Origin: an uncultured Pseudodesulfovibrio sp.
Lineage (GTDB): Bacteria > Desulfobacterota > Desulfovibrionia > Desulfovibrionales > Desulfovibrionaceae
Assembly: GCF_963675635.1 (NCBI RefSeq)
Contig: NZ_OY776488.1
Span: 2,252,001-2,316,000, forward strand
Length of the DNA: 64,000 nucleotides
Direction of reading: 5' to 3'
Under the pieces are notes generated by a model. It worked only from the letters and a program-made list of their open reading frames with translations. It was not told the DNA's origin and searched no databases. Made by a program: the position numbers and the translations under genes. This document shows, one piece after another, positions 1 through 64,000 of this stretch; the stretch's first letter is position 1, and each line of letters begins with the position of its first letter.

Positions 1-301
1 TGCCGAGGGAATGAAACTTCAACCCCGGTTCCTTTCCGTCGGGATGCATGACCAATTCTTCTTTGCGCTCGCCAAAGCGCGTGGTCAGCGGGTCGCTGGA
101 CACATGGTCGTCCAAAAAGGTGCCAAGCCGGACGCCCAGGGCGCGGGCCAGTTTCACCAGCGGCTGCAACGAAGGATACATGTCCTCATCTTCAACGGCG
201 CGAATGAATTCTTCGCTCAAAGTTGTGCGGTTGGCCAAATCCTCAATGGTCAAATTCTGTTTTTCTCGGTAGGACTGAATCCTTTTGCCGATATTGTCCA
301 T
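1..301 (-). CDS. XRE-family helix-turn-helix regulator (partial, runs off the left edge)
   Basis: The reverse strand reads from an ATG at 301 through the left edge with no stop. The first 65 residues (MDNIGKRIQSYREKQNLTIE...) have the XRE/Cro helix-turn-helix pattern: a QSYREKQNLT first helix, then EDLANRTTLSEEFIRAVE as turn and recognition helix, then SLQPLVKLARALGVRLG. An AAGGAG ribosome site lies 9 bases before the ATG. In this family such an N-terminus is often followed by a cupin domain; the last visible residues (MHPDGKEPGLKFHSLG) fit the start of one, but this is inference. It is divergent from the TPR gene at 652. The target cannot be told from here. Confidence 0.8.
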   Translation of the reverse strand, partial: MDNIGKRIQSYREKQNLTIEDLANRTTLSEEFIRAVEDEDMYPSLQPLVKLARALGVRLGTFLDDHVSSDPLTTRFGERKEELVMHPDGKEPGLKFHSLG

Positions 302-651
302 CAGTGGTGTCTCCTTGAAACATCAACAATTATCTACAATATGTAAAATCTTCTGGAATCATGCGATTCGGAAGACAGTAATTCGCCGTCTTTGCGTGTA
401 CCCGAAACAAACCGGATTGTCACCTTGACGAGCTCGTGTCTCGATGATCCATATTTTCAAAATGGATATACCCAGCTTTGCCTCCGAGAGCCAAACGTAC
501 GTTCGTCAAACAGCATTTGCTGCACAGATCCACACATCCTGTAAACATGTTATTTTGTCGTTCAATCGACACCTCAGCCGGTTGCCTTTCGTGTCCCTGG
601 CGTGTAATTTTTAGCGATGCACGATCACTTGAAACGAGTTGAGGATATGTT
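302..651. other. Divergent intergenic region, no gene seen
   Basis: This 350-bp gap separates the leftward XRE gene from the rightward TPR gene and must hold both promoters. No frame looks coding; the reverse open frame at 420-719 has no family resemblance and runs into the TPR gene. A dyad, ATCCAT-N9-ATGGAT, near 447-467 could be an operator. I see no convincing -35/-10 pair. Confidence 0.4.
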
Positions 652-1455
652 GTGAGCCAAGATAAGAACAAGGTCGCCCAGGATGACTCCATGAAGGCTG
701 TCTCCATACCAGAAGACATTGAAGTCCAAATGATTATTGGCGTATTCTCTTCTCAAACCATCAACAGGGTCGGCACGGGCACGACATTGCGCAAAGCCAT
801 CCAGAAATCATACTGGTTTGCCGAAGAAGCCGCCCCTGACGAAAACGGCCGTGTGGTCATGGTCCAACCTCTGAACAACCACAACATCCCGTCCGGCCCC
901 AAGGAAGAATTTCCCCTGCCAGACTTTTTGGAGAAATTCGATCCTGAATTGGAATACTACCAGACAGAAGTCTATCCCAGGATACAGGAGATGAATTCCA
1001 CCTTGAAACGAGCCGAACAACAACGCGATCAGGGGGCACTGTATTCTGCCCAATTCGAATATGAAGCCACGCTGGATTTTGACGAACAGAACGTGCGCGC
1101 CAACTTCGGTCTTGGCCTGACCTATATGGAACGAGGCGAGACGGAAAAGGCGGGCGACATTTTCGAACGAGTGGTTGGTCTGGACGCAGCCTTCGCCCCG
1201 GAACACAAACACCTGTTCAACGAATTCGGCATCAGTCTGCGTAAATCTAAGCTGACTGACCAGGCTGTGGAATATTACACCCGCGCTCTTGAAATCACCG
1301 ACAACGACGAGAATCTCTACTACAACATAGCCCGCGCCTATTTTGAACAGGGAGACAAGGACGAATGCATAAGCAATCTCACCAAGGCACTGGAGTTGAA
1401 CCCGTCCTTTAAAGAGGCTGGCAAATTCTTGGAATACATCAACAAAACGGAATAG
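652..1455 (+). CDS. Tetratricopeptide repeat protein
   Basis: A 267-residue soluble protein with GTG start and a GAGG ribosome site a few bases upstream. Residues 1-115 form an unrecognised N-terminal region; about 120-265 hold tandem TPR helices (ALYSAQFEYEATLDFDEQNV, NVRANFGLGLTYMERGETEK, AVEYYTRALEITDNDENLYY, NIARAYFEQGDKDECISNLT). TPRs mediate protein-protein contact, so this is probably an adaptor or assembly factor. It ends 3 bases before the FetA-like ATPase gene and is probably cotranscribed with it, but nothing links the functions. No signal peptide or membrane helix is seen. Confidence 0.8.
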   Translation: MSQDKNKVAQDDSMKAVSIPEDIEVQMIIGVFSSQTINRVGTGTTLRKAIQKSYWFAEEAAPDENGRVVMVQPLNNHNIPSGPKEEFPLPDFLEKFDPELEYYQTEVYPRIQEMNSTLKRAEQQRDQGALYSAQFEYEATLDFDEQNVRANFGLGLTYMERGETEKAGDIFERVVGLDAAFAPEHKHLFNEFGISLRKSKLTDQAVEYYTRALEITDNDENLYYNIARAYFEQGDKDECISNLTKALELNPSFKEAGKFLEYINKTE

Positions 1456-1458
1456 CAC

Positions 1459-2112
1459 ATGTGCTTGACGCTCGAATCTGTATCCTTTGCATACCCGAAT
1501 GGGCCTGCCATTCTGAATGATGCCAGCCAGACTTTCGAGCAGGGAGCGTATTATCTTGTTCGCGGGCCATCCGGCTCAGGAAAATCCACCCTGCTCCGCC
1601 TTCTCTGTCGACTTGAAGAGATTCAGTCCGGCAGTATTCACTACAAGGAATGCGACATCACGGACATTCCTCCGGCATCCCTGCGACGCTGTGTGGCTTA
1701 TGTTCAACAGATTCCCACGCTGCTTCCCGGAACCGTACGGGAGAATCTGCTGCTCCCCTTCTCTTTCCAGTCCAATAAGGGAATAACTCCGCCTTCGGAT
1801 CTGGAGCTTGTCGGCTATATGAATTCCTTTCTGCTCACGGACATGACGCTTGACAGCGAAGCGGACAGGCTCTCGGTCGGCCAATCCCAGCGAATATGTC
1901 TCATTCGCAGCCTGCTGCTCCGCCCGGAAGTCATCCTGCTGGACGAACCAACCGCATCACTCGACCATGAAAGCGCAGAGGTCGTGTTGGCAAAAGCCGC
2001 CGAACTGAGCAGTCAGGGCATCACGGTAATCATGATTTCCCACTCTGAAAAAACGCCCGACGGGGTCACACGGATCGTCTCAATCCGCGACAAGAAACTG
2101 GAGCGGCAATGA
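1459..2112 (+). CDS. fetA: ABC transporter ATP-binding protein, FetA/YbbL-like
   Basis: A 217-residue ABC ATPase. Walker A is GPSGSGKS near residue 37, the Q-loop is AYVQQ near 90, the signature is LSVGQSQR near 140 (V in place of the usual G in LSGGQ), and Walker B is VILLDEPTASLD. The next gene, overlapping by 4 bases (ATGA), encodes the matching UPF0014/FetB-type permease, so the pair is a two-component ABC transporter. In E. coli the FetAB pair is implicated in iron export and oxidative-stress resistance; substrate here is inferred only from family. It follows the TPR gene by 3 bases. Confidence 0.85.
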   Translation: MCLTLESVSFAYPNGPAILNDASQTFEQGAYYLVRGPSGSGKSTLLRLLCRLEEIQSGSIHYKECDITDIPPASLRRCVAYVQQIPTLLPGTVRENLLLPFSFQSNKGITPPSDLELVGYMNSFLLTDMTLDSEADRLSVGQSQRICLIRSLLLRPEVILLDEPTASLDHESAEVVLAKAAELSSQGITVIMISHSEKTPDGVTRIVSIRDKKLERQ

Positions 2113-2891
2113 CTCAGTCCATCATCGAAATAAGTCCATTTCAACTGTCTCTCTGTCTCGGATTCGTGCTTTTGGCAGGCATGACGTCCTTCAAGTACAA
2201 GCTCGGACTGGGACGAGATCTGTTCATCGGCACCATCCGCACATTCGCCCAGCTCTTTCTCATGGGCTACGTACTCAAATTCGTTTTCGGTGCAAATATC
2301 AGTTGGCTGGTACTACTCATGTTCACCGGCATGGTCACAGCCGCGGTGCACATCATCCGAGGCCGGGTATCTGAAAAAACCATCCCCTTTGTCGTGCCCA
2401 CTTTCCTCTCCATGATCATCACTTACTCACTCGTCACCATACTTGTTACCGGCGTGATTGTCGGTGCCAAACCGTGGTGGACACCGCAATATTTCATACC
2501 ACTGGCGGGCATGATCGTCGGAAACTCCATGACAGCGATTTCAATTTGCCTGGACCGGCTTTTTTCGGATCTCAAAGCGCATCGGCACGAGGTAGAGATG
2601 AAGCTCGCCCTTGGCGCGGATTATCGTGAGGCCTCACAGGATATCCTTCGCAACGCGATCAAGGCCGGAATGATTCCATCCATCAACTCGCTCATGGCCG
2701 TCGGGCTGGTATCCCTGCCGGGAATGATGACCGGACAGATTCTTTCAGGGACTGACCCGCTGATAGCGATACGTTATCAGATCGTGGTCATGTTGATGTT
2801 GGTTGCGTCAACGTCGCTGGGGACACTTATCGTTTCAGGGCTTGTCCGTCGCCGGTGCTTTTCTGCTGCGCAGAGGCTTCTCATTCGATAA
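2109..2891 (+). CDS. fetB: ABC transporter permease, FetB/YbbM (UPF0014) family
   Basis: A 260-residue integral membrane protein with about seven hydrophobic segments. The UPF0014 landmarks are readable: IGTIRTFAQLFLMGYVL near residue 40, the MIVGNSMTAISICLDRL segment near 137, a cytoplasmic EVEMKLALGADYREA coupling region near 165, and SLPGMMTGQILSG near 205. It overlaps the ATPase gene by 4 bases, implying translational coupling. Together they should form a metal (iron) exporter in the inner membrane. No terminator immediately follows; dispersed repeat copy A begins 27 bases downstream. Confidence 0.85.
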   Translation: MTQSIIEISPFQLSLCLGFVLLAGMTSFKYKLGLGRDLFIGTIRTFAQLFLMGYVLKFVFGANISWLVLLMFTGMVTAAVHIIRGRVSEKTIPFVVPTFLSMIITYSLVTILVTGVIVGAKPWWTPQYFIPLAGMIVGNSMTAISICLDRLFSDLKAHRHEVEMKLALGADYREASQDILRNAIKAGMIPSINSLMAVGLVSLPGMMTGQILSGTDPLIAIRYQIVVMLMLVASTSLGTLIVSGLVRRRCFSAAQRLLIR

Positions 2892-2917
2892 CGGTTGATG
2901 TTCTTCCTTTTGGAGTC

Positions 2918-3607
2918 ACTGCGTGCCTTCGCAATGAAGGTGCAAACGGTATTGTTGCAAAGGTTTCGCCTTTACGGCGACCTGCTTTTTGCGGGGCGGC
3001 AAAAAGCAGGCAAAAAGCGCCTTCTGGGCTGTGAGCCTGATACCGGCCCCAAGAGCCTGTACGCGGCTTCACTGCCCGACAGAATCTGTCTGTTGAAACA
3101 GACTGCGGTCGGGCCACGCTACGCCGCGCAGGACAGGCTCTAAGGTCCGTTATCAATTGTCCGTCGTTGTCCGATACCCTTCGGTGTAGGTGAGAAACTT
3201 TGATTCTTGGCTCTTCGATAACCATAGAGGGCCTTGGGGGAACTTTAGCCCCCCCCAACACCGCTCTTCCTTCGAAGACGAGTTCTTCGCCTTATCAGAC
3301 GAAGACCGGACTCAGCCCTTGATCGGAAGGCTTAGAAGCTGACAGCGCGCACTGGCAGCGTCTTGTTCGAAATTGCACTGGAGCGGAGCGGAAGAACACG
3401 ATTCCGAAAGCTGCGCGCGGTGATCAGCTTCTTGCCGCCGATCACAAGGCGGCCAAGATAGCAAGGGGCTTTTTTTCGGCCCTTTTTTGCCCCAACAAAA
3501 AAACGGCCCCCGCCGGGAGGGCATGGAGAACGTCGGGTGCTCCAGCACCCAACAACAGCTCTCGCCGAAGGCGGCATCTTCCAATAAAAAAAGGCCGCTC
3601 TCAAAGC
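2918..3607 (+). repeat. Dispersed structured repeat, copy A (full length, right end interrupted)
   Basis: About 690 bp of hairpin-rich DNA that recurs, diverged, at 27892-28276 (same orientation, inner part missing), 39741-40074 (inverted, about half) and 45533-46268 (inverted, full length). Landmarks in order: the hairpin CTGCTTTTTGC/GCAAAAAGCAG near 2980, a GC-rich stretch CGACCGCAG near 3110, GGAGCGGAGCGG near 3380, the GGGGC..T-runs..GCCCC segment near 3465-3495, GGGTGCT/AGCACCC near 3534, then the outer terminator half AAGGCCGCTCTCAAAGC ending at 3607. The outer end is split by the insertion at 3608-4682 and resumes at 4683 with GCTCTCAAAGCGGCCCTTCC. Open frames inside it do not match each other between copies, so I treat it as non-coding. 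Confidence 0.85.
3597..3607. repeat. Target-site duplication, left copy
   Basis: GCTCTCAAAGC, identical to 4683-4693. It sits in the stem-loop of the terminator hairpin that closes dispersed repeat copy A. The 11-bp length fits IS4-like transposition. Confidence 0.85.
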
Positions 3608-3635
3608 AAGGCGTTTTCCATAAATGTTGATAAAA
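3608..3635 (+). repeat. Left terminal inverted repeat
   Basis: Starts AAGGCGTTTTCCATAAATG and pairs with the right end at 4655-4682 with three mismatches (positions 4, 15 and 24 of 28). Confidence 0.85.
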
Positions 3636-3664
3636 TGGCCCCGACTAAGTCGGGGCCATTTTTT
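3632..3664. terminator. Bidirectional intrinsic terminator
   Basis: A near-perfect palindrome, AAAATGGCCCCGACT then AGTCGGGGCCATTTT, with T runs on both strands. It lies just inside the left end of the insertion, downstream of the pentapeptide gene, and would insulate that gene from the host repeat. Confidence 0.8.
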
Positions 3665-3727
3665 ACTTCACTAGCTAGGTTGAAGATGAACAATCCCCGA
3701 GAATCAGCAGAGAGTAGAGCAATGAAT

Positions 3728-4423
3728 TTAACCACTCCTTCGGGCCATTTTAGTGGCGACCAAAGACACCAGGCATCCAAACATTATGAAGCCTACGAGG
3801 GATTCAAGTGCCAATACGAAAAGTTCCAAAAAGTCTCTATTGGTAGAATCAATAAATCCAAAAGAAGAGAAGGAGAAAACGCTAGTAAGAAAAGGATGGT
3901 CAACGTTGTCAAAGTGGTAAAGAACCGCCCCAAAAAAAGCAATTATGATCATACAGCAGCAGCTAAACCTAGCCCACGACCGACCACATTTGGATGTCAG
4001 ATGCCACCAGAAATACCAATTTGGGTGGTTTTCCTCGAATTCTTCAAGATAATCCAAATCCATAACGTGCCGGACAAAACGCTGGCTACCATGACAGCCA
4101 TTGAAAGTTGCACCTCTGCAAACCATACTAGTATCAAATTTTACGTCATTAACTTGGGTGTTGGTGAACCATGTCCACGAAATATTTGCTCCTTGAAGCA
4201 TTGCTTTTTCGAGGTACGCCTCTGTGAAAGTTGCAAGTGTAAGGTTCGTTTTTTTAAAGTTTACATTAAAGAGAAAGGCCCCTTCAAAATTTATTTCTTT
4301 AAGGTCTGTGCCACTCAGGTCAGTATGGCTGAGGTTCGGCATTTCGTCCGGATTATCTTTTCTCCATTTATTCCAAACTTCGACGCCTTGCTTCAAGATT
4401 GCGACATGTTTTTCATTTGCCAT
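3728..4423 (-). CDS. Pentapeptide-repeat protein with a two-helix, K+-channel-like membrane module
   Basis: A 231-residue product. ATG at 4423 (MANEKHVAIL) is preferred over a TTG 15 bases upstream because a GGAG site lies 9 bases before it. Residues 30-95 carry pentapeptide repeats (DLSGTDLKEINFEGA, NVNFKKTNLTLATF, LEKAMLQGANISW). Two membrane helices follow near 145-165 and 200-220, separated by a short hydrophobic loop, FLTSVFSFSSFGFID, in the position of a pore helix and filter. The layout matches bacterial pentapeptide/ion-channel fusions, but the filter lacks the usual TxGxGD. It is the only gene of the inserted element and is more AT-rich than its neighbours. Physiological role unknown. 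Confidence 0.75.
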   Translation of the reverse strand: MANEKHVAILKQGVEVWNKWRKDNPDEMPNLSHTDLSGTDLKEINFEGAFLFNVNFKKTNLTLATFTEAYLEKAMLQGANISWTWFTNTQVNDVKFDTSMVCRGATFNGCHGSQRFVRHVMDLDYLEEFEENHPNWYFWWHLTSKCGRSWARFSCCCMIIIAFFGAVLYHFDNVDHPFLTSVFSFSSFGFIDSTNRDFLELFVLALESLVGFIMFGCLVSLVATKMARRSG

Positions 4424-4654
4424 GGTGAAGTGCTCCAACGTGGATGTGAATTAGAAAAACAAATTTTTCAGTATGTTGGTTTGGATACAGCGGAATTGTT
4501 AACAGGTTTGGCCGCGTAGGCCGTACTACTCGGCATAGGTTGAGCCGTTTTTGACGAAGACACTGTAGACTAGCAACCTGGGAAAATATTTTACCCATAA
4601 GAAGAACTTCCTGTTCACCAAAATGAACAGGGGGTTACGTTTGATTTTAGGCGT

Positions 4655-4682
4655 TTTTGTCAACATATATGGAAAACGTCTT
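4655..4682 (-). repeat. Right terminal inverted repeat
   Basis: Read leftward it starts AAGACGTTTTCCATATATG. It ends exactly at the right target duplication, 4683-4693. Confidence 0.85.
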
Positions 4683-4702
4683 GCTCTCAAAGCGGCCCTT
4701 CC

Positions 4703-6277
4703 TTACTTCTTCATCTCTTCAAGAAATTTCAATTTCATCAATATATCAGCTTCAAGAACCGCCTGTTCAGCCCGTGCGGCAGCACACACCTCCCCAACCC
4801 CATGCATGGTCTGCATCTTGTACTTATTGCCAAGCGCATTTCCTTCTTCCTGCATAGAACCATGAGAAGCCATCCCCGTACGTTTCTTGTGACGCACAGC
4901 CAGATGCCCCTGATACACCGGGAACAATCCGGCCTCGCACAGACGAATGTCATGTTCCATATCATCATACTGGGACGGTGAAAGCTGAATCGCAAAATCC
5001 CCGGACTCAAGCAGGGTCTCGGTACGAAAAAGATGACAACACCCTGTCACCGAAGCACACGGACGCATGAAATCGAAAACGCCGGTATCCAACGTCTGAA
5101 CATGCAGGTCCGACAACCTGAACGGATTGGGCGCAAGCTTTGCGAGATTCACGATCGTATCCGGCTCTGCCAGTAAATGACTATCCGCACTTTGGAGTCG
5201 CAACTGATTGGCATGATCAACAACCTTGCAGCCCCAGACACCCGCTTCCGGGTATTGCTGCACCGCCGCTCCGAGTCGGGACAACCAATCCGTCGGCAGC
5301 CCAACATCATCATCGAGATAACAGATGAATGCGTGCTGCTGCACCGCGTCCATATGAAGCAGCCAGTTGCGCGCTGAAGCCGCCCCCACGTTCACGGGCA
5401 GTGAGATCACCGTAAACCGATCCGCGCCGAGCTTAGTCGCAAAACGCGGCTCCCACTTGGCAAGGACTTCAACGGTCCGATCTGTCGAACCATTATCCAG
5501 CACGAAAATCGACACCCCGAGCAGTTCGGATTCAAGCAGCGATGCCAGGGTCGCGTCCAGCTCGTCCGCCTTATTCCATGAATAAAGCAGCACGGCGACG
5601 GAGCCAGGCAGTGCGGTCCGCATGTCGGCGACTCCGGTCAGCGCATCATACGTACGCAAGGCCAACCCAATGTTCCACGGGGCAGCGACCACACTTTTCA
5701 AAAGAAGATCGTTTTCAATCGTTTTTTCAGAGCAAGACAACGAGCAAACATGCTTTAAAGTACTATTAGCTACACTTTCGACACCGTTAACAGTGTCGAA
5801 AGAAATACATTCGACACAAAAATCCATATCGTTTTCAAAAAAACCGACAATCAGCGACTGCTCTCGCCAATACAGGTTACCCGGCTCTTTTCCGATCTGG
5901 CTGCGAATATGTTTTTTGATTGCCGGAAAGTCACGACCATCACGAAGCTTCAGGTATGGATCAGACGAACCGGGAGCGCGATAGTGGTCTGCCACCAATG
6001 TCAGCTTGGTTATTGTTTCCGGCGGCAAAACATTCTTAACCATATCCAGAACAAGCAGTTCGGCGGCCATGCGGCCATCAAGCGGATTTTCGCGAACAAC
6101 GGTTTCAAGCGCATCCACGGCAATGGGTATCAGGGCAGAATCACCAGACCGCAGGCACCATCCGGCAATTTCAAGCAGATGACGCTTGCCGACAAACCCG
6201 AGGCGCAGTTTGGCCTTGAGTTCCTCAGGTAGCGACAGCCAGAATCCAGTCAACCCATCAGTGGTCGCTCTTTCCAT
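4703..6277 (-). CDS. GT2 family glycosyltransferase with N-terminal helical region
   Basis: 524 residues from ATG 6277, chosen because GAGGAG lies 8 bases upstream; it overlaps the previous gene's end by 20 bases. Residues 1-215 form a helical region of unknown type with a short Cys-containing stretch. A GT-A fold begins near 222: AVLLYSWNKADELDATLAS, the nucleotide-binding IFVLDNGSTDRTVEVL, NVGAASARNWLLH and the DxD-type metal site CYLDDDVGLP near 325. The C-terminus contains the acceptor region with CCHLFRTETLLESGDF. It likely transfers sugar onto a surface glycan together with the upstream deacetylase-GT4 fusion. The stop codon touches the end of dispersed repeat copy A. Confidence 0.85.
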   Translation of the reverse strand: MERATTDGLTGFWLSLPEELKAKLRLGFVGKRHLLEIAGWCLRSGDSALIPIAVDALETVVRENPLDGRMAAELLVLDMVKNVLPPETITKLTLVADHYRAPGSSDPYLKLRDGRDFPAIKKHIRSQIGKEPGNLYWREQSLIVGFFENDMDFCVECISFDTVNGVESVANSTLKHVCSLSCSEKTIENDLLLKSVVAAPWNIGLALRTYDALTGVADMRTALPGSVAVLLYSWNKADELDATLASLLESELLGVSIFVLDNGSTDRTVEVLAKWEPRFATKLGADRFTVISLPVNVGAASARNWLLHMDAVQQHAFICYLDDDVGLPTDWLSRLGAAVQQYPEAGVWGCKVVDHANQLRLQSADSHLLAEPDTIVNLAKLAPNPFRLSDLHVQTLDTGVFDFMRPCASVTGCCHLFRTETLLESGDFAIQLSPSQYDDMEHDIRLCEAGLFPVYQGHLAVRHKKRTGMASHGSMQEEGNALGNKYKMQTMHGVGEVCAAARAEQAVLEADILMKLKFLEEMKK

Positions 6278-8360
6278 AAATTTGCTCCTCGCTCTGTGCC
6301 TTGGGCAGACTTTCCATATCCAACGGCTCAAACAGAGTTTCACCCATATATACGCGCATGAGGTTCCGCCCCTTGGCTTCCGGGGTCAACAGGGTACGCA
6401 CCAAGGCGCGTCCGGCACACCCCATGGAGAACCGTGCGGCTGGATTGTCGGCCATAAACCGCATCTTGTCAGCTAGGCACACGCTGTCTTCACTCTCGCA
6501 CAGAAAACCGTTGACGGAATCACGGACAATCTCCGGCACCCCTCCCACTCGGGTACAAATGGCAGGAACGCCAAAATCAAACCCTTCAAGCAGCGCATTG
6601 GGCAGACTTTCCTTGCGGGAGGTCATGACCTGCACGTCCGCAAAGGTCAATTCCTCAAGCACCTGTTCATGGGGAATGACGCCCGGCAAATGGAGCCGCT
6701 CTCTGACAGCCTGTGTCATGTGGTCAGCGAACCACTCCCGACGATCTTCGGGAACACCCACGGCCACGAACTCCATGTCCCGGCAGCCACCGTTTTCACA
6801 GAGGGTGGACGCCGCGTCGAGAAACACGTCATAGCCTTTGATATCCACGGTATTGCCGATGTAGATAAAACGAACTCCACGCTTCTTGCGCGGCTTGGGA
6901 TCGCCGAAGTCCGGCCCCACATAGGCGTTGTAAACCACATTCAACCGTTTTTTCAGCACATGGTGTTTGCGCATGACCTCCGCGCATTGCTGCGAATTGG
7001 CGATCACGCCGTCTGACAGTGCAGTCCACAGGAAAAATATCGAATTGGGCTTGGATATGACCCCGCGGTTGATGAACAGCTTGAATTGTGCTCCCATGAG
7101 CCGAGCCAGTACGCCCATCTTGTATGCACGATTGTGGAAGGTGTGCACCACATCGATGGAATTATCCTGCACCAGTTTCTTGAGGAACTTTCCAGCCTTC
7201 GTATATTTCTTGAAGTCGTCGAAGTGAATGACCTCCACGTCCAACCCTTCGAGTGCGCCATTGATGGGCGTATCGCTGGGGATCACGGCATAAGTCTTGA
7301 TGCCCATGTCGGACATGGCCTTGATGTTGTTGACCATCTGCCGACTGCCGCCGGAAAGTTTGTCGGAATCCGTGGCATAGAGTACGCTCCGCACTTCGGG
7401 TCGCTTGGTGTGCAGCTTGAAAAACACTCGCGCCGCCGGATCAGAACCGTACATGCGCAAACGGGACTGAATCCATTTGCCGGTTTTCTTCTTGCCAACG
7501 CCGATACGATTCAATCGGAACGGGTCCGTCCCCCTGGCATTGACCCACCGCTCCAGAGTAAAGGCTCCGACGTACCCTGCCTTACGTAATTCATCCTGCG
7601 CATCGTCGCAGAACTGCCCCCACGGCCAACAGAAAAGTTGCTCGTCAAAGCCGTTCAGTTCACGAATCCAGTCAATACTCTTGCGAAATTCCCTGCGGCA
7701 GAATTCAAGCCGTTCGGCAACGGGTCGTTGGACAAAACACGGCTCCCCCGAGCCATTGAAGACAGGCTGAAAACCGCCGTAGACATAGGCACTGGCAACC
7801 TTGAAAGTCGGCCAGTGGGCATTGAAACCGGGATAAATGGACCATGCACCCCAGTGGGCATTCTGTCCCATGGGCTGGAGCGGTTTGAGATCAAGGAATG
7901 CGCCCTGATGACGGCAGCCGTGCGAAAATATTTCCATACCTTTGTCAAGCATGGCCTTGAATTCGCTCTTATTAATGAATTGGGAAAAATCTCCGTGCAG
8001 ATGGGCGGCCTTGAATGTTTCAGGCATGGTCATCATATCGGGAGCGGTTTCGAGCGAGCGCACCGGGCCGTCCACGGTAAAATCAGCAAGACCGAAAAAA
8101 GTGCCGATCATGTTCCGCTTTTCCAACTCCGGAACCACGGTCAGCCAGTTGGACAAATGACCGTCGTCAAAGGTCAGGACCACGGACTTTTTCGGAGCCT
8201 TCATCTGCCCCCGCGTCACGGCCAGCAGGTCGCGGGAGGAAATGGTGTGCCAGCCATCGTCGACGATGGCGTCCAGGTGTTCACGAAATAGTTCCGGCGT
8301 ATGACCGTCAATGTCGCTGACATTATGATAACAAAGGACAGGTATGGATGTTCTGATCAT
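6258..8360 (-). CDS. Polysaccharide deacetylase (NodB-like) fused to a GT4 glycosyltransferase
   Basis: 700 residues with two catalytic modules. Residues 1-300 are a carbohydrate esterase 4 domain: PVLCYHNVS at the start, the metal/catalytic TFDDGHLSNW near 64, and HGCRHQGAFLDL with the usual His pair near 146. Residues 320-690 are a GT-B fold: YATDSDKLSGGSRQMVNNI, FIYIGNTVDIKGYDVFLDA, and the EX7E-like tail SRKESLPNALLEGFDFGVP near 610. The fusion suggests coupled glycan deacetylation and sugar transfer. It is cotranscribed with the GT2 gene (20-bp overlap). No signal peptide is seen, so it should act in the cytoplasm. Confidence 0.88.
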   Translation of the reverse strand: MIRTSIPVLCYHNVSDIDGHTPELFREHLDAIVDDGWHTISSRDLLAVTRGQMKAPKKSVVLTFDDGHLSNWLTVVPELEKRNMIGTFFGLADFTVDGPVRSLETAPDMMTMPETFKAAHLHGDFSQFINKSEFKAMLDKGMEIFSHGCRHQGAFLDLKPLQPMGQNAHWGAWSIYPGFNAHWPTFKVASAYVYGGFQPVFNGSGEPCFVQRPVAERLEFCRREFRKSIDWIRELNGFDEQLFCWPWGQFCDDAQDELRKAGYVGAFTLERWVNARGTDPFRLNRIGVGKKKTGKWIQSRLRMYGSDPAARVFFKLHTKRPEVRSVLYATDSDKLSGGSRQMVNNIKAMSDMGIKTYAVIPSDTPINGALEGLDVEVIHFDDFKKYTKAGKFLKKLVQDNSIDVVHTFHNRAYKMGVLARLMGAQFKLFINRGVISKPNSIFFLWTALSDGVIANSQQCAEVMRKHHVLKKRLNVVYNAYVGPDFGDPKPRKKRGVRFIYIGNTVDIKGYDVFLDAASTLCENGGCRDMEFVAVGVPEDRREWFADHMTQAVRERLHLPGVIPHEQVLEELTFADVQVMTSRKESLPNALLEGFDFGVPAICTRVGGVPEIVRDSVNGFLCESEDSVCLADKMRFMADNPAARFSMGCAGRALVRTLLTPEAKGRNLMRVYMGETLFEPLDMESLPKAQSEEQIYGKSDH

Positions 8361-8440
8361 TATTTTCTCGTTTGCGGCTAAGCAACCGAGAAGTACCAGA
8401 TGGGGCAGACCGGGGCAAGGGAAAGAGAAAGAGGGACGTT

Positions 8441-8463
8441 AAAACAGCCCACCAATGGCGGGC
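8441..8463 (-). terminator. Intrinsic terminator for the leftward small genes
   Basis: Read leftward: GCCCGCC-ATT-GGTGGGC followed by TGTTTT. It lies between the two small unknown genes and the deacetylase-GT4 operon, separating the transcription units. Confidence 0.6.
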
Positions 8464-8592
8464 GGCTTTTCTTATTTTTCAGCGTGTGCCCAAGCACTCG
8501 TTGGGGGATATCTTTCGGCATCTTTTCAGGGCAGATAGCGAGCACTTTTTTCGCGCACTTCGGGCCAGGTTTCGCCTGTAAAATAAAAGCCA

Positions 8593-8916
8593 TTATTCAA
8601 TCGAACTGCCAAATTCCACTGTGTCAAAAGCATGAAACCAACCGTAATCGGAAACCGAGACTCTCCACAGAGTCCCCATTAAATGAATCATTTTTTGATG
8701 CACTTCAGGAGTAAAAGAGACGACACACGCAACGACGAGCTTCTTTTCTTCTTTGCCAAAATCCGATCTCAAGTCGGAAGCGAGATCAATATACATTGAA
8801 TCCACTTTTTCACATGAAACCTGAAACGGGATACAGTCACCTACAAACGCGTGAGGCACAAGCAAAATCACCGTCATAAACGCCATCACGGCATGAACAA
8901 ATTTACTACACCTCAT
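8593..8916 (-). CDS. Small exported protein of unknown function
   Basis: 107 residues. The first 25 residues (MRCSKFVHAVMAFMTVILLV...) form a signal peptide with a plausible cleavage after PHAFVG. The mature part has three Cys (CIPFQVSCEKV and VVACVV). No family is recognised. The start ATG lies inside the last codons of the preceding gene (11-bp overlap), implying translational coupling with 8906-9352. A leftward terminator sits about 130 bases downstream. Confidence 0.55.
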   Translation of the reverse strand: MRCSKFVHAVMAFMTVILLVPHAFVGDCIPFQVSCEKVDSMYIDLASDLRSDFGKEEKKLVVACVVSFTPEVHQKMIHLMGTLWRVSVSDYGWFHAFDTVEFGSSIE

Positions 8917-9352
8917 ACTGAATCACAGACTCCAAAGGCGAATTGTCCGCGACTCCCGACATCACCTGTATACTCCAGAACACATGGGTATCTGCCAGAG
9001 CGTTACGATCAAAATGAACAGTTTTAGTCGGCGGGACAAGACTCTCATACCACCCTGTCCAGTTACTGTGTACGTTAACGTCAGGAAGCAAAGCTCCACT
9101 CCCTCGATTTGTGACATCAACATTTACACACCCCAAACAAAAAAATTGATAGGTTGCCTTACATTTTTCGCAAACCTTTTCCTTGAGATAGACCACCCAG
9201 AAAACCTTTTTCGGTGTATCCTCAGCATCGGGTTTCGGACGATATGGAGGATCGCCGGGGACAGGCTCTCCTGTTGCTTGTGCGGATGTGTGTTTTGGCA
9301 ACCCGCTCACAAGCTGATCGTCCCCAATATATTGTCTCCACTGTTTCGGCAT
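8906..9352 (-). CDS. Hypothetical protein with a CxxC...CxxC motif
   Basis: 148 residues, soluble, no signal peptide. The centre has CEKCKATYQFFCLGC, four Cys spaced as a compact zinc ribbon or knuckle. The C-terminal half is beta-rich by eye (VNVDVTNRGSGALLPDVNVH). Possibly a secretion-related or stress-related partner of the exported product of the overlapping next gene; no family is recognised. The RBS is poor (GAAAGG one base from ATG), so the start is uncertain. Confidence 0.5.
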   Translation of the reverse strand: MPKQWRQYIGDDQLVSGLPKHTSAQATGEPVPGDPPYRPKPDAEDTPKKVFWVVYLKEKVCEKCKATYQFFCLGCVNVDVTNRGSGALLPDVNVHSNWTGWYESLVPPTKTVHFDRNALADTHVFWSIQVMSGVADNSPLESVIQYEV

Positions 9353-9569
9353 ACCTTTCTTCTTTTCAGACCGTATAAAACGACTTTATAAATTTTGCGA
9401 AAAACCTAACACGGGTTCTCGACCAAACGTCAAAATGTCGGTGAATGCCGTGTAAAAGCGTCCAAATGGTATGAATAATCAACTTGACTGGTTTCCGAAA
9501 ACACCGTTCACCCCTTGAAAAGAGTGAACCTCTTGTAAACTGTTCCACTTACGGCTAATAGAAGAGATC

Positions 9570-10994
9570 ATGTCGGCTAGAACAGTACTTTTCATCGCGG
9601 AACCGCAGTCCGTCACAGGCATCTTCCCAACCTTGCAGAAGGCGGGGTTGCAGGCCGGACTGGCTGACAACCTCACCGGCGCACTCGGCTTCATCAAAAA
9701 GTCCAACCCGTGCCTCGTATTCTGCCGACCAGAGCTTCAGGGATTTGATGCAAAGGGTTTCCTGACGCAGGCTCAGTCCATCGAAGGATTCCCGCCTGTG
9801 GTCATTTTCTCCGCATCCGGTTCTGCCGAGCAGGCTACGGAGTATCTGTCGCTCGGAGCCCGCGATTACTGGATCGAACCGCTTGTCTGGGAAAAGATCA
9901 AGCTCGTCCTGCCCGACCCTGAACCCGAGCCGGAACCGGAACCTGCGCCAGTCCCCACCCACAGGGCAACAGCCTCCGCACCGTCCGCGCCCAGCAAATT
10001 TCAGATCATAGGCCGCCACAATGCGGTTCTGCGCGTACTCGCCCTTGCCCGACAGGTGGCAGGTTCAAAAGCCACCGTGCTCATCTCCGGCGAGTCCGGT
10101 ACAGGTAAGGAAATGTTCGCCCGTTACCTGCATCACAATTCGACCCGCACCGACAAACCGTTCGTGGCTATCAACTGCGCGGCCCTGCCAGAACATCTTC
10201 TTGAATCCGAACTTTTTGGTCACGAGAAAGGCGCGTTCACCGGGGCCATCAACCGCAAGCTCGGCAAGTTCGAACTGGCTGACGGCGGCACCATACTGCT
10301 CGACGAAATCACGGAAATGGACCTCGGCCTCCAGGCCAAGCTGTTGCGCGTATTGCAGGAATCCGAATTCGACCGCGTAGGCGGCGTTGAAACGGTCAAC
10401 ATCGACGTGCGCGTGCTGGCAACCACCAACCGCGACATCGAAACCACGGTCAAGGAAGGCAAATTCCGTCAGGATCTGTTCTATCGTCTGAACGTCATTC
10501 CACTGGCCCTGCCCGCTCTCAGGGAACGGGGCGACGACGTTCTTCTACTCGCGGAATATTTTACCAATAAGTTCACGGCCACCTACGGGCTTGAACGACT
10601 CACCTTTTCAGAGGATGCCAAGAAGTGGCTCATGTCCTACGACTGGCCCGGCAACGTCCGCGAATTGCAGAATCTCATGGAACGGGCCGTGCTCCTCGCC
10701 GGACAAGGCCCTATCCAGACCAGACATTTCCTCATGGGCGACGAACAATGGACACCCGACGACCTGTCTTCCATTGATGCCGACCAACAGGCCGCTTCCG
10801 AAGCGGCGCCCCCGTCCACCCCGGACGAAGCTCTGTCAGTCATGCCCATCCACGAGATGGAAAAAAGACTCATTCTTAAAAGCCTCGAAGAGACTACCGG
10901 CAACCGCACCCGCGCAGCAGAACTTCTCGGTATCTCGGTCCGCACTCTTCGCAACAAGCTCAACGAATACAAGAAAGAAGGTCTCGACGTATAA
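9570..10994 (+). CDS. Sigma-54-dependent activator with degenerate receiver domain
   Basis: 474 residues. Residues 1-115 have a receiver-like fold but lack its key residues: the acidic pair is replaced at VLFIAEPQ, the phospho-acceptor Asp by CLVFCRPELQG, and the Lys by DYWIEPL. A Pro/Glu linker follows. The AAA+ domain (about 145-385) has Walker A GESGTGKE near 174, the sigma-54-contacting GAFTGA near 220, and Walker B GGTILLDEITEMD. A Fis-type helix-turn-helix ends the protein (NRTRAAELLGISVRTLRNKL). FlrC/NtrC-like but probably phosphorylation-independent. The regulon cannot be read from this window. Confidence 0.9.
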   Translation: MSARTVLFIAEPQSVTGIFPTLQKAGLQAGLADNLTGALGFIKKSNPCLVFCRPELQGFDAKGFLTQAQSIEGFPPVVIFSASGSAEQATEYLSLGARDYWIEPLVWEKIKLVLPDPEPEPEPEPAPVPTHRATASAPSAPSKFQIIGRHNAVLRVLALARQVAGSKATVLISGESGTGKEMFARYLHHNSTRTDKPFVAINCAALPEHLLESELFGHEKGAFTGAINRKLGKFELADGGTILLDEITEMDLGLQAKLLRVLQESEFDRVGGVETVNIDVRVLATTNRDIETTVKEGKFRQDLFYRLNVIPLALPALRERGDDVLLLAEYFTNKFTATYGLERLTFSEDAKKWLMSYDWPGNVRELQNLMERAVLLAGQGPIQTRHFLMGDEQWTPDDLSSIDADQQAASEAAPPSTPDEALSVMPIHEMEKRLILKSLEETTGNRTRAAELLGISVRTLRNKLNEYKKEGLDV

Positions 10995-11024
10995 AAAAAG
11001 GGACGCCCTGAGGCGCCCCTTTTC
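10994..11024 (+). terminator. Intrinsic terminator
   Basis: GGGACGCC-CTGA-GGCGCCCC with one mismatch, followed by TTTT, directly after the stop codon of the sigma-54 activator gene. Confidence 0.75.
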
Positions 11025-11045
11025 CGCTCTCCACAGAACGGATGC

Positions 11046-12758
11046 TTACACCATGTGTGTAGCTTTCTTCACATCTTCCACAGCATTCGCCTTTTCTTCA
11101 AAGTAGGGCAAAGTTGCAGCGACAGCCGTTGAAAAGTCCTGAAAGATATTTTCGCTGCCAATAATCTTGTCCGTGCCGAGCCTGGTCATGATTTTCATAA
11201 TTCTCGGATTGACTCCTGACAGAATGACACGAATGCCACGAGCCTGGCCCTTGCGAATGACCGTCTCCAACCCTTCGAGACCTGTGGCGTCGATGATCGG
11301 GACAAGGCGCATGCAGAGCACGAGGATTTCCGGTTTTTTACGGGTAAACCGCATGACGTCGATGAACCGCTGGGTCATACCGAAAAAAAGTGGCCCTGCG
11401 ATCTCATAGACCACCACTCTGGGGTTTCCGGTTCGTCGGCTGATGATAGCTTCCTCCGGTAGCCCCGTATCAAGGCTGTGAATATCCACAAGTTCACTCA
11501 TACGCTTCATGAACAGAATAGCCGCCAGCACGACACCAATTTCCACAGCCACTGTCAGGCCAACAAAAACCGTCAACAGGAACGTGCTCAGCATGACCAT
11601 GGAATCGGATTTCGGCGCCAGAAAAAGCCGTTTGAGACGATGTGGTTCACTCATATCCCAGGCCACGACCATCAAGACGGCGGCAAGACTGGACAGTGGA
11701 ATGACCGATGCAACCGGTGCCATGAATTTGATGAAAATCACCAATGTTAGAACGTGAAAGACACCGGCCATAGGCGAAAACGCTCCAGCCCGGATATTGG
11801 TGGCTGTCCTGGCGATGGCACCCGTGGCAGGCAGTCCGCCAAACAGCGGAGAGGCTATATTCGCTATGCCCTGAGCGACCAGTTCCGTGGAGGAATTATG
11901 CCGATCACCACTCATGCCGTCTGCCACCGTGGCACTCAACAGTGATTCCATGCCCGCCAGCACTGCAATGGTCAGCGCATCGGGCAGGATATTGCGGATG
12001 GTGGCAATACTGATTTCTGTCAGGGGTACAAAATCAGGCATGGTCGAAGGAATACCCCCGAATTTGCTCCCGATGGTCTCAACTGGCAGGTTCAAAAACC
12101 ACGCCGCGAGTGAGCCGACAACAATTCCGGCAAACGGCGCGGGAATTCGTGGAACGAAACGGCGGACAAGCAGCATCGTTGTCAATGTCAACGCACCGAT
12201 GCCGAGTGTCTCTGGGACTGCTGTGGACAAAGCATGTGCGCAGGCCATTATCTGGTCTGCAAAGGCAGACGGCATCGCACTGACCTGCAACCCCAGGAAG
12301 TCCTTCAATTGGGATGAAAAAATCAAGAGACCAATACCGGAAGTGAATCCTGCGGTGACCGGATAAGGGATATATTGCAGCAATCGTCCGAGTCGAAGCA
12401 GTCCCATGACCACAAGCAGGAGACCCGCCAGAATCGTGGCGAGCATCAAACCCTCGAATCCATTCCGGGCTATCACCCCGGAAATAATGACGACGAAAGC
12501 CCCGGTCGGACCGCCGATCTGAAAACGAGTGCCTCCGAAAGCTGAAATTACGAACCCGGCGATTATGGCAGTAAACAGACCACTTTGCGGGCTTGCCCCG
12601 GATGCGATGGCAAACGCCATTGCCAGCGGCAGAGCCACTATACCGACCGTGACACCTGCACCTAGATCCCTTTGCAGCGCAGTCAGCGAATAGGATTTCA
12701 AATAGGTAATACTTTTGGGAGCGTACGCTTCAAATTGCGCACGCAATGAAAAAGCCAT
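11046..12758 (-). CDS. SulP family inorganic anion transporter with STAS domain
   Basis: 570 residues. ATG at 12758 (MAFSLRAQFEAYAP) is chosen over an upstream ATG because GGGAGG precedes it. About 10-12 membrane helices occupy residues 30-400, with SulP landmarks: RDLGAGVTVGIVALPLAMAF, GGTRFQIGGPTGAFVVIISG and LFGGLPATGAIARTATNIRAG. A cytosolic STAS domain follows (residues 430-550; LRLVPIIDATGLEGLE). Family substrates are sulfate, bicarbonate and other anions; for a sulfate reducer sulfate uptake is attractive but unproven. It converges with the sigma-54 activator gene. Confidence 0.88.
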   Translation of the reverse strand: MAFSLRAQFEAYAPKSITYLKSYSLTALQRDLGAGVTVGIVALPLAMAFAIASGASPQSGLFTAIIAGFVISAFGGTRFQIGGPTGAFVVIISGVIARNGFEGLMLATILAGLLLVVMGLLRLGRLLQYIPYPVTAGFTSGIGLLIFSSQLKDFLGLQVSAMPSAFADQIMACAHALSTAVPETLGIGALTLTTMLLVRRFVPRIPAPFAGIVVGSLAAWFLNLPVETIGSKFGGIPSTMPDFVPLTEISIATIRNILPDALTIAVLAGMESLLSATVADGMSGDRHNSSTELVAQGIANIASPLFGGLPATGAIARTATNIRAGAFSPMAGVFHVLTLVIFIKFMAPVASVIPLSSLAAVLMVVAWDMSEPHRLKRLFLAPKSDSMVMLSTFLLTVFVGLTVAVEIGVVLAAILFMKRMSELVDIHSLDTGLPEEAIISRRTGNPRVVVYEIAGPLFFGMTQRFIDVMRFTRKKPEILVLCMRLVPIIDATGLEGLETVIRKGQARGIRVILSGVNPRIMKIMTRLGTDKIIGSENIFQDFSTAVAATLPYFEEKANAVEDVKKATHMV

Positions 12759-13115
12759 TGAGAGACCTCCCTTGGTTGGTGGTTTCTTCGTGGTCACAGT
12801 CAGTGGTCGGTCTATGAAAGAGGAGGCCAGGGGCTGGATGGTCACGCGAAAAGGAGCAGACTAAATACCCCTGTTCAATAAGAGTCAAGCGTTAATAATT
12901 TCACATAAATTCTAACGACAGAAAGGTCGCTGAAGCACCAAAAATGACACATTTTTCCGCAATCGCACCCCAGTATCTCCACCTCAAGAGCTTTCACAAC
13001 ACAAGCCAGCCTTCGTTACAGCGAGCCATAAATAATGATAATGAAGAAAGTCCCGCCGCACGTGCAGGAAAAAGAGGAGACGATGATCAATCAAAGGCAG
13101 ATTGAGAAACGTCAC
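12759..13115. other. Intergenic region, no gene seen
   Basis: 357 bp between the leftward SulP and AzlD genes. It must carry the SulP promoter. A 28-codon frame starting ATGATAATGAAG at 13034 has no ribosome site. No terminator for azlD is evident. Confidence 0.4.
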
Positions 13116-13436
13116 TTATAAAAAGAACTGAATCCCCCACAAGACAATCATGCCGGACGCAATTGTCGCCAACATATTCCGCACCTTCCACGCTACCAAA
13201 ACGGCAACTATACCGGCGACCAGTTGATCCCACCCGGCAAAGGTTGTCACGCCCCCTTCCTTGTGCAGAAGCACAGCCGGAACAATAAGGGCTGGAAGCA
13301 CCGAGGCGGGGATATAGCGAAGCATCCGCTCCACCATTTTCGGCAACGTCACCTTGTCGATAATCAGGATAAAGGAATAGCGGATAAAAAACGCACCCAC
13401 GCCAATTCCCAGCACGACAGGCCAGTAGACATTCAT
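13116..13436 (-). CDS. azlD: AzlD family branched-chain amino acid exporter subunit
   Basis: 106 residues, four hydrophobic helices. ATG at 13436 follows the AzlC stop by one base (TGATATG), so the longer upstream frame is rejected. AzlD landmarks: GAFFIRYSFILI, LRYIPASVLPALIVPAVL and LVAWKVRNMLATIASGMI. AzlC and AzlD together form a small two-component exporter of branched-chain amino acids or analogues. The ribosome site is likely the AGGAGG within the end of azlC. Confidence 0.88.
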   Translation of the reverse strand: MNVYWPVVLGIGVGAFFIRYSFILIIDKVTLPKMVERMLRYIPASVLPALIVPAVLLHKEGGVTTFAGWDQLVAGIVAVLVAWKVRNMLATIASGMIVLWGIQFFL

Positions 13437-13437
13437 A

Positions 13438-14133
13438 TCAAGCACCGGCAAGCCTCCTCTCGGCAAGGTAGCCGACCACCATGCCACTGACGGCACCGAC
13501 CATCAACCCGAGGTTATATGGAAGCGAGGCCGCAGCAACGGCCACACCGCCGGAAACCAGTGCTGCCAGCACCATGGGTCTGTCGATGATGACCGGCATG
13601 ACAACAGCAGTGAACGTCAGTGGAATGGCAAAATCAAGTCGCCACTCCGGGGGAATGACCGCACCAATATACGCACCAAACACAGTGGAAGCGACGTACC
13701 CCACCCATATGACGACATTGGTGCCTAAATAATACCAGACCCTGTTGGCGGTACTTGATTCTTTACTGAGGAAGTGGGCCATGGAGACAGCGTACCCTCC
13801 ATCTGTCAGCAAATAAGCCAAGCCTGCCTTTTGCAACGGCGGCACTCCCTTGAAATGCGGCCCGATCGACGCAGAATACATGAAAAAACGGGCATTGATG
13901 ATCAACCCGGTAAAGATGACCACGGCAATAGACGCGTGTTCTCCCATGAGCTGAATGGCAGCCAACTGGGATGCACCGGCAAAAACGATGACGGACATCA
14001 TCGAGGTGGCCCATTCAGGCATTCCAGCGGAGACCCCGACAGCTCCACAGATAAGCCCGAACGGCATAACACCCGCCAGTATGGGGCTGATATCTCGAGC
14101 GCCTTGCATAAATGCCAATTTTCGATCAGTCAT
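13438..14133 (-). CDS. azlC: AzlC family branched-chain amino acid exporter subunit
   Basis: 231 residues. ATG at 14133 (MTDRKLAFMQGARDISPIL) is preceded by AGGAAAAATC, better than the upstream ATG frame. The AzlC pattern is clear: GVMPFGLICGAVGVSAGMPE, MSVIVFAGASQLAAIQLM, and NARFFMYSASIGPHFKG. Several membrane helices span the protein. It pairs with azlD one base downstream. The short gap to radA (14134-14250) holds divergent promoters. Confidence 0.88.
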   Translation of the reverse strand: MTDRKLAFMQGARDISPILAGVMPFGLICGAVGVSAGMPEWATSMMSVIVFAGASQLAAIQLMGEHASIAVVIFTGLIINARFFMYSASIGPHFKGVPPLQKAGLAYLLTDGGYAVSMAHFLSKESSTANRVWYYLGTNVVIWVGYVASTVFGAYIGAVIPPEWRLDFAIPLTFTAVVMPVIIDRPMVLAALVSGGVAVAAASLPYNLGLMVGAVSGMVVGYLAERRLAGA

Positions 14134-14250
14134 GATTTTTCCTGTACTGCATGGGTACTGACGCCCCGCGTACATCGTCAACATTTATATTGTTTGCCAT
14201 ACATTTTCCGGACTGGACTTTCTCCGGTAAAACGCGGGATACTCATTCCT

Positions 14251-15576
14251 ATGAAAACCAAAGACGTCTTTAGATGCGCAGCCTGTGGTGCACAGTCACC
14301 CCGCTGGCAAGGGCAGTGCCCGTCGTGTAAGGAATGGAACACTCTGGAATCGTTCACTGTGAACAAGAAACGTGCGCAATCCATAGGAGCGGCCGCTGTT
14401 CAGGACAGACCGCAGCCACTGGAAGACCTGCACAGCGAACAGTATACCTCGCGCACTTCGGGTATGGAGTCACTGGACGAACTGCTCGGCTCCGGACTCG
14501 TACCGGGTGCAGCCATCCTGCTTGGCGGAGAACCGGGCATCGGCAAATCCACCCTGCTCCTGCAACTGGCTGGAAGTCAGGCCAGACTCGGGCATACGGC
14601 GGTATATCTTTCGGGTGAAGAATCCCTGCCACAACTCCGTGGACGTGCGGAACGACTCGACCTGCTGGGTCCGGGGCTGCTCGCCATGGCGTCCAACAAA
14701 GTGGAAGACGCTCTGGCCGTACTCGATGATCCCAACCCACCGGAACTGCTCATAGTGGATTCGGTGCAGACCCTGGCTTCCCCGCTGGCTGACGGCATCC
14801 CCGGTTCAGTCAGCCAAGTACGCGCTGTCGCTGCTGAACTTGTGGAAAAGACCAAGAAAACCGGCACCACGCTCATTCTGGTGGGCCATGTGACCAAGGA
14901 CGGTCAGATAGCCGGACCGAAGCTGTTGGAACACATGGTGGACACGGTCCTATACTTGGAAGGCGACCGCAAACATTTCTCGCGCATCCTTCGCGTTCTC
15001 AAAAACAGATTCGGCCCCAGCGACGAACTCGTGGTCTTCACCATGAAGGAAAAGGGACTGGAAGTGGTAGCGGACCCGGCCACGTTTTTCCTTGGCGCAC
15101 GAGACCCGTCCCTATCCGGCACGGCCATGGCTTTGGCGGTGGACGGTCAACGGCCTTTTGCCGTGGAAGTACAGGCTCTGGTCTGCAAGTCTTTCCTAAC
15201 CATTCCCCGACGCACGGCTTTGGGCTTTGACACCAACCGGCTCAACCTCTTGCTGGCCGTGCTTGAAAAGCGGCTGCGGCTCAATCTGAGCGGTCACGAC
15301 ATTTATGCGAAAATAACCGGCGGTCTGGCCTACAAGGATCCCGGCCTGGATCTGGCGGTGGTTGCAGCGATAATGTCGTCATTTTACGACCAACCTCTCC
15401 CGGAGTCAGCCGTGTTCTGGGGAGAAATCGACCTCAATGGGCAGGTGCGTCCAGTTGCCGCCCACGATGTCAGGCTCAAACAGGCGGACCGACTGGGACA
15501 TGAACCTGTCTGCCATTCCGGGACTGCTTCGACCCTGGCAGACCTGCAACGGATCCTGTTCGGCAAACGGAATTGA
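14251..15576 (+). CDS. radA: DNA repair protein RadA
   Basis: 441 residues from ATG 14251 (MKTKDVFRCAACGAQSPRW), the position at which RadA proteins begin; the longer open frame upstream has no RadA sequence. Order: C4 zinc finger (CAACG...CPSCK) at 9-28, RecA-like ATPase with Walker A GGEPGIGKST near 90, the RadA-specific KNRFG motif near 250, and a Lon-protease-like C-terminal domain (residues 285-440). RadA is a branch-migration helicase in recombination repair. The ribosome site is weak. A hairpin at 15584-15612 may terminate transcription. Confidence 0.95.
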   Translation: MKTKDVFRCAACGAQSPRWQGQCPSCKEWNTLESFTVNKKRAQSIGAAAVQDRPQPLEDLHSEQYTSRTSGMESLDELLGSGLVPGAAILLGGEPGIGKSTLLLQLAGSQARLGHTAVYLSGEESLPQLRGRAERLDLLGPGLLAMASNKVEDALAVLDDPNPPELLIVDSVQTLASPLADGIPGSVSQVRAVAAELVEKTKKTGTTLILVGHVTKDGQIAGPKLLEHMVDTVLYLEGDRKHFSRILRVLKNRFGPSDELVVFTMKEKGLEVVADPATFFLGARDPSLSGTAMALAVDGQRPFAVEVQALVCKSFLTIPRRTALGFDTNRLNLLLAVLEKRLRLNLSGHDIYAKITGGLAYKDPGLDLAVVAAIMSSFYDQPLPESAVFWGEIDLNGQVRPVAAHDVRLKQADRLGHEPVCHSGTASTLADLQRILFGKRN

Positions 15577-15583
15577 TAAGAGC

Positions 15584-15612
15584 CCATGACTTTCCTTTTC
15601 TGGAAATCATGG
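15584..15612 (+). terminator. Possible terminator hairpin after radA
   Basis: CCATGA-C-TTTCC pairs with GGAAATCATGG around a 6-base loop, with one bulged C. There is no proper T run, so termination is uncertain. Confidence 0.4.
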
Positions 15613-15726
15613 TATTCTACTGATCCCTGTCATATTGCAGGGAAATGATAGTTTCTGCACGACACAACAGAAGGCCAAAAGGTATACGGTATTCGGCAGA
15701 TTGCCGGCACTCACAGGGAGGACATC

Positions 15727-17067
15727 ATGGCAGATATTCTTGATTGGACCAATTCGAGCCTGGAAAATCTGAATATGGAAAGCTTCGAAGCGCGTGCCGA
15801 TGAAATGGCAGCACGCCTTCGCGAAGAAACCGGAGCGGGCAGGCTTCCCTTCCTGACCATGCCCTATGCTTCCGCCTTGAAGAAACAGTTGGAAAAGCTC
15901 AAACCGTTTCTCCAGAGATTCGACCACATGCTCCTTCTCGGCATCGGCGGCTCCGCTCTTGGTGCACGAGCGTTGCAGCAAGCGTTCTTTCCCCAGCAGG
16001 ATCAACCGGGACATACCGGACCGAGTCTCTGGATCGCTGACAACGTGGATGCCTACGCCCTCGAAGCCTATCTCGCCAAACTTCCGCCTGAAAAAACCGT
16101 GGTCGTGACGGTCTCCAAATCCGGTGGCACCATTGAAACTGTGGGCCAATACTTCATTTTCAAGGAGTGGATGCAACAGCATCTGGGTGATGCATGGCAT
16201 GAACACATGCTGCTCGTGACCGACGAGAAACAAGGCTTCCTGCGCGGCGAAGCCGAAACATACGGCATCACAGCTCTGCCAGTGCCCGACAACCTCGGCG
16301 GCCGGTATTCCGTTCTGTCGGCTGTCGGCATGGTCCCCGCCCTGTTTCTGGGCATGGACATCGACTCGCTCATGGCCGGCGCACAAGACGTGGCGGCTCT
16401 GTTGACCGATCCGAATCTGACCGGAGAAGCCCTGACTGAACACGGATCGTTTCAACTGGCCGCTTGGGGCGCAGCGCTTATGGACAAGGGGTTTGATGAG
16501 ATGATCTTTTTCGCCTATATCCCCTTGTGGGCAAGTTTCGGAGACTGGTTTGCGCAGCTCTGGGCCGAGTCCCTTGGCAAGGACGGTAAGGGCAGCCAGC
16601 CTGTTCCGGCCATCGGCGTTACGGATCAACACTCAGTGAACCAGATGTTCATGGATGGTGTACGCAACAAGGCGTGCCTGTTCCTGACCTGCCCCAACCT
16701 GCCCGCAGGACCGAAATTTCCTGCTGACCTGCCGGACCAGTTCAGTTATGTCCGGGGCAAGGATTTCGGCAAACTGATTCAGGCCGAAGGCCTCGGAACG
16801 CGCATGGCGCTATCGGCCAACGGCGTACCGCTTGTAGAATTGCGAATGGGAGCTGACAGCCCGAGACAGGCAGGCAAGCTCATTGCTCTGCTCGGAGCAG
16901 CCACCATCCTGACCGGCTGGTTCATGGGCATCAACCCACTGGATCAGCCCGCAGTGGAACTCGGCAAACGACTGGCCAAGGCGCGCATGAACGCGGACGG
17001 CCTCGAAGGTGAAAAAGCGGATTTGAACGCTTTCCTTACCGCAGACAGAGATTTACGGGAGTTTTAA
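15727..17067 (+). CDS. pgi: Glucose-6-phosphate isomerase
   Basis: 446 residues. Interconverts glucose-6-phosphate and fructose-6-phosphate. The two SIS domains are visible: MLLLGIGGSALGARALQQAF near 62 and VTVSKSGGTIETVGQYFIF near 128; GVTDQHSVNQMFMDGV near 298 carries the conserved His/Gln region, and the C-terminus has the GMGADSPRQAGK-type helix. The length fits the shorter bacterial form. A GGGAG site precedes ATG 15727. It ends 4 bases before the histidine kinase gene, so they are probably cotranscribed. Confidence 0.93.
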   Translation: MADILDWTNSSLENLNMESFEARADEMAARLREETGAGRLPFLTMPYASALKKQLEKLKPFLQRFDHMLLLGIGGSALGARALQQAFFPQQDQPGHTGPSLWIADNVDAYALEAYLAKLPPEKTVVVTVSKSGGTIETVGQYFIFKEWMQQHLGDAWHEHMLLVTDEKQGFLRGEAETYGITALPVPDNLGGRYSVLSAVGMVPALFLGMDIDSLMAGAQDVAALLTDPNLTGEALTEHGSFQLAAWGAALMDKGFDEMIFFAYIPLWASFGDWFAQLWAESLGKDGKGSQPVPAIGVTDQHSVNQMFMDGVRNKACLFLTCPNLPAGPKFPADLPDQFSYVRGKDFGKLIQAEGLGTRMALSANGVPLVELRMGADSPRQAGKLIALLGAATILTGWFMGINPLDQPAVELGKRLAKARMNADGLEGEKADLNAFLTADRDLREF

Positions 17068-17071
17068 ACCG

Positions 17072-18493
17072 TTGCAGATAATCGACGCCGACGGCAACAG
17101 GCCGCTCCAGTTCGTCAAGGTCATATCCTGGACACTACTGGTCATCATTGTGAGTTTCAGCCTGCTGCTGTCTCTGTTCATATCAAAATATGCCGAGCAG
17201 ACCCTCCTTGAAAAACAGGAGGCTTTTGCCCTGCTTCTGGCCGAGAACGTCAGTCACCAACTTTTTTCCCGATTCGTGATCCCCACCGTGGTCAAATTCG
17301 GGCACATCCAGTTGCGGAACGACGACCAGTATCAGGCCATGAACAAGGTAATCCAGTCAACCATACACAGTTTTCATGTCTCGACTCTGCGTATCTACGA
17401 TGCCAAGGGAACCGTCATCTATTCCATGGATAAGAATGAAATCGGTAAACCGGGTAACGCCATCTACAAGGTCACGAAAACCTGGGAGTCAGAAGATTTC
17501 AGCGCCGAGATCCTGTCCCGACTCTCCAAAATCGCAGCCCTGTTCATGGTCGACCTCAAACCGGGCAGCATGACACTCAGAGCATACAATCCATTGCGCG
17601 CCGAACGAAGTTTGACGAATATAGACCGGAATCCGATTATGGGCATCCTTGAATTCGAACAGGACATCACTGAAGACTACATGTCCATGCTCAACTTCGA
17701 ACGACTCGTCATCGCCTTTTCCCTTGTCACCTCCCTGGTCCTTTTCTTCCTCGTGCTGACAGTGCTGCGCCGAGCCGAACGGTTGAGCAACAAACAGCTC
17801 AAGGAAAAGGAAAAACTCATCTTCGAATTGCAGCAACAGGAAAAACTGGCCGGCATGGGACGTATGGTTGCGGGCGTTGCCCACGAAATCCGCAACCCGC
17901 TCGGCATCATCTGCTCCAGTTCCGAGCTGATTCTCAAGCGGGCGAAAAAGGAAGGCAGTTCGTCAACCCGTATTCTTGAAGCCCTGCACGAAGAAGCCAA
18001 GCGACTTTCACGGACGGTCACCGAATTCCTCGACTACGCCAGACCAAAGAAGCCATCCATGATGCCCGTCAAAGTAGACTCCATCCTTGAGCAGGTCTCA
18101 ATTTTCATGGAACCGGAATGTGAAAAACTCGGTGTCATCATCAATCGTGAATACTGCAGTGACATGTCCGCCAAAGGCGATAAGGATCTCCTGTACCGAG
18201 CATTTTACAATCTCGTGGCCAACGCGCTTCAGGCCATGAACGGCCCCGGCGAATTGTCCATCAACGCGGCACGTGGACACGGATGCCTCCATGTCATCCT
18301 CCAAGATACCGGCCCCGGGTTCTCTCCCGAACATCTGGAAAAAGTCCGCGATCCCTTCTTTACGACAAAGGATTCCGGCACCGGACTCGGGCTGGCTCTG
18401 GTCTCCACCATTTTCGAAAGCCACGGCATACAGATGCACCTGAGCAACGGCGAAAACGGCGGTGCACGGGTAGATGTCATCTTCCCGGCATAG
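17072..18493 (+). CDS. Membrane sensor histidine kinase
   Basis: 473 residues, TTG start with GGGAG upstream. One helix near 15-37, a periplasmic sensor of about 170 residues, a second helix near 208-230, then HisKA with the phospho-acceptor His in MVAGVAHEIRNPLGII (about 270). The HATPase motifs are complete: N box YNLVANALQAM, G1 DTGPGFSP, F FFTTKDSGTGLGLALV. No receiver is attached and no response-regulator gene is adjacent; the sigma-54 activator upstream has no phospho-acceptor, so the partner is elsewhere. It is followed 19 bases later by an unknown gene. Confidence 0.9.
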   Translation: MQIIDADGNRPLQFVKVISWTLLVIIVSFSLLLSLFISKYAEQTLLEKQEAFALLLAENVSHQLFSRFVIPTVVKFGHIQLRNDDQYQAMNKVIQSTIHSFHVSTLRIYDAKGTVIYSMDKNEIGKPGNAIYKVTKTWESEDFSAEILSRLSKIAALFMVDLKPGSMTLRAYNPLRAERSLTNIDRNPIMGILEFEQDITEDYMSMLNFERLVIAFSLVTSLVLFFLVLTVLRRAERLSNKQLKEKEKLIFELQQQEKLAGMGRMVAGVAHEIRNPLGIICSSSELILKRAKKEGSSSTRILEALHEEAKRLSRTVTEFLDYARPKKPSMMPVKVDSILEQVSIFMEPECEKLGVIINREYCSDMSAKGDKDLLYRAFYNLVANALQAMNGPGELSINAARGHGCLHVILQDTGPGFSPEHLEKVRDPFFTTKDSGTGLGLALVSTIFESHGIQMHLSNGENGGARVDVIFPA

Positions 18494-18512
18494 AGCCGAT
18501 ACGGAGCAATAC

Positions 18513-19283
18513 ATGTCAAAAGCGTGGATTCAGGCAAAACATCCCGAGTTCGTACGGGACCTCTTCAAATTCTTTTGTCAGGCCTGTGAACAGCTCGAAC
18601 TCCAGTTCATCGGATTCGATGAGAACGGAACCGTCCAATTCGAGGTAATCAAAGACCTTGTGGGCGTCGAGATGAACAAGGGACTGCTCTGGCGCATGAA
18701 AGACACGGCCCATCACGTTTTCCGCAACGACCCGCACTCACAACTGGGAGGCAAGCTGCTGGACTGGGCACTTGGTTACATTTTCCATGAAGCCACCAAG
18801 CTGAAAGAAGATGCCTACCAAAAACAAAACTACGCGCCATGGTTCCATAAACTCCATGAAGGTGAGTTGAATGAATCGGAAAAAGACATAACCGATCAGC
18901 TTTTTCAAGTTCTCAATCAGACTGAAGAGTCCATGCGCCGAGAAATCGACCGCATCCGGTTCATTATCGACAAGTGCCGACAACTCCTGCCGTATTACCT
19001 GCACAGGTACAACGACAATGTCCTTCTGGCCCGCTATATTTTCTCGCAAAATGAGCTGGTCAAAGCGGTCTTCGGCGATGAGTACGAGCATCTGATCTCC
19101 GCCATCTATGAAGACAGGCCTGAACGCATGTTCGTGCTTGCCAGTCAAAGCCTGCGCATGGGAGGATGGATGGATGAAGCCTGCAATGCATTGGATAAAG
19201 CTCTCGCTGAAAACCCAACTAGCAGAATAGTGTTGCAAGAAAAGAAAATTATTGATAATTGGGCAACTAGAATAAATACTTGA
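18513..19283 (+). CDS. Conserved-looking helical protein of unknown function
   Basis: 256 residues from ATG 18513 (MSKAWIQAKHPEFVRDLF), with CGGAG upstream. No signal peptide or membrane helix. Mainly alpha-helical and rich in charged residues; residues 200-250 resemble a single TPR-like pair (MDEACNALDKALAENPTSR). It follows the histidine kinase gene by 19 bases and precedes the LysM lipoprotein gene by 53, so it may belong to a signalling operon. No family is recognised. Confidence 0.6.
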   Translation: MSKAWIQAKHPEFVRDLFKFFCQACEQLELQFIGFDENGTVQFEVIKDLVGVEMNKGLLWRMKDTAHHVFRNDPHSQLGGKLLDWALGYIFHEATKLKEDAYQKQNYAPWFHKLHEGELNESEKDITDQLFQVLNQTEESMRREIDRIRFIIDKCRQLLPYYLHRYNDNVLLARYIFSQNELVKAVFGDEYEHLISAIYEDRPERMFVLASQSLRMGGWMDEACNALDKALAENPTSRIVLQEKKIIDNWATRINT

Positions 19284-19336
19284 CCCAGTTTTCATACTGG
19301 AATCTGCAAAATGCGTTCTTTTTGAGGAGGCCCACA

Positions 19337-19807
19337 ATGAAGAAGCTGATTTTACTCGCAATCGCCCTGTGCCTTGTCTTTGCCTGGGGCTGCGCCAAAA
19401 AAGTCCAAACCGAGCCCGAAGTGGTTGTCGTTGAGGAAAAAGAAGTCATCGTTGAAGAAGAAGTCGTTATTGTTGACCCAATACAGGTCTACAAGGCTGA
19501 ATACGACTCTCTGCCGGTGACCCACACTGTGACCAAGGGTGAATGCCTGTGGTGGATTTCCGAGTACAAACATGTGTACAATGATCCTTTCATGTGGCCC
19601 CTGATTTTCAAAGCCAACCGCGACAAGATCAACAATCCTGACATGATCTACCCTGGTCAGCAGTTTGACGTTCCCCGCTACGGCTTCGACCTGGAAGAAG
19701 TCAAGGCCTCCCGCAAGGAAGCCGGTGCTCCCTGGAAGGCTCTGGAGCCTGGACAGGATGCAATGATCCCCGCAGAAATGCGTGCGGCTCTCGGCTACAG
19801 CTTCTAA
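19337..19807 (+). CDS. LysM-domain lipoprotein
   Basis: 156 residues from ATG 19337, with GAGGAGG upstream. A lipoprotein signal (MKKLILLAIALCLVFAWGC) gives a lipid-modified Cys at 19. A short Val/Glu-rich segment (residues 25-45) follows; it is low-complexity and probably a spacer. A LysM domain (about 62-115) starts at HTVTKGECLWWISEYKHVY and ends at MIYPGQQFDVP. LysM binds peptidoglycan N-acetylglucosamine, so the protein should tether membrane and wall. A strong terminator follows. Confidence 0.85.
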   Translation: MKKLILLAIALCLVFAWGCAKKVQTEPEVVVVEEKEVIVEEEVVIVDPIQVYKAEYDSLPVTHTVTKGECLWWISEYKHVYNDPFMWPLIFKANRDKINNPDMIYPGQQFDVPRYGFDLEEVKASRKEAGAPWKALEPGQDAMIPAEMRAALGYSF

Positions 19808-19829
19808 GGCTAGCCTCATTGCCATACAT

Positions 19830-19866
19830 ATCCGCCTGTCCTTTTTGGGCAGGCGGATTTTTTTTC
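19830..19866 (+). terminator. Intrinsic terminator
   Basis: ATCCGCCTG / CAGGCGGAT around an 11-base loop, then a T run. It ends the LysM lipoprotein transcript. Confidence 0.88.
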
Positions 19867-19896
19867 TCCAAAAACATGCCCAGGAACCCTGCCCAC

Positions 19897-20823
19897 ATGC
19901 ATAAAGACTCGCCCCACACTCCCGCCATCAGGGGCATGGATCTGACCGACTGGACTCTGCTCATCACGCTTTCCATGATTTGGGGCGGGGCGTTCTTTTT
20001 CAACGCTGTCGCGCTTCGTGACCTGCCCCCGATGCTTGTCGTGTTCGGACGCATCTCCGTAGGCAGCCTCGGATTGATCGCCGTTGTCTCCATGACACAC
20101 CTGGAGGTTCGCCCCCACTTGCATCGTTGGCGACAACTTGCCGTGCTCGGCGTGTTCAACACGGCCCTCCCTTTTTTCCTCATAGTCTGGGGACAACAGT
20201 ATATCGAAAGCGGACTGGCAGCAGTCATCAACGCGACAACCCCTGCATTCACTATACTAGTCGCCCACTTCTTTACCATGGATGAACGCTTTTCCATGCG
20301 AAAGCTGTCCGGTGCTGCCCTTGGGCTCGGCGGTGTGGCAACACTCATAGGCACTGACGCACTGGTCGGATTCGGCGACCATGTACTCGGTCAGCTCGCC
20401 GTCATGGGCGCAGCCCTTTCCTATGCCTGCGCCTCCACCTATGCCCGACGACTTACCGGTATACCCCCGACAGTCATGGGGTGCATCCAGCTTTCCGCAG
20501 CCTCACTTGTCATGATGCCCGTGGTCATCATCATGACAAAACCATGGGAACTGCCCATGCCCGGCCTCGACGCCATCGCAGCCATTGTCGGCCTTGGACT
20601 CCTGTGCTCCACCGTAGCGTCCATTATCTTCTTCCGACTGCTCACGTCCTCCGGGGCCACCAATATCAGCCTTGTTACCCTGCTCATTCCTTTCAGCGCA
20701 TCAACGCTTGGCATCACCTTTCTCGGCGAGCCATTCACCATGCGCCTTGTTCTCGGCATGCTCATCGTCTCAACCGCTGCCATTCTCATCGACGGACGAC
20801 TCAGGTTCAGAAAAAGGCCTTAG
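19897..20823 (+). CDS. EamA/DMT family transporter
   Basis: 308 residues from ATG 19897 (AGGAA about 11 bases upstream); an ATG at 19936 is an alternative start. Ten hydrophobic helices in two EamA halves: LLITLSMIWGGAFFFNAVAL at the start of the first and a second half from about 150. Typical residues include SGLAAVINATTPAFTILVAH and LTSSGATNISLVTLLIPFSA. Family members export amino acids or other metabolites. It begins just after the LysM terminator and ends at a long bidirectional terminator. Confidence 0.85.
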   Translation: MHKDSPHTPAIRGMDLTDWTLLITLSMIWGGAFFFNAVALRDLPPMLVVFGRISVGSLGLIAVVSMTHLEVRPHLHRWRQLAVLGVFNTALPFFLIVWGQQYIESGLAAVINATTPAFTILVAHFFTMDERFSMRKLSGAALGLGGVATLIGTDALVGFGDHVLGQLAVMGAALSYACASTYARRLTGIPPTVMGCIQLSAASLVMMPVVIIMTKPWELPMPGLDAIAAIVGLGLLCSTVASIIFFRLLTSSGATNISLVTLLIPFSASTLGITFLGEPFTMRLVLGMLIVSTAAILIDGRLRFRKRP

Positions 20824-20911
20824 ACGACTCAAGAACCTTTTCAATAATTCTTGGGCATTTCCGATTTCTTGTGAGTCTTCGGCAGGACTCTCTATATCTG
20901 ATTGATTGAAC

Positions 20912-20971
20912 CGCAAGAAAAAAGCCTCACCTTCTCCGATAATCCGGAAAAGGTGAGGCTTTTTTCTTGCG
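20912..20971. terminator. Long bidirectional terminator
   Basis: A perfect 22-bp inverted repeat (20912-20933 with 20950-20971) around a 16-base loop, with A and T runs on each side, between the convergent EamA and STAS genes. Confidence 0.88.
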
Positions 20972-21141
20972 TCAACCAAGGGACCGTTGCAACAACGCTC
21001 TGCCAAAGCACCACGCCAAATTTTAGGTAAAAACTCAGGTGCCCATGGCAGACGCAATTCAACCGGCGACAAAGCTTGTTACGTTGAAGCTTGAATTACT
21101 CCTCGAAAGCGACGCGGAAGCCGTCTGTCAGGAGACCGAAA

Positions 21142-21474
21142 CTACATACCGTTCAAAGCGTCTGCACGCACAGTATAGAGCGGAAAGATCTTGTCATAGC
21201 CGGAAACTTCAAAGACTTCCTGAATGTAATCTTTGACACCGCAGATAGCCACAATGCCGGAGACCTTCTTGAGTCGCTGATAGGCAAGCACGAGCACACG
21301 CAGGCCGGAGCTGTTGATGTAGTCCAGTCCGGAAAAATCAAAAAGCAATCTGGTCTCACCACTTTCGAGCAGAGCCAAAACTTTCTCTTCCATGGCCTGA
21401 GTCCCTTCAGCATCAAGATTGCCGTCTATCGCAAGAATAATAATCCCATTCTCATTTTCCTGATTCATTGCCAT
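21142..21474 (-). CDS. STAS-domain anti-anti-sigma factor
   Basis: 110 residues from ATG 21474, with GGAGG 8 bases upstream. A classical SpoIIAA/RsbV fold: IIILAIDGNLDAEGTQAMEE, then LLFDFSGLDYINSSGLRVLV with the phospho-acceptor Ser in INSSGL near residue 58. Such proteins bind an anti-sigma kinase when unphosphorylated. The gene lies 17 bases after the bifunctional phosphatase/kinase gene, so the two probably form a partner-switching pair. Target unknown. Confidence 0.88.
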   Translation of the reverse strand: MAMNQENENGIIILAIDGNLDAEGTQAMEEKVLALLESGETRLLFDFSGLDYINSSGLRVLVLAYQRLKKVSGIVAICGVKDYIQEVFEVSGYDKIFPLYTVRADALNGM

Positions 21475-21491
21475 TGTATGCCTCCGTATGC

Positions 21492-24080
21492 CTATTCTTT
21501 CATAGAAGAACAGGACTTGCTGATATCTTTACTCAGCGTGAGAACGTTTTTGCCGCCTTCACGCACATATTCGATGCCGTGCACCATGTTTTTTATCAAA
21601 TGAATCCCCATGCCGCCAATGGGGCGATCCCGATCTTCAAGCGGCACATCCAACTCTGGCGCCGGAGCTTCCAGTATATTGAAAGGTTCGGAATCGTCTT
21701 CAACCCGAATGGTCAAAAGATCTCCGTCCATGGACAGAGAAACGTCGATAGGGTGTTCATCAAAATCCGCATATCCGTAATTGATGATATTCGTAATCAG
21801 CTCATCCAGCACCAGCGTCAGATGAAAAACAATCTTGCCCGACAATCCGTTAGACTTACCAAAAGATTCCACCTTAGGCTGAAAACACCTAAAGCAGTTT
21901 TCCTTGTTGGTCATACGAAATGAAACAGTATCACCGGGCATGCATTTCCCACTAGTTTTTTTGATAACGACAACAGCAATATCGTCTTCCTGACCATTCA
22001 CTTGGTAATGATCCACTGCGTCCATCAATGCCAAACGGACTCCCTCTGCGTTTTTATGAGCATTCTCCTTGATGATGGCAAGCATTCTCTTCTTGCCAAA
22101 CATTATACCCTCACTGTTTCGGGCTTCCCAGACACCGTCCGTGGACAACACCAGGATCTCCCCATCTTCCATAATGGCTTCGTTGGATTCATACGCGTAT
22201 TCTTCCAGAACACCGAGAGGAAGTCCTTCGCCGGACAATTCGCCAAACGTATCGGTGGCAGGATTATACCGGATGGCTGGATCATGGCCCGCCCTTACCC
22301 ATTTGACCGATGGAGTGTTCTCTTTGAGTTGCAGGTAGAACATGGTCAAAAAACGGCCGGAACCATCAAGATCTCGGCTCAGCACCTCGTTGATGGATTG
22401 TATCCGCTCATGCGGCCCCAAGGGGATCTTCGCCAGAGTATGAAACTGCCCTCTGGTAGCGGCCATGACCATAGCTGACGGGAGGCCATGACCTGCCACG
22501 TCACCGACAATCACCCCAAGAGCTTCCCCGTCCTGACATTTAATATTCAAAAAATCGTAATAGTCCCCACCTGTCTGATCGCAATAGGAAATACCACCGG
22601 AAAGATCAAAACCATCCAGACACGGCTCGGAATGCGGCAACAGCAACCGCTGCACCTCCTCCGCAAGAGCCATGTCTTTATTGAGCTGCAGAAGCTCCTT
22701 GAGCTTGGGTCCCATCTCATTGAACGAATCCACAAGATCATCCCGTTCATCCCCGGTGTGTTGCGTCATGCGTGCCGAAAAATCACCACCGGACAATCGC
22801 CTCGCGACAGCGGTCAGGGTCAGAATGGGCCTGGTGATCGCCCGCGACCCAAACCAGGCGATCAGCCCCGTGAAGATCAGCATTATACCGGAAACTATCA
22901 TGGAAATATCACGCATTTCATCAAACAAATATTCCAGGGAATCAGCCACGGCATTCGGCAATCGGGAAACCACCCGTTTGGGTGCTATAATAATGAATGA
23001 AAAATAGTTGTTTGACGCAAAGGCGCAGAGCGAGCCTTCTCCCTTGTAAGAGAGCGGAACCGTCCCGGATTTCTGCATATCCATGGCATGTAGAAGGACT
23101 TCGGTACCAATCGCATCATCAAAAGTGAGCCATTCCTGTTCAACGCCTGACATCCAATGCCGACGCCCACCCTCCTGAGAGTCCTTCTGCGCAAGAATCG
23201 GCAATCCTTTGTCCAGAGTATCGCCTGAAGGATCACGGGTGACCATAAAAGACAGGATGTCTCCTTCCCACCGTTCCTTCAGCCCTTCCTCGCCCATGAT
23301 GGCAAAAGAGGGGAGATCCAGAGACGCACAGCCAAGGAACGTCCCATCAGCGGATCGAATGGGGAAAACTATTGTGGTCACGGTCGCCCTCGTGACCGGG
23401 TCAACCGTCAGGTAGAACTTCCACGATTGCGACTCCTTGGAATCCTGATACCAATCCTGATCCCTGTGATCGTACATGGAAGGAAAGCCTCCATGCCCCG
23501 GGTAGGTCAGCAGGACGCCAGACTCAAGACCGATATTTATCCAGAACGGCGCTTTGGTCATATCCTGAATGATACTGCGCAGAGTCGGAGTCAACTGCTG
23601 CAACAGCTCTACATCCTTTTCCACATCCGATATCCGCACACGGTGAGACAAATGCACTGAAGGAAAACCAAAGCTGACCTTGATGGGTCGCTCCCGCCCG
23701 GACATGGTCTTTCGCACATACCCCGTGTGGGTCATTATATCCGGTGGAGCCTCGTCAGGGTCGGCAAAATCAATGGAGTAATATACTTTGGATACAGCAT
23801 CAGATTTGTTGTTTTCAAAAACTCGACTCGTATCCATGGAAAGAGCTCGGACTGCCAACTTCATGGTCTCCCCGCCGCGCTCCAGAAGCGTCAGCAAAGA
23901 GGACGCGTTATACTCAAGTTCCGATGCAACAATAAGGAGCAATTCCCTGCGCAATTCTTCTGCCAGATCACGAACAGCCTCACCTGAAGCCTTACCCATG
24001 AGACCGCGGGAAAGAAAGATCGGCCCCAGACTGAACGCCAAGAGCACAACGAATATTTTTATGCGAATGGGAATCTTCAT
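21492..24080 (-). CDS. Membrane SpoIIE-type phosphatase fused to an anti-sigma-like kinase
   Basis: 862 residues from ATG 24080 (MKIPIRIKIFVVLLAF), with GGAGAAG upstream. Order: membrane helix (8-26), extracytoplasmic sensor with a dCache-like YQDSKESQSW region, second helix near 410-430, HAMP (RPILTLTAVARRLSGGDFS), PP2C/SpoIIE phosphatase (about 500-690; metal Asp in GGDYYDF and GDVAGHGLPSA, STDGVWEARN), then an RsbW-like HATPase (about 735-855; LVLDELITNIINYGYAD, GGMGIHLIKNMV). Both the kinase and phosphatase for the STAS partner are on one receptor, so the stimulus could set the phosphorylation state directly. Confidence 0.9.
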   Translation of the reverse strand: MKIPIRIKIFVVLLAFSLGPIFLSRGLMGKASGEAVRDLAEELRRELLLIVASELEYNASSLLTLLERGGETMKLAVRALSMDTSRVFENNKSDAVSKVYYSIDFADPDEAPPDIMTHTGYVRKTMSGRERPIKVSFGFPSVHLSHRVRISDVEKDVELLQQLTPTLRSIIQDMTKAPFWINIGLESGVLLTYPGHGGFPSMYDHRDQDWYQDSKESQSWKFYLTVDPVTRATVTTIVFPIRSADGTFLGCASLDLPSFAIMGEEGLKERWEGDILSFMVTRDPSGDTLDKGLPILAQKDSQEGGRRHWMSGVEQEWLTFDDAIGTEVLLHAMDMQKSGTVPLSYKGEGSLCAFASNNYFSFIIIAPKRVVSRLPNAVADSLEYLFDEMRDISMIVSGIMLIFTGLIAWFGSRAITRPILTLTAVARRLSGGDFSARMTQHTGDERDDLVDSFNEMGPKLKELLQLNKDMALAEEVQRLLLPHSEPCLDGFDLSGGISYCDQTGGDYYDFLNIKCQDGEALGVIVGDVAGHGLPSAMVMAATRGQFHTLAKIPLGPHERIQSINEVLSRDLDGSGRFLTMFYLQLKENTPSVKWVRAGHDPAIRYNPATDTFGELSGEGLPLGVLEEYAYESNEAIMEDGEILVLSTDGVWEARNSEGIMFGKKRMLAIIKENAHKNAEGVRLALMDAVDHYQVNGQEDDIAVVVIKKTSGKCMPGDTVSFRMTNKENCFRCFQPKVESFGKSNGLSGKIVFHLTLVLDELITNIINYGYADFDEHPIDVSLSMDGDLLTIRVEDDSEPFNILEAPAPELDVPLEDRDRPIGGMGIHLIKNMVHGIEYVREGGKNVLTLSKDISKSCSSMKE

Positions 24081-24235
24081 ATTTCTTCTCCATGCGGCCA
24101 CACGCTTGCGCACCACATGCAGTTTGACCACAGAACAGGGACAATTGTCCACCGTGAAACCCCACCTCCCCCATATAATACTTGGAAAAAGATCCCATTG
24201 CGTTTATACAAAGCAAAATCTTCACAATCAGCACA

Positions 24236-26779
24236 ATGGACGGTCGCATGCCGCACCCCAACGACAATAAACGCATCACTAAAACCGCACTCTACTCGTG
24301 GGTTCTCTATAAAAACATCCCTCTCCAACTTGCTGTAGTGGCAATCATCGTAGTCACGGTCGCCATGCGTGTCCTGCCGCTTGAGATGCAAAAGCGGATC
24401 ATCAACGAAGCCATCGGCCTTAAAGATCTCCCGGCCCTGTGGCGGTATTGCGCCCTATACATAGGGGCCGTGACCCTGGCGGGCATACTCAAATACTGTA
24501 TCAATCTGATGCAGGTCTATATCGGCGAAAAGACACTCAAAGTCGTCAGGGAACGACTCTATGAGCATCTGCTTTCCCTGCCCGTCCAGTTCTATCGCCG
24601 CACCTCTCCGGGCAATGTCATCTCCTACCTCATCACAGAATTCATCCCGGTGGCCACATTCATCGGACAGGCCGTGGCCGTGCCTGCGGTCAACGTCCTG
24701 ACCTTTCTGGCGATGGCCGGATACATGATCCACCTGAACCCGACCATCGGCCTCATTTCCATATCCATCTACCCGATCGAACTGTTCATCCTGCCCCGCA
24801 TCCAGAAATATTTCCGCCGGGCAAACCGTCAACGCATCGAACACACCCAGCGACTGTCAGGTTTGGTAGGTGAAGCCGTCTCCGGCGTACATGAAGTCCA
24901 CTCCAATGCGTCTATCCCGCTGGAAAAAGCTCGCTTTTCCGCTGTCATAGAAAAGCTCTACAAAGCCACGGTCACACAGAACAGCATCAAGTTCGGCATC
25001 AAGTTCGTGAACAATTTTTTCATGAGCCTCGGACCATTCGTCCTCTTTCTCATCGGTGGTTACTATGCCATTCAGGGACATTTCGACGTGGGTGCCATCG
25101 TGGCCTTCCTGTCCGCGTATGAAAAACTCTATGACCCCTGGAAAGAATTGATGGAATTCTGGCAGGTATATCAAGACAGCTCGGTCCGCTACGACCAGAT
25201 CATGCGCGCTTTCGACCATGCCCCTGAATTCAAGCAATTCACCGAAGGTCGCGAACCATACGCTCTGGATAATGATATCGAGATCCGCAACCTTTCCTTT
25301 GTCATCGGCGGCAACATCCGTCTGCTCGACAACGTCTCCATGAAGGTCAAGGGCGGCGAACACGTCGCCTTGGTCGGCTTCTCCGGCTCGGGAAAATCCA
25401 CCTTGGCTCTTTGTGTGGCCCAGCTCTACAAATACACTGGTGGCAGCATACTCGTGGGCGGTCACGAAGTTTCGGAACTGACAAAACAGGACATTTCCTA
25501 CAACCTCGGCATGGTGGCCCAGCACCCGTTCATCTTTGATGGCACGGTCAAGGAGAACCTGCTCTACTCGTGTAAATCCCTGTCCATGCAAGGAGGGAAA
25601 TGCACTCCTTCAGGTGAAGAGCCGACACTCGATGATTTGATAAAGATATCTCAGCAGGTCGGATTCTTCACTGATGTCCTCGCCTTTGCCCTGCGCGCCA
25701 AACTGGACACAAAGAACCCGGACAACAGCCTCAAGGAAGCCATCCTCGCCTCACGCAAGGAATTTCAGGAAGGCGAAGCCGGTATGTATGCTGATGTGGC
25801 CGAATACATTGAGTTCTTTGATGTAGACAACTACAGCCGCTACATGACCGTGGCCGAAAATATCGCCTTTGGCGCAGCTATCGCTGAAAAATTCGACCAG
25901 GAACATTTACACGAGCACCACCAGTTCATCGAATTCATTGAAGAGCACGGGCTTATGGCGCACCTGACCGTACTGGGTGAGACCCTCACACGGATGATCA
26001 CCGACGAACTTGGGCCATCCCCCGTTCACGAAGCCTTCACCGATTGCCCAATTCCCGAAGCAGAATACAGCGAATATCAGAAGGTCGCAAACCGACTCGA
26101 CTCTGGAGAACCCCTTTCTGAAAAAGAGAGGAGTCTCATCTCCAAGCTGGCTTTGGCATACATTCCCGGTATTCACCGGCAGGTTGAACTGGACAAGGGA
26201 TTTATCAACCGCGTAGTCCGATCGCGTCGGGAGTTTATGAACAAGGCGTCACAGGATCATCCAGACGCATTCTGCTTCTTCGATCACGACAACTACATCG
26301 ACTCCCTGAATATTCAGGATAACATCCTGTTTGGTCGCGTTCGCACCGATGCCAACGGTGCCGAGGACGAGATCAACCATCGCATCATGCAGGCACTCAT
26401 CATGCAAGGCGCGCTGGAACCCGTAGCCGAAATGGGGCTGAACTTCGAAGTCGGCTCCATGGGCGACAGGCTGTCCGGCGGTCAAAGACAGAAGGTTGCT
26501 CTTGCACGAACCTTCCTCAAGGTACCTCCCGTCCTTATTCTGGATGAAGCCACTGCAGCTCTGGATAACAAGTCGCAGGGACGCGTGCAGAATATCCTGA
26601 CCAACAACTGGAAAGGTAAATCCACGGTCATGGCTGTCATTCACCGTTTGGACATGCTCCCCTACTATGACAAAGTCGTGGTCCTCAAGGCGGGACGCAT
26701 TGTCGAGCAGGGTGGCTATGAAGAATTACTGGAAAAGAAAGGCGCACTTTACACACTTATTCACGGTAAAGAAGAATAA
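24236..26779 (+). CDS. ABC exporter with a large insertion in the ATPase domain
   Basis: 847 residues; ATG 24236 is chosen, with no clear ribosome site, so the start may differ. An ABC_membrane type I exporter domain with six helices spans about 30-325. Walker A GFSGSGKST is near 381, the Q-loop GMVAQHPFIFDGTV near 425, the signature LSGGQRQK near 745 and Walker B VLILDEATAALD near 765. Walker A to signature is about 365 residues, against roughly 100-110 in typical exporters, so about 250 extra residues are inserted. The insert repeats the post-Q-loop motif (VKENLLY, VAENIAFG, IQDNILFG). Substrate unknown. It is divergent from the phosphatase gene. Confidence 0.88.
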   Translation: MDGRMPHPNDNKRITKTALYSWVLYKNIPLQLAVVAIIVVTVAMRVLPLEMQKRIINEAIGLKDLPALWRYCALYIGAVTLAGILKYCINLMQVYIGEKTLKVVRERLYEHLLSLPVQFYRRTSPGNVISYLITEFIPVATFIGQAVAVPAVNVLTFLAMAGYMIHLNPTIGLISISIYPIELFILPRIQKYFRRANRQRIEHTQRLSGLVGEAVSGVHEVHSNASIPLEKARFSAVIEKLYKATVTQNSIKFGIKFVNNFFMSLGPFVLFLIGGYYAIQGHFDVGAIVAFLSAYEKLYDPWKELMEFWQVYQDSSVRYDQIMRAFDHAPEFKQFTEGREPYALDNDIEIRNLSFVIGGNIRLLDNVSMKVKGGEHVALVGFSGSGKSTLALCVAQLYKYTGGSILVGGHEVSELTKQDISYNLGMVAQHPFIFDGTVKENLLYSCKSLSMQGGKCTPSGEEPTLDDLIKISQQVGFFTDVLAFALRAKLDTKNPDNSLKEAILASRKEFQEGEAGMYADVAEYIEFFDVDNYSRYMTVAENIAFGAAIAEKFDQEHLHEHHQFIEFIEEHGLMAHLTVLGETLTRMITDELGPSPVHEAFTDCPIPEAEYSEYQKVANRLDSGEPLSEKERSLISKLALAYIPGIHRQVELDKGFINRVVRSRREFMNKASQDHPDAFCFFDHDNYIDSLNIQDNILFGRVRTDANGAEDEINHRIMQALIMQGALEPVAEMGLNFEVGSMGDRLSGGQRQKVALARTFLKVPPVLILDEATAALDNKSQGRVQNILTNNWKGKSTVMAVIHRLDMLPYYDKVVVLKAGRIVEQGGYEELLEKKGALYTLIHGKEE

Positions 26780-26796
26780 GTCGGTCGAGATTGCCA

Positions 26797-27225
26797 ATGT
26801 CTGATGAGAACAGGAACCCGAGCAGGAATTTTAACAAATTCTGGCCCCACATAACCAACCCGGAGGTTGCCCACTATGCGGCATCGCAAGGCGTCTGGGC
26901 ATGCGGCATCATATGCGGATTCACGGTACTGAACACAATCATGTTCATGATTGATTACCCCGACAGGCCTGTTGACCTGGTGCCCCTGGTAAATGTTGCC
27001 TTATTCGGCCTGATTGGTATCGGCATACACAAGAAATACAAAGCCTCGGCCATAACTGGACTTGTTCTCTATCTTCTCCAGTTTATCTTGAAATTCTCAT
27101 TCACCCCGATCCAAGCTCTCATCAGTAGTTTCTTCGCTGTTTTCTTCACCCTCGCATTTATCAACTCCGTCCGGGGTGTACATAAATGGCATGCATTGAA
27201 ACTGGAAAGGAGGTCGTCTGTATGA
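26797..27225 (+). CDS. Small four-helix membrane protein
   Basis: 142 residues from ATG 26797 (MSDENRNPSRNFNKFWPH). Four hydrophobic segments begin near 40, 66, 90 and 112 and a basic tail ends the protein (WHALKLERRSS). No family is recognised. It follows the ABC exporter by 17 bases and is likely cotranscribed, so it might assist that transporter; this is context only. The RBS is weak. Confidence 0.6.
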   Translation: MSDENRNPSRNFNKFWPHITNPEVAHYAASQGVWACGIICGFTVLNTIMFMIDYPDRPVDLVPLVNVALFGLIGIGIHKKYKASAITGLVLYLLQFILKFSFTPIQALISSFFAVFFTLAFINSVRGVHKWHALKLERRSSV

Positions 27226-27415
27226 CGTTCTTTCAAAAAAGAAACCGTAAACAGTTTTTTATGCTCTACAACGTGGTATCGGTTGTGTTTTTGAAAAAAA
27301 ACGCAAAAAAATTCGCCAAAACGGTAAAAAAAACGTCAATTTTCCGCTTTACAGGCTTTTTTTTTGGATGTACCCAACGTCTAACCCAATCGGGACTCTC
27401 TCCCTCTCATAGTGC

Positions 27416-27444
27416 CCGGTCCAGGAGACGTTCTCCTGGACCGG
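27416..27444. other. Perfect 13-bp hairpin upstream of the AhpD-like gene
   Basis: CCGGTCCAGGAGA / TCTCCTGGACCGG with a 3-base loop. There is no T run. It lies 26 bases before the start codon at 27471 and could be a terminator remnant of the upstream operon or a leader structure. The preceding 27226-27410 is A/T-tract rich, with no gene. Confidence 0.5.
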
Positions 27445-27470
27445 CGCTGTATTATTAAAGGAGTACGGCT

Positions 27471-27800
27471 ATGAAAGAACCAGCTGAAAAAGCAACGGAC
27501 CTCTTCCGACAGATGAACAAGAACCGCCGGGACGTCTTCAAGGCCTACCAAGGGTTTACCGCCACCATAAAAAAAGGCAGCGCCATTGAGGACAAATACC
27601 AGTCCTTGATTTTGATCGCCTGTTCCATCCTGTCCCAGTGTGACATGTGTATTTCCCTGCATGTACAGAACGCGGCCACTCACGGCGCAACTAAGGATGA
27701 AATCATCGATGCGGGCCTTCTGGCCGTTGCCATGGGCGGTTCTCCCAAGATGATGTATATGCGATATGTATATGAAGAGGCGGAAAAGCTCTTTGACTAG
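27471..27800 (+). CDS. Carboxymuconolactone decarboxylase/AhpD-like protein
   Basis: 109 residues, ATG with AAAGGAG upstream. The CMD core is visible, with the redox CxxC in SQCDMCISLHVQNA near 60 and a downstream helix AGLLAVAMGGSPKMMYM. Family members are small peroxidase- or thiol-linked oxidoreductases, often trimeric or hexameric. Single-gene unit ended by a strong terminator; repeat copy B follows. Confidence 0.85.
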   Translation: MKEPAEKATDLFRQMNKNRRDVFKAYQGFTATIKKGSAIEDKYQSLILIACSILSQCDMCISLHVQNAATHGATKDEIIDAGLLAVAMGGSPKMMYMRYVYEEAEKLFD

Positions 27801-27833
27801 AGCCTGGCTGCCTTGTGCGAAGCAAGATTAAGA

Positions 27834-27870
27834 AAAAGCCCCGCTTGAATTTTATTCAAGCGGGGCTTTT
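27834..27870 (+). terminator. Intrinsic terminator
   Basis: AAAAGCCCCGCTTGAA / TTCAAGCGGGGCTTTT around a 5-base loop. It ends the AhpD-like transcript. Confidence 0.9.
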
Positions 27871-27891
27871 AGTTAGGCGTGTTTTGTTACG

Positions 27892-28276
27892 ACTGCGTGC
27901 ATTCGCAGTAGAGGTGCAAACGGTATTGTTGCAACGGTTTTGCCTTGACGGCGACCTGCTTTTTGCGGGGCGGCAAAAAGCAGGCAAAAAGCGCCTTCTG
28001 GGCTGTGAGCCTGATACCGGACCCAAGAGCCTGTACGCGGTGATCAGCTTCTTGCCGCCGATCACAAGGCGGCCAAGATAGTAAGGGGCTTTTTTTCGGC
28101 CCTTTTTTTGCCCCAACAAAAAAACGGCCCCCGCCGGGAGGGCATGGAGAACGTTGGGTGCTTCAGCACCCAACAACGGCTCTCGCCGAAGGCGCATCTT
28201 CCAATAAAAAAGGCCGCTCTTAAAGCGGCCCTTCCTTATATCTTCTCTCCATCGGGGTTAAACCCCGACTTCTTCA
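27892..28276 (+). repeat. Dispersed structured repeat, copy B (inner segment missing)
   Basis: Same orientation as copy A. It matches A's 2918-3066, then jumps directly to A's 3421-3607, so about 354 bp of A are absent. The junction falls at CGCGG, present at both borders in A (GTACGCGG and GCGCGCGG), suggesting a deletion between short direct repeats. The outer end has the intact terminator (AAAGGCCGCT CTTA AAGCGGCC) and a second hairpin (TCGGGGTTAAACCCCGA), ending 10 bases from the stop codon of the convergent aminotransferase gene. Confidence 0.85.
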
Positions 28277-28286
28277 TCCTAACATC

Positions 28287-29459
28287 CTATTTCCCCATCA
28301 AAACTTTACCGACCCTGGCAAGAGCCTCCTTCAAGGTCTCATCGTCAACAGCATAGGAAAACCGAATACACTTGTCGTCGCCAAACGCAGCCCCCGGAAC
28401 CAGGGCAACACCAGCCTCTTCCAAAATCTTGGTACACATGGTCGCGGAATCCGGTGCCTCTTCGGTGTAGAACTGATCCAAAACCGGGAAGAGATAAAAT
28501 GCTCCGTCAGGCTTGGGACACTTCGCACCCCATCCGGTAATGATCTCATACGCCAGGTCACGGCGGCGAACAAAGGCTTCCTTCATCTCATCCACGATAT
28601 CCCACGGCCCGATCAGCGCGGCATGTGCAGCTTTCTGAGTGATGGAATTGATGTTGGATGTGGACTGTCCCTGAATCTTGCTCATGGCCTTGACCAGATC
28701 TTCGTGCGCCAGTGCATACCCGACGCGCCAGCCAGTCATGCAAAAGGACTTGGACAATGCACCGACAATGGCAATGGTTTCGGGGTATGTCTCCCAGGTC
28801 TTGGAAAGCGAAACGGGCTCGAACGGGGCGTACACCAGACGGTCGTATACCTCGTCAGAGATGATAAAAATTTCGTTGTCACGAGCCCACTGGGCAATGG
28901 CTTCGAGTTGTTCCTGCGTATAACAGCAACCGGTCGGGTTGGACGGTGAATTAAGAATGAGTACGCGGGTACTGTCCGTGCGTGCGGCCTCAAGAGCTTC
29001 CACGGTGACAAGATAGTTCTCGTCGGCAGTGGTGGGTACAAACACGGAAACGCCGTCAACCAACTGCACCATGGCAGGATAGCTGACCCAGTAAGGAGCC
29101 GGGATAAGGACTTCGTCGCCGGGATTCACCACGGCCATGAGCAGATTGTAGAGCACCTGCTTGCCGCCGTTGGATATAATCGTATTGTCGGCACAGGCCT
29201 GTGCCCCGTAAAATTTGGTATAATATCCAGCGACGGCTTCCCGCAGTTCCGGAATGCCCGGCACCGGAGTATACCGGGTGAAGCCTTCATCCAAAGCAGC
29301 CTTAGCCGCATCACAAACATGGGCAGGAGTGCCGAAGTCAGGCTGTCCCACAGCCAGACTGATAACCTCGCGTCCCTGAGCGCGGAGTTCCAGGGCCTTG
29401 GCATTCACTGCCAAGGTCGCGGAAGGTTTAATACGCGCCAGACGATCGGAAATACGCAT
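28287..29459 (-). CDS. aspC: Class I aminotransferase (aspartate/aromatic type)
   Basis: 390 residues, fold type I PLP enzyme. MRISDRLARIKPSATLAVNAK is the standard start of the bacterial Ib aspartate aminotransferase group; VGQPDFGTPAHV and SNGGKQVLYN follow; NSPSNPTGC is in place; the PLP-binding Lys is in VGALSKSFCMTGWRVGYA near 235; the C-terminal Arg that binds the carboxylate is in CIRFSYAVDDET. Substrate is probably aspartate/2-oxoglutarate; exact specificity is inference. Its 3' end abuts repeat copy B. Confidence 0.9.
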   Translation of the reverse strand: MRISDRLARIKPSATLAVNAKALELRAQGREVISLAVGQPDFGTPAHVCDAAKAALDEGFTRYTPVPGIPELREAVAGYYTKFYGAQACADNTIISNGGKQVLYNLLMAVVNPGDEVLIPAPYWVSYPAMVQLVDGVSVFVPTTADENYLVTVEALEAARTDSTRVLILNSPSNPTGCCYTQEQLEAIAQWARDNEIFIISDEVYDRLVYAPFEPVSLSKTWETYPETIAIVGALSKSFCMTGWRVGYALAHEDLVKAMSKIQGQSTSNINSITQKAAHAALIGPWDIVDEMKEAFVRRRDLAYEIITGWGAKCPKPDGAFYLFPVLDQFYTEEAPDSATMCTKILEEAGVALVPGAAFGDDKCIRFSYAVDDETLKEALARVGKVLMGK

Positions 29460-29641
29460 ATGAAGACTCTCTCTTGTTTAGCTATGGGTTGATTGACCGC
29501 TAGACTGCCAATAGACGAAAACAATTCAGAGGTAAATCGGGTTTTCTCCCAATCGAAAAAAAAGTTGCCAGATGCATTGACCTGTCTATAGCTTCATAGT
29601 GCAAGCACAAAGACATGAACACCATCGACAAGGAGAAATTC

Positions 29642-30121
29642 ATGTCTGCATTCAAAGGTGACCACATTACGGTACAATACGAAATGCATCTCGACTTTCC
29701 TGCCGAGAAAATATGGGCACAGCTCTGCCCGGTACGCGAATATGACTGGATAGAAGACTGGGAATGCGAAATGCTGCACTCTGAATCCGGTTTCAATGAA
29801 CGAGGTTGCGTCTTTCGCACAAATGTCCACACGGAAGGCGGCCCGGACATCTGGCTCACCTGCCGGTTCGACCCGATGGAACAAATTGAATTCGTCCGCA
29901 CCAACGCATGGCGAATTGCGCACTACATCATCGAATTGGAACCAGCCCAAAATGGAACCCGACTCATCTGGACGCAACATGTGACTGCGCTGAACGAAGA
30001 GGGCAATGAATACGTGAAGCAATGGCCTGATGCATTCAAAGCGACAATAATCAGACTGGAAAAGATGCTCGCCCACTTTCTCGCAACAGGGACAATGTTG
30101 CGAGCAGACGACAAGGACTGA
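29642..30121 (+). CDS. SRPBCC family protein
   Basis: 159 residues. ATG 29642 (MSAFKGDHITVQYEM) is preceded by AAGGAG; an upstream in-frame ATG is less likely. The helix-grip fold is suggested by HLDFPAEKIWAQLCPVREYD near 15 and by the beta strands and long C-terminal helix (ATIIRLEKMLAHFLATGTML). This fold binds hydrophobic ligands or mediates START-like transport. It precedes the MerR-methyltransferase fusion by 17 bases, so the two are probably one operon, perhaps a ligand-responsive pair. Confidence 0.75.
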   Translation: MSAFKGDHITVQYEMHLDFPAEKIWAQLCPVREYDWIEDWECEMLHSESGFNERGCVFRTNVHTEGGPDIWLTCRFDPMEQIEFVRTNAWRIAHYIIELEPAQNGTRLIWTQHVTALNEEGNEYVKQWPDAFKATIIRLEKMLAHFLATGTMLRADDKD

Positions 30122-30138
30122 CAGAAGGACGTCGAGAT

Positions 30139-31446
30139 ATGTACACGGTTGGAAGACTCGCCAAAAGACATGGACTTTCGCGCTCCACCTTGCTCTATTA
30201 TGATCGCATCGGACTACTCAGGCCGAGCGGGCACGCCAAGGGCGAGTATCGGCAATACTCGGGCGAAGATGATACTCGACTGACAAAAATCTGCAAATAT
30301 CGCAGGGCCGGGATCACACTCAAGGCAATCGGCGATATGCTCGACGATCAGGCAGACACCGGCGTGGCCGCGACTCTGGAGAACAGGCTGACGGAATTGA
30401 ACCGGGAAATGGACATCTTGCGGGAACAGCAACGATTCGTCATCGATCTGCTTGGCCGCACCGACCTGTTGAACGAACAACAGGTCATGGACATGGCCAC
30501 TTGGGTTTCCCTGCTCCGCGACGCCGGGTTCAGCGAAAATGACATGAGGCACTGGCATGTCCAGTTTGAAAAAAGCGCACCGGACAGACATGCAGACTTT
30601 CTGCGTCGCCTGCATATACCGGAAGGCGAAATTTCAGCCATCAGAGCCATGGCCGCAGCGCCGCAGCAGATCTTCAACATCAACAGGGAATCAGGAAAAT
30701 TCATGGAAATATTCTTCAAGATATACGAAGGCCTGGACCGCGAAGGCCCCGGGAATTTTGCAATGACCAAACGCGCCTACGACATGTGCACCGGCCTGCC
30801 GGAAAAGCCGGAAGTTCTCGAACTCGGCTGTGGATCAGGCGGCGCCACCATCCCGCTGGCACAGATATCCGGCGGCATTGTCACAGCCACAGAAATCTAT
30901 CACCCCTTCCTTGAGAAGATGGTCGAACGTGCCAAAAGAGCCGGAGTCGAAGATCGAATCATCGCCGCAGTCATGGACATGGGAGATATCCAGGCCGAAC
31001 CGGAATCCTTCGATCTTATCTGGTGTGAAGGAGCCGCCTATATCCTCGGCGTGGACAAGGCGTTTGCTCAATGGCAGCAATATCTCAAACCAGGTGGCTG
31101 CCTCTGCATTTCCGATGCTGTCTGGCTCTCGGAGGACATCCGAGACAACGCTCCTGACGAACTCAAGAATTTCTGGGCCGAGGGATATCCTGCCATGCGT
31201 ACTGCCGAGGAAAACAACCGCGCAGGTGAAGCTGCAGGCTATACGCCACTCGGCAACTTCACCATCGACACCGCCTGTTGGGACGCATTCTATAACGATG
31301 TCGAGCGACGCCTGGAAAAGATAGAACAAACATACGGAACCGAGCCAAACGGGCGAGCGATTATTGATATGACTCACAAGGAAATTTCTTTGTATCGGAA
31401 CTACCCTGGGACATACGGCTACGAATTCCACATATTCAAAAAATGA
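30139..31446 (+). CDS. MerR-type regulator fused to an SAM methyltransferase
   Basis: 435 residues. Residues 1-70 are a MerR winged helix-turn-helix (MYTVGRLAKRHGLSRSTLLY, YDRIGLLRPSG, YRQYSGED), and 80-105 a short coiled coil (ENRLTELNREMDILREQQ). Residues 110-200 are helical. From about 220, a class I methyltransferase: motif I VLELGCGSGGATIP, then EIYHPFLEKM, motif IV FDLIWCEGAAY. The MTase part replaces the usual effector-binding domain, suggesting that it senses or modifies a small molecule. Target unknown. A terminator follows. Confidence 0.88.
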   Translation: MYTVGRLAKRHGLSRSTLLYYDRIGLLRPSGHAKGEYRQYSGEDDTRLTKICKYRRAGITLKAIGDMLDDQADTGVAATLENRLTELNREMDILREQQRFVIDLLGRTDLLNEQQVMDMATWVSLLRDAGFSENDMRHWHVQFEKSAPDRHADFLRRLHIPEGEISAIRAMAAAPQQIFNINRESGKFMEIFFKIYEGLDREGPGNFAMTKRAYDMCTGLPEKPEVLELGCGSGGATIPLAQISGGIVTATEIYHPFLEKMVERAKRAGVEDRIIAAVMDMGDIQAEPESFDLIWCEGAAYILGVDKAFAQWQQYLKPGGCLCISDAVWLSEDIRDNAPDELKNFWAEGYPAMRTAEENNRAGEAAGYTPLGNFTIDTACWDAFYNDVERRLEKIEQTYGTEPNGRAIIDMTHKEISLYRNYPGTYGYEFHIFKK

Positions 31447-31469
31447 CCTCCTCCATCTTAAAGACCTCG

Positions 31470-31499
31470 GCCCCGTGCACTCTGTGTACGGGGCTTTTT
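31470..31499 (+). terminator. Intrinsic terminator
   Basis: GCCCCGTGCAC-TCT-GTGTACGGGGC then TTTTT. It ends the SRPBCC/MerR-MTase unit. Confidence 0.88.
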
Positions 31500-31653
31500 C
31501 ATTGGATATTCGTTGTCCCAACATCATACCCGCCTATGGATGGAGTTATTATTTCCATGAGAGAGGCTATAAAAAGTGACATCCATATTTACAAAAAAAC
31601 TAACTATTATAACATAGCTGATAGTAATTATTCTCACAAAAACAGGCGTCTCC

Positions 31654-33588
31654 ATGAAAGAGAAGTTCTTGAAATCCCACCTGAGCCAATGGCTGGCAGC
31701 CTCCCTGATCGTTTGCCTTGTCGTCGTTGGTTGTGCTTACGCCCTATACCAATCTAACAAAGAACATACGCAATTAATGGAAGCGGAGAAAGCGTCAAAC
31801 GCGGTTTATTCCCTTCAGCAGCTTCTGAAATTCGAATTCGAAAGCATGGTTGCTGATGTCCGGCTCCTGTCGAAAATGCAAGAGTCTCAACAGGTATTCA
31901 CCAATCGCCTCACGGCTCCCCTTGCAAAAAACCTGTTATTCTTCACTCTGGACAAGAAGGCGTATGACAATATCCGGTATCTGGACAGACGGGGCATGGA
32001 GTTGTTCCGCGTCGACTATCTCGAAGGCAGCCCGGCAGTGGCGACGAAGCATGATTTGCAGGACAAAGGAAACACATACTATTTCAAAGGATCCGAAAAG
32101 CTGAAAGTCGGCGAAGTATATATTTCGGCACTGGATCTGGACACGGAACCCTATGCCACAAACCAGCTTCCCAAACCCATCATACGTATCGCAGCTCCTT
32201 TGTTCGCACTCGACGGCACGCGACACGGGGTGGTCATCCTCAATTACTTCGGCAATCACATATGCCGTATCATGGAACTCGGGTCCGAGGAGTCCGGCGA
32301 AAACCCCATGCTGCTCAACGACAAGGGATATTGGCTTCGATCAGACAATGCTGATGAGGAATGGGGCTTCCTGCGCAAAGAGGGGACGGATCTCACCTTT
32401 CAGTCCCGCTTCCCGAAGGAATGGGAACACGTTACCCAAACAGAAAACGGACAGACCAGGACCCCAAACGGCCTTTTCACTTTCGCCACCATTGATCCCG
32501 GACAATTCATCTCTGAACTAACAAACATTCGGGTCACCAGCGATGCCGGCAAATGGGTCATCATGATCCATACGCCTATGAAGAAACTGACAGACCCTCC
32601 AAAAGCCTACCTGGCGAGTCTGTCCACGGTACTTATTCCCCTTGCAATTCTGATCATGGCCAGCCTCTATTTCATTTGTTTGTTTCGTCAGACCAACAAA
32701 CAGGCTCAACTGGACATCATAGCGCAACAGGCATCATACGCCCGATTTGTTCCCAAAGAATTCCTGGCCCTTCTAGGTAAGGGCAGATACCGGGATCTCG
32801 CCCTGGAAAGCCATGCTGATCATCAAATGTGTGTTCTTTTCAGTGATATCCGATCCTACACAAAGCTCTCCGAAGGCATGAGTCATCTAGAGGTCATCCA
32901 ATTCCTCAATGAATATTTCAGGGCAGTGAACGGACCTATCGTGAACAATGAAGGATTTGTGGACAGCTTTCACGGTGATGCCCTTCTGGCCTTGTTCAAA
33001 GATGGTAATGCAGAAGGAGCTGTCCGCGCAGCCATTGCAATGCAGCACAGTATTAAACAATTCAATGAAGAAAGGGCTGAGAAAGGAGAGAAAACGGTTG
33101 CCGCCGGTATTGGACTCCACTGCGGCGAAGTGACACTTGGAGCTCTCGGGACAAACGAACGCTTGCAGGCCACTGTGATCGGCGATGTCGTCAATCTGGC
33201 CGCCCGCATCGAATCGTGCACCAAGACCTTCGGCGTCAGTATAGTCATCTCGGACAGCGTATTCAAAAAAATACCACAGCCCGAAATATTCAACCTGCGT
33301 GAAATCGATACGGTTCGCGTCAAAGGGAAGCAGACTCCAGTGGCGCTCTATGAAGTTTTCGATGCCGACCGTGAAGAGCTGATCGCACAAAAACAATCGA
33401 TGCTCTCCGATTTTTCCCAGGCGCTCACCCTGTATAGAAAAGGAGACTTTGAAAACGCCTCAGCGATTTTTGATCAATGTATGAAGATATGTCCTGAAGA
33501 CACCATCAGTCCCATTTTTTTCAAACGATGCAAAACCATGATGCGAATTCCTCCCGGCGACGGCTGGACGGGCATTAGCACTCTCTAA
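31654..33588 (+). CDS. Membrane receptor with class III nucleotidyl cyclase domain
   Basis: 644 residues. Helix 1 near 12-32, extracytoplasmic dCache-like sensor (about 40-325), helix 2 near 330-352, cyclase domain near 388-545, and a C-terminal TPR-like tail. Metal Asp residues are present (VLFSDIRSYT and DSFHGDALLALF), and the transition-state region GDVVNLAARIE is intact. The usual substrate-specifying Lys before FxGD is Ser (VDSFHGD), and the partner position is Thr (ATVIGD). It should make cAMP or another cyclic nucleotide if active. It is followed 15 bases later by bacteriohemerythrin. Confidence 0.88.
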   Translation: MKEKFLKSHLSQWLAASLIVCLVVVGCAYALYQSNKEHTQLMEAEKASNAVYSLQQLLKFEFESMVADVRLLSKMQESQQVFTNRLTAPLAKNLLFFTLDKKAYDNIRYLDRRGMELFRVDYLEGSPAVATKHDLQDKGNTYYFKGSEKLKVGEVYISALDLDTEPYATNQLPKPIIRIAAPLFALDGTRHGVVILNYFGNHICRIMELGSEESGENPMLLNDKGYWLRSDNADEEWGFLRKEGTDLTFQSRFPKEWEHVTQTENGQTRTPNGLFTFATIDPGQFISELTNIRVTSDAGKWVIMIHTPMKKLTDPPKAYLASLSTVLIPLAILIMASLYFICLFRQTNKQAQLDIIAQQASYARFVPKEFLALLGKGRYRDLALESHADHQMCVLFSDIRSYTKLSEGMSHLEVIQFLNEYFRAVNGPIVNNEGFVDSFHGDALLALFKDGNAEGAVRAAIAMQHSIKQFNEERAEKGEKTVAAGIGLHCGEVTLGALGTNERLQATVIGDVVNLAARIESCTKTFGVSIVISDSVFKKIPQPEIFNLREIDTVRVKGKQTPVALYEVFDADREELIAQKQSMLSDFSQALTLYRKGDFENASAIFDQCMKICPEDTISPIFFKRCKTMMRIPPGDGWTGISTL

Positions 33589-33603
33589 AAAAGGAGTTTC
33601 CCA

Positions 33604-34005
33604 ATGTCTTTCATCACATTTACAAAAAAAAACATGATTGATGTTCCGGAAATCGATAATCAACACAATCAACTCTTTGAAATTCTCAACATGATGCACG
33701 CGGCCACGGTCGAAGGGCAGGAGCAGGCCGCTATCATAAAGATTTTTGACGACCTCATATCCTACACGGTGGACCACTTCGACACCGAAGAACAATACAT
33801 GATGAAGCATGAATACTCAGGCTACGCAGGCCACAAGAAAGAACATGATGAACTCACGGCACAGGCAGTCGAACTGCAAAATCAATTCAAGGACGGAAGT
33901 GCCACGGTTACATTCGAGTTGCTCGATTTCCTGAATGAATGGCTCAACAACCATACCATGGGGACAGACCAGGACATGGGAAAATTCCTCCGCGACATGG
34001 CATAA
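33604..34005 (+). CDS. Bacteriohemerythrin
   Basis: 133 residues, with AAAGGAG upstream. All diiron-ligand positions are readable: DNQHNQLFEI (His), HFDTEEQYM (His and Glu), GHKKEHDEL (two His), and NNHTMGTDQD (His and Asp). Single-domain oxygen-binding protein, typical of microaerophilic and sulfate-reducing bacteria. It lies 15 bases after the cyclase receptor, implying linked oxygen sensing or storage. A strong terminator follows. Confidence 0.93.
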   Translation: MSFITFTKKNMIDVPEIDNQHNQLFEILNMMHAATVEGQEQAAIIKIFDDLISYTVDHFDTEEQYMMKHEYSGYAGHKKEHDELTAQAVELQNQFKDGSATVTFELLDFLNEWLNNHTMGTDQDMGKFLRDMA

Positions 34006-34088
34006 ATCCATACCGAGACAAGCATATACCAGTACGCTATAGCTCGATAAATTTTTCCACCTTCCCGGAACAATCAAAAAGTTCAGGA

Positions 34089-34117
34089 GACTGCGCTCAA
34101 AGTGCAGTCTTTTTTTT
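34089..34117 (+). terminator. Intrinsic terminator
   Basis: GACTGCGCT-CAA-AGTGCAGTC with a T8 tail, closing the cyclase/hemerythrin unit. Confidence 0.9.
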
Positions 34118-34150
34118 GTAACAGCCCCCAAAATTCCTTCAAAATGCGTG

Positions 34151-34179
34151 TTGACAAATTGAGAGCCATTCCTGATAAC
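34151..34179 (+). promoter_or_regulatory. Sigma-70-type promoter for nrdJ
   Basis: TTGACA at 34151-34156, 17-base spacer, GATAAC at 34174-34179. It lies about 180 bases before the nrdJ start codon, leaving a long leader. Start site not determinable. Confidence 0.55.
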
Positions 34180-34195
34180 ACTCTAGCTCACGCAA

Positions 34196-34257
34196 GCCAG
34201 TCTCACCAACGACTTCCGGTCATTGTCATGAAAACACATTTTGGACTGGCCTTTTTT
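34196..34257 (+). promoter_or_regulatory. Possible attenuator hairpin in the nrdJ leader
   Basis: GCCAGTC (34196-34202) can pair with GACTGGC (34244-34250), immediately followed by CTTTTTT. Its loop is 41 bases. It lies downstream of the predicted promoter, so transcripts could stop here before nrdJ. No B12-box or other known aptamer core was recognised. Confidence 0.4.
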
Positions 34258-34358
34258 CCCCGCATTCTGTAGTCTAGATAATCTCTAACGCAAACAATTA
34301 CTCGCATTGCTTGTTTACTATAAAGACATAAATTCCAACAACTTACAAAGGTCAGTCC

Positions 34359-36602
34359 ATGCCGCAACTTAAAATGCCAGCCAATCTTCCCGACCCGATT
34401 ATCAATGAAAACGCCAAGATAGTTTTGAAACGGCGATACCAGCGAAAGGACACCGAAGGGGTTGCTTACGAGACAACCAAGGAGTTGTTTTGGAGAGTGG
34501 CATCCGCCATTGCCGAAGAGGAAGGCAAATACACAAAATCATCATTCAAAGTTCCAAAATTAGCTCGTGAATTTTACGATCTGATGACCTCATACCGTTT
34601 TCTGCCGAACTCCCCCACACTCATGAATGCAGGGACAGACATCGGGCAGTTGGCAGCCTGTTTCGTCCTGCCCATTGAGGATGATATCGAAGGCATTTTC
34701 GACGCAGTAAAGCATGCAGCCATGATCCACAAATCAGGCGGCGGCACAGGCTTCTCTTTCTCCCGTCTGCGTGCCAAGGATTCCGTGGTCGGCTCGACGG
34801 GCGGCGTGGCATCCGGCCCACTCTCCTTCCTCAAGATTTTCAACTGCGCCACAGAACAGATCAAACAGGGCGGCACCCGACGCGGTGCGAACATGGGCAT
34901 CCTGCGCGTCGATCACCCGGACATCATGGATTTCATCAAGGCAAAGGAACGTGACGGCGAGTTGAACAACTTCAACCTGTCGATCGGCCTGACCGAAGCG
35001 TTCATGAAAGCTGTCGAGAAAAAAGACGATTTCGATCTGATCGCACCCAATACCGGCAAAAAGGTCGGTTCCCTCAACGCGCGTGACGTTTTCAACATCC
35101 TTGTCCAGAAAGCCTGGGAATCCGGCGATCCGGGCATTGTCTTCCTGGACCGTATCAACCGCGACAACCCCACGCCCAAACTCGGCGAGATGGAATCCAC
35201 CAACCCGTGCGGCGAACAGCCCCTGCTCCCCTACGAAGCCTGCAACCTCGGTTCCATCAACCTCGGCAAATGTTTCGCCAAGGGCAAGAACGGTCACGAC
35301 TCCGAAGTGGACTGGGATGAACTCAAACGCATCGTGCATCTGGCAGTCCGGTTTCTGGACAACGTCATCGACGCCTCACAGTACCCCCTGCCCCAGATCA
35401 CCGAAACCGTCGAGATGAACCGCAAGATCGGTCTTGGCGTCATGGGTTGGGCAGACCTGCTCTACCAACTCAATATCCCCTACAATTCGCAGACTGCCGT
35501 GGACATGGGCGAACGGCTCATGAAATTCGTGCAGGACGAGGCCCGGAGCGCGTCCAAGACACTTGCCGCCGAACGCGGTCATTTCCCGACCTACCCCGAG
35601 TCGGTTTTCGGCGAGGCCAACCTCGGCCCATACCGTAACGCGACGACGACGACCATCGCCCCCACCGGCACCCTGTCCATCATCGCAGGCTGCTCCTCCG
35701 GCGTTGAACCGCTGTTCGCACTGTCCTTCGTGCGCAACGTCATGGACAACGACAAGCTGGTCGAGACCAACCCGTTTTTTGAAACGGCGCTCAAGGAAGC
35801 AGACGCCTATTCCGCCAAGCTGATGGAAAAGATTGCCAAGGTCGGGTCCATCAAAAAAATGGACATTCTGCCCGAGGAACTGCGGAGCGTGTTCGTCACT
35901 TCCATGGATATCGAACCCATCTGGCATCTCAAGATGCAGGCAGCTTTCCAGAAGCACACTGACAACGCGGTCTCCAAGACCGTCAATCTGCCCAGCAACG
36001 CCACCAAGGAAGATATCTGGGACATCTATTGGAAGGCCTATGAATACGGATGCAAGGGCGTCACGGTGTACCGCGACGGCTCCAAAATATCCCAGGTTCT
36101 CTGCACCGGCGACAGCGACAAGAAGAAAAAGGAAGAAGAAGCTTCCGTTGTGCAGAATCGCCCGGACGTCATCTACGGTTTCACCCAAAAGATTCCCACC
36201 GGCCTCGGCATGCTCTTTCTCACTGTCAACGAGATGGACGGCAAACCCTTCGAGGTTTTCGCCACCATCGGCAAATCTGGCGGTTCCATCACCGCGAAAG
36301 CCGAAGCCATCGGTCGACTCGTCTCCCTCGCCCTGCGCTCCGGCGTCGAAGTGCGTGAGATAGTCGAACAACTCAAGGGCATCGGCGGCGAAAACCCCAA
36401 GTTCATGAAAAAGCATCTGGTCAAATCCATCCCCGATGCCATCGCCCATGTCTTCGAATCCCGCTACCTCAGCGGCGACCGCGTGGACGTACAGGGAGCA
36501 TCTCTCAACAAGGAGCTCTGCCCCGATTGCGGTGAGCCTCTCGTATTCGAAGAAGGCTGCCACATCTGCAAATCCTGCGCGTACACCAAGTGCGGCGGTT
36601 AA
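34359..36602 (+). CDS. nrdJ: Vitamin B12-dependent (class II) ribonucleotide reductase
   Basis: 747 residues. Reduces ribonucleoside diphosphates or triphosphates to deoxynucleotides using adenosylcobalamin. Landmarks: MNAGTDIGQLAACFVLPIED with the first active-site Cys; GGTGFSFSRLR; STNPCGEQPLLPYEACNLGS near 280 (thiyl-radical Cys and Glu of the active site); TTTTIAPTGTLSIIAGCSSG near 430. The C-terminal tail has CPDCGEPLVFEEGCHICKSC, a Cys-rich redox or zinc unit. Size matches the NrdJz group. Preceded by a 5' leader with a possible attenuator and followed by a terminator-like element. Confidence 0.95.
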   Translation: MPQLKMPANLPDPIINENAKIVLKRRYQRKDTEGVAYETTKELFWRVASAIAEEEGKYTKSSFKVPKLAREFYDLMTSYRFLPNSPTLMNAGTDIGQLAACFVLPIEDDIEGIFDAVKHAAMIHKSGGGTGFSFSRLRAKDSVVGSTGGVASGPLSFLKIFNCATEQIKQGGTRRGANMGILRVDHPDIMDFIKAKERDGELNNFNLSIGLTEAFMKAVEKKDDFDLIAPNTGKKVGSLNARDVFNILVQKAWESGDPGIVFLDRINRDNPTPKLGEMESTNPCGEQPLLPYEACNLGSINLGKCFAKGKNGHDSEVDWDELKRIVHLAVRFLDNVIDASQYPLPQITETVEMNRKIGLGVMGWADLLYQLNIPYNSQTAVDMGERLMKFVQDEARSASKTLAAERGHFPTYPESVFGEANLGPYRNATTTTIAPTGTLSIIAGCSSGVEPLFALSFVRNVMDNDKLVETNPFFETALKEADAYSAKLMEKIAKVGSIKKMDILPEELRSVFVTSMDIEPIWHLKMQAAFQKHTDNAVSKTVNLPSNATKEDIWDIYWKAYEYGCKGVTVYRDGSKISQVLCTGDSDKKKKEEEASVVQNRPDVIYGFTQKIPTGLGMLFLTVNEMDGKPFEVFATIGKSGGSITAKAEAIGRLVSLALRSGVEVREIVEQLKGIGGENPKFMKKHLVKSIPDAIAHVFESRYLSGDRVDVQGASLNKELCPDCGEPLVFEEGCHICKSCAYTKCGG

Positions 36603-36620
36603 TCTAAGAAGTCTCCAACG

Positions 36621-36685
36621 GCCGGGGGGAAGGGAGAGGAAAATCCTTTGAAAAGGGTTCTTTCTCTCCCTTCACCCCGGACTCT
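36621..36685 (+). terminator. Terminator-like nested hairpin after nrdJ
   Basis: An outer pairing of CCGGGG and AAGGGAGAG-type sequence with TCTCTCCCTT and CCCCGG encloses CCTTT-GA-AAAGG. Related sequence recurs at about 59315-59375, suggesting a small gene-end repeat family. Confidence 0.6.
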
Positions 36686-37006
36686 CTACCCCTCTTTTTC
36701 CCTGAACTTATGTAGTATTTTGCGAGCGTGTGGCATGCCGACGGTTCGTGCTCTTTTTGCTGGTTCAATCGAATTCACCGTGTCTGTACAGACATATTTC
36801 CCTGATCACAGCTCTTCGAATTCCCCACGTCTTCCCGAAGGACAGCAGCGCAGTGCCCTGACTTCAAACGCCAACAGCGTGCAGCTCTCAAGAATGGCGA
36901 AGATTCGTCAATAAAAGATGCGAATTGACCGCAGGCGCAGCCTGACTCCGTTGAAGATCAGATCGAGCCCGACAGCGACGAAGATTCGCCGCTATCGTAC
37001 GCCGCG
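36686..37006. other. Intergenic region, no gene seen
   Basis: About 320 bp between convergent nrdJ and the M48 peptidase gene. It contains a perfect 14-bp palindrome, TGTCTGTACAGACA, at 36781-36794. A forward frame at 36648-36914 has no family resemblance or ribosome site. I see no promoter to explain the palindrome. Confidence 0.35.
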
Positions 37007-38380
37007 TTACCCCAGATAAGACATGGGGTCGCGCACAGGTTCGACCTCGCCCTTTATGTAGCCCCATTGGACAAGGCGCTGATAGGCATGGTTGGCTTGA
37101 TCGCCCTGCCGGACTTTTTGCAGGAAATTGTAATATTCACGCGCGGCCTCTTCACGGTTCCCCAGACCTTCCTGACTGTATCCCTTGAAGAAGGGAACAT
37201 ATGGATTGCCGGGCAATGCCTTGTCGTACTGTACGAAACTGTCGTAGGCATCGGCATATTTCTCAGACTGGAGTAACAGCACACCGCTGACCTGACTTGC
37301 CTGCGCTTCGCCGGGATACACTCGCTTGGCTTCCATGGCATAAGGCAGGGCTTTGTCATACTGCTTCTGCGCCATTTGCAGCTTCGCCATGATAAGCAGG
37401 CCGGTATAATCGTTCGGAGCCTTTTGCAGGGCGGACTTCATTTTATCTTCGGCCTCGCCGAACTTCTTTTCGCCGCCCAGCTTTTCCGCATCCTGCATAT
37501 CCTTGACCGCGGGACCGAGCTTGCGCAGCTCTGCGGTATTGTCCATGTATCGTTCTCGATAAACAGAATATTTCCTGGCGCCATAATACTGATTCTTTGC
37601 ACGGTTACGGGCCGCAGTCAGCCGCTCCGCACTCATGGGATGGGTAGAAAACATGACTTCCAGAGCACTCGGCTGACGGTCATGCTGCTCGTTGAGCATC
37701 TCCATCAAACCGATCATCCCATCCGGGTTGTATTGAGCGCGAGTCATGTATTCCATGCCGAGGCTGTCCGCCTGCCGCTCGTCATCCCGACTGTATGACG
37801 CCAGCAGCAAACCAGCCCCCAGACCGCCGATACCACCGGCCAGAGAACCCCAGGCACCGCCGTATTTGGCTCCCACAACAGCACCGCCGACTCCGGCCAG
37901 ACCGCCAATGACCATCTGTGAACTCATGCGGGCGGCCGTGTGCCGGGCATTGACGTGCCCGATTTCATGCCCGAGCAACGCAGCCAGTTCAGCCTCGTTA
38001 TCAAGATCAAGCAGAATGCCGCGCGTACAGGCGATAGTCCCGCCGGGGAAAGCATATGCGTTGACATAGTTGGCGTTGACCACGTTGTAGGCATACGGCA
38101 TTTGAGGCCGGTGCGACATGTCGGACAGCGAACGCCCCACCCGGGTCACATACGCATTGAGCGCGCCATCCTGCGTCGGACCATAGTCGTTGGACAGCTG
38201 CATGGGCGAGGCTTGACGATCCATCTGGATCTCCTTCTCCTCGCTGACCAGCATGAACTGGCTCTTCCCGGTAACAGGATTTTTTGCACAGCCACCCAGG
38301 GCGATGCCAAGGGCCGTCATGCCCCCGGCTTTCAAGAAATCACGTCGGCTCAACTGTCTGACAATATCAATATGGTCCAT
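37007..38380 (-). CDS. Tat-exported M48 metallopeptidase lipoprotein with TPR tail
   Basis: 457 residues. The N-terminus has a twin-Arg motif (LSRRDFLKAGG) and then a lipobox-like LGIALGGC, so it should be a Tat-secreted lipoprotein. The zinc peptidase motif HEIGH is in LAALLGHEIGHVNARHTAAR near 138, with the third ligand Glu in DDERQADSLG. The second half (about 290-420) is helical with TPR-like repeats. Related to BepA/Oma1-type peptidases of the envelope. Possibly supports outer-membrane protein quality control; this is inference. Confidence 0.9.
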   Translation of the reverse strand: MDHIDIVRQLSRRDFLKAGGMTALGIALGGCAKNPVTGKSQFMLVSEEKEIQMDRQASPMQLSNDYGPTQDGALNAYVTRVGRSLSDMSHRPQMPYAYNVVNANYVNAYAFPGGTIACTRGILLDLDNEAELAALLGHEIGHVNARHTAARMSSQMVIGGLAGVGGAVVGAKYGGAWGSLAGGIGGLGAGLLLASYSRDDERQADSLGMEYMTRAQYNPDGMIGLMEMLNEQHDRQPSALEVMFSTHPMSAERLTAARNRAKNQYYGARKYSVYRERYMDNTAELRKLGPAVKDMQDAEKLGGEKKFGEAEDKMKSALQKAPNDYTGLLIMAKLQMAQKQYDKALPYAMEAKRVYPGEAQASQVSGVLLLQSEKYADAYDSFVQYDKALPGNPYVPFFKGYSQEGLGNREEAAREYYNFLQKVRQGDQANHAYQRLVQWGYIKGEVEPVRDPMSYLG

Positions 38381-38519
38381 TTTATTCTCCAGTAGTTGCC
38401 GAACAATACCGCAAAAAGGCCTGATAATTCAAGTCTGCGCACCACCAGTTGACAGTGCGCCAAGGTTGGCCCATCATGCAGTTAACACACTCACTTAACT
38501 ACACTTTTGTAGGACAAAA

Positions 38520-39236
38520 ATGAAAAAGCTCTTAATCATCAAAACCGGCGGTTCTTTTGAAGAATTCACCCGGGAGCACGACGATTTCGAACATTGGACA
38601 GCCAATGGCATGGGATTGTCCTTTGAAGACTGCCTCTGTGTCGACGTACGCACAGGCTCCTCGCTGCCCGATCCAGCCGATATCGCTGGATGTGTCATAA
38701 CAGGGTCACACGACATGGTTACTGATGACCTGCCATGGATACATACCACGGCCCGATGGCTGCGCGAAGCTCTTCACGCGGATCTGCCTTTGCTCGGTAT
38801 TTGTTTCGGCCACCAGCTCATGGCCCATGCCCTAGGCGGCAAGGCCGGATATCATCCCGATGGTTTGGAGATAGGCACCGTTGATATCACCCTGACCGAA
38901 GACGGCATGGCCGACCCACTCATGGGCAGTCTGCCTTCATTCTTCAAAGCGCACGTCACCCATTCGCAGACCGCGCTTGAACTCCCCCCGAACACCACAC
39001 TCCTGGCAGCCAGCGACCATGACCCGCACCAGAGTTTCCGCATAGGGTTACATGCCTGGGGCGTCCAGTTTCACCCGGAATTCGATACATCAGCTATTCA
39101 CTACTATGTGCAACAATTGCAGGAGAAAATTACCGATCAGGGTGGAGATGTAGCCAGCATTCGCGAAACAGTGGTCGAGACGCCGGAATCAACCTCACTG
39201 CTCAAGCGGTTCGCGGCGTATTGCCTGAATTCATAG
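38520..39236 (+). CDS. Class I glutamine amidotransferase-like protein
   Basis: 238 residues. Nucleophile Cys in LLGICFGHQLMAHALGGKAG near 98; His and Glu in AWGVQFHPEFDTSAIHYY near 186. Stand-alone GATase1 proteins of this size (YfeJ-like) are related to the GMP synthase glutaminase but lack the synthase domain. ATG 38520 follows an AGGA site. Substrate unknown. An upstream TTGACA (38449-38454) may be a -35, but no matching -10 was seen. Confidence 0.85.
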   Translation: MKKLLIIKTGGSFEEFTREHDDFEHWTANGMGLSFEDCLCVDVRTGSSLPDPADIAGCVITGSHDMVTDDLPWIHTTARWLREALHADLPLLGICFGHQLMAHALGGKAGYHPDGLEIGTVDITLTEDGMADPLMGSLPSFFKAHVTHSQTALELPPNTTLLAASDHDPHQSFRIGLHAWGVQFHPEFDTSAIHYYVQQLQEKITDQGGDVASIRETVVETPESTSLLKRFAAYCLNS

Positions 39237-39313
39237 AGGCACTTGTACCCTGAGCAGTACTCCTGACGGCATTGTCTTGCTGATCGTTGTTTCCTCACGT
39301 AATAGACCAAGGT

Positions 39314-39706
39314 ATGAAACGTTTTATTATTCCTTTGGCCGTGGCCGGACTGGTGATTCTTGTGGGTGTGGGACTGAGTATCCCCAATCCACTGTTTTGG
39401 AAGAGCCTTGAAGTGACGGTGACAGCCTACAATTCCACGAGGAGGCAAACTGACGGCAATCCGTTTGTTGCCGCCTGGGGAAACAAGCTCAAACCCGGCA
39501 TGAAAGGTGTTGCGGTGTCGCGTGACCTCATTCCTTTGGGGTTGGGAGACCAGGCAGAGGTGCACATCGAAGGGTTTGATGGTCCTTATACCGTGCTTGA
39601 TAAAATGAATAAGCGATTTGAGCGGCGGGTGGATATATACTTTGGGGTGGATGTTGAGGCCGCTCGGGAATTTGGGAAACGAAAGGCGACAATTTACTGG
39701 CGATAG
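39314..39706 (+). CDS. Membrane-anchored 3D-domain protein
   Basis: 130 residues from ATG 39314 (MKRFIIPLAVAGLVILVGVG), which gives an N-terminal signal anchor. The rest is a 3D (Asp-Asp-Asp) domain: VTAYNSTRRQTDGNPFVAAW, then KGVAVSRDLIPLGLGDQAEV, and the last conserved Asp residues in YTVLDKMNKRFERRVDIYFG. The domain is the catalytic core of MltA-like lytic transglycosylases; short forms like this may bind or cut peptidoglycan. The GG of AAGG is only two bases from ATG, an odd ribosome site. Dispersed repeat copy C starts 35 bases after the stop. Confidence 0.8.
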   Translation: MKRFIIPLAVAGLVILVGVGLSIPNPLFWKSLEVTVTAYNSTRRQTDGNPFVAAWGNKLKPGMKGVAVSRDLIPLGLGDQAEVHIEGFDGPYTVLDKMNKRFERRVDIYFGVDVEAAREFGKRKATIYWR

Positions 39707-39740
39707 TGGGTTCGCTTCGAGCAGCGGGCGTGAAGAGGGC

Positions 39741-40074
39741 GGGGGGAAAACCCCGGTGGAGAGAAGAAGTAGGGATGGCCGCTTTCATGCGGCCTTTTTT
39801 ATTGGAAGATGACGCCTTCGGCGAGAGTCATTGTTGGGTGCTGAAGCACCCAAGGCATTCCATGCCCTCCCGGCGGGGGCCTTTTTTTGTTGGGGCAAAA
39901 AAAGGGCCGAAAAAAAGCCCCTTACTATCTTGGCCGCCTTGTGATCGGCGGCAAGAAGCTAATCACCGCGCGCAGCTTTCGGAATCGCGTTCTTCCGCTC
40001 CGCTCCAGTGCAATTCCGAACAAGACGCTGCCACTGCGCGCTGTCAGCTTCTAAGCCTTACGATCAAGGGCTGG
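39741..40074 (-). repeat. Dispersed structured repeat, copy C (truncated, inverted)
   Basis: Inverted relative to copy A. It contains the outer terminator end (CCGCTTTCATGCGG then TTTTTT), GGGTGCT/AGCACCC, the GGGGC..GCCCC segment, GATCGGCGGC and the GCGCTGTCAGCTTC block, ending at AAGGGCTG at 40074. The remaining half of A is absent. The terminator end faces the 3D gene's stop codon, like other copies with their neighbours. Confidence 0.85.
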
Positions 40075-40200
40075 GGGGGCATTCTCTCTTTTTAACCTCT
40101 TGGGCATAAGAATCAATACTTACACAATGGTTTTTTGCTTTCTTGATTTTACATGCACCTATGATATCACAATTCGAATATCAAATCACAGGAGACGAGT

Positions 40201-40932
40201 ATGAATATACTTGAAATGTGCATTGAAGTCTTACGAGAAAACATAAAACCTATGCACTATAAGGACATCGCTGTTGAAATAGTTAACCGATACAATCTGA
40301 ATAAAAATCAATATATAAGCATTGATTCATTAGCAGGTAAAATTAGCTCTTCGCTTTCCGCCCATATAAGAACAAAGAAAAACAAAGCCAAAATTTCAAA
40401 AATTCCTGGCAAAAAAAAAGATACATTCAAGCAAGGGATGTACCGGGCAAAACGCAAAAGAAAAACAAACAGTATTCAACCATTGCCCTCTGTCGGAACG
40501 GGATACACAGGAAAGGCCGGAGAATTCGGAGTACTGAGTGAACTCCTCTTTAGAGGATATAACGCCTCAATTATGACAGTCGATGAAGGCATTGATGTTG
40601 TTGCCACAAAAAACAATAAATACTTTCACATACAAGTGAAAACAGCCAACTCAAATAAATCAAACAAATTTCTTTATACCGTCGCAAAAAACAGCTTCAC
40701 GGCCCACCATGATGCATCCACATATTATATCTTTATTTTAAGACGATATCTTAATGATTTTTGGCGAAGTGAATTCATTGTTATTTCGAGCGTAATACTA
40801 CAAACGTATATCCTTCAAAACTACATTAAGGACGCCGAATCCATGAGTATCACACTCAAGGTTGAAAATGAAAAAATCTTTCTTAACAACAAAGAAAACG
40901 TAACATGGGCATTAAACAAATTCGACCTCTAG
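40201..40932 (+). CDS. HARE-like HTH protein with a PD-(D/E)XK-type nuclease domain
   Basis: 243 residues, ATG with AGGAGACG upstream. Residues 1-75 resemble the HARE/HB1-ASXL winged helix (MNILEMCIEVLRENIKPMHY, IAVEIVNRYNLN). A basic linker (KRKRKTN) follows. Residues 98-160 fit the PD-(D/E)XK core: Glu in GKAGEFGVLSELLFRGYN, Asp in DEGIDVVATKN and the QVK motif in FHIQVKTANSN. This resembles I-Ssp6803I-type or restriction-linked nucleases. The gene is clearly more AT-rich than all neighbours, suggesting transfer. No methylase or partner gene is adjacent. Confidence 0.7.
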   Translation: MNILEMCIEVLRENIKPMHYKDIAVEIVNRYNLNKNQYISIDSLAGKISSSLSAHIRTKKNKAKISKIPGKKKDTFKQGMYRAKRKRKTNSIQPLPSVGTGYTGKAGEFGVLSELLFRGYNASIMTVDEGIDVVATKNNKYFHIQVKTANSNKSNKFLYTVAKNSFTAHHDASTYYIFILRRYLNDFWRSEFIVISSVILQTYILQNYIKDAESMSITLKVENEKIFLNNKENVTWALNKFDL

Positions 40933-40941
40933 CCCACCCCG

Positions 40942-41106
40942 CCTCCTGAACTTAAAACACCTCTCAGCTTAAAAGCTGAGAGGTGTTTTAAGTTCAGGAG
41001 GCACCCGCCGACAGGCGGGCTATGGGATTCCTAAGGCCTTCGGCCTTAGGCGGGTCCAGGGCGGCGCCCTGGTCTCTCCGAAGGAGCGCCCCGGCGAGGC
41101 CGCCGG
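40942..41106. terminator. Array of five perfect hairpins between convergent genes
   Basis: In order: 29-bp arms (40942-40970 with 40973-41001) around a 2-base loop; CCCGCC-GACA-GGCGGG (41004-41019); CCTAAGGCC-TTC-GGCCTTAGG (41030-41050); CCAGGGC-GGC-GCCCTGG (41056-41072); CCGGCG-AGGC-CGCCGG (41091-41106). It lies between the nuclease gene and uvrA and would stop transcription from both sides. None is followed by a good T run, so it may have another role. Confidence 0.75.
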
Positions 41107-41121
41107 AGGCTCTCCCCTACT

Positions 41122-43881
41122 TCAGAAACTGACCGGTCGCACTTGCGGGTTGGCGAGTATTTCTTCCGGCGTCCCGCTGGCGATTATCTGGCCGCCGTGT
41201 TCACCGCCGCCGGGACCGAGATCGAGAACATGGTCGGAGGCCATGATGACATCCGTATTGTGCTCGATGACGATGACGGTGGCATTCTTGTCTACCAAGG
41301 CATGCAGGACGCGGATGAGCTTACCGACCTCGTGCATGTGCAGGCCGGTCGTCGGCTCGTCGAGAATGTAGAGTGCGCCGGGGAGCTTGCGCTTGCCGAG
41401 CTCGCGGGAGATTTTTATGCGCTGGGCCTCACCGCCGGAAAGGGTTGTCGCGGGCTGCCCGAGGCGGAGATATTCGAGCCCGACTTCGGCGAGCACGTCG
41501 AGTTTCCGCATGAGGGAAGGATGATTAGCAAAGAACTCACGAGCCTGCCGCACGGTCAGGTTGAGCACGTCGGCGATATTCTTGCCCCTGTATTCCACTT
41601 CGAGTGTCTGGGCGTTATACCGCTTACCCTTACAGGCTTCGCAGGTGACATAGACATCCGGAAGGAAATGCATCTCGACCCGAATCTGTCCGTCACCCTT
41701 ACAGGCTTCGCACCGACCACCCTTGACGTTGAAAGAGAATCGACCGGGCTGATAGCCACGCTTGCGGGCTTCTTTCGAGCCGGTAAATATCTTCCTGATT
41801 TCGTCAAAAATCTTGGTGTAGGTGGCCGGGTTGGAACGCGGTGTACGACCGATCGGCGTCTGGTCTATGGAAATGACCTTTTCAATCTTGTCGAGTCCGT
41901 CGATACCGCCGATCTTGCCGGGGTTGTTAGCTTTCTGTCCACGATGCAACAGCAGATGCTTATACATGGAATCCATGACGAGCGAGGACTTGCCGGAGCC
42001 GGACACGCCGGTCACGCAGGTCATGACCCCGAGGGGGATCTCCACGTCGAGATTCTTGAGGTTGTTGGTCTGCACGTTACGGAGCGTAATAAACTCCTTG
42101 GCTTTGCGGCGGTTTTTCGGCGGCTCGATAAACATGTCACCGCGCAGGTATTTGGCAGTCAGCGAATCTGCCTTGAGCAGTTTGTCCACCGGACCTTGAA
42201 AGACGATTTCACCACCGAGCCAGCCTGAACTGGGACCGATCTCGATAACATGGTCAGCCTCACGGATGGTCTCCTCGTCATGCTCGACAACGAGTACAGT
42301 GTTGCCTCGGCGTTGCAGGGACCGGAGCGTGTCGAGAAGACGCTGGTTATCGCGGGGGTGCAGACCTATGGACGGCTCGTCAAGAACGTAGGTCACGCCG
42401 ACCAGACCGGAACCGAGCTGGGACGCCAGGCGGATACGCTGCGCCTCGCCGCCGGACAAGGTGCCCATATTGCGGCCCAGAGACAGATATTCAAGGCCGA
42501 CGTTGACCATGAAGCCGAGCTTGTGAGTGAGTTCCTTGAGCAACGGCTCGGAAATGAGCGTGTCATGCCCGTTGAATTCAAGTTCATTCAACCAGTCGAG
42601 CGCACGCTGTATGGACATGGACGCAAATTCGTACATGTTCTTGTCAGCAACACGCACAGCCAAAGCCTCGGGCTTGAGGCGCGCACCCTCACAATCAGGA
42701 CACGGGCGCGACTGCTGGAACCGGGCGGTCCAATGATCCCAGACACCGGACTGCATCTGTCCATATTCAAGAATAGGGACAATACCTTGCCAACCGACCT
42801 TGGGGTTGCCGTAGAACAGATCATCCCACGCCTCGGCAGAAAAATCGGACAGCGGGGAGTCCAAGGTGACACCATGCTCCTTGCACAGTTTCTTGAGTTT
42901 CGGTCCGTACTGCTCCTGCCGGTAAGCGGACTTCCATGGGATCACGCCGCCGTCATTCAGGGAAAGCCCCTTGTTGGGGGCAATGAGATCAGGCTCGAAA
43001 TATTCGACAGTGCCGATACCGTTACAGGTGGGACATGCACCCTGCGGCGAGTTGAAGGAAAAAAGCTGCGGGGTCAGACGCGGCATGGAAATCTTGCAGG
43101 ACGGACAGGTGGACAGCGTGGACATGAAGATGTCGCCGGGGGTATCGCCACCGATCACGGCAACGATCATACGCTCGTCGCCCCGCTCAAGGGCGAGTTC
43201 CACGGAATCAGTGAGTCGCTTCTTGATGCCTTCCTTGATGACAAGTCGATCCACCACCAGTTCAATGGTGTGCTTCTTGTGTTTTTCAAGCTCCGGCACG
43301 TCGTCGAGAGTATACATCTGTCCGCCGATACGCACTCGCACGAAACCCTCTTTCTTGAGTTTGGCGAACAAGTCCTTGTGCGTTCCTTTCTGATGCTCAA
43401 CCAGCGGAGCCAGCAACATGAACTTGGTCCCCTGCTCCATGCCGAGAATGGTGTGCACGATCTCGTCAATGGTCTGGGCCGCGATAGCTTGCCCGCATTT
43501 GGGACAGTAAAATTTGCCGAGCCGAGCGTAAAAGACACGCAGGAAGTCATACACTTCCGTCACGGTGCCGACCGTGGAACGAGGATTACGCGTAGCGGTC
43601 TGCTGTTCCAAAGATATGGCAGGCGACAGCCCCTCGACCTTGTCCACGTCCGGTTTGTCCATCTGTGGAAGGAACTGGCGGGCATACGCCGACAGGGATT
43701 CAACGTAGCGCCTCTGGCCTTCAGCATAGACGATGTCAAACGCGAGGGTGGACTTGCCCGAACCGGAAGGACCGCACACGACGACCAGTTGATCGCGGGG
43801 GATATCCAGCGTCAGGTCCTTGAGATTATGGTGACGGGCGCCTTCTATATGAATGGATTTCTTGTCTGTTGTTTGGGTCAT
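41122..43881 (-). CDS. uvrA: Excinuclease ABC subunit A
   Basis: 919 residues. DNA damage recognition subunit of nucleotide excision repair, with UvrB. Both ABC halves are intact: Walker A GPSGSGKSTLAFD near 38 and GVSGSGKSSLVMD near 628; signatures LSGGEAQRIRLA and LSGGEAQRIKIS; zinc modules CPKCGQ and CEACKGDG. YVLDEPSIGLHPRDN and YILDEPTTGLH complete the ATPase motifs. ATG 43881. The 3' end meets the hairpin array. The forward frame opposite it (42250-43884) is a shadow. Confidence 0.96.
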   Translation of the reverse strand: MTQTTDKKSIHIEGARHHNLKDLTLDIPRDQLVVVCGPSGSGKSTLAFDIVYAEGQRRYVESLSAYARQFLPQMDKPDVDKVEGLSPAISLEQQTATRNPRSTVGTVTEVYDFLRVFYARLGKFYCPKCGQAIAAQTIDEIVHTILGMEQGTKFMLLAPLVEHQKGTHKDLFAKLKKEGFVRVRIGGQMYTLDDVPELEKHKKHTIELVVDRLVIKEGIKKRLTDSVELALERGDERMIVAVIGGDTPGDIFMSTLSTCPSCKISMPRLTPQLFSFNSPQGACPTCNGIGTVEYFEPDLIAPNKGLSLNDGGVIPWKSAYRQEQYGPKLKKLCKEHGVTLDSPLSDFSAEAWDDLFYGNPKVGWQGIVPILEYGQMQSGVWDHWTARFQQSRPCPDCEGARLKPEALAVRVADKNMYEFASMSIQRALDWLNELEFNGHDTLISEPLLKELTHKLGFMVNVGLEYLSLGRNMGTLSGGEAQRIRLASQLGSGLVGVTYVLDEPSIGLHPRDNQRLLDTLRSLQRRGNTVLVVEHDEETIREADHVIEIGPSSGWLGGEIVFQGPVDKLLKADSLTAKYLRGDMFIEPPKNRRKAKEFITLRNVQTNNLKNLDVEIPLGVMTCVTGVSGSGKSSLVMDSMYKHLLLHRGQKANNPGKIGGIDGLDKIEKVISIDQTPIGRTPRSNPATYTKIFDEIRKIFTGSKEARKRGYQPGRFSFNVKGGRCEACKGDGQIRVEMHFLPDVYVTCEACKGKRYNAQTLEVEYRGKNIADVLNLTVRQAREFFANHPSLMRKLDVLAEVGLEYLRLGQPATTLSGGEAQRIKISRELGKRKLPGALYILDEPTTGLHMHEVGKLIRVLHALVDKNATVIVIEHNTDVIMASDHVLDLGPGGGEHGGQIIASGTPEEILANPQVRPVSF

Positions 43882-44047
43882 TGACCGAGAGTAACCATTC
43901 CTGAATAGAAGGCAAGCGGGAACGAAAAAATGATGGAAATGATCAAGTCGTACCCTTCTTATTCGAGCAAAACAATACCCTCAAGGCTTCCACAGGGAAT
44001 CATAGGTTTACAGCAATACCATTGGTGTGTATCTATTTCCCGAAGAA

Positions 44048-44115
44048 AAAACCAAACCCGTTGCGAGACGGGGACGGAAAGCCACGGGTCTCACTGAGAC
44101 CGCCGGGTTGCCACA
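44048..44115 (+). promoter_or_regulatory. Cyclic di-GMP-I (GEMM-I) riboswitch aptamer
   Basis: The GEMM-I core is readable: CAAACC, a 4-bp stem capped by a GCGA (GNRA) tetraloop (44059-44070), then GGGACGGAAAGCC (44071-44083; consensus GGGACGCAAAGCC), a P3 stem GGTCTC/GAGACC and the closing CGGGTTGCC (44104-44112). It sits about 75 bases before an HD-GYP gene, a c-di-GMP phosphodiesterase family, as expected for feedback. Confidence 0.85.
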
Positions 44116-44175
44116 GCCACACCTCATGAATCAACAAAATGAGGTTTCTGACTGCTTTGGCAACCCCACCTTTTT
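44105..44175 (+). terminator. Riboswitch expression-platform terminator
   Basis: GGGTTGCC of the aptamer's 3' side (44105-44112) can instead pair perfectly with GGCAACCC (44159-44166), with an inner ACCTCAT/ATGAGGT stem (44121-44127 with 44139-44145), followed by CCACC and TTTTT. Ligand binding would lock GGGTTGCC into the aptamer and favour read-through, i.e. an ON switch. The T run is only a few bases from the AAGGAAG ribosome site. Confidence 0.7.
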
Positions 44176-44188
44176 GAAGGAAGAAACA

Positions 44189-45195
44189 ATGCGGGACGCA
44201 ACAGCGGTAGGAATCGCGAACGACGATTCTCCAAAAATTTCAGCGAACAATGTATTCAAAGTGTCGCCATATATGGTCATCCCTTCCAGGGTCGGCGGGT
44301 TTTCGTTGTACCTGAAACAGGATGATAATTTCGTACTGTATGCGGAAAAGGGCGTCCTGTTCACGGAAGAGCATACCAAACGCCTTACCATGCTTGACGT
44401 GAAGCATCTTTACGTCAAAGCAGCGGATTACGCCTTCTACACAAGTTACCTTCAGGACAATATCATGGAGGTGCTGGAAGACGAGGCTATTCCCCTGACA
44501 GAGCGGGCCAGAGCGTGGAATGACGCCACCGTGGCCATTGCCAAGTCAGCCTTTGACCGATCCCTGCCCTCCCCTGTGGACAAGCGACAATTCAAGCGGA
44601 TCAAGTCTCTCATTTCCAACTCCCTCAAATTTCTGACACGCGACGACGCACTGCGGAGCTGTCCCGATTCATCAGGGAGGGGGAAAGCCTTTACCGCCAC
44701 GGCATTGCCGTCATGGTCCTGACCATCGTCACCCTCGCCACATTCATGAAAGATGAACACGACACACTCGTTGCCGTGGGTTTGGGAGCCATGCTTCATG
44801 ACATAGGCAAGCTGGAACTCCCCCAGAATATCTTCATCAACAAGTACGAGACCCTGAATCGCGAAGGAAAAGATCTCGTCAAGTCTCACCCCGCCCTCGG
44901 CGTCGGGTACTGCTCGTCGCTCCCGCTGCCGCAGGAAACACTCCAGTGCATTCTGTTCCACCACGAACGGGAAGACGGCACAGGCTATCCATCCGGTTCC
45001 ACAGGCAACTTTCTTCCGCCCTACGTCAAGGTTCTGGCTATGTGCAACCTGTATGACAACCTGGTCACCGGGAAATACGGCAGAAAGAAAACGCCTTTCG
45101 AAGCCCTGACACATATCCGTTCCATGCGCAGCGCCTTTGACCAGGAAATGCTCAAACGGCTGATCTCGGTACTTGCCAGAGCTGACATAGCATAG
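44189..45195 (+). pseudogene. HD-GYP domain c-di-GMP phosphodiesterase, frameshifted
   Basis: ATG 44189 (AGGAAG upstream). The N-terminal half reads to about 44656, then falls out of frame and stops at 44722. The second half continues one frame lower from GAG at 44656 (ELSRFIREGESLYRHGIAV...) to 45195, with AMLHDIGKLELP and HHEREDGTGYPSG, the HD and GYP motifs. CTGCGGAGCTG should be CTGCGGGAGCTG, so a single G is missing. The combined product would be about 335 residues. Either a true mutation or a sequencing error; no slippery site is visible. Confidence 0.85.
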
Positions 45196-45235
45196 AGACA
45201 TTGCCTTTTCCGCAGGGTGACGCTAGACAACGCGC

Positions 45236-45508
45236 ATGAAGAAAAGTTCACGCAACAACCCCAGAAAAAGAATCTGCCCTCCCCCGCCGCAGACCTCGGC
45301 CCGTACCTATATCCGTGTTAACACCGCTGATATCGGCATGTTCCGATTTCTGTTGGAAGGGTATGACAACCTTGGAATATTCACGGTAGTGAACAAATTC
45401 AAGGGGATATTGATGTTGCGGTACAGTCCGCACCTCAAGCGCGAGGCAAAGGCTTTTTTGAAAGCGGCTGCCACTGAAATGGAGTTGGAGATTTTACCGA
45501 ATTATTAA
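45236..45508 (+). CDS. DUF4911 domain protein
   Basis: 90 residues. A Pro/Arg-rich start (MKKSSRNNPRKRICPPPP) is followed by TYIRVNTADIGMFRFLLEG and LGIFTVVNKFKGILMLRYSP, the pattern of the small DUF4911 family. Function unknown; the ferredoxin-like pattern recalls RNA- or ligand-binding domains. Repeat copy D begins 25 bases after the stop codon. Confidence 0.7.
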   Translation: MKKSSRNNPRKRICPPPPQTSARTYIRVNTADIGMFRFLLEGYDNLGIFTVVNKFKGILMLRYSPHLKREAKAFLKAAATEMELEILPNY

Positions 45509-45532
45509 AGGGACACTTTGAGCAGTAAACCT

Positions 45533-46268
45533 GAAGAGGTCGGGGTTCAACCCCGATGGAAATGAAGATATAAGGAAGGGCCGCTTTGCAAGCGGCCTTT
45601 TTTATTGGAAGATGACGCCTTCGGCGAGAGCCGTTGTTGGGTGCTGGAGCACCCCAACGTTCTCCATGCCCTCCCAGCGGGGGCCGCTTTTTTGTTGGGG
45701 CAAAAAAAGGGCCGAAAAAAAGCCCCTTACTAGCTTGCCCGCCTTGTGATCGGCGGTAAGAAGCTGATCATCGCGCGCAGCTTTCGGAATCGCGTTCTTC
45801 CGCTCCGCTCCAGTGCAATTCCGAACAAGACGCTGCCACTGCGCACTGTCAGCTTCTAAGCCTTCCGATCAAGGGCTGAATCCGGTCCTTGTCTGAGAGA
45901 AGGAAGAACTCGTCTTCGAAGGAAGAGCGGTGTTGGGGTGCGGTGCACCCCAAAGCCCTTTATGATGAGCGAAGAGCTGAGAATCAAAGTCTTCCACCTA
46001 CACCGGAGCGCATTTTACAACGACGACCAATTGATAGCGGACCTTAGAGCCTGTCCCCCGCGGCGCAGCGCAGCCCGACCGCAGTCTGTTTCAACAGACA
46101 AATCTGTCGGGCAGTGGAGCCGCGTACAGGATCTTGGGTCCGGTATCAGGATCACAGCCCAAAAGGCGCTTTTTGCCTCCTTTTTGCCGCCCCGCAAAAA
46201 GCAGGTCGCCGTAAAGGCGAAACCTTTGCAACAATGCCGCTTGCATCCCCACTGCGAATGCACACAAT
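45533..46268 (-). repeat. Dispersed structured repeat, copy D (full length, inverted)
   Basis: Inverted relative to copy A and essentially full length (about 736 bp including the outer hairpin TCGGGGTTCAACCCCGA at 45539-45556). Intact terminator CCGCTTTGCAAGCGG then TTTTTT. All inner blocks of A are present in reverse order, including CGACCGCAG and the CTGCTTTTTGC/GCAAAAAGCAG hairpin, diverging near 46230-46268. Frames such as 45938-46342 run across it without conservation, so it is non-coding. The terminator end faces the DUF4911 stop codon. Confidence 0.85.
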
Positions 46269-46310
46269 CCAAAAAAAAGACGACCATCCCGCCAAAGGCC
46301 GGATGGTCGT
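46268..46310 (-). terminator. Intrinsic terminator for the PqqD-like operon
   Basis: Read leftward: ACGACCATCC / GGATGGTCGT hairpin followed by a T8 run, just after the PqqD-like stop codon. Confidence 0.85.
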
Positions 46311-46325
46311 TGTCCACAAAAAAAC

Positions 46326-46709
46326 CTATTTCAACCCGATAATCCCACGCTGCCCGATAGTTTTAATAAACGCCGTCACACTCAACTCCGCCTCACGAAG
46401 CTGTACCTCGTAAAACACCGCAAGTTCAGCGGCAATCTGCTGGACAGATCGCATACCATCAATCCGTTCCCAGACAAATGTCCCGAGTTCATCCAGCTCG
46501 ACCTGCTTGACCATGGGCTTCTTGTCCCACATACCGACCTTCTCTGCCAGATGCCCGAACCACGGCTTTATCGCCAAAGGATACGCCAGGCGAACCATGC
46601 CATCTGGAAGCAGAATCTCTTCCACGGCCCTGTTTTTTACAGGGACCATACTCAGAGCCTCAGCGCGCGATATGACAGGCTCAGGCGATTTCTTCTTGAA
46701 CAAGGGCAT
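46326..46709 (-). CDS. PqqD-family protein
   Basis: 127 residues from ATG 46709 (MPLFKKKSPEPVISRAEAL), with GGGAG upstream. The PqqD winged-helix pattern is in LDELGTFVWERIDGMRSVQQ and IAAELAVFYEVQLREAELSV. PqqD and RiPP recognition elements bind leader peptides for radical SAM enzymes, yet no such enzyme or precursor peptide is adjacent. It overlaps the preceding gene's end by 29 bases. Probably a free-standing adaptor in a small unknown operon with 46681-47607 and 47610-48233. Confidence 0.75.
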   Translation of the reverse strand: MPLFKKKSPEPVISRAEALSMVPVKNRAVEEILLPDGMVRLAYPLAIKPWFGHLAEKVGMWDKKPMVKQVELDELGTFVWERIDGMRSVQQIAAELAVFYEVQLREAELSVTAFIKTIGQRGIIGLK

Positions 46710-47607
46710 AGCTCCCGCAGATGTCGGCAAATATAATTTCAGGCGCCGGGACTGTCCCAGATACGCACACCGAAAGGATGGCGTTTCCCGTATCCGTGAC
46801 CCAGGCACGCCCTTGCGAATAGACCTCACGCCGCAGGGTTTTGCGCAGTAACGATGTCTTGAGGGCCGTATTCCAGGCGGCTCTCGACTGCTGACTTGCG
46901 AAAGCCTCGATATCCGGTGTTTCCTTGACCGTTTTTGCGATCCATTCGGCCAGACTCGTCTGTCTCAACAAGACCGAAGCTGGTGCGAACCGTTCAAACG
47001 TGAGCTGAGTTCCCGGCCCTTTTCCGGGGGGAACACGCTCTGACATCGTGCCTGATTTTGGTCGCCAATACAGGACTCGATAATGTCCGGGCTGGAAGGA
47101 AAACGTATCAAGAACAAATTCTGAAGGAACCCGCGCGGTCACACCGAACATGGTCCATGGCAGACTTTTGCCGCCCGAATAATCACGGAGTGAAGCCAGG
47201 ATATCCGCGGCCCGGTCTTCATCTGGCTCAGCATGAATAAAAAACTGCACCAGCACGGCCAGCCCTGTACCGGGATTGTGCAAAGCCGCACCAATACCAC
47301 GTACACCAGGAGCCTGCCAGATGAAACTCCGAGAACGAAGCCCGGATTCGGCCAGTGACTTGAGGGCAGCACTCCAGGCAGAAGGCGTTTCTTCATCGGT
47401 CACACTGCTCACAGCCGCGCCCTTGTGCGTCTTGGTAAGCTTCCTGATATGCTTCTCAAAGGAAAAGGAACCGCGGACACGGTTCCACTTGAGTTCACAC
47501 ACAGGCTTCCCACTCTCGGCAAAGGTCAGCCCGTCCCGCTCGATGGCGGCGGGTTCCCATGTGTCAGGCGCGACAACGCCGAGACCGTTCCAGGCATATT
47601 CAGCCAT
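46681..47607 (-). CDS. Unknown 308-residue protein in the PqqD-like operon
   Basis: Soluble, no signal peptide. Landmarks: WNGLGVVAPDTWEPAAIERD at the start, which recalls the beginning of proteins that test for secreted or folded substrates, then KWNRVRGSFSFEKHIRKL and RSRSFIWQAPGVRGIGAALH. Two Cys occur near the C-terminus (SVCVSG and ADICGSYAL). No family is recognised. ATG 47607; it lies 2 bases after the exported-protein gene and overlaps the PqqD-like gene, so the three are one operon. Confidence 0.6.
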   Translation of the reverse strand: MAEYAWNGLGVVAPDTWEPAAIERDGLTFAESGKPVCELKWNRVRGSFSFEKHIRKLTKTHKGAAVSSVTDEETPSAWSAALKSLAESGLRSRSFIWQAPGVRGIGAALHNPGTGLAVLVQFFIHAEPDEDRAADILASLRDYSGGKSLPWTMFGVTARVPSEFVLDTFSFQPGHYRVLYWRPKSGTMSERVPPGKGPGTQLTFERFAPASVLLRQTSLAEWIAKTVKETPDIEAFASQQSRAAWNTALKTSLLRKTLRREVYSQGRAWVTDTGNAILSVCVSGTVPAPEIIFADICGSYALVQEEIA

Positions 47608-47609
47608 GT

Positions 47610-48233
47610 CTAACGGGGAATATACTGATCCAAGGACTCAATCCGGCTTTTGCCGCCGCCCGATTCCCTTGCATCGTCCTTGTCCTCAGTCAGATAACAG
47701 TTCAACTCCTGCTTCACGCGAGTGTCGTGCATCATCTTGATGGAAACACCAGGGCGCATCTGCTGGCTGCGGCTCCACATAAGCACCAGAGAAACTTCCT
47801 GAGCATCGTCATTCTTGAACACCCACTGCCAGGCAATAACGTTCTTGAAAGCGTCGCCTTCATACTTGTCAGGCTCACCGAATTTTCTGGTGTATTGCTT
47901 ATACAACTTCTCGAAAAGCCCTTTACCCCGGTCATTGAACTTCAGCTTGATACCGACAAGCTCGTCCTTATGAGCACAATTTCCGTAAATAAGACTGCCG
48001 CCACGCACTCCGGGCAGCACGTCCGGTTTGATAACCGCTTCGGATAAAAACGGGGCATCCGAACCGGGGACTGCCTTTTCCAGATGACAATACTCGGAGT
48101 AACCATTGACATCATCACCTAACGAAAAACCCGCAAGAGATGTAGGGAAGCCATCCCCGGCCACGGCCGGCGCTCCCGATACCATTACGGAACAAACTAT
48201 TGCCGCCATAATAATCACATACATTTTCTTCAT
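47610..48233 (-). CDS. Exported protein of unknown function
   Basis: 207 residues from ATG 48233 (MKKMYVIIMAAIVCSVMVSG). A signal peptide with likely cleavage near PAVAG. The mature part has three Cys (YCHLEK, GNCAH, LNCYL) that could form disulfides or bind a ligand, and ends in a basic tail. First gene of the operon with the 308-residue protein and the PqqD-like protein. No family is recognised. Confidence 0.6.
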   Translation of the reverse strand: MKKMYVIIMAAIVCSVMVSGAPAVAGDGFPTSLAGFSLGDDVNGYSEYCHLEKAVPGSDAPFLSEAVIKPDVLPGVRGGSLIYGNCAHKDELVGIKLKFNDRGKGLFEKLYKQYTRKFGEPDKYEGDAFKNVIAWQWVFKNDDAQEVSLVLMWSRSQQMRPGVSIKMMHDTRVKQELNCYLTEDKDDARESGGGKSRIESLDQYIPR

Positions 48234-48352
48234 CGGTTTGACGCTGCCTTTTTCAGAATTAAGACTTGTCCACAAGGTGGGCACTGCCCTATGATTAAAC
48301 AAGATCGTGCAACTTGGCAAAGGGATAGACGACAAAATAAGGATCTGATCGG

Positions 48353-48451
48353 ATGAAAAAGGAAACGACTATGTCCGCCACCAGGCCTCTGGCCTATTAT
48401 CTACTCGCCGTGTTGGGCGGGGCCATATACAGCGGTCGAGTCTGACCTTTC
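48353..48451 (+). other. In-frame upstream extension of the next gene, ended by TGA
   Basis: ATG 48353 has AAGGA 9 bases upstream and encodes MKKETTMSATRPLAYYLLA, then a hydrophobic run to TGA at 48443-48445, in the same frame as the phosphatase gene that starts at 48452 without an obvious ribosome site. The two parts read as one membrane N-terminus split by a stop. 13 bases after TGA is a hairpin, GGCTCCC-GGTCT-GGGAGCT, whose apical GGTC resembles bacterial SECIS loops. Nonsense mutation, translational re-start or Sec insertion are all possible. Confidence 0.55.
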
Positions 48452-49930
48452 ATGATACGGCTCCCGGTCTGGGAGCTCGGCTTGATCATTCTGATTCCCA
48501 TGGCAGCGGCCTATCTCGTGCGTGGACTGGTTCAAAAAAGACTGATCGAAGCGGCACCACAGGTCAGGCAGGCTTTTCTCCAGTTTCGACTGGATCTGCT
48601 CCTCTTTCTGGGTGCGGGACTGGTGGCGGCCCTTATTCTGCAATTCGGCTACAACTTCCCGATCCTGCAAAGCGGTCTCAAACTCGCACTCGGTCTCTTT
48701 ACCATCGGATTTTTCGCAGGACTGGACCTCGGATTGGAACGGGAGAGAACCATTATCCATACAGCCCTGACAGGGCAGGCCGAATATAATCCACCTAAAA
48801 AACTAACCCCCATGACACGCAAGTTCTCCTTTGTAGCCTCCCTGACCATCTGTCTGATCACGTCCATTATTCTTTTGGTCATCATCCGTGACGTACAGTG
48901 GCTGACCAATCAGGAACTGACTCTGTCAGCCGTCGGCTTCCTGAATCGCTCGGTCCTGCTTGAAATTCTCTTTATCATGACCTTTCTACTCATCATGGTG
49001 ATCAACCTGATCTTTTCCTACACCAAGAACCTCCGGCTTCTGTTCAGCACGGAAACCATGATCCTTGAAAACATCGCACGGGGTGACCTGACCAGACGTG
49101 TGCCGGTGACCACATCAGACGAGCTGGGGGTTATCGCTGGGCATACCAATAACATGATCAATGCGCTGCGCGAAGGCGTCCGCATGCGCGAAGGACTGCT
49201 CATTGCCAAGGAAATACAGCAACATTTCATGCCGACGAACCAGCCGGAATTCCCCGGCCTGGATATTGTCGGCATCAGCCTTTTTTCCGATGAAACCGGC
49301 GGTGACTTTTACGATTTCATTCAATGCGACCTCGATTCATGCGGGCAATTGGCTATTGCCGTGGGAGACGTGTCCGGACACGGCATAGGCGCAGCCCTGC
49401 TCATGACCGCGGGACGGGCTGTCATCCGACAAAACGCCGCCACACCGGGATCAGCCACGGAAAACATAGCCCGGACCAACAAGCATCTGACCCACGACAT
49501 CGGCGAAACAGGCCGATTCATGACCCTCTTTTTCATGGTCATGGACCCGGCCTCACACACCGCGACATGGATCAACGCCGGGCATCAGCAACCATTGGTT
49601 TACACCCCGAAAAACGATAGTTTCACCGAACTCAGGGGGCAGGACATCCCTCTGGGTGTGGAACGTGAATGGGAATTCCACGAAAAAACCATGGACCTGC
49701 CCGGTCCGGGTGAAATCCTCTTCATCTGCACTGACGGCATATGGGAGGCGCACAGCCCCACAGGAGAGATGTTCGGCGGAACCCGTATCCGGGAAATCAT
49801 TCGAAAGAACCGTGACAAGAATGCACAAGCCATCATGAAGGCACTCTGCGAGGCGGTCCTGGAGTTCTCCGGCTCGAAGTTCCGCGAGGACGACCTGACA
49901 CTGGTGGTCATCAAAGGCGTGGAGTCCTGA
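48452..49930 (+). CDS. Membrane SpoIIE-family PP2C phosphatase
   Basis: 492 residues from the first ATG after the in-frame TGA; the gene may truly start at 48353. Membrane helices near 8-28, 45-65, 72-90, 125-150 and 165-190, then HAMP-like TRRVPVTTSDELGVIAGHTN and a PP2C domain (about 245-490) with GGDFYDFIQ, VGDVSGHGIGAALLMT, and LFICTDGIWEAHS. It dephosphorylates a Ser on a STAS partner, not present nearby. It overlaps no neighbour and lies 6 bases before the deacetylase-like gene. Confidence 0.85.
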   Translation: MIRLPVWELGLIILIPMAAAYLVRGLVQKRLIEAAPQVRQAFLQFRLDLLLFLGAGLVAALILQFGYNFPILQSGLKLALGLFTIGFFAGLDLGLERERTIIHTALTGQAEYNPPKKLTPMTRKFSFVASLTICLITSIILLVIIRDVQWLTNQELTLSAVGFLNRSVLLEILFIMTFLLIMVINLIFSYTKNLRLLFSTETMILENIARGDLTRRVPVTTSDELGVIAGHTNNMINALREGVRMREGLLIAKEIQQHFMPTNQPEFPGLDIVGISLFSDETGGDFYDFIQCDLDSCGQLAIAVGDVSGHGIGAALLMTAGRAVIRQNAATPGSATENIARTNKHLTHDIGETGRFMTLFFMVMDPASHTATWINAGHQQPLVYTPKNDSFTELRGQDIPLGVEREWEFHEKTMDLPGPGEILFICTDGIWEAHSPTGEMFGGTRIREIIRKNRDKNAQAIMKALCEAVLEFSGSKFREDDLTLVVIKGVES

Positions 49931-49936
49931 TCTCAC

Positions 49937-50710
49937 ATGATCGTCAAAACACACATATCATCGCTCTGGCTTGCTCCGTTTGAGGACGGCGTAAAGCGGA
50001 TCAGCCATATTCTCGACACCGCACCAGCCGAAACAGAAATTTTTTTCCGGGCTGATGACGTAGGGGTTCCCGGCAACAACTGCCGCCGAATGATGGACCT
50101 GTTCATCAAGCACAATATCCCCCTGCACATGGCCGTAACCCCGGCATGGCTCACACAGGGTCGATGGGAAGTGCTCAGACAGTGGGCCGGGGAGAATACT
50201 CTGTTCTGCTGGCACCAGCACGGATGGCAACATCGCAGCCACCAAACTTCGGGCAAGAATTCGGAATTCGGCGATCAGCGACCAGCCGCTGAAAAGAAAG
50301 CTGATCTTGCAAAAGGACATCAGCGGCTCTCCACAATCATGGGGGCGGACTTTTTCCCTGCGTTCACCCCGCCATGGAACCGATTCGATGCGCAGACAGG
50401 CGAGGCGCTAGCGGAACTCGGGTATGCATGCGTTTCCCGTTCTGTTGGAGAACAGCGCAAGGTACCACTTCCCGACACCATGCCGGATATCCCCATCAAT
50501 GTGGATTTGCATACTCGAAACGAGACCGACCCCGACCACGGGTGGGATGCTCTCGCCCAAGAATTTGAATCAGCCGTCCAGACCGGGCGCATCGGGATCA
50601 TGCTCCACCATCAGCGCATGAATCCGGTGGCAATCAACTTTCTCGACACCTGCCTTTCACGCGTGGCAATTCACCCGAAAATGAAACACATCAGGTTCGA
50701 TTTGCCATAA
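49937..50710 (+). CDS. Polysaccharide deacetylase-like protein
   Basis: 257 residues. The NodB fold is suggested by IFFRADDVGVPGNNCRRMMD near 37 (metal Asp pair), CWHQHGWQHRSH near 92 (His pair) and TPPWNRFDAQTGEALAELGY near 140, with a late His in GIMLHHQRMN. No signal peptide, so probably cytosolic. Follows the SpoIIE phosphatase by 6 bases. Substrate unknown; members act on N-acetyl sugars or related compounds. Confidence 0.8.
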   Translation: MIVKTHISSLWLAPFEDGVKRISHILDTAPAETEIFFRADDVGVPGNNCRRMMDLFIKHNIPLHMAVTPAWLTQGRWEVLRQWAGENTLFCWHQHGWQHRSHQTSGKNSEFGDQRPAAEKKADLAKGHQRLSTIMGADFFPAFTPPWNRFDAQTGEALAELGYACVSRSVGEQRKVPLPDTMPDIPINVDLHTRNETDPDHGWDALAQEFESAVQTGRIGIMLHHQRMNPVAINFLDTCLSRVAIHPKMKHIRFDLP

Positions 50711-50712
50711 AA

Positions 50713-50736
50713 GGTGATTTTTTCCACAAAATCACC
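50713..50736 (+). terminator. Hairpin after the deacetylase-like gene
   Basis: GGTGATTTT / AAAATCACC with a 6-base loop, no T run. It may separate the phosphatase/deacetylase genes from the ABC/OPT-like cluster. Confidence 0.4.
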
Positions 50737-50826
50737 CTCCTGCAGTCCATTTATCCTTGTAATGATTACAGGTTGAGCCTAGTATGGTGGGAATTGGATA
50801 TTTATCAGCAAATTCGAAGGATATGC

Positions 50827-51498
50827 ATGAACATGCCTGCAGAAAAGGTCGACCGCCTTATCTCGCTTCCCTTCTCCAAATCGGTGGAGATCAGCTTCAA
50901 GAGCCTGAAGGTTCGGTTCTTCCGTTCCATGATCACTATTTCAAGTCTGGTCCTGGCCGTATCGTTTCTGAGCTTCGTGCTGGTCAATCTCAACATCGCT
51001 TCAGGTTTGCTTGAACACGGGGGGAAAGACGCGGCTCGTGCACTGCTCCAGGCAGGATATGATGTTGACGCCGCGCAAAACATGGTGACCATGGCAGCCA
51101 AGGAACGGTGGATCGTCATCCTGTCACTTCTGGTCTGCACCGTGGGCATTATCAATGCGCAGCTCATGTCCGTCACCGAACGTTTTTCAGAAATCGGCGT
51201 CATGAAATGCCTTGGTGCACTCGATTCCATGATCCTACGCATCTTCATGCTGGAGGCAGCCATGCAGGGGCTGGCCGGAGCCAGTGTCGGCGCATTGCTT
51301 GGCGGCATAGTTTCCCTGCTGACTGGCATCATCCGCTTCGGATTCACCGCCATTTCCGACCTTTCCATTCTTTCCATGCTCGGTTCGATGGGAATGGCCA
51401 CTCTGGCAGGGTGTTTCCTGAGCCTGCTCGGGGTATTGTACCCGGCTCTGCTGGCAGCACGCATGGATCCGATCAATGCCATACGCGCAGAACATTAA
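50827..51498 (+). CDS. Minimal FtsX-like ABC permease
   Basis: 223 residues from ATG 50827 (MNMPAEKVDRLISLPFSK), AAGGA upstream. Four helices in the MacB/FtsX arrangement: KVRFFRSMITISSLVLAVSF, ERWIVILSLLVCTVGIINAQ, then TERFSEIGVMKCLGALDSMI, the coupling segment, and two more ending in LYPALLAARMDPINAIRAE. It lacks the large periplasmic domain usual in this family. First gene of the five-gene membrane cluster; the ATPase follows by 9 bases. Confidence 0.85.
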   Translation: MNMPAEKVDRLISLPFSKSVEISFKSLKVRFFRSMITISSLVLAVSFLSFVLVNLNIASGLLEHGGKDAARALLQAGYDVDAAQNMVTMAAKERWIVILSLLVCTVGIINAQLMSVTERFSEIGVMKCLGALDSMILRIFMLEAAMQGLAGASVGALLGGIVSLLTGIIRFGFTAISDLSILSMLGSMGMATLAGCFLSLLGVLYPALLAARMDPINAIRAEH

Positions 51499-51507
51499 AG
51501 GTAGAGT

Positions 51508-52278
51508 ATGAGCGAAGAGAAACGCACCATTGTCCGCGTCGTCGGCGTCACAAAGACCTTCACTATGGGCAACGTCGAATTACAGGCGCTTAAGGGCGTG
51601 GATCTGGAGATATTCGCCGGAGAATACATCTCCATCATGGGACCGTCCGGATCGGGAAAATCCACCCTGTTCAACATGATCGGCGGGTTGGACAAACCAA
51701 CGGACGGCAAGGTTTTCATCGACGAAGTGGATATCTCCCAACTGGATGCCTTCGAGCTGGCGTGGCTCCGCAACCGCAAGATCGGCTACATATTTCAGAC
51801 ATTCAATCTCATTCCGGTCATGACGGCACTCGAAAACGTGACCCTGCCCATGACCTTTGCCGGTATGAACGCCGATGACGCGCAAGATAAGGGCATTGAA
51901 CTGCTCAAGCTCGTAGGACTGGGAGAACGGTTCCAGCACAAACCGCTGGAGCTTTCGGGCGGTCAGCAGCAGCGCGTGGCAGTTGCGCGTTCACTGGCCA
52001 ATGACCCCTCCATCATTCTCGCAGACGAGCCGACCGGCAACCTCGACCTGTCCACAGGCGAAGAAATTATCGAACTGTTGCAGATGCTCTCGGTGGAACG
52101 AGGGGTCACCATCATATCAGCGACTCATGATTACAAGATGCTCAACGTTTCAGACCGCGTTGTCTGGGTGCGCGACGGTCAGGTAGACCGTGTAGAACGG
52201 CGCGAAGAACTGGACATCACCATCGGCGGCATTGGAGACAAGCTCAACGGCCGGACAAACGGCGGGGAAAGGGCGTAG
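51508..52278 (+). CDS. LolD/MacB-type ABC ATPase
   Basis: 256 residues. Walker A GPSGSGKSTLFN near 47, Q-loop YIFQTFNLIPVMTALENV, signature LSGGQQQRVAVARSLAND near 151, Walker B SIILADEPTGNLDLSTGE, H-switch SATHDY. The sequence is closest in type to LolD and MacB ATPases, which pair with FtsX-like permeases, here the genes on both sides. It therefore powers the complex formed by the small permease and the giant permease. Confidence 0.92.
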   Translation: MSEEKRTIVRVVGVTKTFTMGNVELQALKGVDLEIFAGEYISIMGPSGSGKSTLFNMIGGLDKPTDGKVFIDEVDISQLDAFELAWLRNRKIGYIFQTFNLIPVMTALENVTLPMTFAGMNADDAQDKGIELLKLVGLGERFQHKPLELSGGQQQRVAVARSLANDPSIILADEPTGNLDLSTGEEIIELLQMLSVERGVTIISATHDYKMLNVSDRVVWVRDGQVDRVERREELDITIGGIGDKLNGRTNGGERA

Positions 52279-52281
52279 CCC

Positions 52282-55200
52282 ATGGTACGCTTCGGACTTC
52301 GTTTTCTTTTCTGCTTCATCCTGACGATGGCAGCGTCACTCCCGGCCCATGCAAACGGTACGGATTTCCTGCGCCGACTCGTTGCACTTGGCGACCGATC
52401 CATTGGTACGCCCGGAGCAGCCCGGGCAGCGAACATGGTCGAAACGAATTTCAAAAAACTCCTGCCGGACGCAACCACAGGCCGGCAATCATTTCACGTG
52501 CCAGTTCCGGTCAAGATGGGAGCGCAACTGACGTTTGAGAACTCTGGCCAGACTGTGGACCTCAAGCAGTTGCAGATCAACGCCCTGTCGCCCGGTGCAG
52601 TCATGCCGCCCGGCATCAGCGGTCCGCTCATTTATGTAGGGCAAGGCAGAGTTTCGGATTTTAATGGACTGCGTGTGCAAGGTTCCATTGTCCTCATGGA
52701 CATAGACTCCGGCAAAAACTGGAACAACGCGGCGATGCTTGGAGCGCGCGGACTGATTTTTGTCGGGCGCAGCGGAAATGGAGGCCATGCACCAAGACCC
52801 TTGTTCGAATACAAACTCGAATTGACCCCGATTGACTTCCCGACTTTCTGGCTCTCTCGTCAACAGGCAAACGCACTGTTCGGTGACGGGTTCATTCAAA
52901 ACGGCCCAAAGCATCTCGGCACGACGCGGCTGACTTCAAAAGCCGCCTGGCGCAACGAACCCGTCAACACAGTATACTGCCGTATTCAGGGCAGTGACCC
53001 CGAACTTTCAAAACAGACTGTCATTATCGAGGCTTTCTACGACTCCACGGCACTGGTGGACGGTCACGCTCCCGGCGCAGATGAAGGTTCCTCCATCGCC
53101 ACGCTCATGGATACGGCACAAGGCTTCGCCAAAACACCGCCCAAACGATCCGTCCTTCTGGTCGCCACCGCTGGCAAGGCTTCCGCCCAGGCTGGCATGC
53201 GTGAATTCACATGGGCATTGACCACTGAACAGGATCATCTCGATAAACGGAAAGAAACTCTGACAAAGTTGGTCCTCGACACGAAAACGACCCTCCAGTT
53301 CCTGCATAGCGACACACCCCTGTCCGAAACAACCCTGGCGAACGAAGAAAACCGTGCTTTACTCAAAGCCGCTTTCAAAGCCGTGGTCCGCAATCAGGAA
53401 GACGATATCACCAAAGAGTTGATGCGACTGCGACTGCTCGCCCGACAGGACACCGGCAAACCCGGTTCCGAAAAGGAACGACAGCAACGCATCAAGCATC
53501 TTGCCGGGGAACGAATGGTGTTGAAGCGGCTCAACTGGATCAACTCCAGTGCCACCGACTTTCCGCTGACCGACACAGAGCGGACGACTCTGGGCGACTT
53601 CATTCGAATGGCCGTCATTCACGAAACAGCCATTCTCGAAGATGCCACAGGCCAGCTCAAGGATATCGACTCCGCCCTGACTCTGCGCGAAACCCTTGGC
53701 GAATCCGCCATTGCCGCCCATGTTTCACTGTTCCTGTCCAGTCATGGCAACGGTGTTGGCGGTTTTGACAAGGGATGGCTCGTTGATCTCAAGCCGACAA
53801 TCAACCGTACAGCATTTTTCCGTCCTCTAGACACGGTCATGAAAGAGGCCGTCACTTCACTTCAAGTGTCAAACAGCGATATCGCGGAATTGTTCGCCGA
53901 CACCCTGCGTCCAGGAAAACGGGCATGGCAAAGCTACCTGCCAGACAGCCCGGAACTGGGTGGAGAGCCGATGGCTCTGGCAGGATTCCCCGGGTTCACC
54001 CTGGCCACGGTGCACGATGTCCGACCAGCCTGGGGCACACCCTATGACACGCTTGATCGCGTGGATTTCGATTTTCTGACCAGACAGACCGAACTGGTCA
54101 TGACATTGCTCAAGGCATTGGCAAATGAACCTATTGCCGACGTGGGCAATCGAAGCAAAGATCAATTCGTCACCATCGAAGGCCGGGCCAACCTGCTCAG
54201 AAAAGGTGAAATATTCCCTGATCGCCCCGGCACTGATCTGGTCGTACTCGCCTTTCAATGGCAGACACGCAATTACGGCATGGTCGATACACAGGGGAAT
54301 TTCCGCATCCCCGGACTCGCCAGCAAAAAGGTCAGTTATCACAAGGCCGTTGTCGAAGCGTTCAAATTCAACCCGCTGACCGGGCTGGCCGACTGGGCCA
54401 TCGACAAGCCAAAAACCGGTAAAAACGCCTATCGCATCAAACTGACTCGAGCCATCCAGGCAACGGACCTCATTCTTTTCAACTGCACCCAAACCACGCT
54501 GTTCAACATGTTTGATCCGCGAACCTTCAAATTCCTCTATCGCCCCACGCTTATTGACGGTCGCACGGAAGCCCCGCCGGTCAGTTACTGGTACAGCCGT
54601 CTGGACACGCGCTCATCCACGCTGGGGACCCTGTTCCTTGAACCGGATACTCCCATCAAACTCACCCTGTCCGACACGGTTCTGGACAAGAAAGTCCTGC
54701 TCCTGAACACCGACGAGGACCATCCGCAGGGACTCGGTTTCATAGCACGGCAATGGCCGGTCATCCCCATGACCGAGTTTCAGGCCGCCAAAGACATGTG
54801 GGGATTGATCGGACCGCGCATTGACAACCTGGAACAGAAAGGGATCATCAACGAACGTATTCGCGACCTGCGCAAGCAGGGTGACGAGGAACTGGCCCAG
54901 GCCATGACATTCATGGCCAAAAAGCAGTGGGACAAGTTCGTCGAGGCATCCCGGGCCTCCCTGTCCAAGGCAAGCCGGGTGTACAACGACGTGGACAAGA
55001 CCCAAAAAGATGTGCTCATAGGCGTGCTTTTTTACGTGGCACTGTTCGTTCCGTTTGCTTACTGCATGGAGCGGCTCTTTTTCTCGTTCGTGGATATCAA
55101 GAAGCGCATCGTCGCCTTCCTCGGTTTCCTTACCCTGATCATCAGCGTGGTCTATTTTGTCCATCCCGCTTTCCAACTCACCTATTCGCCAATGGTGGTC

Positions 55201-57174
55201 ATACTCGCATTTTTCATTCTCGCATTATCACTTTTGGTATCGCTCATCATATTCTTCCGATTCGAGCGGGAAATGGTGGAACTGCAGAAACGATCCGCCC
55301 ACATAAAACTCACGGGCATCAGTCCGGCCGCCGCATTCAGCGCGGCTTTCGTGCTCGGTGTTGGCAACCTGAAGCGTCGCCCGGTGAGAACGTTTCTGAC
55401 CTTTGCCACACTGGTCATTTTGACCTTTACCATCATGAACTTCACCACGGTCAAATCCGTACGGCAGGCCGGATGGGCACAATTCAGTGACAAGGCGTCC
55501 TACACAGGCCTGATGCTCAAATATCTCAACTGGCAGGATGTCCCGGTAGAAGCACTGTCCGTGGTGGAGACAGCCTTTGCCGGCAAAGGTGTTGTCGCTC
55601 CCCGTGTATGGTATGATACAGGCTTCACCTCAGATAAATCCCGTGCTCCGCTCATCCCGGTTTCTCTCGGTGACAAGACGGCCCAGGCGCGAGGTCTGGT
55701 GGGCCTCTCATATAGGGAACCGCAGGTCAGCGGGCTTGATCGCATTCTGGTCAAGGGCCGCTGGTTCAAGAAAGGAGAACGCAACGTCCTCATGCTGTCC
55801 CAGCGCATGGCCGATCAACTGGGCGCAGATCCTCTTGATCCCCAGCGCAACACCCTCATGACCTGGGGGATCGAAAGCACACTCGTCGGCGTATTCAGCG
55901 ACGAAGGGCTGCAGGAACACCCGGACCTCGATGGCGAGCCAATAACGCCCATCATCTTCCCCAATCAGGCAGCAACCCAGTTGTCCGAGGTTGAGGCCGA
56001 AGCCATTGAAAACGGCGAAGACGTGGTCACCACAGAATCCCGTTACCAGCACATCCCCGGCTCGGAAACACTCCTCGTGCCCGCCGAGATGCTTCTTTCC
56101 CTTCGGGCCGGCAGACTCAAAGGCATTGCCGTCAAGCCTGACAACGAGTCCCTGTCCAAAACAGACTCCATGGGCGATCGGTTCGGCATGCTCCTGTTCC
56201 GGGGCGGCCCCACTGGCACATCCCTGTATTTTGCATCCGATGCCGTCAACTACTCCGGCATGGCCAATATTCTGATTCCGCTCGGTATTTCCATCCTGAT
56301 TGTGCTCAACACCATGATAGGATCAGTCTATGAGCGAAAACCGGAGATTGCGGTATATACATCGGTCGGCCTAGCCCCTCCGCACGTCGCATTCCTCTTC
56401 ATTGCCGAAGCATTGGCCTTTGCCGTCATTTCCGTGGTGGTAGGGTATCTTCTGGCCCAAATATCTTCGGCGTTCCTGGCCGGGACGCCACTCTGGGCAG
56501 GCATGACCGCCAATTACTCTTCCACCGCAGGCGTCGCCGCCATGATCCTGGTCATCGGCGTGGTACTTATCTCAGCCATTTATCCGGCCAAAGTCGCGGC
56601 AAACATAGCCATCCCGGACGTCAACAAATCATGGACCATGCCCAAAGCCACAGGCAATGAACTCGTCGTGGTGCTGCCGTTTCTTATCAAACTGCGTGAA
56701 ATCAATTCGGCAGGCGGTTTCCTGCATCAATATTACATGGCCCATCACGACATATCGCACGGCGCATTCTGCACCGACGATATGAAATGCCATTTCCTTG
56801 ACCTCGAACAGGTCGAGATAGACACAGGCCTTGTCAGCGGCCTGCCTGAGAGCATTCCAATCCCCGATGACCTTTGCTTTTCCATGGACCTGCGCGTCTG
56901 GCTGGCCCCATTCGATTTCGGTGTGCGCCAAAAAGTGAAACTCGTGTTCTGTCCGTCTGATCTCTATACCGGGTTCCGACAGATCAAGGTCATCCTTCAT
57001 CGCGAAGCCGGTGAACTCAACGCATGGGAAAATCTGAACAGAAATTTCCTCAACGACCTGCGCAAACAACTCCTGGCTTGGCGGTCTCTGGACGACAAAG
57101 CCGTTGAAAGCTACTCCAACGATATGAACCGCACCATCGAAAAACACCTGAAAGACAAAGAGAGTGCAGCATGA
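52282..57174 (+). CDS. Giant ABC permease with degenerate M28 peptidase domain
   Basis: 1,630 residues, starting 3 bases after the ATPase gene. Signal peptide 1-24; PA-like region; M28-like domain near 240-320 (IIEAFYDSTALVDGHAPGAD), where the first zinc His of HYDS is Phe and GADD is GADE, so catalysis is doubtful; a long extracytoplasmic region; helices near 910-990; then a MacB/FtsX-like module (NLKRRPVRTFLTFATLVILT near 1030; helices near 1330-1450) and a 170-residue cytosolic tail. It overlaps the next gene by 4 bases. Function unknown; probably extracts or moves a lipid- or protein-linked substrate. Confidence 0.85.
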   Translation: MVRFGLRFLFCFILTMAASLPAHANGTDFLRRLVALGDRSIGTPGAARAANMVETNFKKLLPDATTGRQSFHVPVPVKMGAQLTFENSGQTVDLKQLQINALSPGAVMPPGISGPLIYVGQGRVSDFNGLRVQGSIVLMDIDSGKNWNNAAMLGARGLIFVGRSGNGGHAPRPLFEYKLELTPIDFPTFWLSRQQANALFGDGFIQNGPKHLGTTRLTSKAAWRNEPVNTVYCRIQGSDPELSKQTVIIEAFYDSTALVDGHAPGADEGSSIATLMDTAQGFAKTPPKRSVLLVATAGKASAQAGMREFTWALTTEQDHLDKRKETLTKLVLDTKTTLQFLHSDTPLSETTLANEENRALLKAAFKAVVRNQEDDITKELMRLRLLARQDTGKPGSEKERQQRIKHLAGERMVLKRLNWINSSATDFPLTDTERTTLGDFIRMAVIHETAILEDATGQLKDIDSALTLRETLGESAIAAHVSLFLSSHGNGVGGFDKGWLVDLKPTINRTAFFRPLDTVMKEAVTSLQVSNSDIAELFADTLRPGKRAWQSYLPDSPELGGEPMALAGFPGFTLATVHDVRPAWGTPYDTLDRVDFDFLTRQTELVMTLLKALANEPIADVGNRSKDQFVTIEGRANLLRKGEIFPDRPGTDLVVLAFQWQTRNYGMVDTQGNFRIPGLASKKVSYHKAVVEAFKFNPLTGLADWAIDKPKTGKNAYRIKLTRAIQATDLILFNCTQTTLFNMFDPRTFKFLYRPTLIDGRTEAPPVSYWYSRLDTRSSTLGTLFLEPDTPIKLTLSDTVLDKKVLLLNTDEDHPQGLGFIARQWPVIPMTEFQAAKDMWGLIGPRIDNLEQKGIINERIRDLRKQGDEELAQAMTFMAKKQWDKFVEASRASLSKASRVYNDVDKTQKDVLIGVLFYVALFVPFAYCMERLFFSFVDIKKRIVAFLGFLTLIISVVYFVHPAFQLTYSPMVVILAFFILALSLLVSLIIFFRFEREMVELQKRSAHIKLTGISPAAAFSAAFVLGVGNLKRRPVRTFLTFATLVILTFTIMNFTTVKSVRQAGWAQFSDKASYTGLMLKYLNWQDVPVEALSVVETAFAGKGVVAPRVWYDTGFTSDKSRAPLIPVSLGDKTAQARGLVGLSYREPQVSGLDRILVKGRWFKKGERNVLMLSQRMADQLGADPLDPQRNTLMTWGIESTLVGVFSDEGLQEHPDLDGEPITPIIFPNQAATQLSEVEAEAIENGEDVVTTESRYQHIPGSETLLVPAEMLLSLRAGRLKGIAVKPDNESLSKTDSMGDRFGMLLFRGGPTGTSLYFASDAVNYSGMANILIPLGISILIVLNTMIGSVYERKPEIAVYTSVGLAPPHVAFLFIAEALAFAVISVVVGYLLAQISSAFLAGTPLWAGMTANYSSTAGVAAMILVIGVVLISAIYPAKVAANIAIPDVNKSWTMPKATGNELVVVLPFLIKLREINSAGGFLHQYYMAHHDISHGAFCTDDMKCHFLDLEQVEIDTGLVSGLPESIPIPDDLCFSMDLRVWLAPFDFGVRQKVKLVFCPSDLYTGFRQIKVILHREAGELNAWENLNRNFLNDLRKQLLAWRSLDDKAVESYSNDMNRTIEKHLKDKESAA

Positions 57175-59177
57175 ACGGGCGACTCCGACTCCGCGCACTC
57201 CTGACCGGCCTGCTTCTTGGCATGACCCTGTGCATTTTCACGCCGCTAAACAACACTGTCCTGCACAACACGCCCATGGGCGGTGGCCACTTTCCCATGG
57301 CTCCGTTTTTCATTATCGCATGGATGTTCGTTATAGACGCATTTTCCTCCAGACTCAGCAAACGCCCACCGTTCTTTTCCGGGGTTGAGTTGCTCGTCAT
57401 CTGGCTGATGATGGTCCTGTTCACGGCAATCGGTTTTGCGGGACTGACCGAAACATTCTTCATCAACATAACGGCGCCGGAACGATTCGCCAAAGATGCT
57501 TACCGCTGGACCGAGGTTTTAACCCCGCTTCTTCCGCAATCATGGTTTCCGCAATCAGCCGACGCTGTGCGACTGTTTTTCCAGGGATTGGAAGGCGGTA
57601 ACGAAATGGGCGTTATTGCGGTCCTGTCAGCCATCCCCTGGGGAGTCTGGCTGCCAACACTGGCTGTCTGGTCACTGTTCATCCTCGGTTCTTTCTTTGT
57701 CATGATCTGTCTGATGGCGCTTTTCGGCCGACAATGGGTAGTGAACGAACGAGTCCATTTCCCTTTGATGAGTGCCCCCATAGTTATGGGAGAAGCTTTG
57801 GATCAAAAGCAGTTCATCTCATGGTGGTCCAACAACTACCTGCTCATCGGACTGACCATGGCCGGAGCACTGCATCTCATCAACGGACTCCACTTCTATT
57901 ATCCTTCCGTTCCCCAAATACCGACACTGGTTCTCGCAGGATCATATTTCCCGAAATTCGGACTCTTTTCCGGTTTCTACAAACTCAAACTCTACCTCGT
58001 CCCGGCTTTCATCGGTTTCGCCTTCCTGACCACCCGACAGATTTCCTTTTCCATGTGGACCTTTCACCTCATGGCCGGTCTGCTGTTCGGACTGCTTTAT
58101 ATCCTCGGGTGGCAACTTCCCGAAGCCGCACTCGGCACGACTTTCGGCCCAGATCTTGCCCGCCCCGAAGGCGCACAGGTTATCGGAGCATACGCCGTTT
58201 TCTTCATCTTCCTTATCTGGCTGGCGCGGCATCATCTCAAGGAAACCCTGACCTGTTTTCTACACCCGATATGCCACAGCACTGAAATTGAAGGAAAAGG
58301 AAAATTCGACACCATCCCCGACGAATGGGGGCCGCCCATATGGCCGCTCTGGGGACTCTTTTCCGGTATGATTTTCCTCATGGTCTGGTGTTGGTGGTTC
58401 GGCCTGCCGCTGCTGGCTGCCGTACTCCTGCCCTGTGCGTTTCTTATCGTCACACTGGTAACCAGTCGCCTAGTCTGTCAGGGCGGGTTGCCCTATTTCA
58501 CGCTCACTGCCGCACCATCCGACGGTCTCATGGGATTGTTCGGCACCGGATTTTTCGGTTCAGTCGGCCTTGCTGCCACCGCAGTCATGCAGAAAGTCCT
58601 ATTTCTCGATGTACGCGAAGCCATTGCGCCCACACTTTTCCATGGCTCCAAAATCCGGGAACAGACCCCACATCGCAATCTTGTCCTTGTGGCCATCGGC
58701 CTCTCCCTGGTCCTCGCACTCGCTACTGCCTTCGTGACCATGCTCTATCTCGGATACAAATACGGCCTGCGCGAACTCAATCTCGACTGGGCCACCCAGA
58801 CCGTGCTCGCCAACTACGAAAACGCACAACGACTTGTGGATCAGCCCACCGGCCCCAATGAATGGCTCATCACCTATGCCGGATTCGGTGCGCTCGCCAT
58901 GTTTGTTCTCATTTTCTGTTATTACAAATTTCCATGGTGGCCGCTGCATCCGCTCGGCTATCTCGCCGCCTATTCGGCTGGCATGAAGATTCTCTGGTTT
59001 CCGTTCTTCCTCGGCTGGCTATGCAACCATCTGATCTTGCATTACGGCGGAACCAGACTTTTCAACAGAGTCCGATATCTGTTCATTGGCCTGATACTCG
59101 GCGACTTTTTGATGGGTGGCATCTGGTCGCTGATCGGATTGTTCAACGAACAAAGTTACAACGTATTCCCGTTGTAA
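57171..59177 (+). CDS. Polytopic membrane protein, DUF6785/OPT-like
   Basis: 668 residues, about 14-16 hydrophobic helices. MNGRLRLRALLTGLLLGMTL begins the first helix; HFPMAPFFIIAWMFVIDAF, ETFFINITAPERFAKDAY and LVCQGGLPYFTLTAAPSDG recall the DUF6784/6785 proteins that resemble OPT oligopeptide transporters. It overlaps the giant permease gene by 4 bases (ATGA), so translation is coupled and the products probably act together. Substrate unknown. Confidence 0.75.
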   Translation: MNGRLRLRALLTGLLLGMTLCIFTPLNNTVLHNTPMGGGHFPMAPFFIIAWMFVIDAFSSRLSKRPPFFSGVELLVIWLMMVLFTAIGFAGLTETFFINITAPERFAKDAYRWTEVLTPLLPQSWFPQSADAVRLFFQGLEGGNEMGVIAVLSAIPWGVWLPTLAVWSLFILGSFFVMICLMALFGRQWVVNERVHFPLMSAPIVMGEALDQKQFISWWSNNYLLIGLTMAGALHLINGLHFYYPSVPQIPTLVLAGSYFPKFGLFSGFYKLKLYLVPAFIGFAFLTTRQISFSMWTFHLMAGLLFGLLYILGWQLPEAALGTTFGPDLARPEGAQVIGAYAVFFIFLIWLARHHLKETLTCFLHPICHSTEIEGKGKFDTIPDEWGPPIWPLWGLFSGMIFLMVWCWWFGLPLLAAVLLPCAFLIVTLVTSRLVCQGGLPYFTLTAAPSDGLMGLFGTGFFGSVGLAATAVMQKVLFLDVREAIAPTLFHGSKIREQTPHRNLVLVAIGLSLVLALATAFVTMLYLGYKYGLRELNLDWATQTVLANYENAQRLVDQPTGPNEWLITYAGFGALAMFVLIFCYYKFPWWPLHPLGYLAAYSAGMKILWFPFFLGWLCNHLILHYGGTRLFNRVRYLFIGLILGDFLMGGIWSLIGLFNEQSYNVFPL

Positions 59178-59314
59178 CACCGGAAGACGTCAACAATCTT
59201 GCAAACAGTTACATTTAACAAACTCGCTCACTGAAACGATAAAAGCACGGCTCCCCGTCTCGCCAAACCGCGCGACTGCGCAGAAATAAAGTTTGGAAGA
59301 TCAAAGGCATGGGG

Positions 59315-59375
59315 GGTCCGGGTAAAAAGGAGACAACGCCCCCTTTCCAAAGGGTTTTTCTCTCCCTTTCACCCG
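59315..59375 (+). terminator. Nested terminator-like element between the two OPT-like genes
   Basis: Inner CCCTTT-CC-AAAGGG (59341-59354) then TTTTT; outer GGGT..AAAAAGGAGA pairs with TCTCCCTTTCACCC. It resembles 36621-36685. The ribosome site of the next gene (CGGAGG) follows directly, so read-through would be needed or a promoter lies within. Confidence 0.65.
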
Positions 59376-59394
59376 GCCGCCGGAGGCATCTCGG

Positions 59395-61353
59395 ATGTAT
59401 GACGACAAAGAACTGAAAGAGTATCGCGACTTGATGAAGCCCCCCGATAAGTTCGAGGAGGGGTTTGATTGGAAGACGATAGTCGGTGCCATTTTCATAG
59501 GCTTCCTGATGATGCCGGGGTCTATGTATTTGCAGCTGGTCATTGGTCAGGGCATTGGTCCGGCTGCCCGCTGGGTTACGATCATCCTCTTTGCCGAGAT
59601 TGCCAAACGCTCATATACACACCTGAAACAACAGGAGATCTTCCTCCTTTACTATATGGCTGGCGCAGCACTGGCTTCGCCGTTCCAGGGGCTTTTGTGG
59701 AACCAGTATCTTGTGCAGTCGGACGCTGCGAGGATGTTGGGATTGACCGAATTCATCCCGCACTGGATAGCTCCGGCACTCGGATCGGGATCGTACCTGG
59801 AACGCACATTCATGCACCCGGACTGGCTGGTGCCGATCATGCTGTTGGTTGGCGCACAACTGGTCCAGCGCATCGACCACTTCGGACTGGGCTATTCACT
59901 ATACCGCATCACTTCGGATGTGGAAAAGCTCCCGTTCCCCATGGCTCCCGTGGGCGCACTGGGAACCATGGCACTGGCAGAGTCCACCGAGGACAAGAAG
60001 ACCGGCTGGAAATGGCGCGTGTTCTCCATCGGCGGCGTTATCGGGCTGCTGTTCGGATTTTTCTATGTATTACTGCCGGCGCTGTCCGGGCTGCTGTTCA
60101 GTGAACCGATCAGACTGATCCCCATCCCGTGGATCGAATTGACCATGCACACCGAAGACGTGCTGCCCGCGGTTGCCACAGGCTTGCAGTTCGATCTCGG
60201 GCTGGTTTTCATCGGCATGGTCCTGCCGTTCTGGGCGGTCATCGGCGGCCTGGTGGGTCTGATTATCACCATTATCGCCAACCCGATTCTGTATGCTGAA
60301 GGCATTCTGCACCGCTGGCATCCCGGCATGGCGACAGTTGAAACCGTCTTTGCCAACAACTTTGATTTTTACATGAGCTTCGGCATAGGTCTGGGTCTGG
60401 CTATCGGCGCGGTGGGTATCTACTACGTGGTCAAATCCTTCCGCAACACAGACGGCAAGGGACTTGATTTTTCTGTCCTGTTCAACCCGCCTGAAGGTCG
60501 CGGAGACATCAATTTCTGGGTGTCCATCGGCATCTATGTATTCTCCACGCTTTGCTACATAGCGTTCTGCGTCTGGCTGGTACCATCGTTCCCATGGATT
60601 TTCTTCGTGCTGTACGGTTTCATATATACACCAGTAATCTCGTATATAACCGCACGAATGGAAGGTGTAGCCGGCCAATTCATTTCGCTGCCCATGGTAC
60701 GTGAATTTTCATTTATCGCCGGCGCCAAGTTCTTCGGATATCAGGGGTTGGAAATCTGGTACGCCCCCATTCCCATCCACAACTATGGCGAAGCCACTGT
60801 CCAGTTCCGTCAGATCGAACTGACCGGAACATCTCTGCGCGGCATCATCAAGGCCGAGATCATCGTCTTCCCCATTGTCATGATCTCGTCGCTGCTGTTT
60901 TCGCAATTCCTGTGGCAACTTGCACCCATTCCTTCCCCGGAATATCCCTTTGCGCAGGAATTGTGGCATTTGCAGGCACTCAACACCCTGCTCATGCAAA
61001 CCTCCACGCTTGAAGGCAATTCACTCTTTTTTGAGGCACTATCCGGGCCCATCGTCTTATCCGGACTTGGATTGGGGCTTATCATGTATTCGGTGCTGAA
61101 CGTGCTCGGATTACCGGTCCTGCTGGTCTATGGTGTGGTGCGCGGTCTAGGACAGTCCACGCCCCACGGCATGTTGCTCGAAGTGGTGGGAGCGCTGCTC
61201 GGCCGATTCTATTTTCTGAAGAAGTACGGCAAGGAATGGAGGCAATACGCTCCGGTCCTGCTGGCCGGTTTTTCCTGCGGCATGGGCCTCACGGGAATGT
61301 TCGCCATGGGCTGCACACTCATCATGAAATCACTGGGACGACTGGCATATTAG
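59395..61353 (+). CDS. OPT-like polytopic membrane transporter
   Basis: 652 residues, GGAGG 9 bases before ATG. About 14-16 hydrophobic helices after an acidic start (MYDDKELKEYRDLMKPPDKF). Landmarks: GFLMMPGSMYLQLVIGQGIG, LPFPMAPVGALGTMALAEST, and FISLPMVREFSFIAGAKFFG. It fits the OPT (oligopeptide/siderophore) superfamily and its paralogous neighbour 217 bases upstream. Probably a subunit of the same envelope system. Confidence 0.75.
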   Translation: MYDDKELKEYRDLMKPPDKFEEGFDWKTIVGAIFIGFLMMPGSMYLQLVIGQGIGPAARWVTIILFAEIAKRSYTHLKQQEIFLLYYMAGAALASPFQGLLWNQYLVQSDAARMLGLTEFIPHWIAPALGSGSYLERTFMHPDWLVPIMLLVGAQLVQRIDHFGLGYSLYRITSDVEKLPFPMAPVGALGTMALAESTEDKKTGWKWRVFSIGGVIGLLFGFFYVLLPALSGLLFSEPIRLIPIPWIELTMHTEDVLPAVATGLQFDLGLVFIGMVLPFWAVIGGLVGLIITIIANPILYAEGILHRWHPGMATVETVFANNFDFYMSFGIGLGLAIGAVGIYYVVKSFRNTDGKGLDFSVLFNPPEGRGDINFWVSIGIYVFSTLCYIAFCVWLVPSFPWIFFVLYGFIYTPVISYITARMEGVAGQFISLPMVREFSFIAGAKFFGYQGLEIWYAPIPIHNYGEATVQFRQIELTGTSLRGIIKAEIIVFPIVMISSLLFSQFLWQLAPIPSPEYPFAQELWHLQALNTLLMQTSTLEGNSLFFEALSGPIVLSGLGLGLIMYSVLNVLGLPVLLVYGVVRGLGQSTPHGMLLEVVGALLGRFYFLKKYGKEWRQYAPVLLAGFSCGMGLTGMFAMGCTLIMKSLGRLAY

Positions 61354-61675
61354 GCATGCTTTCGCCTCCTCCGCCTGCCGAAACCTTTGGATGCCGCTTC
61401 GTGAACAGGATATGGCATTGCGTTCCTTCAGCCGTATGCGATAGCGCTCTTCGCCACTCAAACAAATTGAAGCGTTTCGGTAGTATTTCCATTGTGCATA
61501 CATTTTCATAAAACAACTCAACGAATACCTACTCAAACCGTCTGATAAATATATAAAAACAACGTGACGGGATTTCACAAACGGTTCTTGTCCTTTTCAC
61601 TTCAAGCGGGTAAATTATCTTCCGACGAATGCACTGAAATTGATCGTGCCTGAAACGAAAGACACGGAGAACAGA
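61354..61675. other. Intergenic region, no gene seen
   Basis: About 320 bp between the OPT-like gene and glmU. Open frames here are short and unlike known proteins. It probably holds the glmU promoter, though no clear -35/-10 pair was recognised, and no terminator for the OPT-like gene. Confidence 0.35.
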
Positions 61676-63052
61676 ATGCCGAATACAAAAATAACCGCTC
61701 TGGTCCTGGCCGCAGGCAAGGGAACGCGCATGCATTCGGCCAAGGCCAAAGTGCTGCAGACGCTTTTGAACGAGCCGATGCTCTACTATGTCTATGCCGC
61801 GCTCAAACCGATCATGCAGGAAAACATCCTGACTGTGGTCGGACACGACGCACAAGGTGTGGAAGCCGCATTCCCGGACAGAGCCGACCGATTCATCACA
61901 CAGGACAATCAGCTTGGGACAGGTCATGCGCTGCAAGTATCCTGGGATGCGGTCAAAAAGACTGGAGCCACTCACTGCCTCGTCATCAACGGCGATACGC
62001 CGTTGGTCACAGTCGAGGCATTGGACCGACTGACCAATGTTGTCGGGTGCTGCGATATCGCATTCATGACCATCACTCCACGCGATACCGGCGCATTTGG
62101 TCGCGTAGTACGTGACACCGAGCGCAGGATTATAGCTATCGTGGAAGCCAAGGATTATGATTTGAATGTCCACGGCTCGGTTACGGGCGAAGTCAACGCC
62201 GGAGTCTATTTGCTCAAGGTGGACACAATCGGACCGTTGATATCTCGATTGGAAAACACCAACAATTCAGGCGAATACTACATCACCGATCTGGTCAAAC
62301 TGGCTGTAAGTGAAGGGTTGACCGTCGACGGAGTCCAATGCGGTGATGACATCAGCCTCATGGGCATCAATTCGCCTCGGGAACTGATAACCGCAGAAAA
62401 CACCCTGCGCCGCCAGATAGTGGACGACCACCTGGACTCCGGCGTGCTTATTCACAACCCTGACACCGTGATCCTCGGCCCCAAGGTGACAGTTGAACCT
62501 GGAGCGGAGATCTTCGGACACTGCGAAATTTATGGCACGTCCACAGTCAAGGCAGGAGCGCGGCTGGGATCATACAACTACATCCTCGACTCAACCTTCG
62601 AAGACGGATGCGATGTACGTCAGTTCAACCACATCGAAGGTGCGACTGTTGGCGAAGGATGCTGGGTGGGACCATACGCCCGACTGCGGCCCGGAGCGAT
62701 CATGAAGAAGGACGCTCGCATAGGCAATTTCGTCGAGATGAAAAAGGCCACTCTGGGCGAAGGTGCCAAGGCCAACCATCTGACATATTTGGGTGATACC
62801 GAAGTCGGTGCCAAAGCCAACATCGGGGCCGGAACCATCACCTGCAATTACGACGGCAAGAACAAATTCACTACCACTATCGGAGAAGGGGCGTTCATCG
62901 GTTCCAACACCGCTCTGGTAGCTCCGGTCACCATCGGAAAAGACGCTCTTGTAGGCGCCGGATCAACTATCACGAAAGACGTGCCGGAAGGTCAGGGAGC
63001 TGTCGCCCGAGGCAGACAGGTAAACATAAAACGCAGACTCAAGAAGTCTTGA
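61676..63052 (+). CDS. glmU: Bifunctional UDP-N-acetylglucosamine pyrophosphorylase/acetyltransferase
   Basis: 458 residues from ATG 61676 (MPNTKITALVLAAGKGTRMH), CGGAG upstream; an upstream in-frame start is unlikely. N-terminal uridyltransferase has LVLAAGKGTRM, QLGTGHALQ and NGDTPLVT; the C-terminal left-handed beta helix (from about 250) has the hexapeptide repeats and the acetyltransferase His/Lys region (ARIGNFVEMKKATLGEGAKANHLTYLG). It makes UDP-GlcNAc for peptidoglycan and LPS. The zapB-like gene follows 31 bases later. Confidence 0.95.
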   Translation: MPNTKITALVLAAGKGTRMHSAKAKVLQTLLNEPMLYYVYAALKPIMQENILTVVGHDAQGVEAAFPDRADRFITQDNQLGTGHALQVSWDAVKKTGATHCLVINGDTPLVTVEALDRLTNVVGCCDIAFMTITPRDTGAFGRVVRDTERRIIAIVEAKDYDLNVHGSVTGEVNAGVYLLKVDTIGPLISRLENTNNSGEYYITDLVKLAVSEGLTVDGVQCGDDISLMGINSPRELITAENTLRRQIVDDHLDSGVLIHNPDTVILGPKVTVEPGAEIFGHCEIYGTSTVKAGARLGSYNYILDSTFEDGCDVRQFNHIEGATVGEGCWVGPYARLRPGAIMKKDARIGNFVEMKKATLGEGAKANHLTYLGDTEVGAKANIGAGTITCNYDGKNKFTTTIGEGAFIGSNTALVAPVTIGKDALVGAGSTITKDVPEGQGAVARGRQVNIKRRLKKS

Positions 63053-63083
63053 TTTGTTAAAAAAAAAGGACTAGATGTAATAT

Positions 63084-63260
63084 ATGGAACTTGTTACCCA
63101 ACTTGAAGAAAAATTCAACAAATTGTTGAACAAGATCAATGAATTGAAAGAAGATAATCAGCGCTTGAGGGAGGAAGTCGAGGCCGAAAGACAAACGCGT
63201 CACGACATCGAATCTCGCATCGACACTTTGCTCGAGAAGATTCAGAACGAGCTGGAATGA
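63084..63260 (+). CDS. Small coiled-coil protein, ZapB-like
   Basis: 58 residues, nearly all one amphipathic coiled coil (MELVTQLEEKFNKLLNKINE...). The start ATG has AAGGA about 13 bases upstream, rather far. Immediately precedes zapA by 12 bases, which supports a division-related role like ZapB, the partner of ZapA at the Z ring. Too short for a confident family call. Confidence 0.65.
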   Translation: MELVTQLEEKFNKLLNKINELKEDNQRLREEVEAERQTRHDIESRIDTLLEKIQNELE

Positions 63261-63272
63261 TAGTGCGTTACG

Positions 63273-63527
63273 ATGCCACGATACACGTTGACTCTGCTGG
63301 GACTCGAAATATCCTTCAAGACAGATGCGGATAACCCCCGCATTGAGGCCGCCCAGGCGTTTATTGAAAACAAGCACAAGGAGCTTGTTGCCGGAGCCGG
63401 TGACATCAGCAAAGAAAAACTGCTGACCTATCTGCTCCTCAGCTTGGCGGACGACTACCTAGTCGCCACAGACAAACTGCAGCGGCTGGAAGAGAAGATT
63501 GAAGAGATTTTGGAAAAGACCTCATAG
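63273..63527 (+). CDS. zapA: Cell division protein ZapA
   Basis: 84 residues: MPRYTLTLLGLEISFKTDAD, then a long helix and coiled coil (LTYLLLSLADDYLVATDKLQ). Fits the short ZapA family, which bundles FtsZ filaments. Adjacent to a ZapB-like gene and to the 6S RNA gene, an arrangement seen in many proteobacteria. Confidence 0.85.
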   Translation: MPRYTLTLLGLEISFKTDADNPRIEAAQAFIENKHKELVAGAGDISKEKLLTYLLLSLADDYLVATDKLQRLEEKIEEILEKTS

Positions 63528-63568
63528 GCGTTCGTACCGATACTTGGGCGAAACCGGGGGTCGGAAAG

Positions 63569-63755
63569 GAATTACCCCTGGGACGTGCGTGATTGTCTGG
63601 AGTGTTATTGAGCCAATACTCTGTAAAAGGGCGACGACTCCAGTGAGCTGGTGAGCAAGCCCGGTACAACCGGGAAGCCTAAAGGTTCACGAGTCATGCC
63701 CACCTGGAAATGCCAGGTTCAAAACAAACAGGCAACACGGCATCCCGGGGATTAA
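63569..63755 (+). ncRNA. ssrS: 6S RNA
   Basis: About 187 nt. The 3' half matches the 6S pattern well: GGTGAGCA, GCCCGGT..ACCGGGAAGCCT, CACCTGG..CCAGGTTCAA, then CGGCATCCCGGGGATT. The 5' end AATTACCCCTGGGACG pairs with that 3' end to close the long duplex with a central bubble. It mimics an open promoter and sequesters the sigma-70 holoenzyme. Position directly after zapA is the usual one. Confidence 0.85.
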
Positions 63756-63943
63756 TACAACCATCTGACCGACACAGATCGGCATTTTCAGATGGGAATA
63801 TATTCACACTACCCTTCCGTCCAATATATCCCTTCCCCTCCTTCTCTTCACGTAGAGAGTACCTTTTCTCGTACTCTTATAGGTGCACTACGGCGTCAAC
63901 AGACCGCCTAAGTCTGTCAACATACAAGATAAGGAGTAACCTC

Positions 63944-64000
63944 ATGTTAACCGAAATCGCCATGATCGGTGGAGGGCTGGCAGTTGGTCTTGGAACCGGC
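63944..64000 (+). CDS. rny: Start of a probable ribonuclease Y gene (partial)
   Basis: ATG 63944 follows AAGGAG. Only 19 residues are visible (MLTEIAMIGGGLAVGLGTG), a Gly-rich membrane-anchor-like N-terminus. Identity is inferred mainly from position: in related bacteria rny follows zapA and 6S RNA. A different membrane protein is possible. Confidence 0.45.
   Translation, partial: MLTEIAMIGGGLAVGLGTG

What the first reader, a model, noticed from the sequence alone, without database searches (positions are those of the whole stretch)
3597..4693. Transposase-less mobile cassette carrying a pentapeptide/channel gene, with readable target duplication and empty site
Terminal inverted repeats (25 of 28 identical) bound 1,075 bp whose only gene is the pentapeptide/channel protein. 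An 11-bp duplication (GCTCTCAAAGC) flanks it, and excision in silico restores the terminator hairpin of the dispersed repeat, as seen intact at 28211-28235. This is direct evidence of past transposition. With no transposase inside, it must move in trans, like MIC231-type cassettes, which would be unusual for a pentapeptide/channel cargo.
Basis: partly seen in the sequence, partly recalled or inferred. Interest (0 to 1): 0.85.

Follow-up and report, generated by a model that had tools for sequence, protein, structure and literature searches.

The report
Transposase-less mobile cassette with swappable cargo
A small piece of mobile DNA carrying one membrane-channel-like gene belongs to a genus-wide family of gene cassettes that share the ends of a larger transposon with an apparently unclassified transposase but carry different genes, which suggests how bacteria can pass around single genes without the moving enzyme.

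Summary
Three relatives have the same locus uninterrupted. The cognate transposon exists in the genus: two intact elements, plus one split between contigs, with the same ends, a 590-aa transposase and restriction-modification genes. The host genome itself has no such transposase. Eleven other gene-bearing cassettes with unrelated or related cargo were found in the genus and one neighbouring genus. The nine best keep the first ~109 bp of the autonomous element, through transposase codon 8-9, then diverge. The transposase has an InsA-like zinc ribbon/HTH but a C-terminal part that no Pfam or NCBIfam model tested matched; candidate DDE residues are D222, D382 and E524. Five of eight distant plasmid relatives examined have matching ends and 8-10-bp duplications. 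Best reading: a trans-mobilised insertion cassette (works like MIC231, but not IS231/IS4). Movement is inferred, not assayed; ISfinder could not be consulted. New variant of a known kind.

The parts
3607..4683 (-). mobile cassette, 1,077 bp; 5' (transposase-start) end at 4683, 3' end at 3607
   Evidence: inverted ends plus 9-bp duplication; orthologous empty sites
3598..3606 (.). target duplication, copy 1 (CTCTCAAAG)
4684..4692 (.). target duplication, copy 2 (CTCTCAAAG)
3607..3630 (+). inverted end, 3' end of the element (CAAGGCGTTTTCCATAAATGTTGA)
4660..4683 (-). inverted end, 5' end of the element (CAAGACGTTTTCCATATATGTTGA)
4605..4636 (-). subterminal hairpin just inside the 5' end, conserved in cassettes and transposons with compensatory changes
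   Evidence: alignment A1; 5 of 13 pairs with changes on both sides, reached by 1 of 500 shuffles
4575..4598 (-). remnant of the transposase gene start (ATG plus first codons, MGKIFSQV), then divergence
   Evidence: same stretch starts the 590-aa transposase in L048/L049
3728..4423 (-). cargo: 231-aa pentapeptide-repeat protein with hydrophobic, channel-like C-terminal part
   Evidence: PF00805 E 7.8e-13; weak C-terminal match to HalA NF051894, E 7.8e-5, 22 bits against cut-off 250
3632..3662 (-). intrinsic terminator hairpin inside the 3' end
   Evidence: perfect 15-bp inverted repeat; hairpin at the same position in 3'-end alignment A2
3281..3606 (+). dispersed repeat whose terminal hairpin was the landing site
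4703..6343 (-). glycosyltransferase-like gene (named by eye) next to the landing terminator; its orthologues mark the empty site

Best explanation
The thing is a mobile insertion cassette: a non-autonomous derivative of a transposon family of Pseudodesulfovibrio. The autonomous parent encodes a 590-aa transposase that reads from just inside one end, followed by a restriction-modification system. In the cassettes everything after about transposase codon 9 is replaced by other genes. Both ends are kept: about 109 bp at the 5' end (24-bp repeat, hairpin, transposase start) and the 24-bp repeat plus a terminator at the 3' end. Shown: shared ends, 9-bp duplications, empty orthologous site, different cargo in the same frame of ends, landing in terminator hairpins, and a transposase under purifying selection in three relatives. 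Inferred: the transposase binds both ends and inserts the cassette in trans by DDE chemistry with a 9-bp staggered cut. Also inferred: the window's cargo is read together with the upstream gene or from the element, and ends at the cassette's own terminator. Finally inferred: the transposase came and went by horizontal transfer, since the host lacks it now.
For: Ends in 24 of 36 genus genomes (own included) with up to 3 mismatches, reversed-pattern control 0 in all 36. Transposase-bearing elements L048 (5,699 bp) and L049 (4,051 bp) have 24 of 24 identical ends and perfect 9-bp duplications. Of 11 elements examined together, 9 have perfect 9-bp duplications and 2 have one mismatch. Their 5' ends are 74-94% identical over all 55 pairs, while internal similarity (tblastx, E up to 1e-3) is found in 5 of 55 pairs. 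Three relatives align continuously across the empty site (82-84% over 319 bp) with synteny, the next gene 89-90% identical over 526 residues. These 11 elements all sit in sites at least as stable as the top 0.9% of sampled sites of their locus. Transposase dN/dS 0.048-0.065 in three pairs. Five of 8 plasmid relatives examined have ends of 23-24 of 24 and 8-10-bp duplications.
Against: No transposase found in the host genome, so no helper is at hand now. Movement was never observed. Full transposase is present in only 3 of 36 genus genomes. Not all derivatives fit the hairpin rule: the relic L056 and the small gene-less elements L059 and L060 do not (fractions 0.69, 0.96, 0.097), nor do the Marinobacter and Rhizobium elements (0.77, 0.64). 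L058 lacks a duplication. L177 has 20 of 24 ends but no duplication, and keeps more of the transposase than the others. Three of 8 plasmid relatives (Acidovorax, Polaromonas, Photobacterium) gave no clean pair of ends plus duplication, nor did the two phylum relatives examined. A guessed empty form of the PpiC-terminator relic was found in 0 of 36 genomes. Structure prediction of the transposase failed (pLDDT 31.8), so the DDE assignment rests on conserved residues alone.
Confidence: 0.9

Rival explanations
1. Cargo swapping is by homologous recombination between the conserved ends of resident cassettes; transposition by the 590-aa protein happens rarely and only spreads ready-made cassettes.
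For: Cassettes with unrelated interiors share both ends; in L050, L015 and L017, whose cargo differs in part, the transposase-start frame stops at the same codon.
Against: Each of the nine best cassettes has its own 9-bp duplication at a different landing sequence, so transposition made the insertions; at most the cargo-exchange step is open. Ends of about 109 bp at 74-94% identity are short for recombination (inference).
Confidence: 0.3
2. Independent internal deletions or replacements of autonomous transposons, each trapping a neighbouring gene because another 3' end (such as the lone ends behind PpiC-like genes) lay beyond it; no exchange platform.
For: Lone 3' ends with a terminator occur in 6 genus genomes (L007, L051, L064-L067); L177 keeps about 20 transposase codons; a 35-bp relic with both ends and duplication shows that internal deletion happens.
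Against: Nine cassettes stop matching the transposase at nearly the same place, which independent deletions would not give unless that point is the functional limit of the 5' end.
Confidence: 0.4
3. Decayed immobile relic: the repeats are the ends of a dead element and the gene is an ordinary genomic gene now.
For: No transposase found in the host; only one further (left) end in the genome.
Against: Duplication perfect, ends 22 of 24 identical, intact 231-aa frame, empty site in relatives.
Confidence: 0.1

Closest known systems
MIC231 / IS231 mobile insertion cassettes (Bacillus cereus group)
   Same: Ends shared with an autonomous IS, no transposase inside, passenger gene, modular cargo (recalled; PMC2266710, passages read, cites the MIC231 papers by title and describes passenger genes in IS231-type elements; the MIC231 papers themselves not seen)
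   Different: Transposase not of the IS4 type (YREK spacing absent), 9-bp duplication, ends CAAGNCGTT, terminator-hairpin target, cargo behind a fixed 5' platform that contains the transposase start
IS1 family
   Same: InsA-type zinc ribbon and helix-turn-helix in the transposase (hhalign 93.6%, E 2.1e-7); 9-bp duplication (IS1 value recalled)
   Different: Single 590-aa frame; no detectable similarity to InsB; IS1 model scores 26-36 bits in the 5 homologues tested, against a cut-off of 100; ends CAAG..., not GGnnnTG (recalled)
IS1595 family (passenger-carrying ISs and cassettes, recalled)
   Same: NCBIfam IS1/IS1595 zinc-ribbon domain NF050000 at 28.1 and 30.3 bits in L048 and L049 against a cut-off of 28; passenger genes
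   Different: NF050000 below cut-off in 3 other homologues; no Pfam catalytic transposase domain in 11 members
dfrG-carrying element of an Enterococcus plasmid ('insertion element protein')
   Same: Homologous transposase (23% over 97%), 24 of 24 ends, 9-bp duplication, cargo gene behind the transposase
   Different: Different ends (TAAGTAGTTCAG...), different cargo; transposase-less cassettes were not looked for there

Membership tests
Mobile insertion cassette (general) | ends shared with an autonomous transposase-bearing element | tested here: met
   L048 and L049 ends 24 of 24; window ends 0 and 1 mismatch to the same pattern
Mobile insertion cassette (general) | no transposase inside, passenger gene present | tested here: met
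Mobile insertion cassette (general) | target duplication and empty site | tested here: met
Mobile insertion cassette (general) | mobilised in trans | not testable with these tools
   needs a transposition assay
IS231/IS4 (MIC231 proper) | YREK motif (Y-x2-R-x3-E-x6-K) around the catalytic E | tested here: not met
   around E524 the residues are ARRRSSYLERG; position -4 is S, not R (alignment; spacing recalled, motif named in PMC2266710, passages read)
IS231/IS4 (MIC231 proper) | about 10-bp duplications (PMC2266710) | tested here: inconclusive
   9 bp here
IS1 | InsA-type zinc ribbon/HTH | tested here: met
IS1 | InsB catalytic domain | tested here: not met
   hhalign probability 0.1; scores far below the IS1 cut-off
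IS1595 | IS1595 transposase domain in Pfam (existence recalled) | tested here: not met
   not among the matches of 11 members; the InsA zinc ribbon is, weakly, in 5 of 11
DDE transposases | conserved D, D, E triad | tested here: inconclusive
   D222 and E524 invariant and D382 nearly invariant in 11 homologues; fold not confirmed
Hailong HalA effector | NCBIfam NF051894 above cut-off | tested here: not met
   22 bits against 250, C-terminal part only; L053 homologue 15.2 bits
Integron gene cassette | attC site and integron integrase | not tested
   attC not searched; inverted ends and duplications argue against it

The most novel reading that the evidence does not exclude
A transposase-driven counterpart of the integron cassette: a standard platform (about 109 bp at one end, end plus terminator at the other) that carries exchangeable small gene modules, some perhaps phage-defence genes. 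It would be moved in trans by an unclassified DDE transposase family whose own elements carry restriction-modification systems. It would land in terminator hairpins, so that each cargo is added behind a host gene without breaking one.
Probability: 0.32. Interest if true: 0.85.

Novelty: new variant of a known kind. Interest (0 to 1): 0.72.

Why it matters
It puts together in one genus what is needed to understand MIC-type cassettes: the parent transposon, a dozen cassettes with different cargo, gene-less miniatures, a 35-bp relic, and an orthologous empty site. The transposase family reaches Desulfobacterota relatives, Proteobacteria and Bacillota plasmids, yet no Pfam model (11 members tested) or NCBIfam model (5 tested) covers its catalytic part. 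So single genes moved by it, including a dfrG element, are easily missed by annotation. It also makes testable how cargo enters a fixed transposon frame.

Tried and rejected
IS4/IS231 membership: rejected on the motif around E524. IS1 membership: only the N-terminal zinc ribbon/HTH matches. Integron origin: inverted ends and duplications instead; attC not searched. A defence label for the cassette cargo: 16 cassette proteins were scanned against PADLOC (6, 10). Only two weak matches came up, E 0.008 (L050 small CxxC protein, PDC-M26B) and E 0.0058 (L054 93-aa protein, a type II endonuclease model); the HalA and Trypco2 matches are weak too. No clear Pfam or NCBIfam family was found for the L052, L054, L055, L017, L177 or L194 cargo (one of the two L017 proteins was not given to NCBIfam). 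In some searches the L055 181-aa protein was given with shifted coordinates; repeat it correctly. Structure prediction: transposase alone pLDDT 31.8, cargo alone 42.1; no fold search was run. Viral contigs: no relative with the transposase alone, 2 loci with the alignment, 1 with the Enterococcus protein, from a contig already seen, none with the Pseudomonas protein. Phage records: 2, both Staphylococcus, 23% identity. Empty site of the PpiC relic in the form I guessed: 0 of 36 genomes. Operon-orientation rule: gene calls by open reading frame were too ambiguous to count. Ends around the G397 and G098 transposases: none convincing. Polaromonas: 22 of 24 ends 10.1 kb apart without a clean duplication. 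Acidovorax: 24 of 24 ends, no duplication. Photobacterium: none. Papers: 10 searches; none listed a paper recognisable as being on this transposase family or on dfrG elements of this kind, judged from listings and abstract starts only. Passages were read in PMC2266710 and PMC9208149. ISfinder was not available, so a listing there cannot be excluded. (script) failed and is not used.

Full report
What is there. The window (3.52-Mb single-contig genome, window = C1:2252001-2316000) carries at 3607-4683 a 1,077-bp element with inverted ends and a target duplication. The only gene with a family match is a 231-aa pentapeptide-repeat protein with a hydrophobic C-terminal half.

Empty sites. Within the window, the joined flanks equal, but for 1-2 mismatches in the hairpin core, other copies of a dispersed repeat. 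More telling, the glycosyltransferase-like gene next to the insertion has close orthologues in G033, G009 and G008 (76-77% identity). There the DNA aligns without a break across the insertion point (84%, 82% and 83% over 319 bp), with the terminator hairpin whole; the next gene upstream is 89-90% identical over 526 residues. The cassette therefore most likely arrived after the split from these species.

The parent transposon. The end pattern with up to 3 mismatches occurs in 24 of 36 genus genomes, with 0 matches to the reversed pattern. Two genomes hold complete elements with 24 of 24 identical ends and perfect duplications: L048 (5,699 bp, CCTGAAAGG) and L049 (4,051 bp, CTCCCGGCG). Both start with a 590-aa gene, 92% identical between them. 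L048 adds a D12-class adenine methylase and an AlwI-type endonuclease; L049 adds a C5 methylase and an NgoMIV-type endonuclease. A third, in P. pelocollis, is split between two contigs that share the 9-mer CCGCGAGGA at the outer edges; one half ends in a frame similar to the end of L048's AlwI-type endonuclease (by eye). Full-length transposase was found in 3 of 36 genus genomes, fragments in 2 more, and none in the window's own genome. In a phylum sample 3 of 395 genomes had a match, one of them only a fragment near a contig end. Pairwise dN/dS of the three full genes is 0.048-0.065, although synonymous sites are far diverged.

The cassette family. Nine complete cassettes, in eight genomes, were compared with the two transposons: window, L050, L052, L053, L054, L055, L057, L015, L017. 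Of these 11 elements, 9 have perfect 9-bp duplications and 2 one mismatch. Their first 109 bp are 74-94% identical and run through the start codon and first 8-9 codons of the transposase, then diverge; in L050, L015 and L017 that frame stops after codon 9. Interiors resemble each other in 5 of 55 pairs. The pairs are the two pentapeptide proteins (window, L053), three pairs among L050, L057 and L015 (a small CxxC protein in two of them and a shared protein that matches Trypco2 weakly, E 0.056, in L050 only), and the two transposons. Three further cassettes are less clean. L174 (G020) carries another pentapeptide protein between decayed ends, with CCTGATGAG at one side and TCTGATGAG at the other. 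L177 (G005) has about 20 transposase codons left, a 211-residue open frame, 20 of 24 ends and no duplication. L194 lies in G570 of another genus of the family (181-residue open frame, two mismatches in the duplication). A sequence-structure model of the 5' end found 24 places in 17 of 36 genomes, so more, partly degraded copies exist. In the family search, 27 of 288 genomes matched; of the 3 outside the genus only G570 had paired ends. Cargo other than the pentapeptide proteins had no clear family in the scans made, and 16 cassette proteins gave no convincing PADLOC match.

Other derivatives. G030 has gene-less copies of 253-257 bp (L058-L060): duplications perfect in two, absent in L058. A 35-bp relic with both ends and a perfect 9-bp duplication is in L012/L056. 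A lone 3' end with its terminator stands behind a PpiC-like gene (by eye) in the window's genome (L007) and after similar flanking sequence in five more genomes (L051, L064-L067), apparently one old insertion; the empty form I guessed was not found.

Landing sites. With flanks joined, all 11 elements lie in a hairpin at least as stable as the top 0.9% of sampled sites in the same locus; G570 also fits (0.16%). The relic and the two gene-less elements tested do not (3 of 14 sites), nor do the Marinobacter and Rhizobium relatives, while Pontibacillus does. So hairpin targeting is strong for the cassette and transposon group and not a rule of the whole transposase family.

The 5' end. A hairpin between the end repeat and the transposase start is present in the 12 aligned ends (94.2% of cells paired), with 5 of 13 pairs showing changes on both sides (1 of 500 shuffles) and slid controls far lower. 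Inference: it acts as RNA, either hiding the transposase's ribosome site from read-through transcripts or ending transcription that enters from the disrupted host terminator. It is kept in cassettes without a transposase, which favours a function useful to the cassette or its cargo.

The transposase. Eleven homologues align over their length. The N-terminal zinc ribbon and HTH match E. coli InsA (hhalign 93.6%) and, in L048 and L049, reach NCBIfam's IS1/IS1595 zinc-domain cut-off; three other homologues do not. The rest matches neither InsB nor a Pfam catalytic transposase domain; the best hits among solved structures are zinc fingers covering residues of about 100-165. D222 and E524 are invariant and D382 nearly so (L086 has E at the second site and the short Photobacterium copy L080 lacks it). 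tblastn found 129 plasmid records, 90 of them Enterococcus. Eight plasmid stretches were examined. The P. aeruginosa (2,010 bp), Marinobacter (2,043 bp), Rhizobium (1,886-1,888 bp), Pontibacillus (3,225 bp) and E. faecium (3,276 bp, with dfrG) copies have ends of 23-24 of 24 and 8-10-bp duplications; Acidovorax, Polaromonas and Photobacterium copies do not show a clean pair.

Mechanism and novelty. The cassette most likely was inserted by the 590-aa transposase acting in trans on its ends; nothing here shows movement itself. It works like MIC231 and meets the anatomical tests for a mobile insertion cassette, but its parent is not IS231 or any IS4 element by the motif test. What seems new is the set: an apparently unclassified transposase family, restriction-modification transposons as parents, and many cassettes with nearly one shared breakpoint and exchangeable cargo. 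Whether ISfinder already lists the family could not be checked.

Noticed in passing
window 3281-3606 and 28036-28249, 39759-40073, 45559-45910: Dispersed repeat of about 326 bp ending in a terminator; 24 matching pieces in the own genome; its terminator part is also at the orthologous site in three relatives. Nature unknown.
   Followed up: partly
L007 4420-4480 and L051, L064, L065, L066, L067: A lone 3' end of the element family with its terminator after similar flanking sequence in six genus genomes (PpiC-like gene upstream in L007, by eye): an old, perhaps domesticated insertion.
   Followed up: partly
L079 5332-8607: E. faecium plasmid element with a distant relative of the transposase, 24 of 24 ends and a 9-bp duplication, carrying dfrG; 90 Enterococcus and 9 Staphylococcus plasmid records match the protein.
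   Followed up: partly
L190 19885-30006: Polaromonas plasmid: transposase relative followed by a large AAA protein, HNH nuclease and others between 22 of 24 ends 10.1 kb apart.
   Followed up: no
L007 12937-13824: A longer paralogue of the cargo protein in the same genome; no such end lies next to it (one search lists only the end at 4421 in L007).
   Followed up: no
window 63572-63755 and 44042-44116: 6S RNA and a c-di-GMP-I-GGC riboswitch.
   Followed up: no
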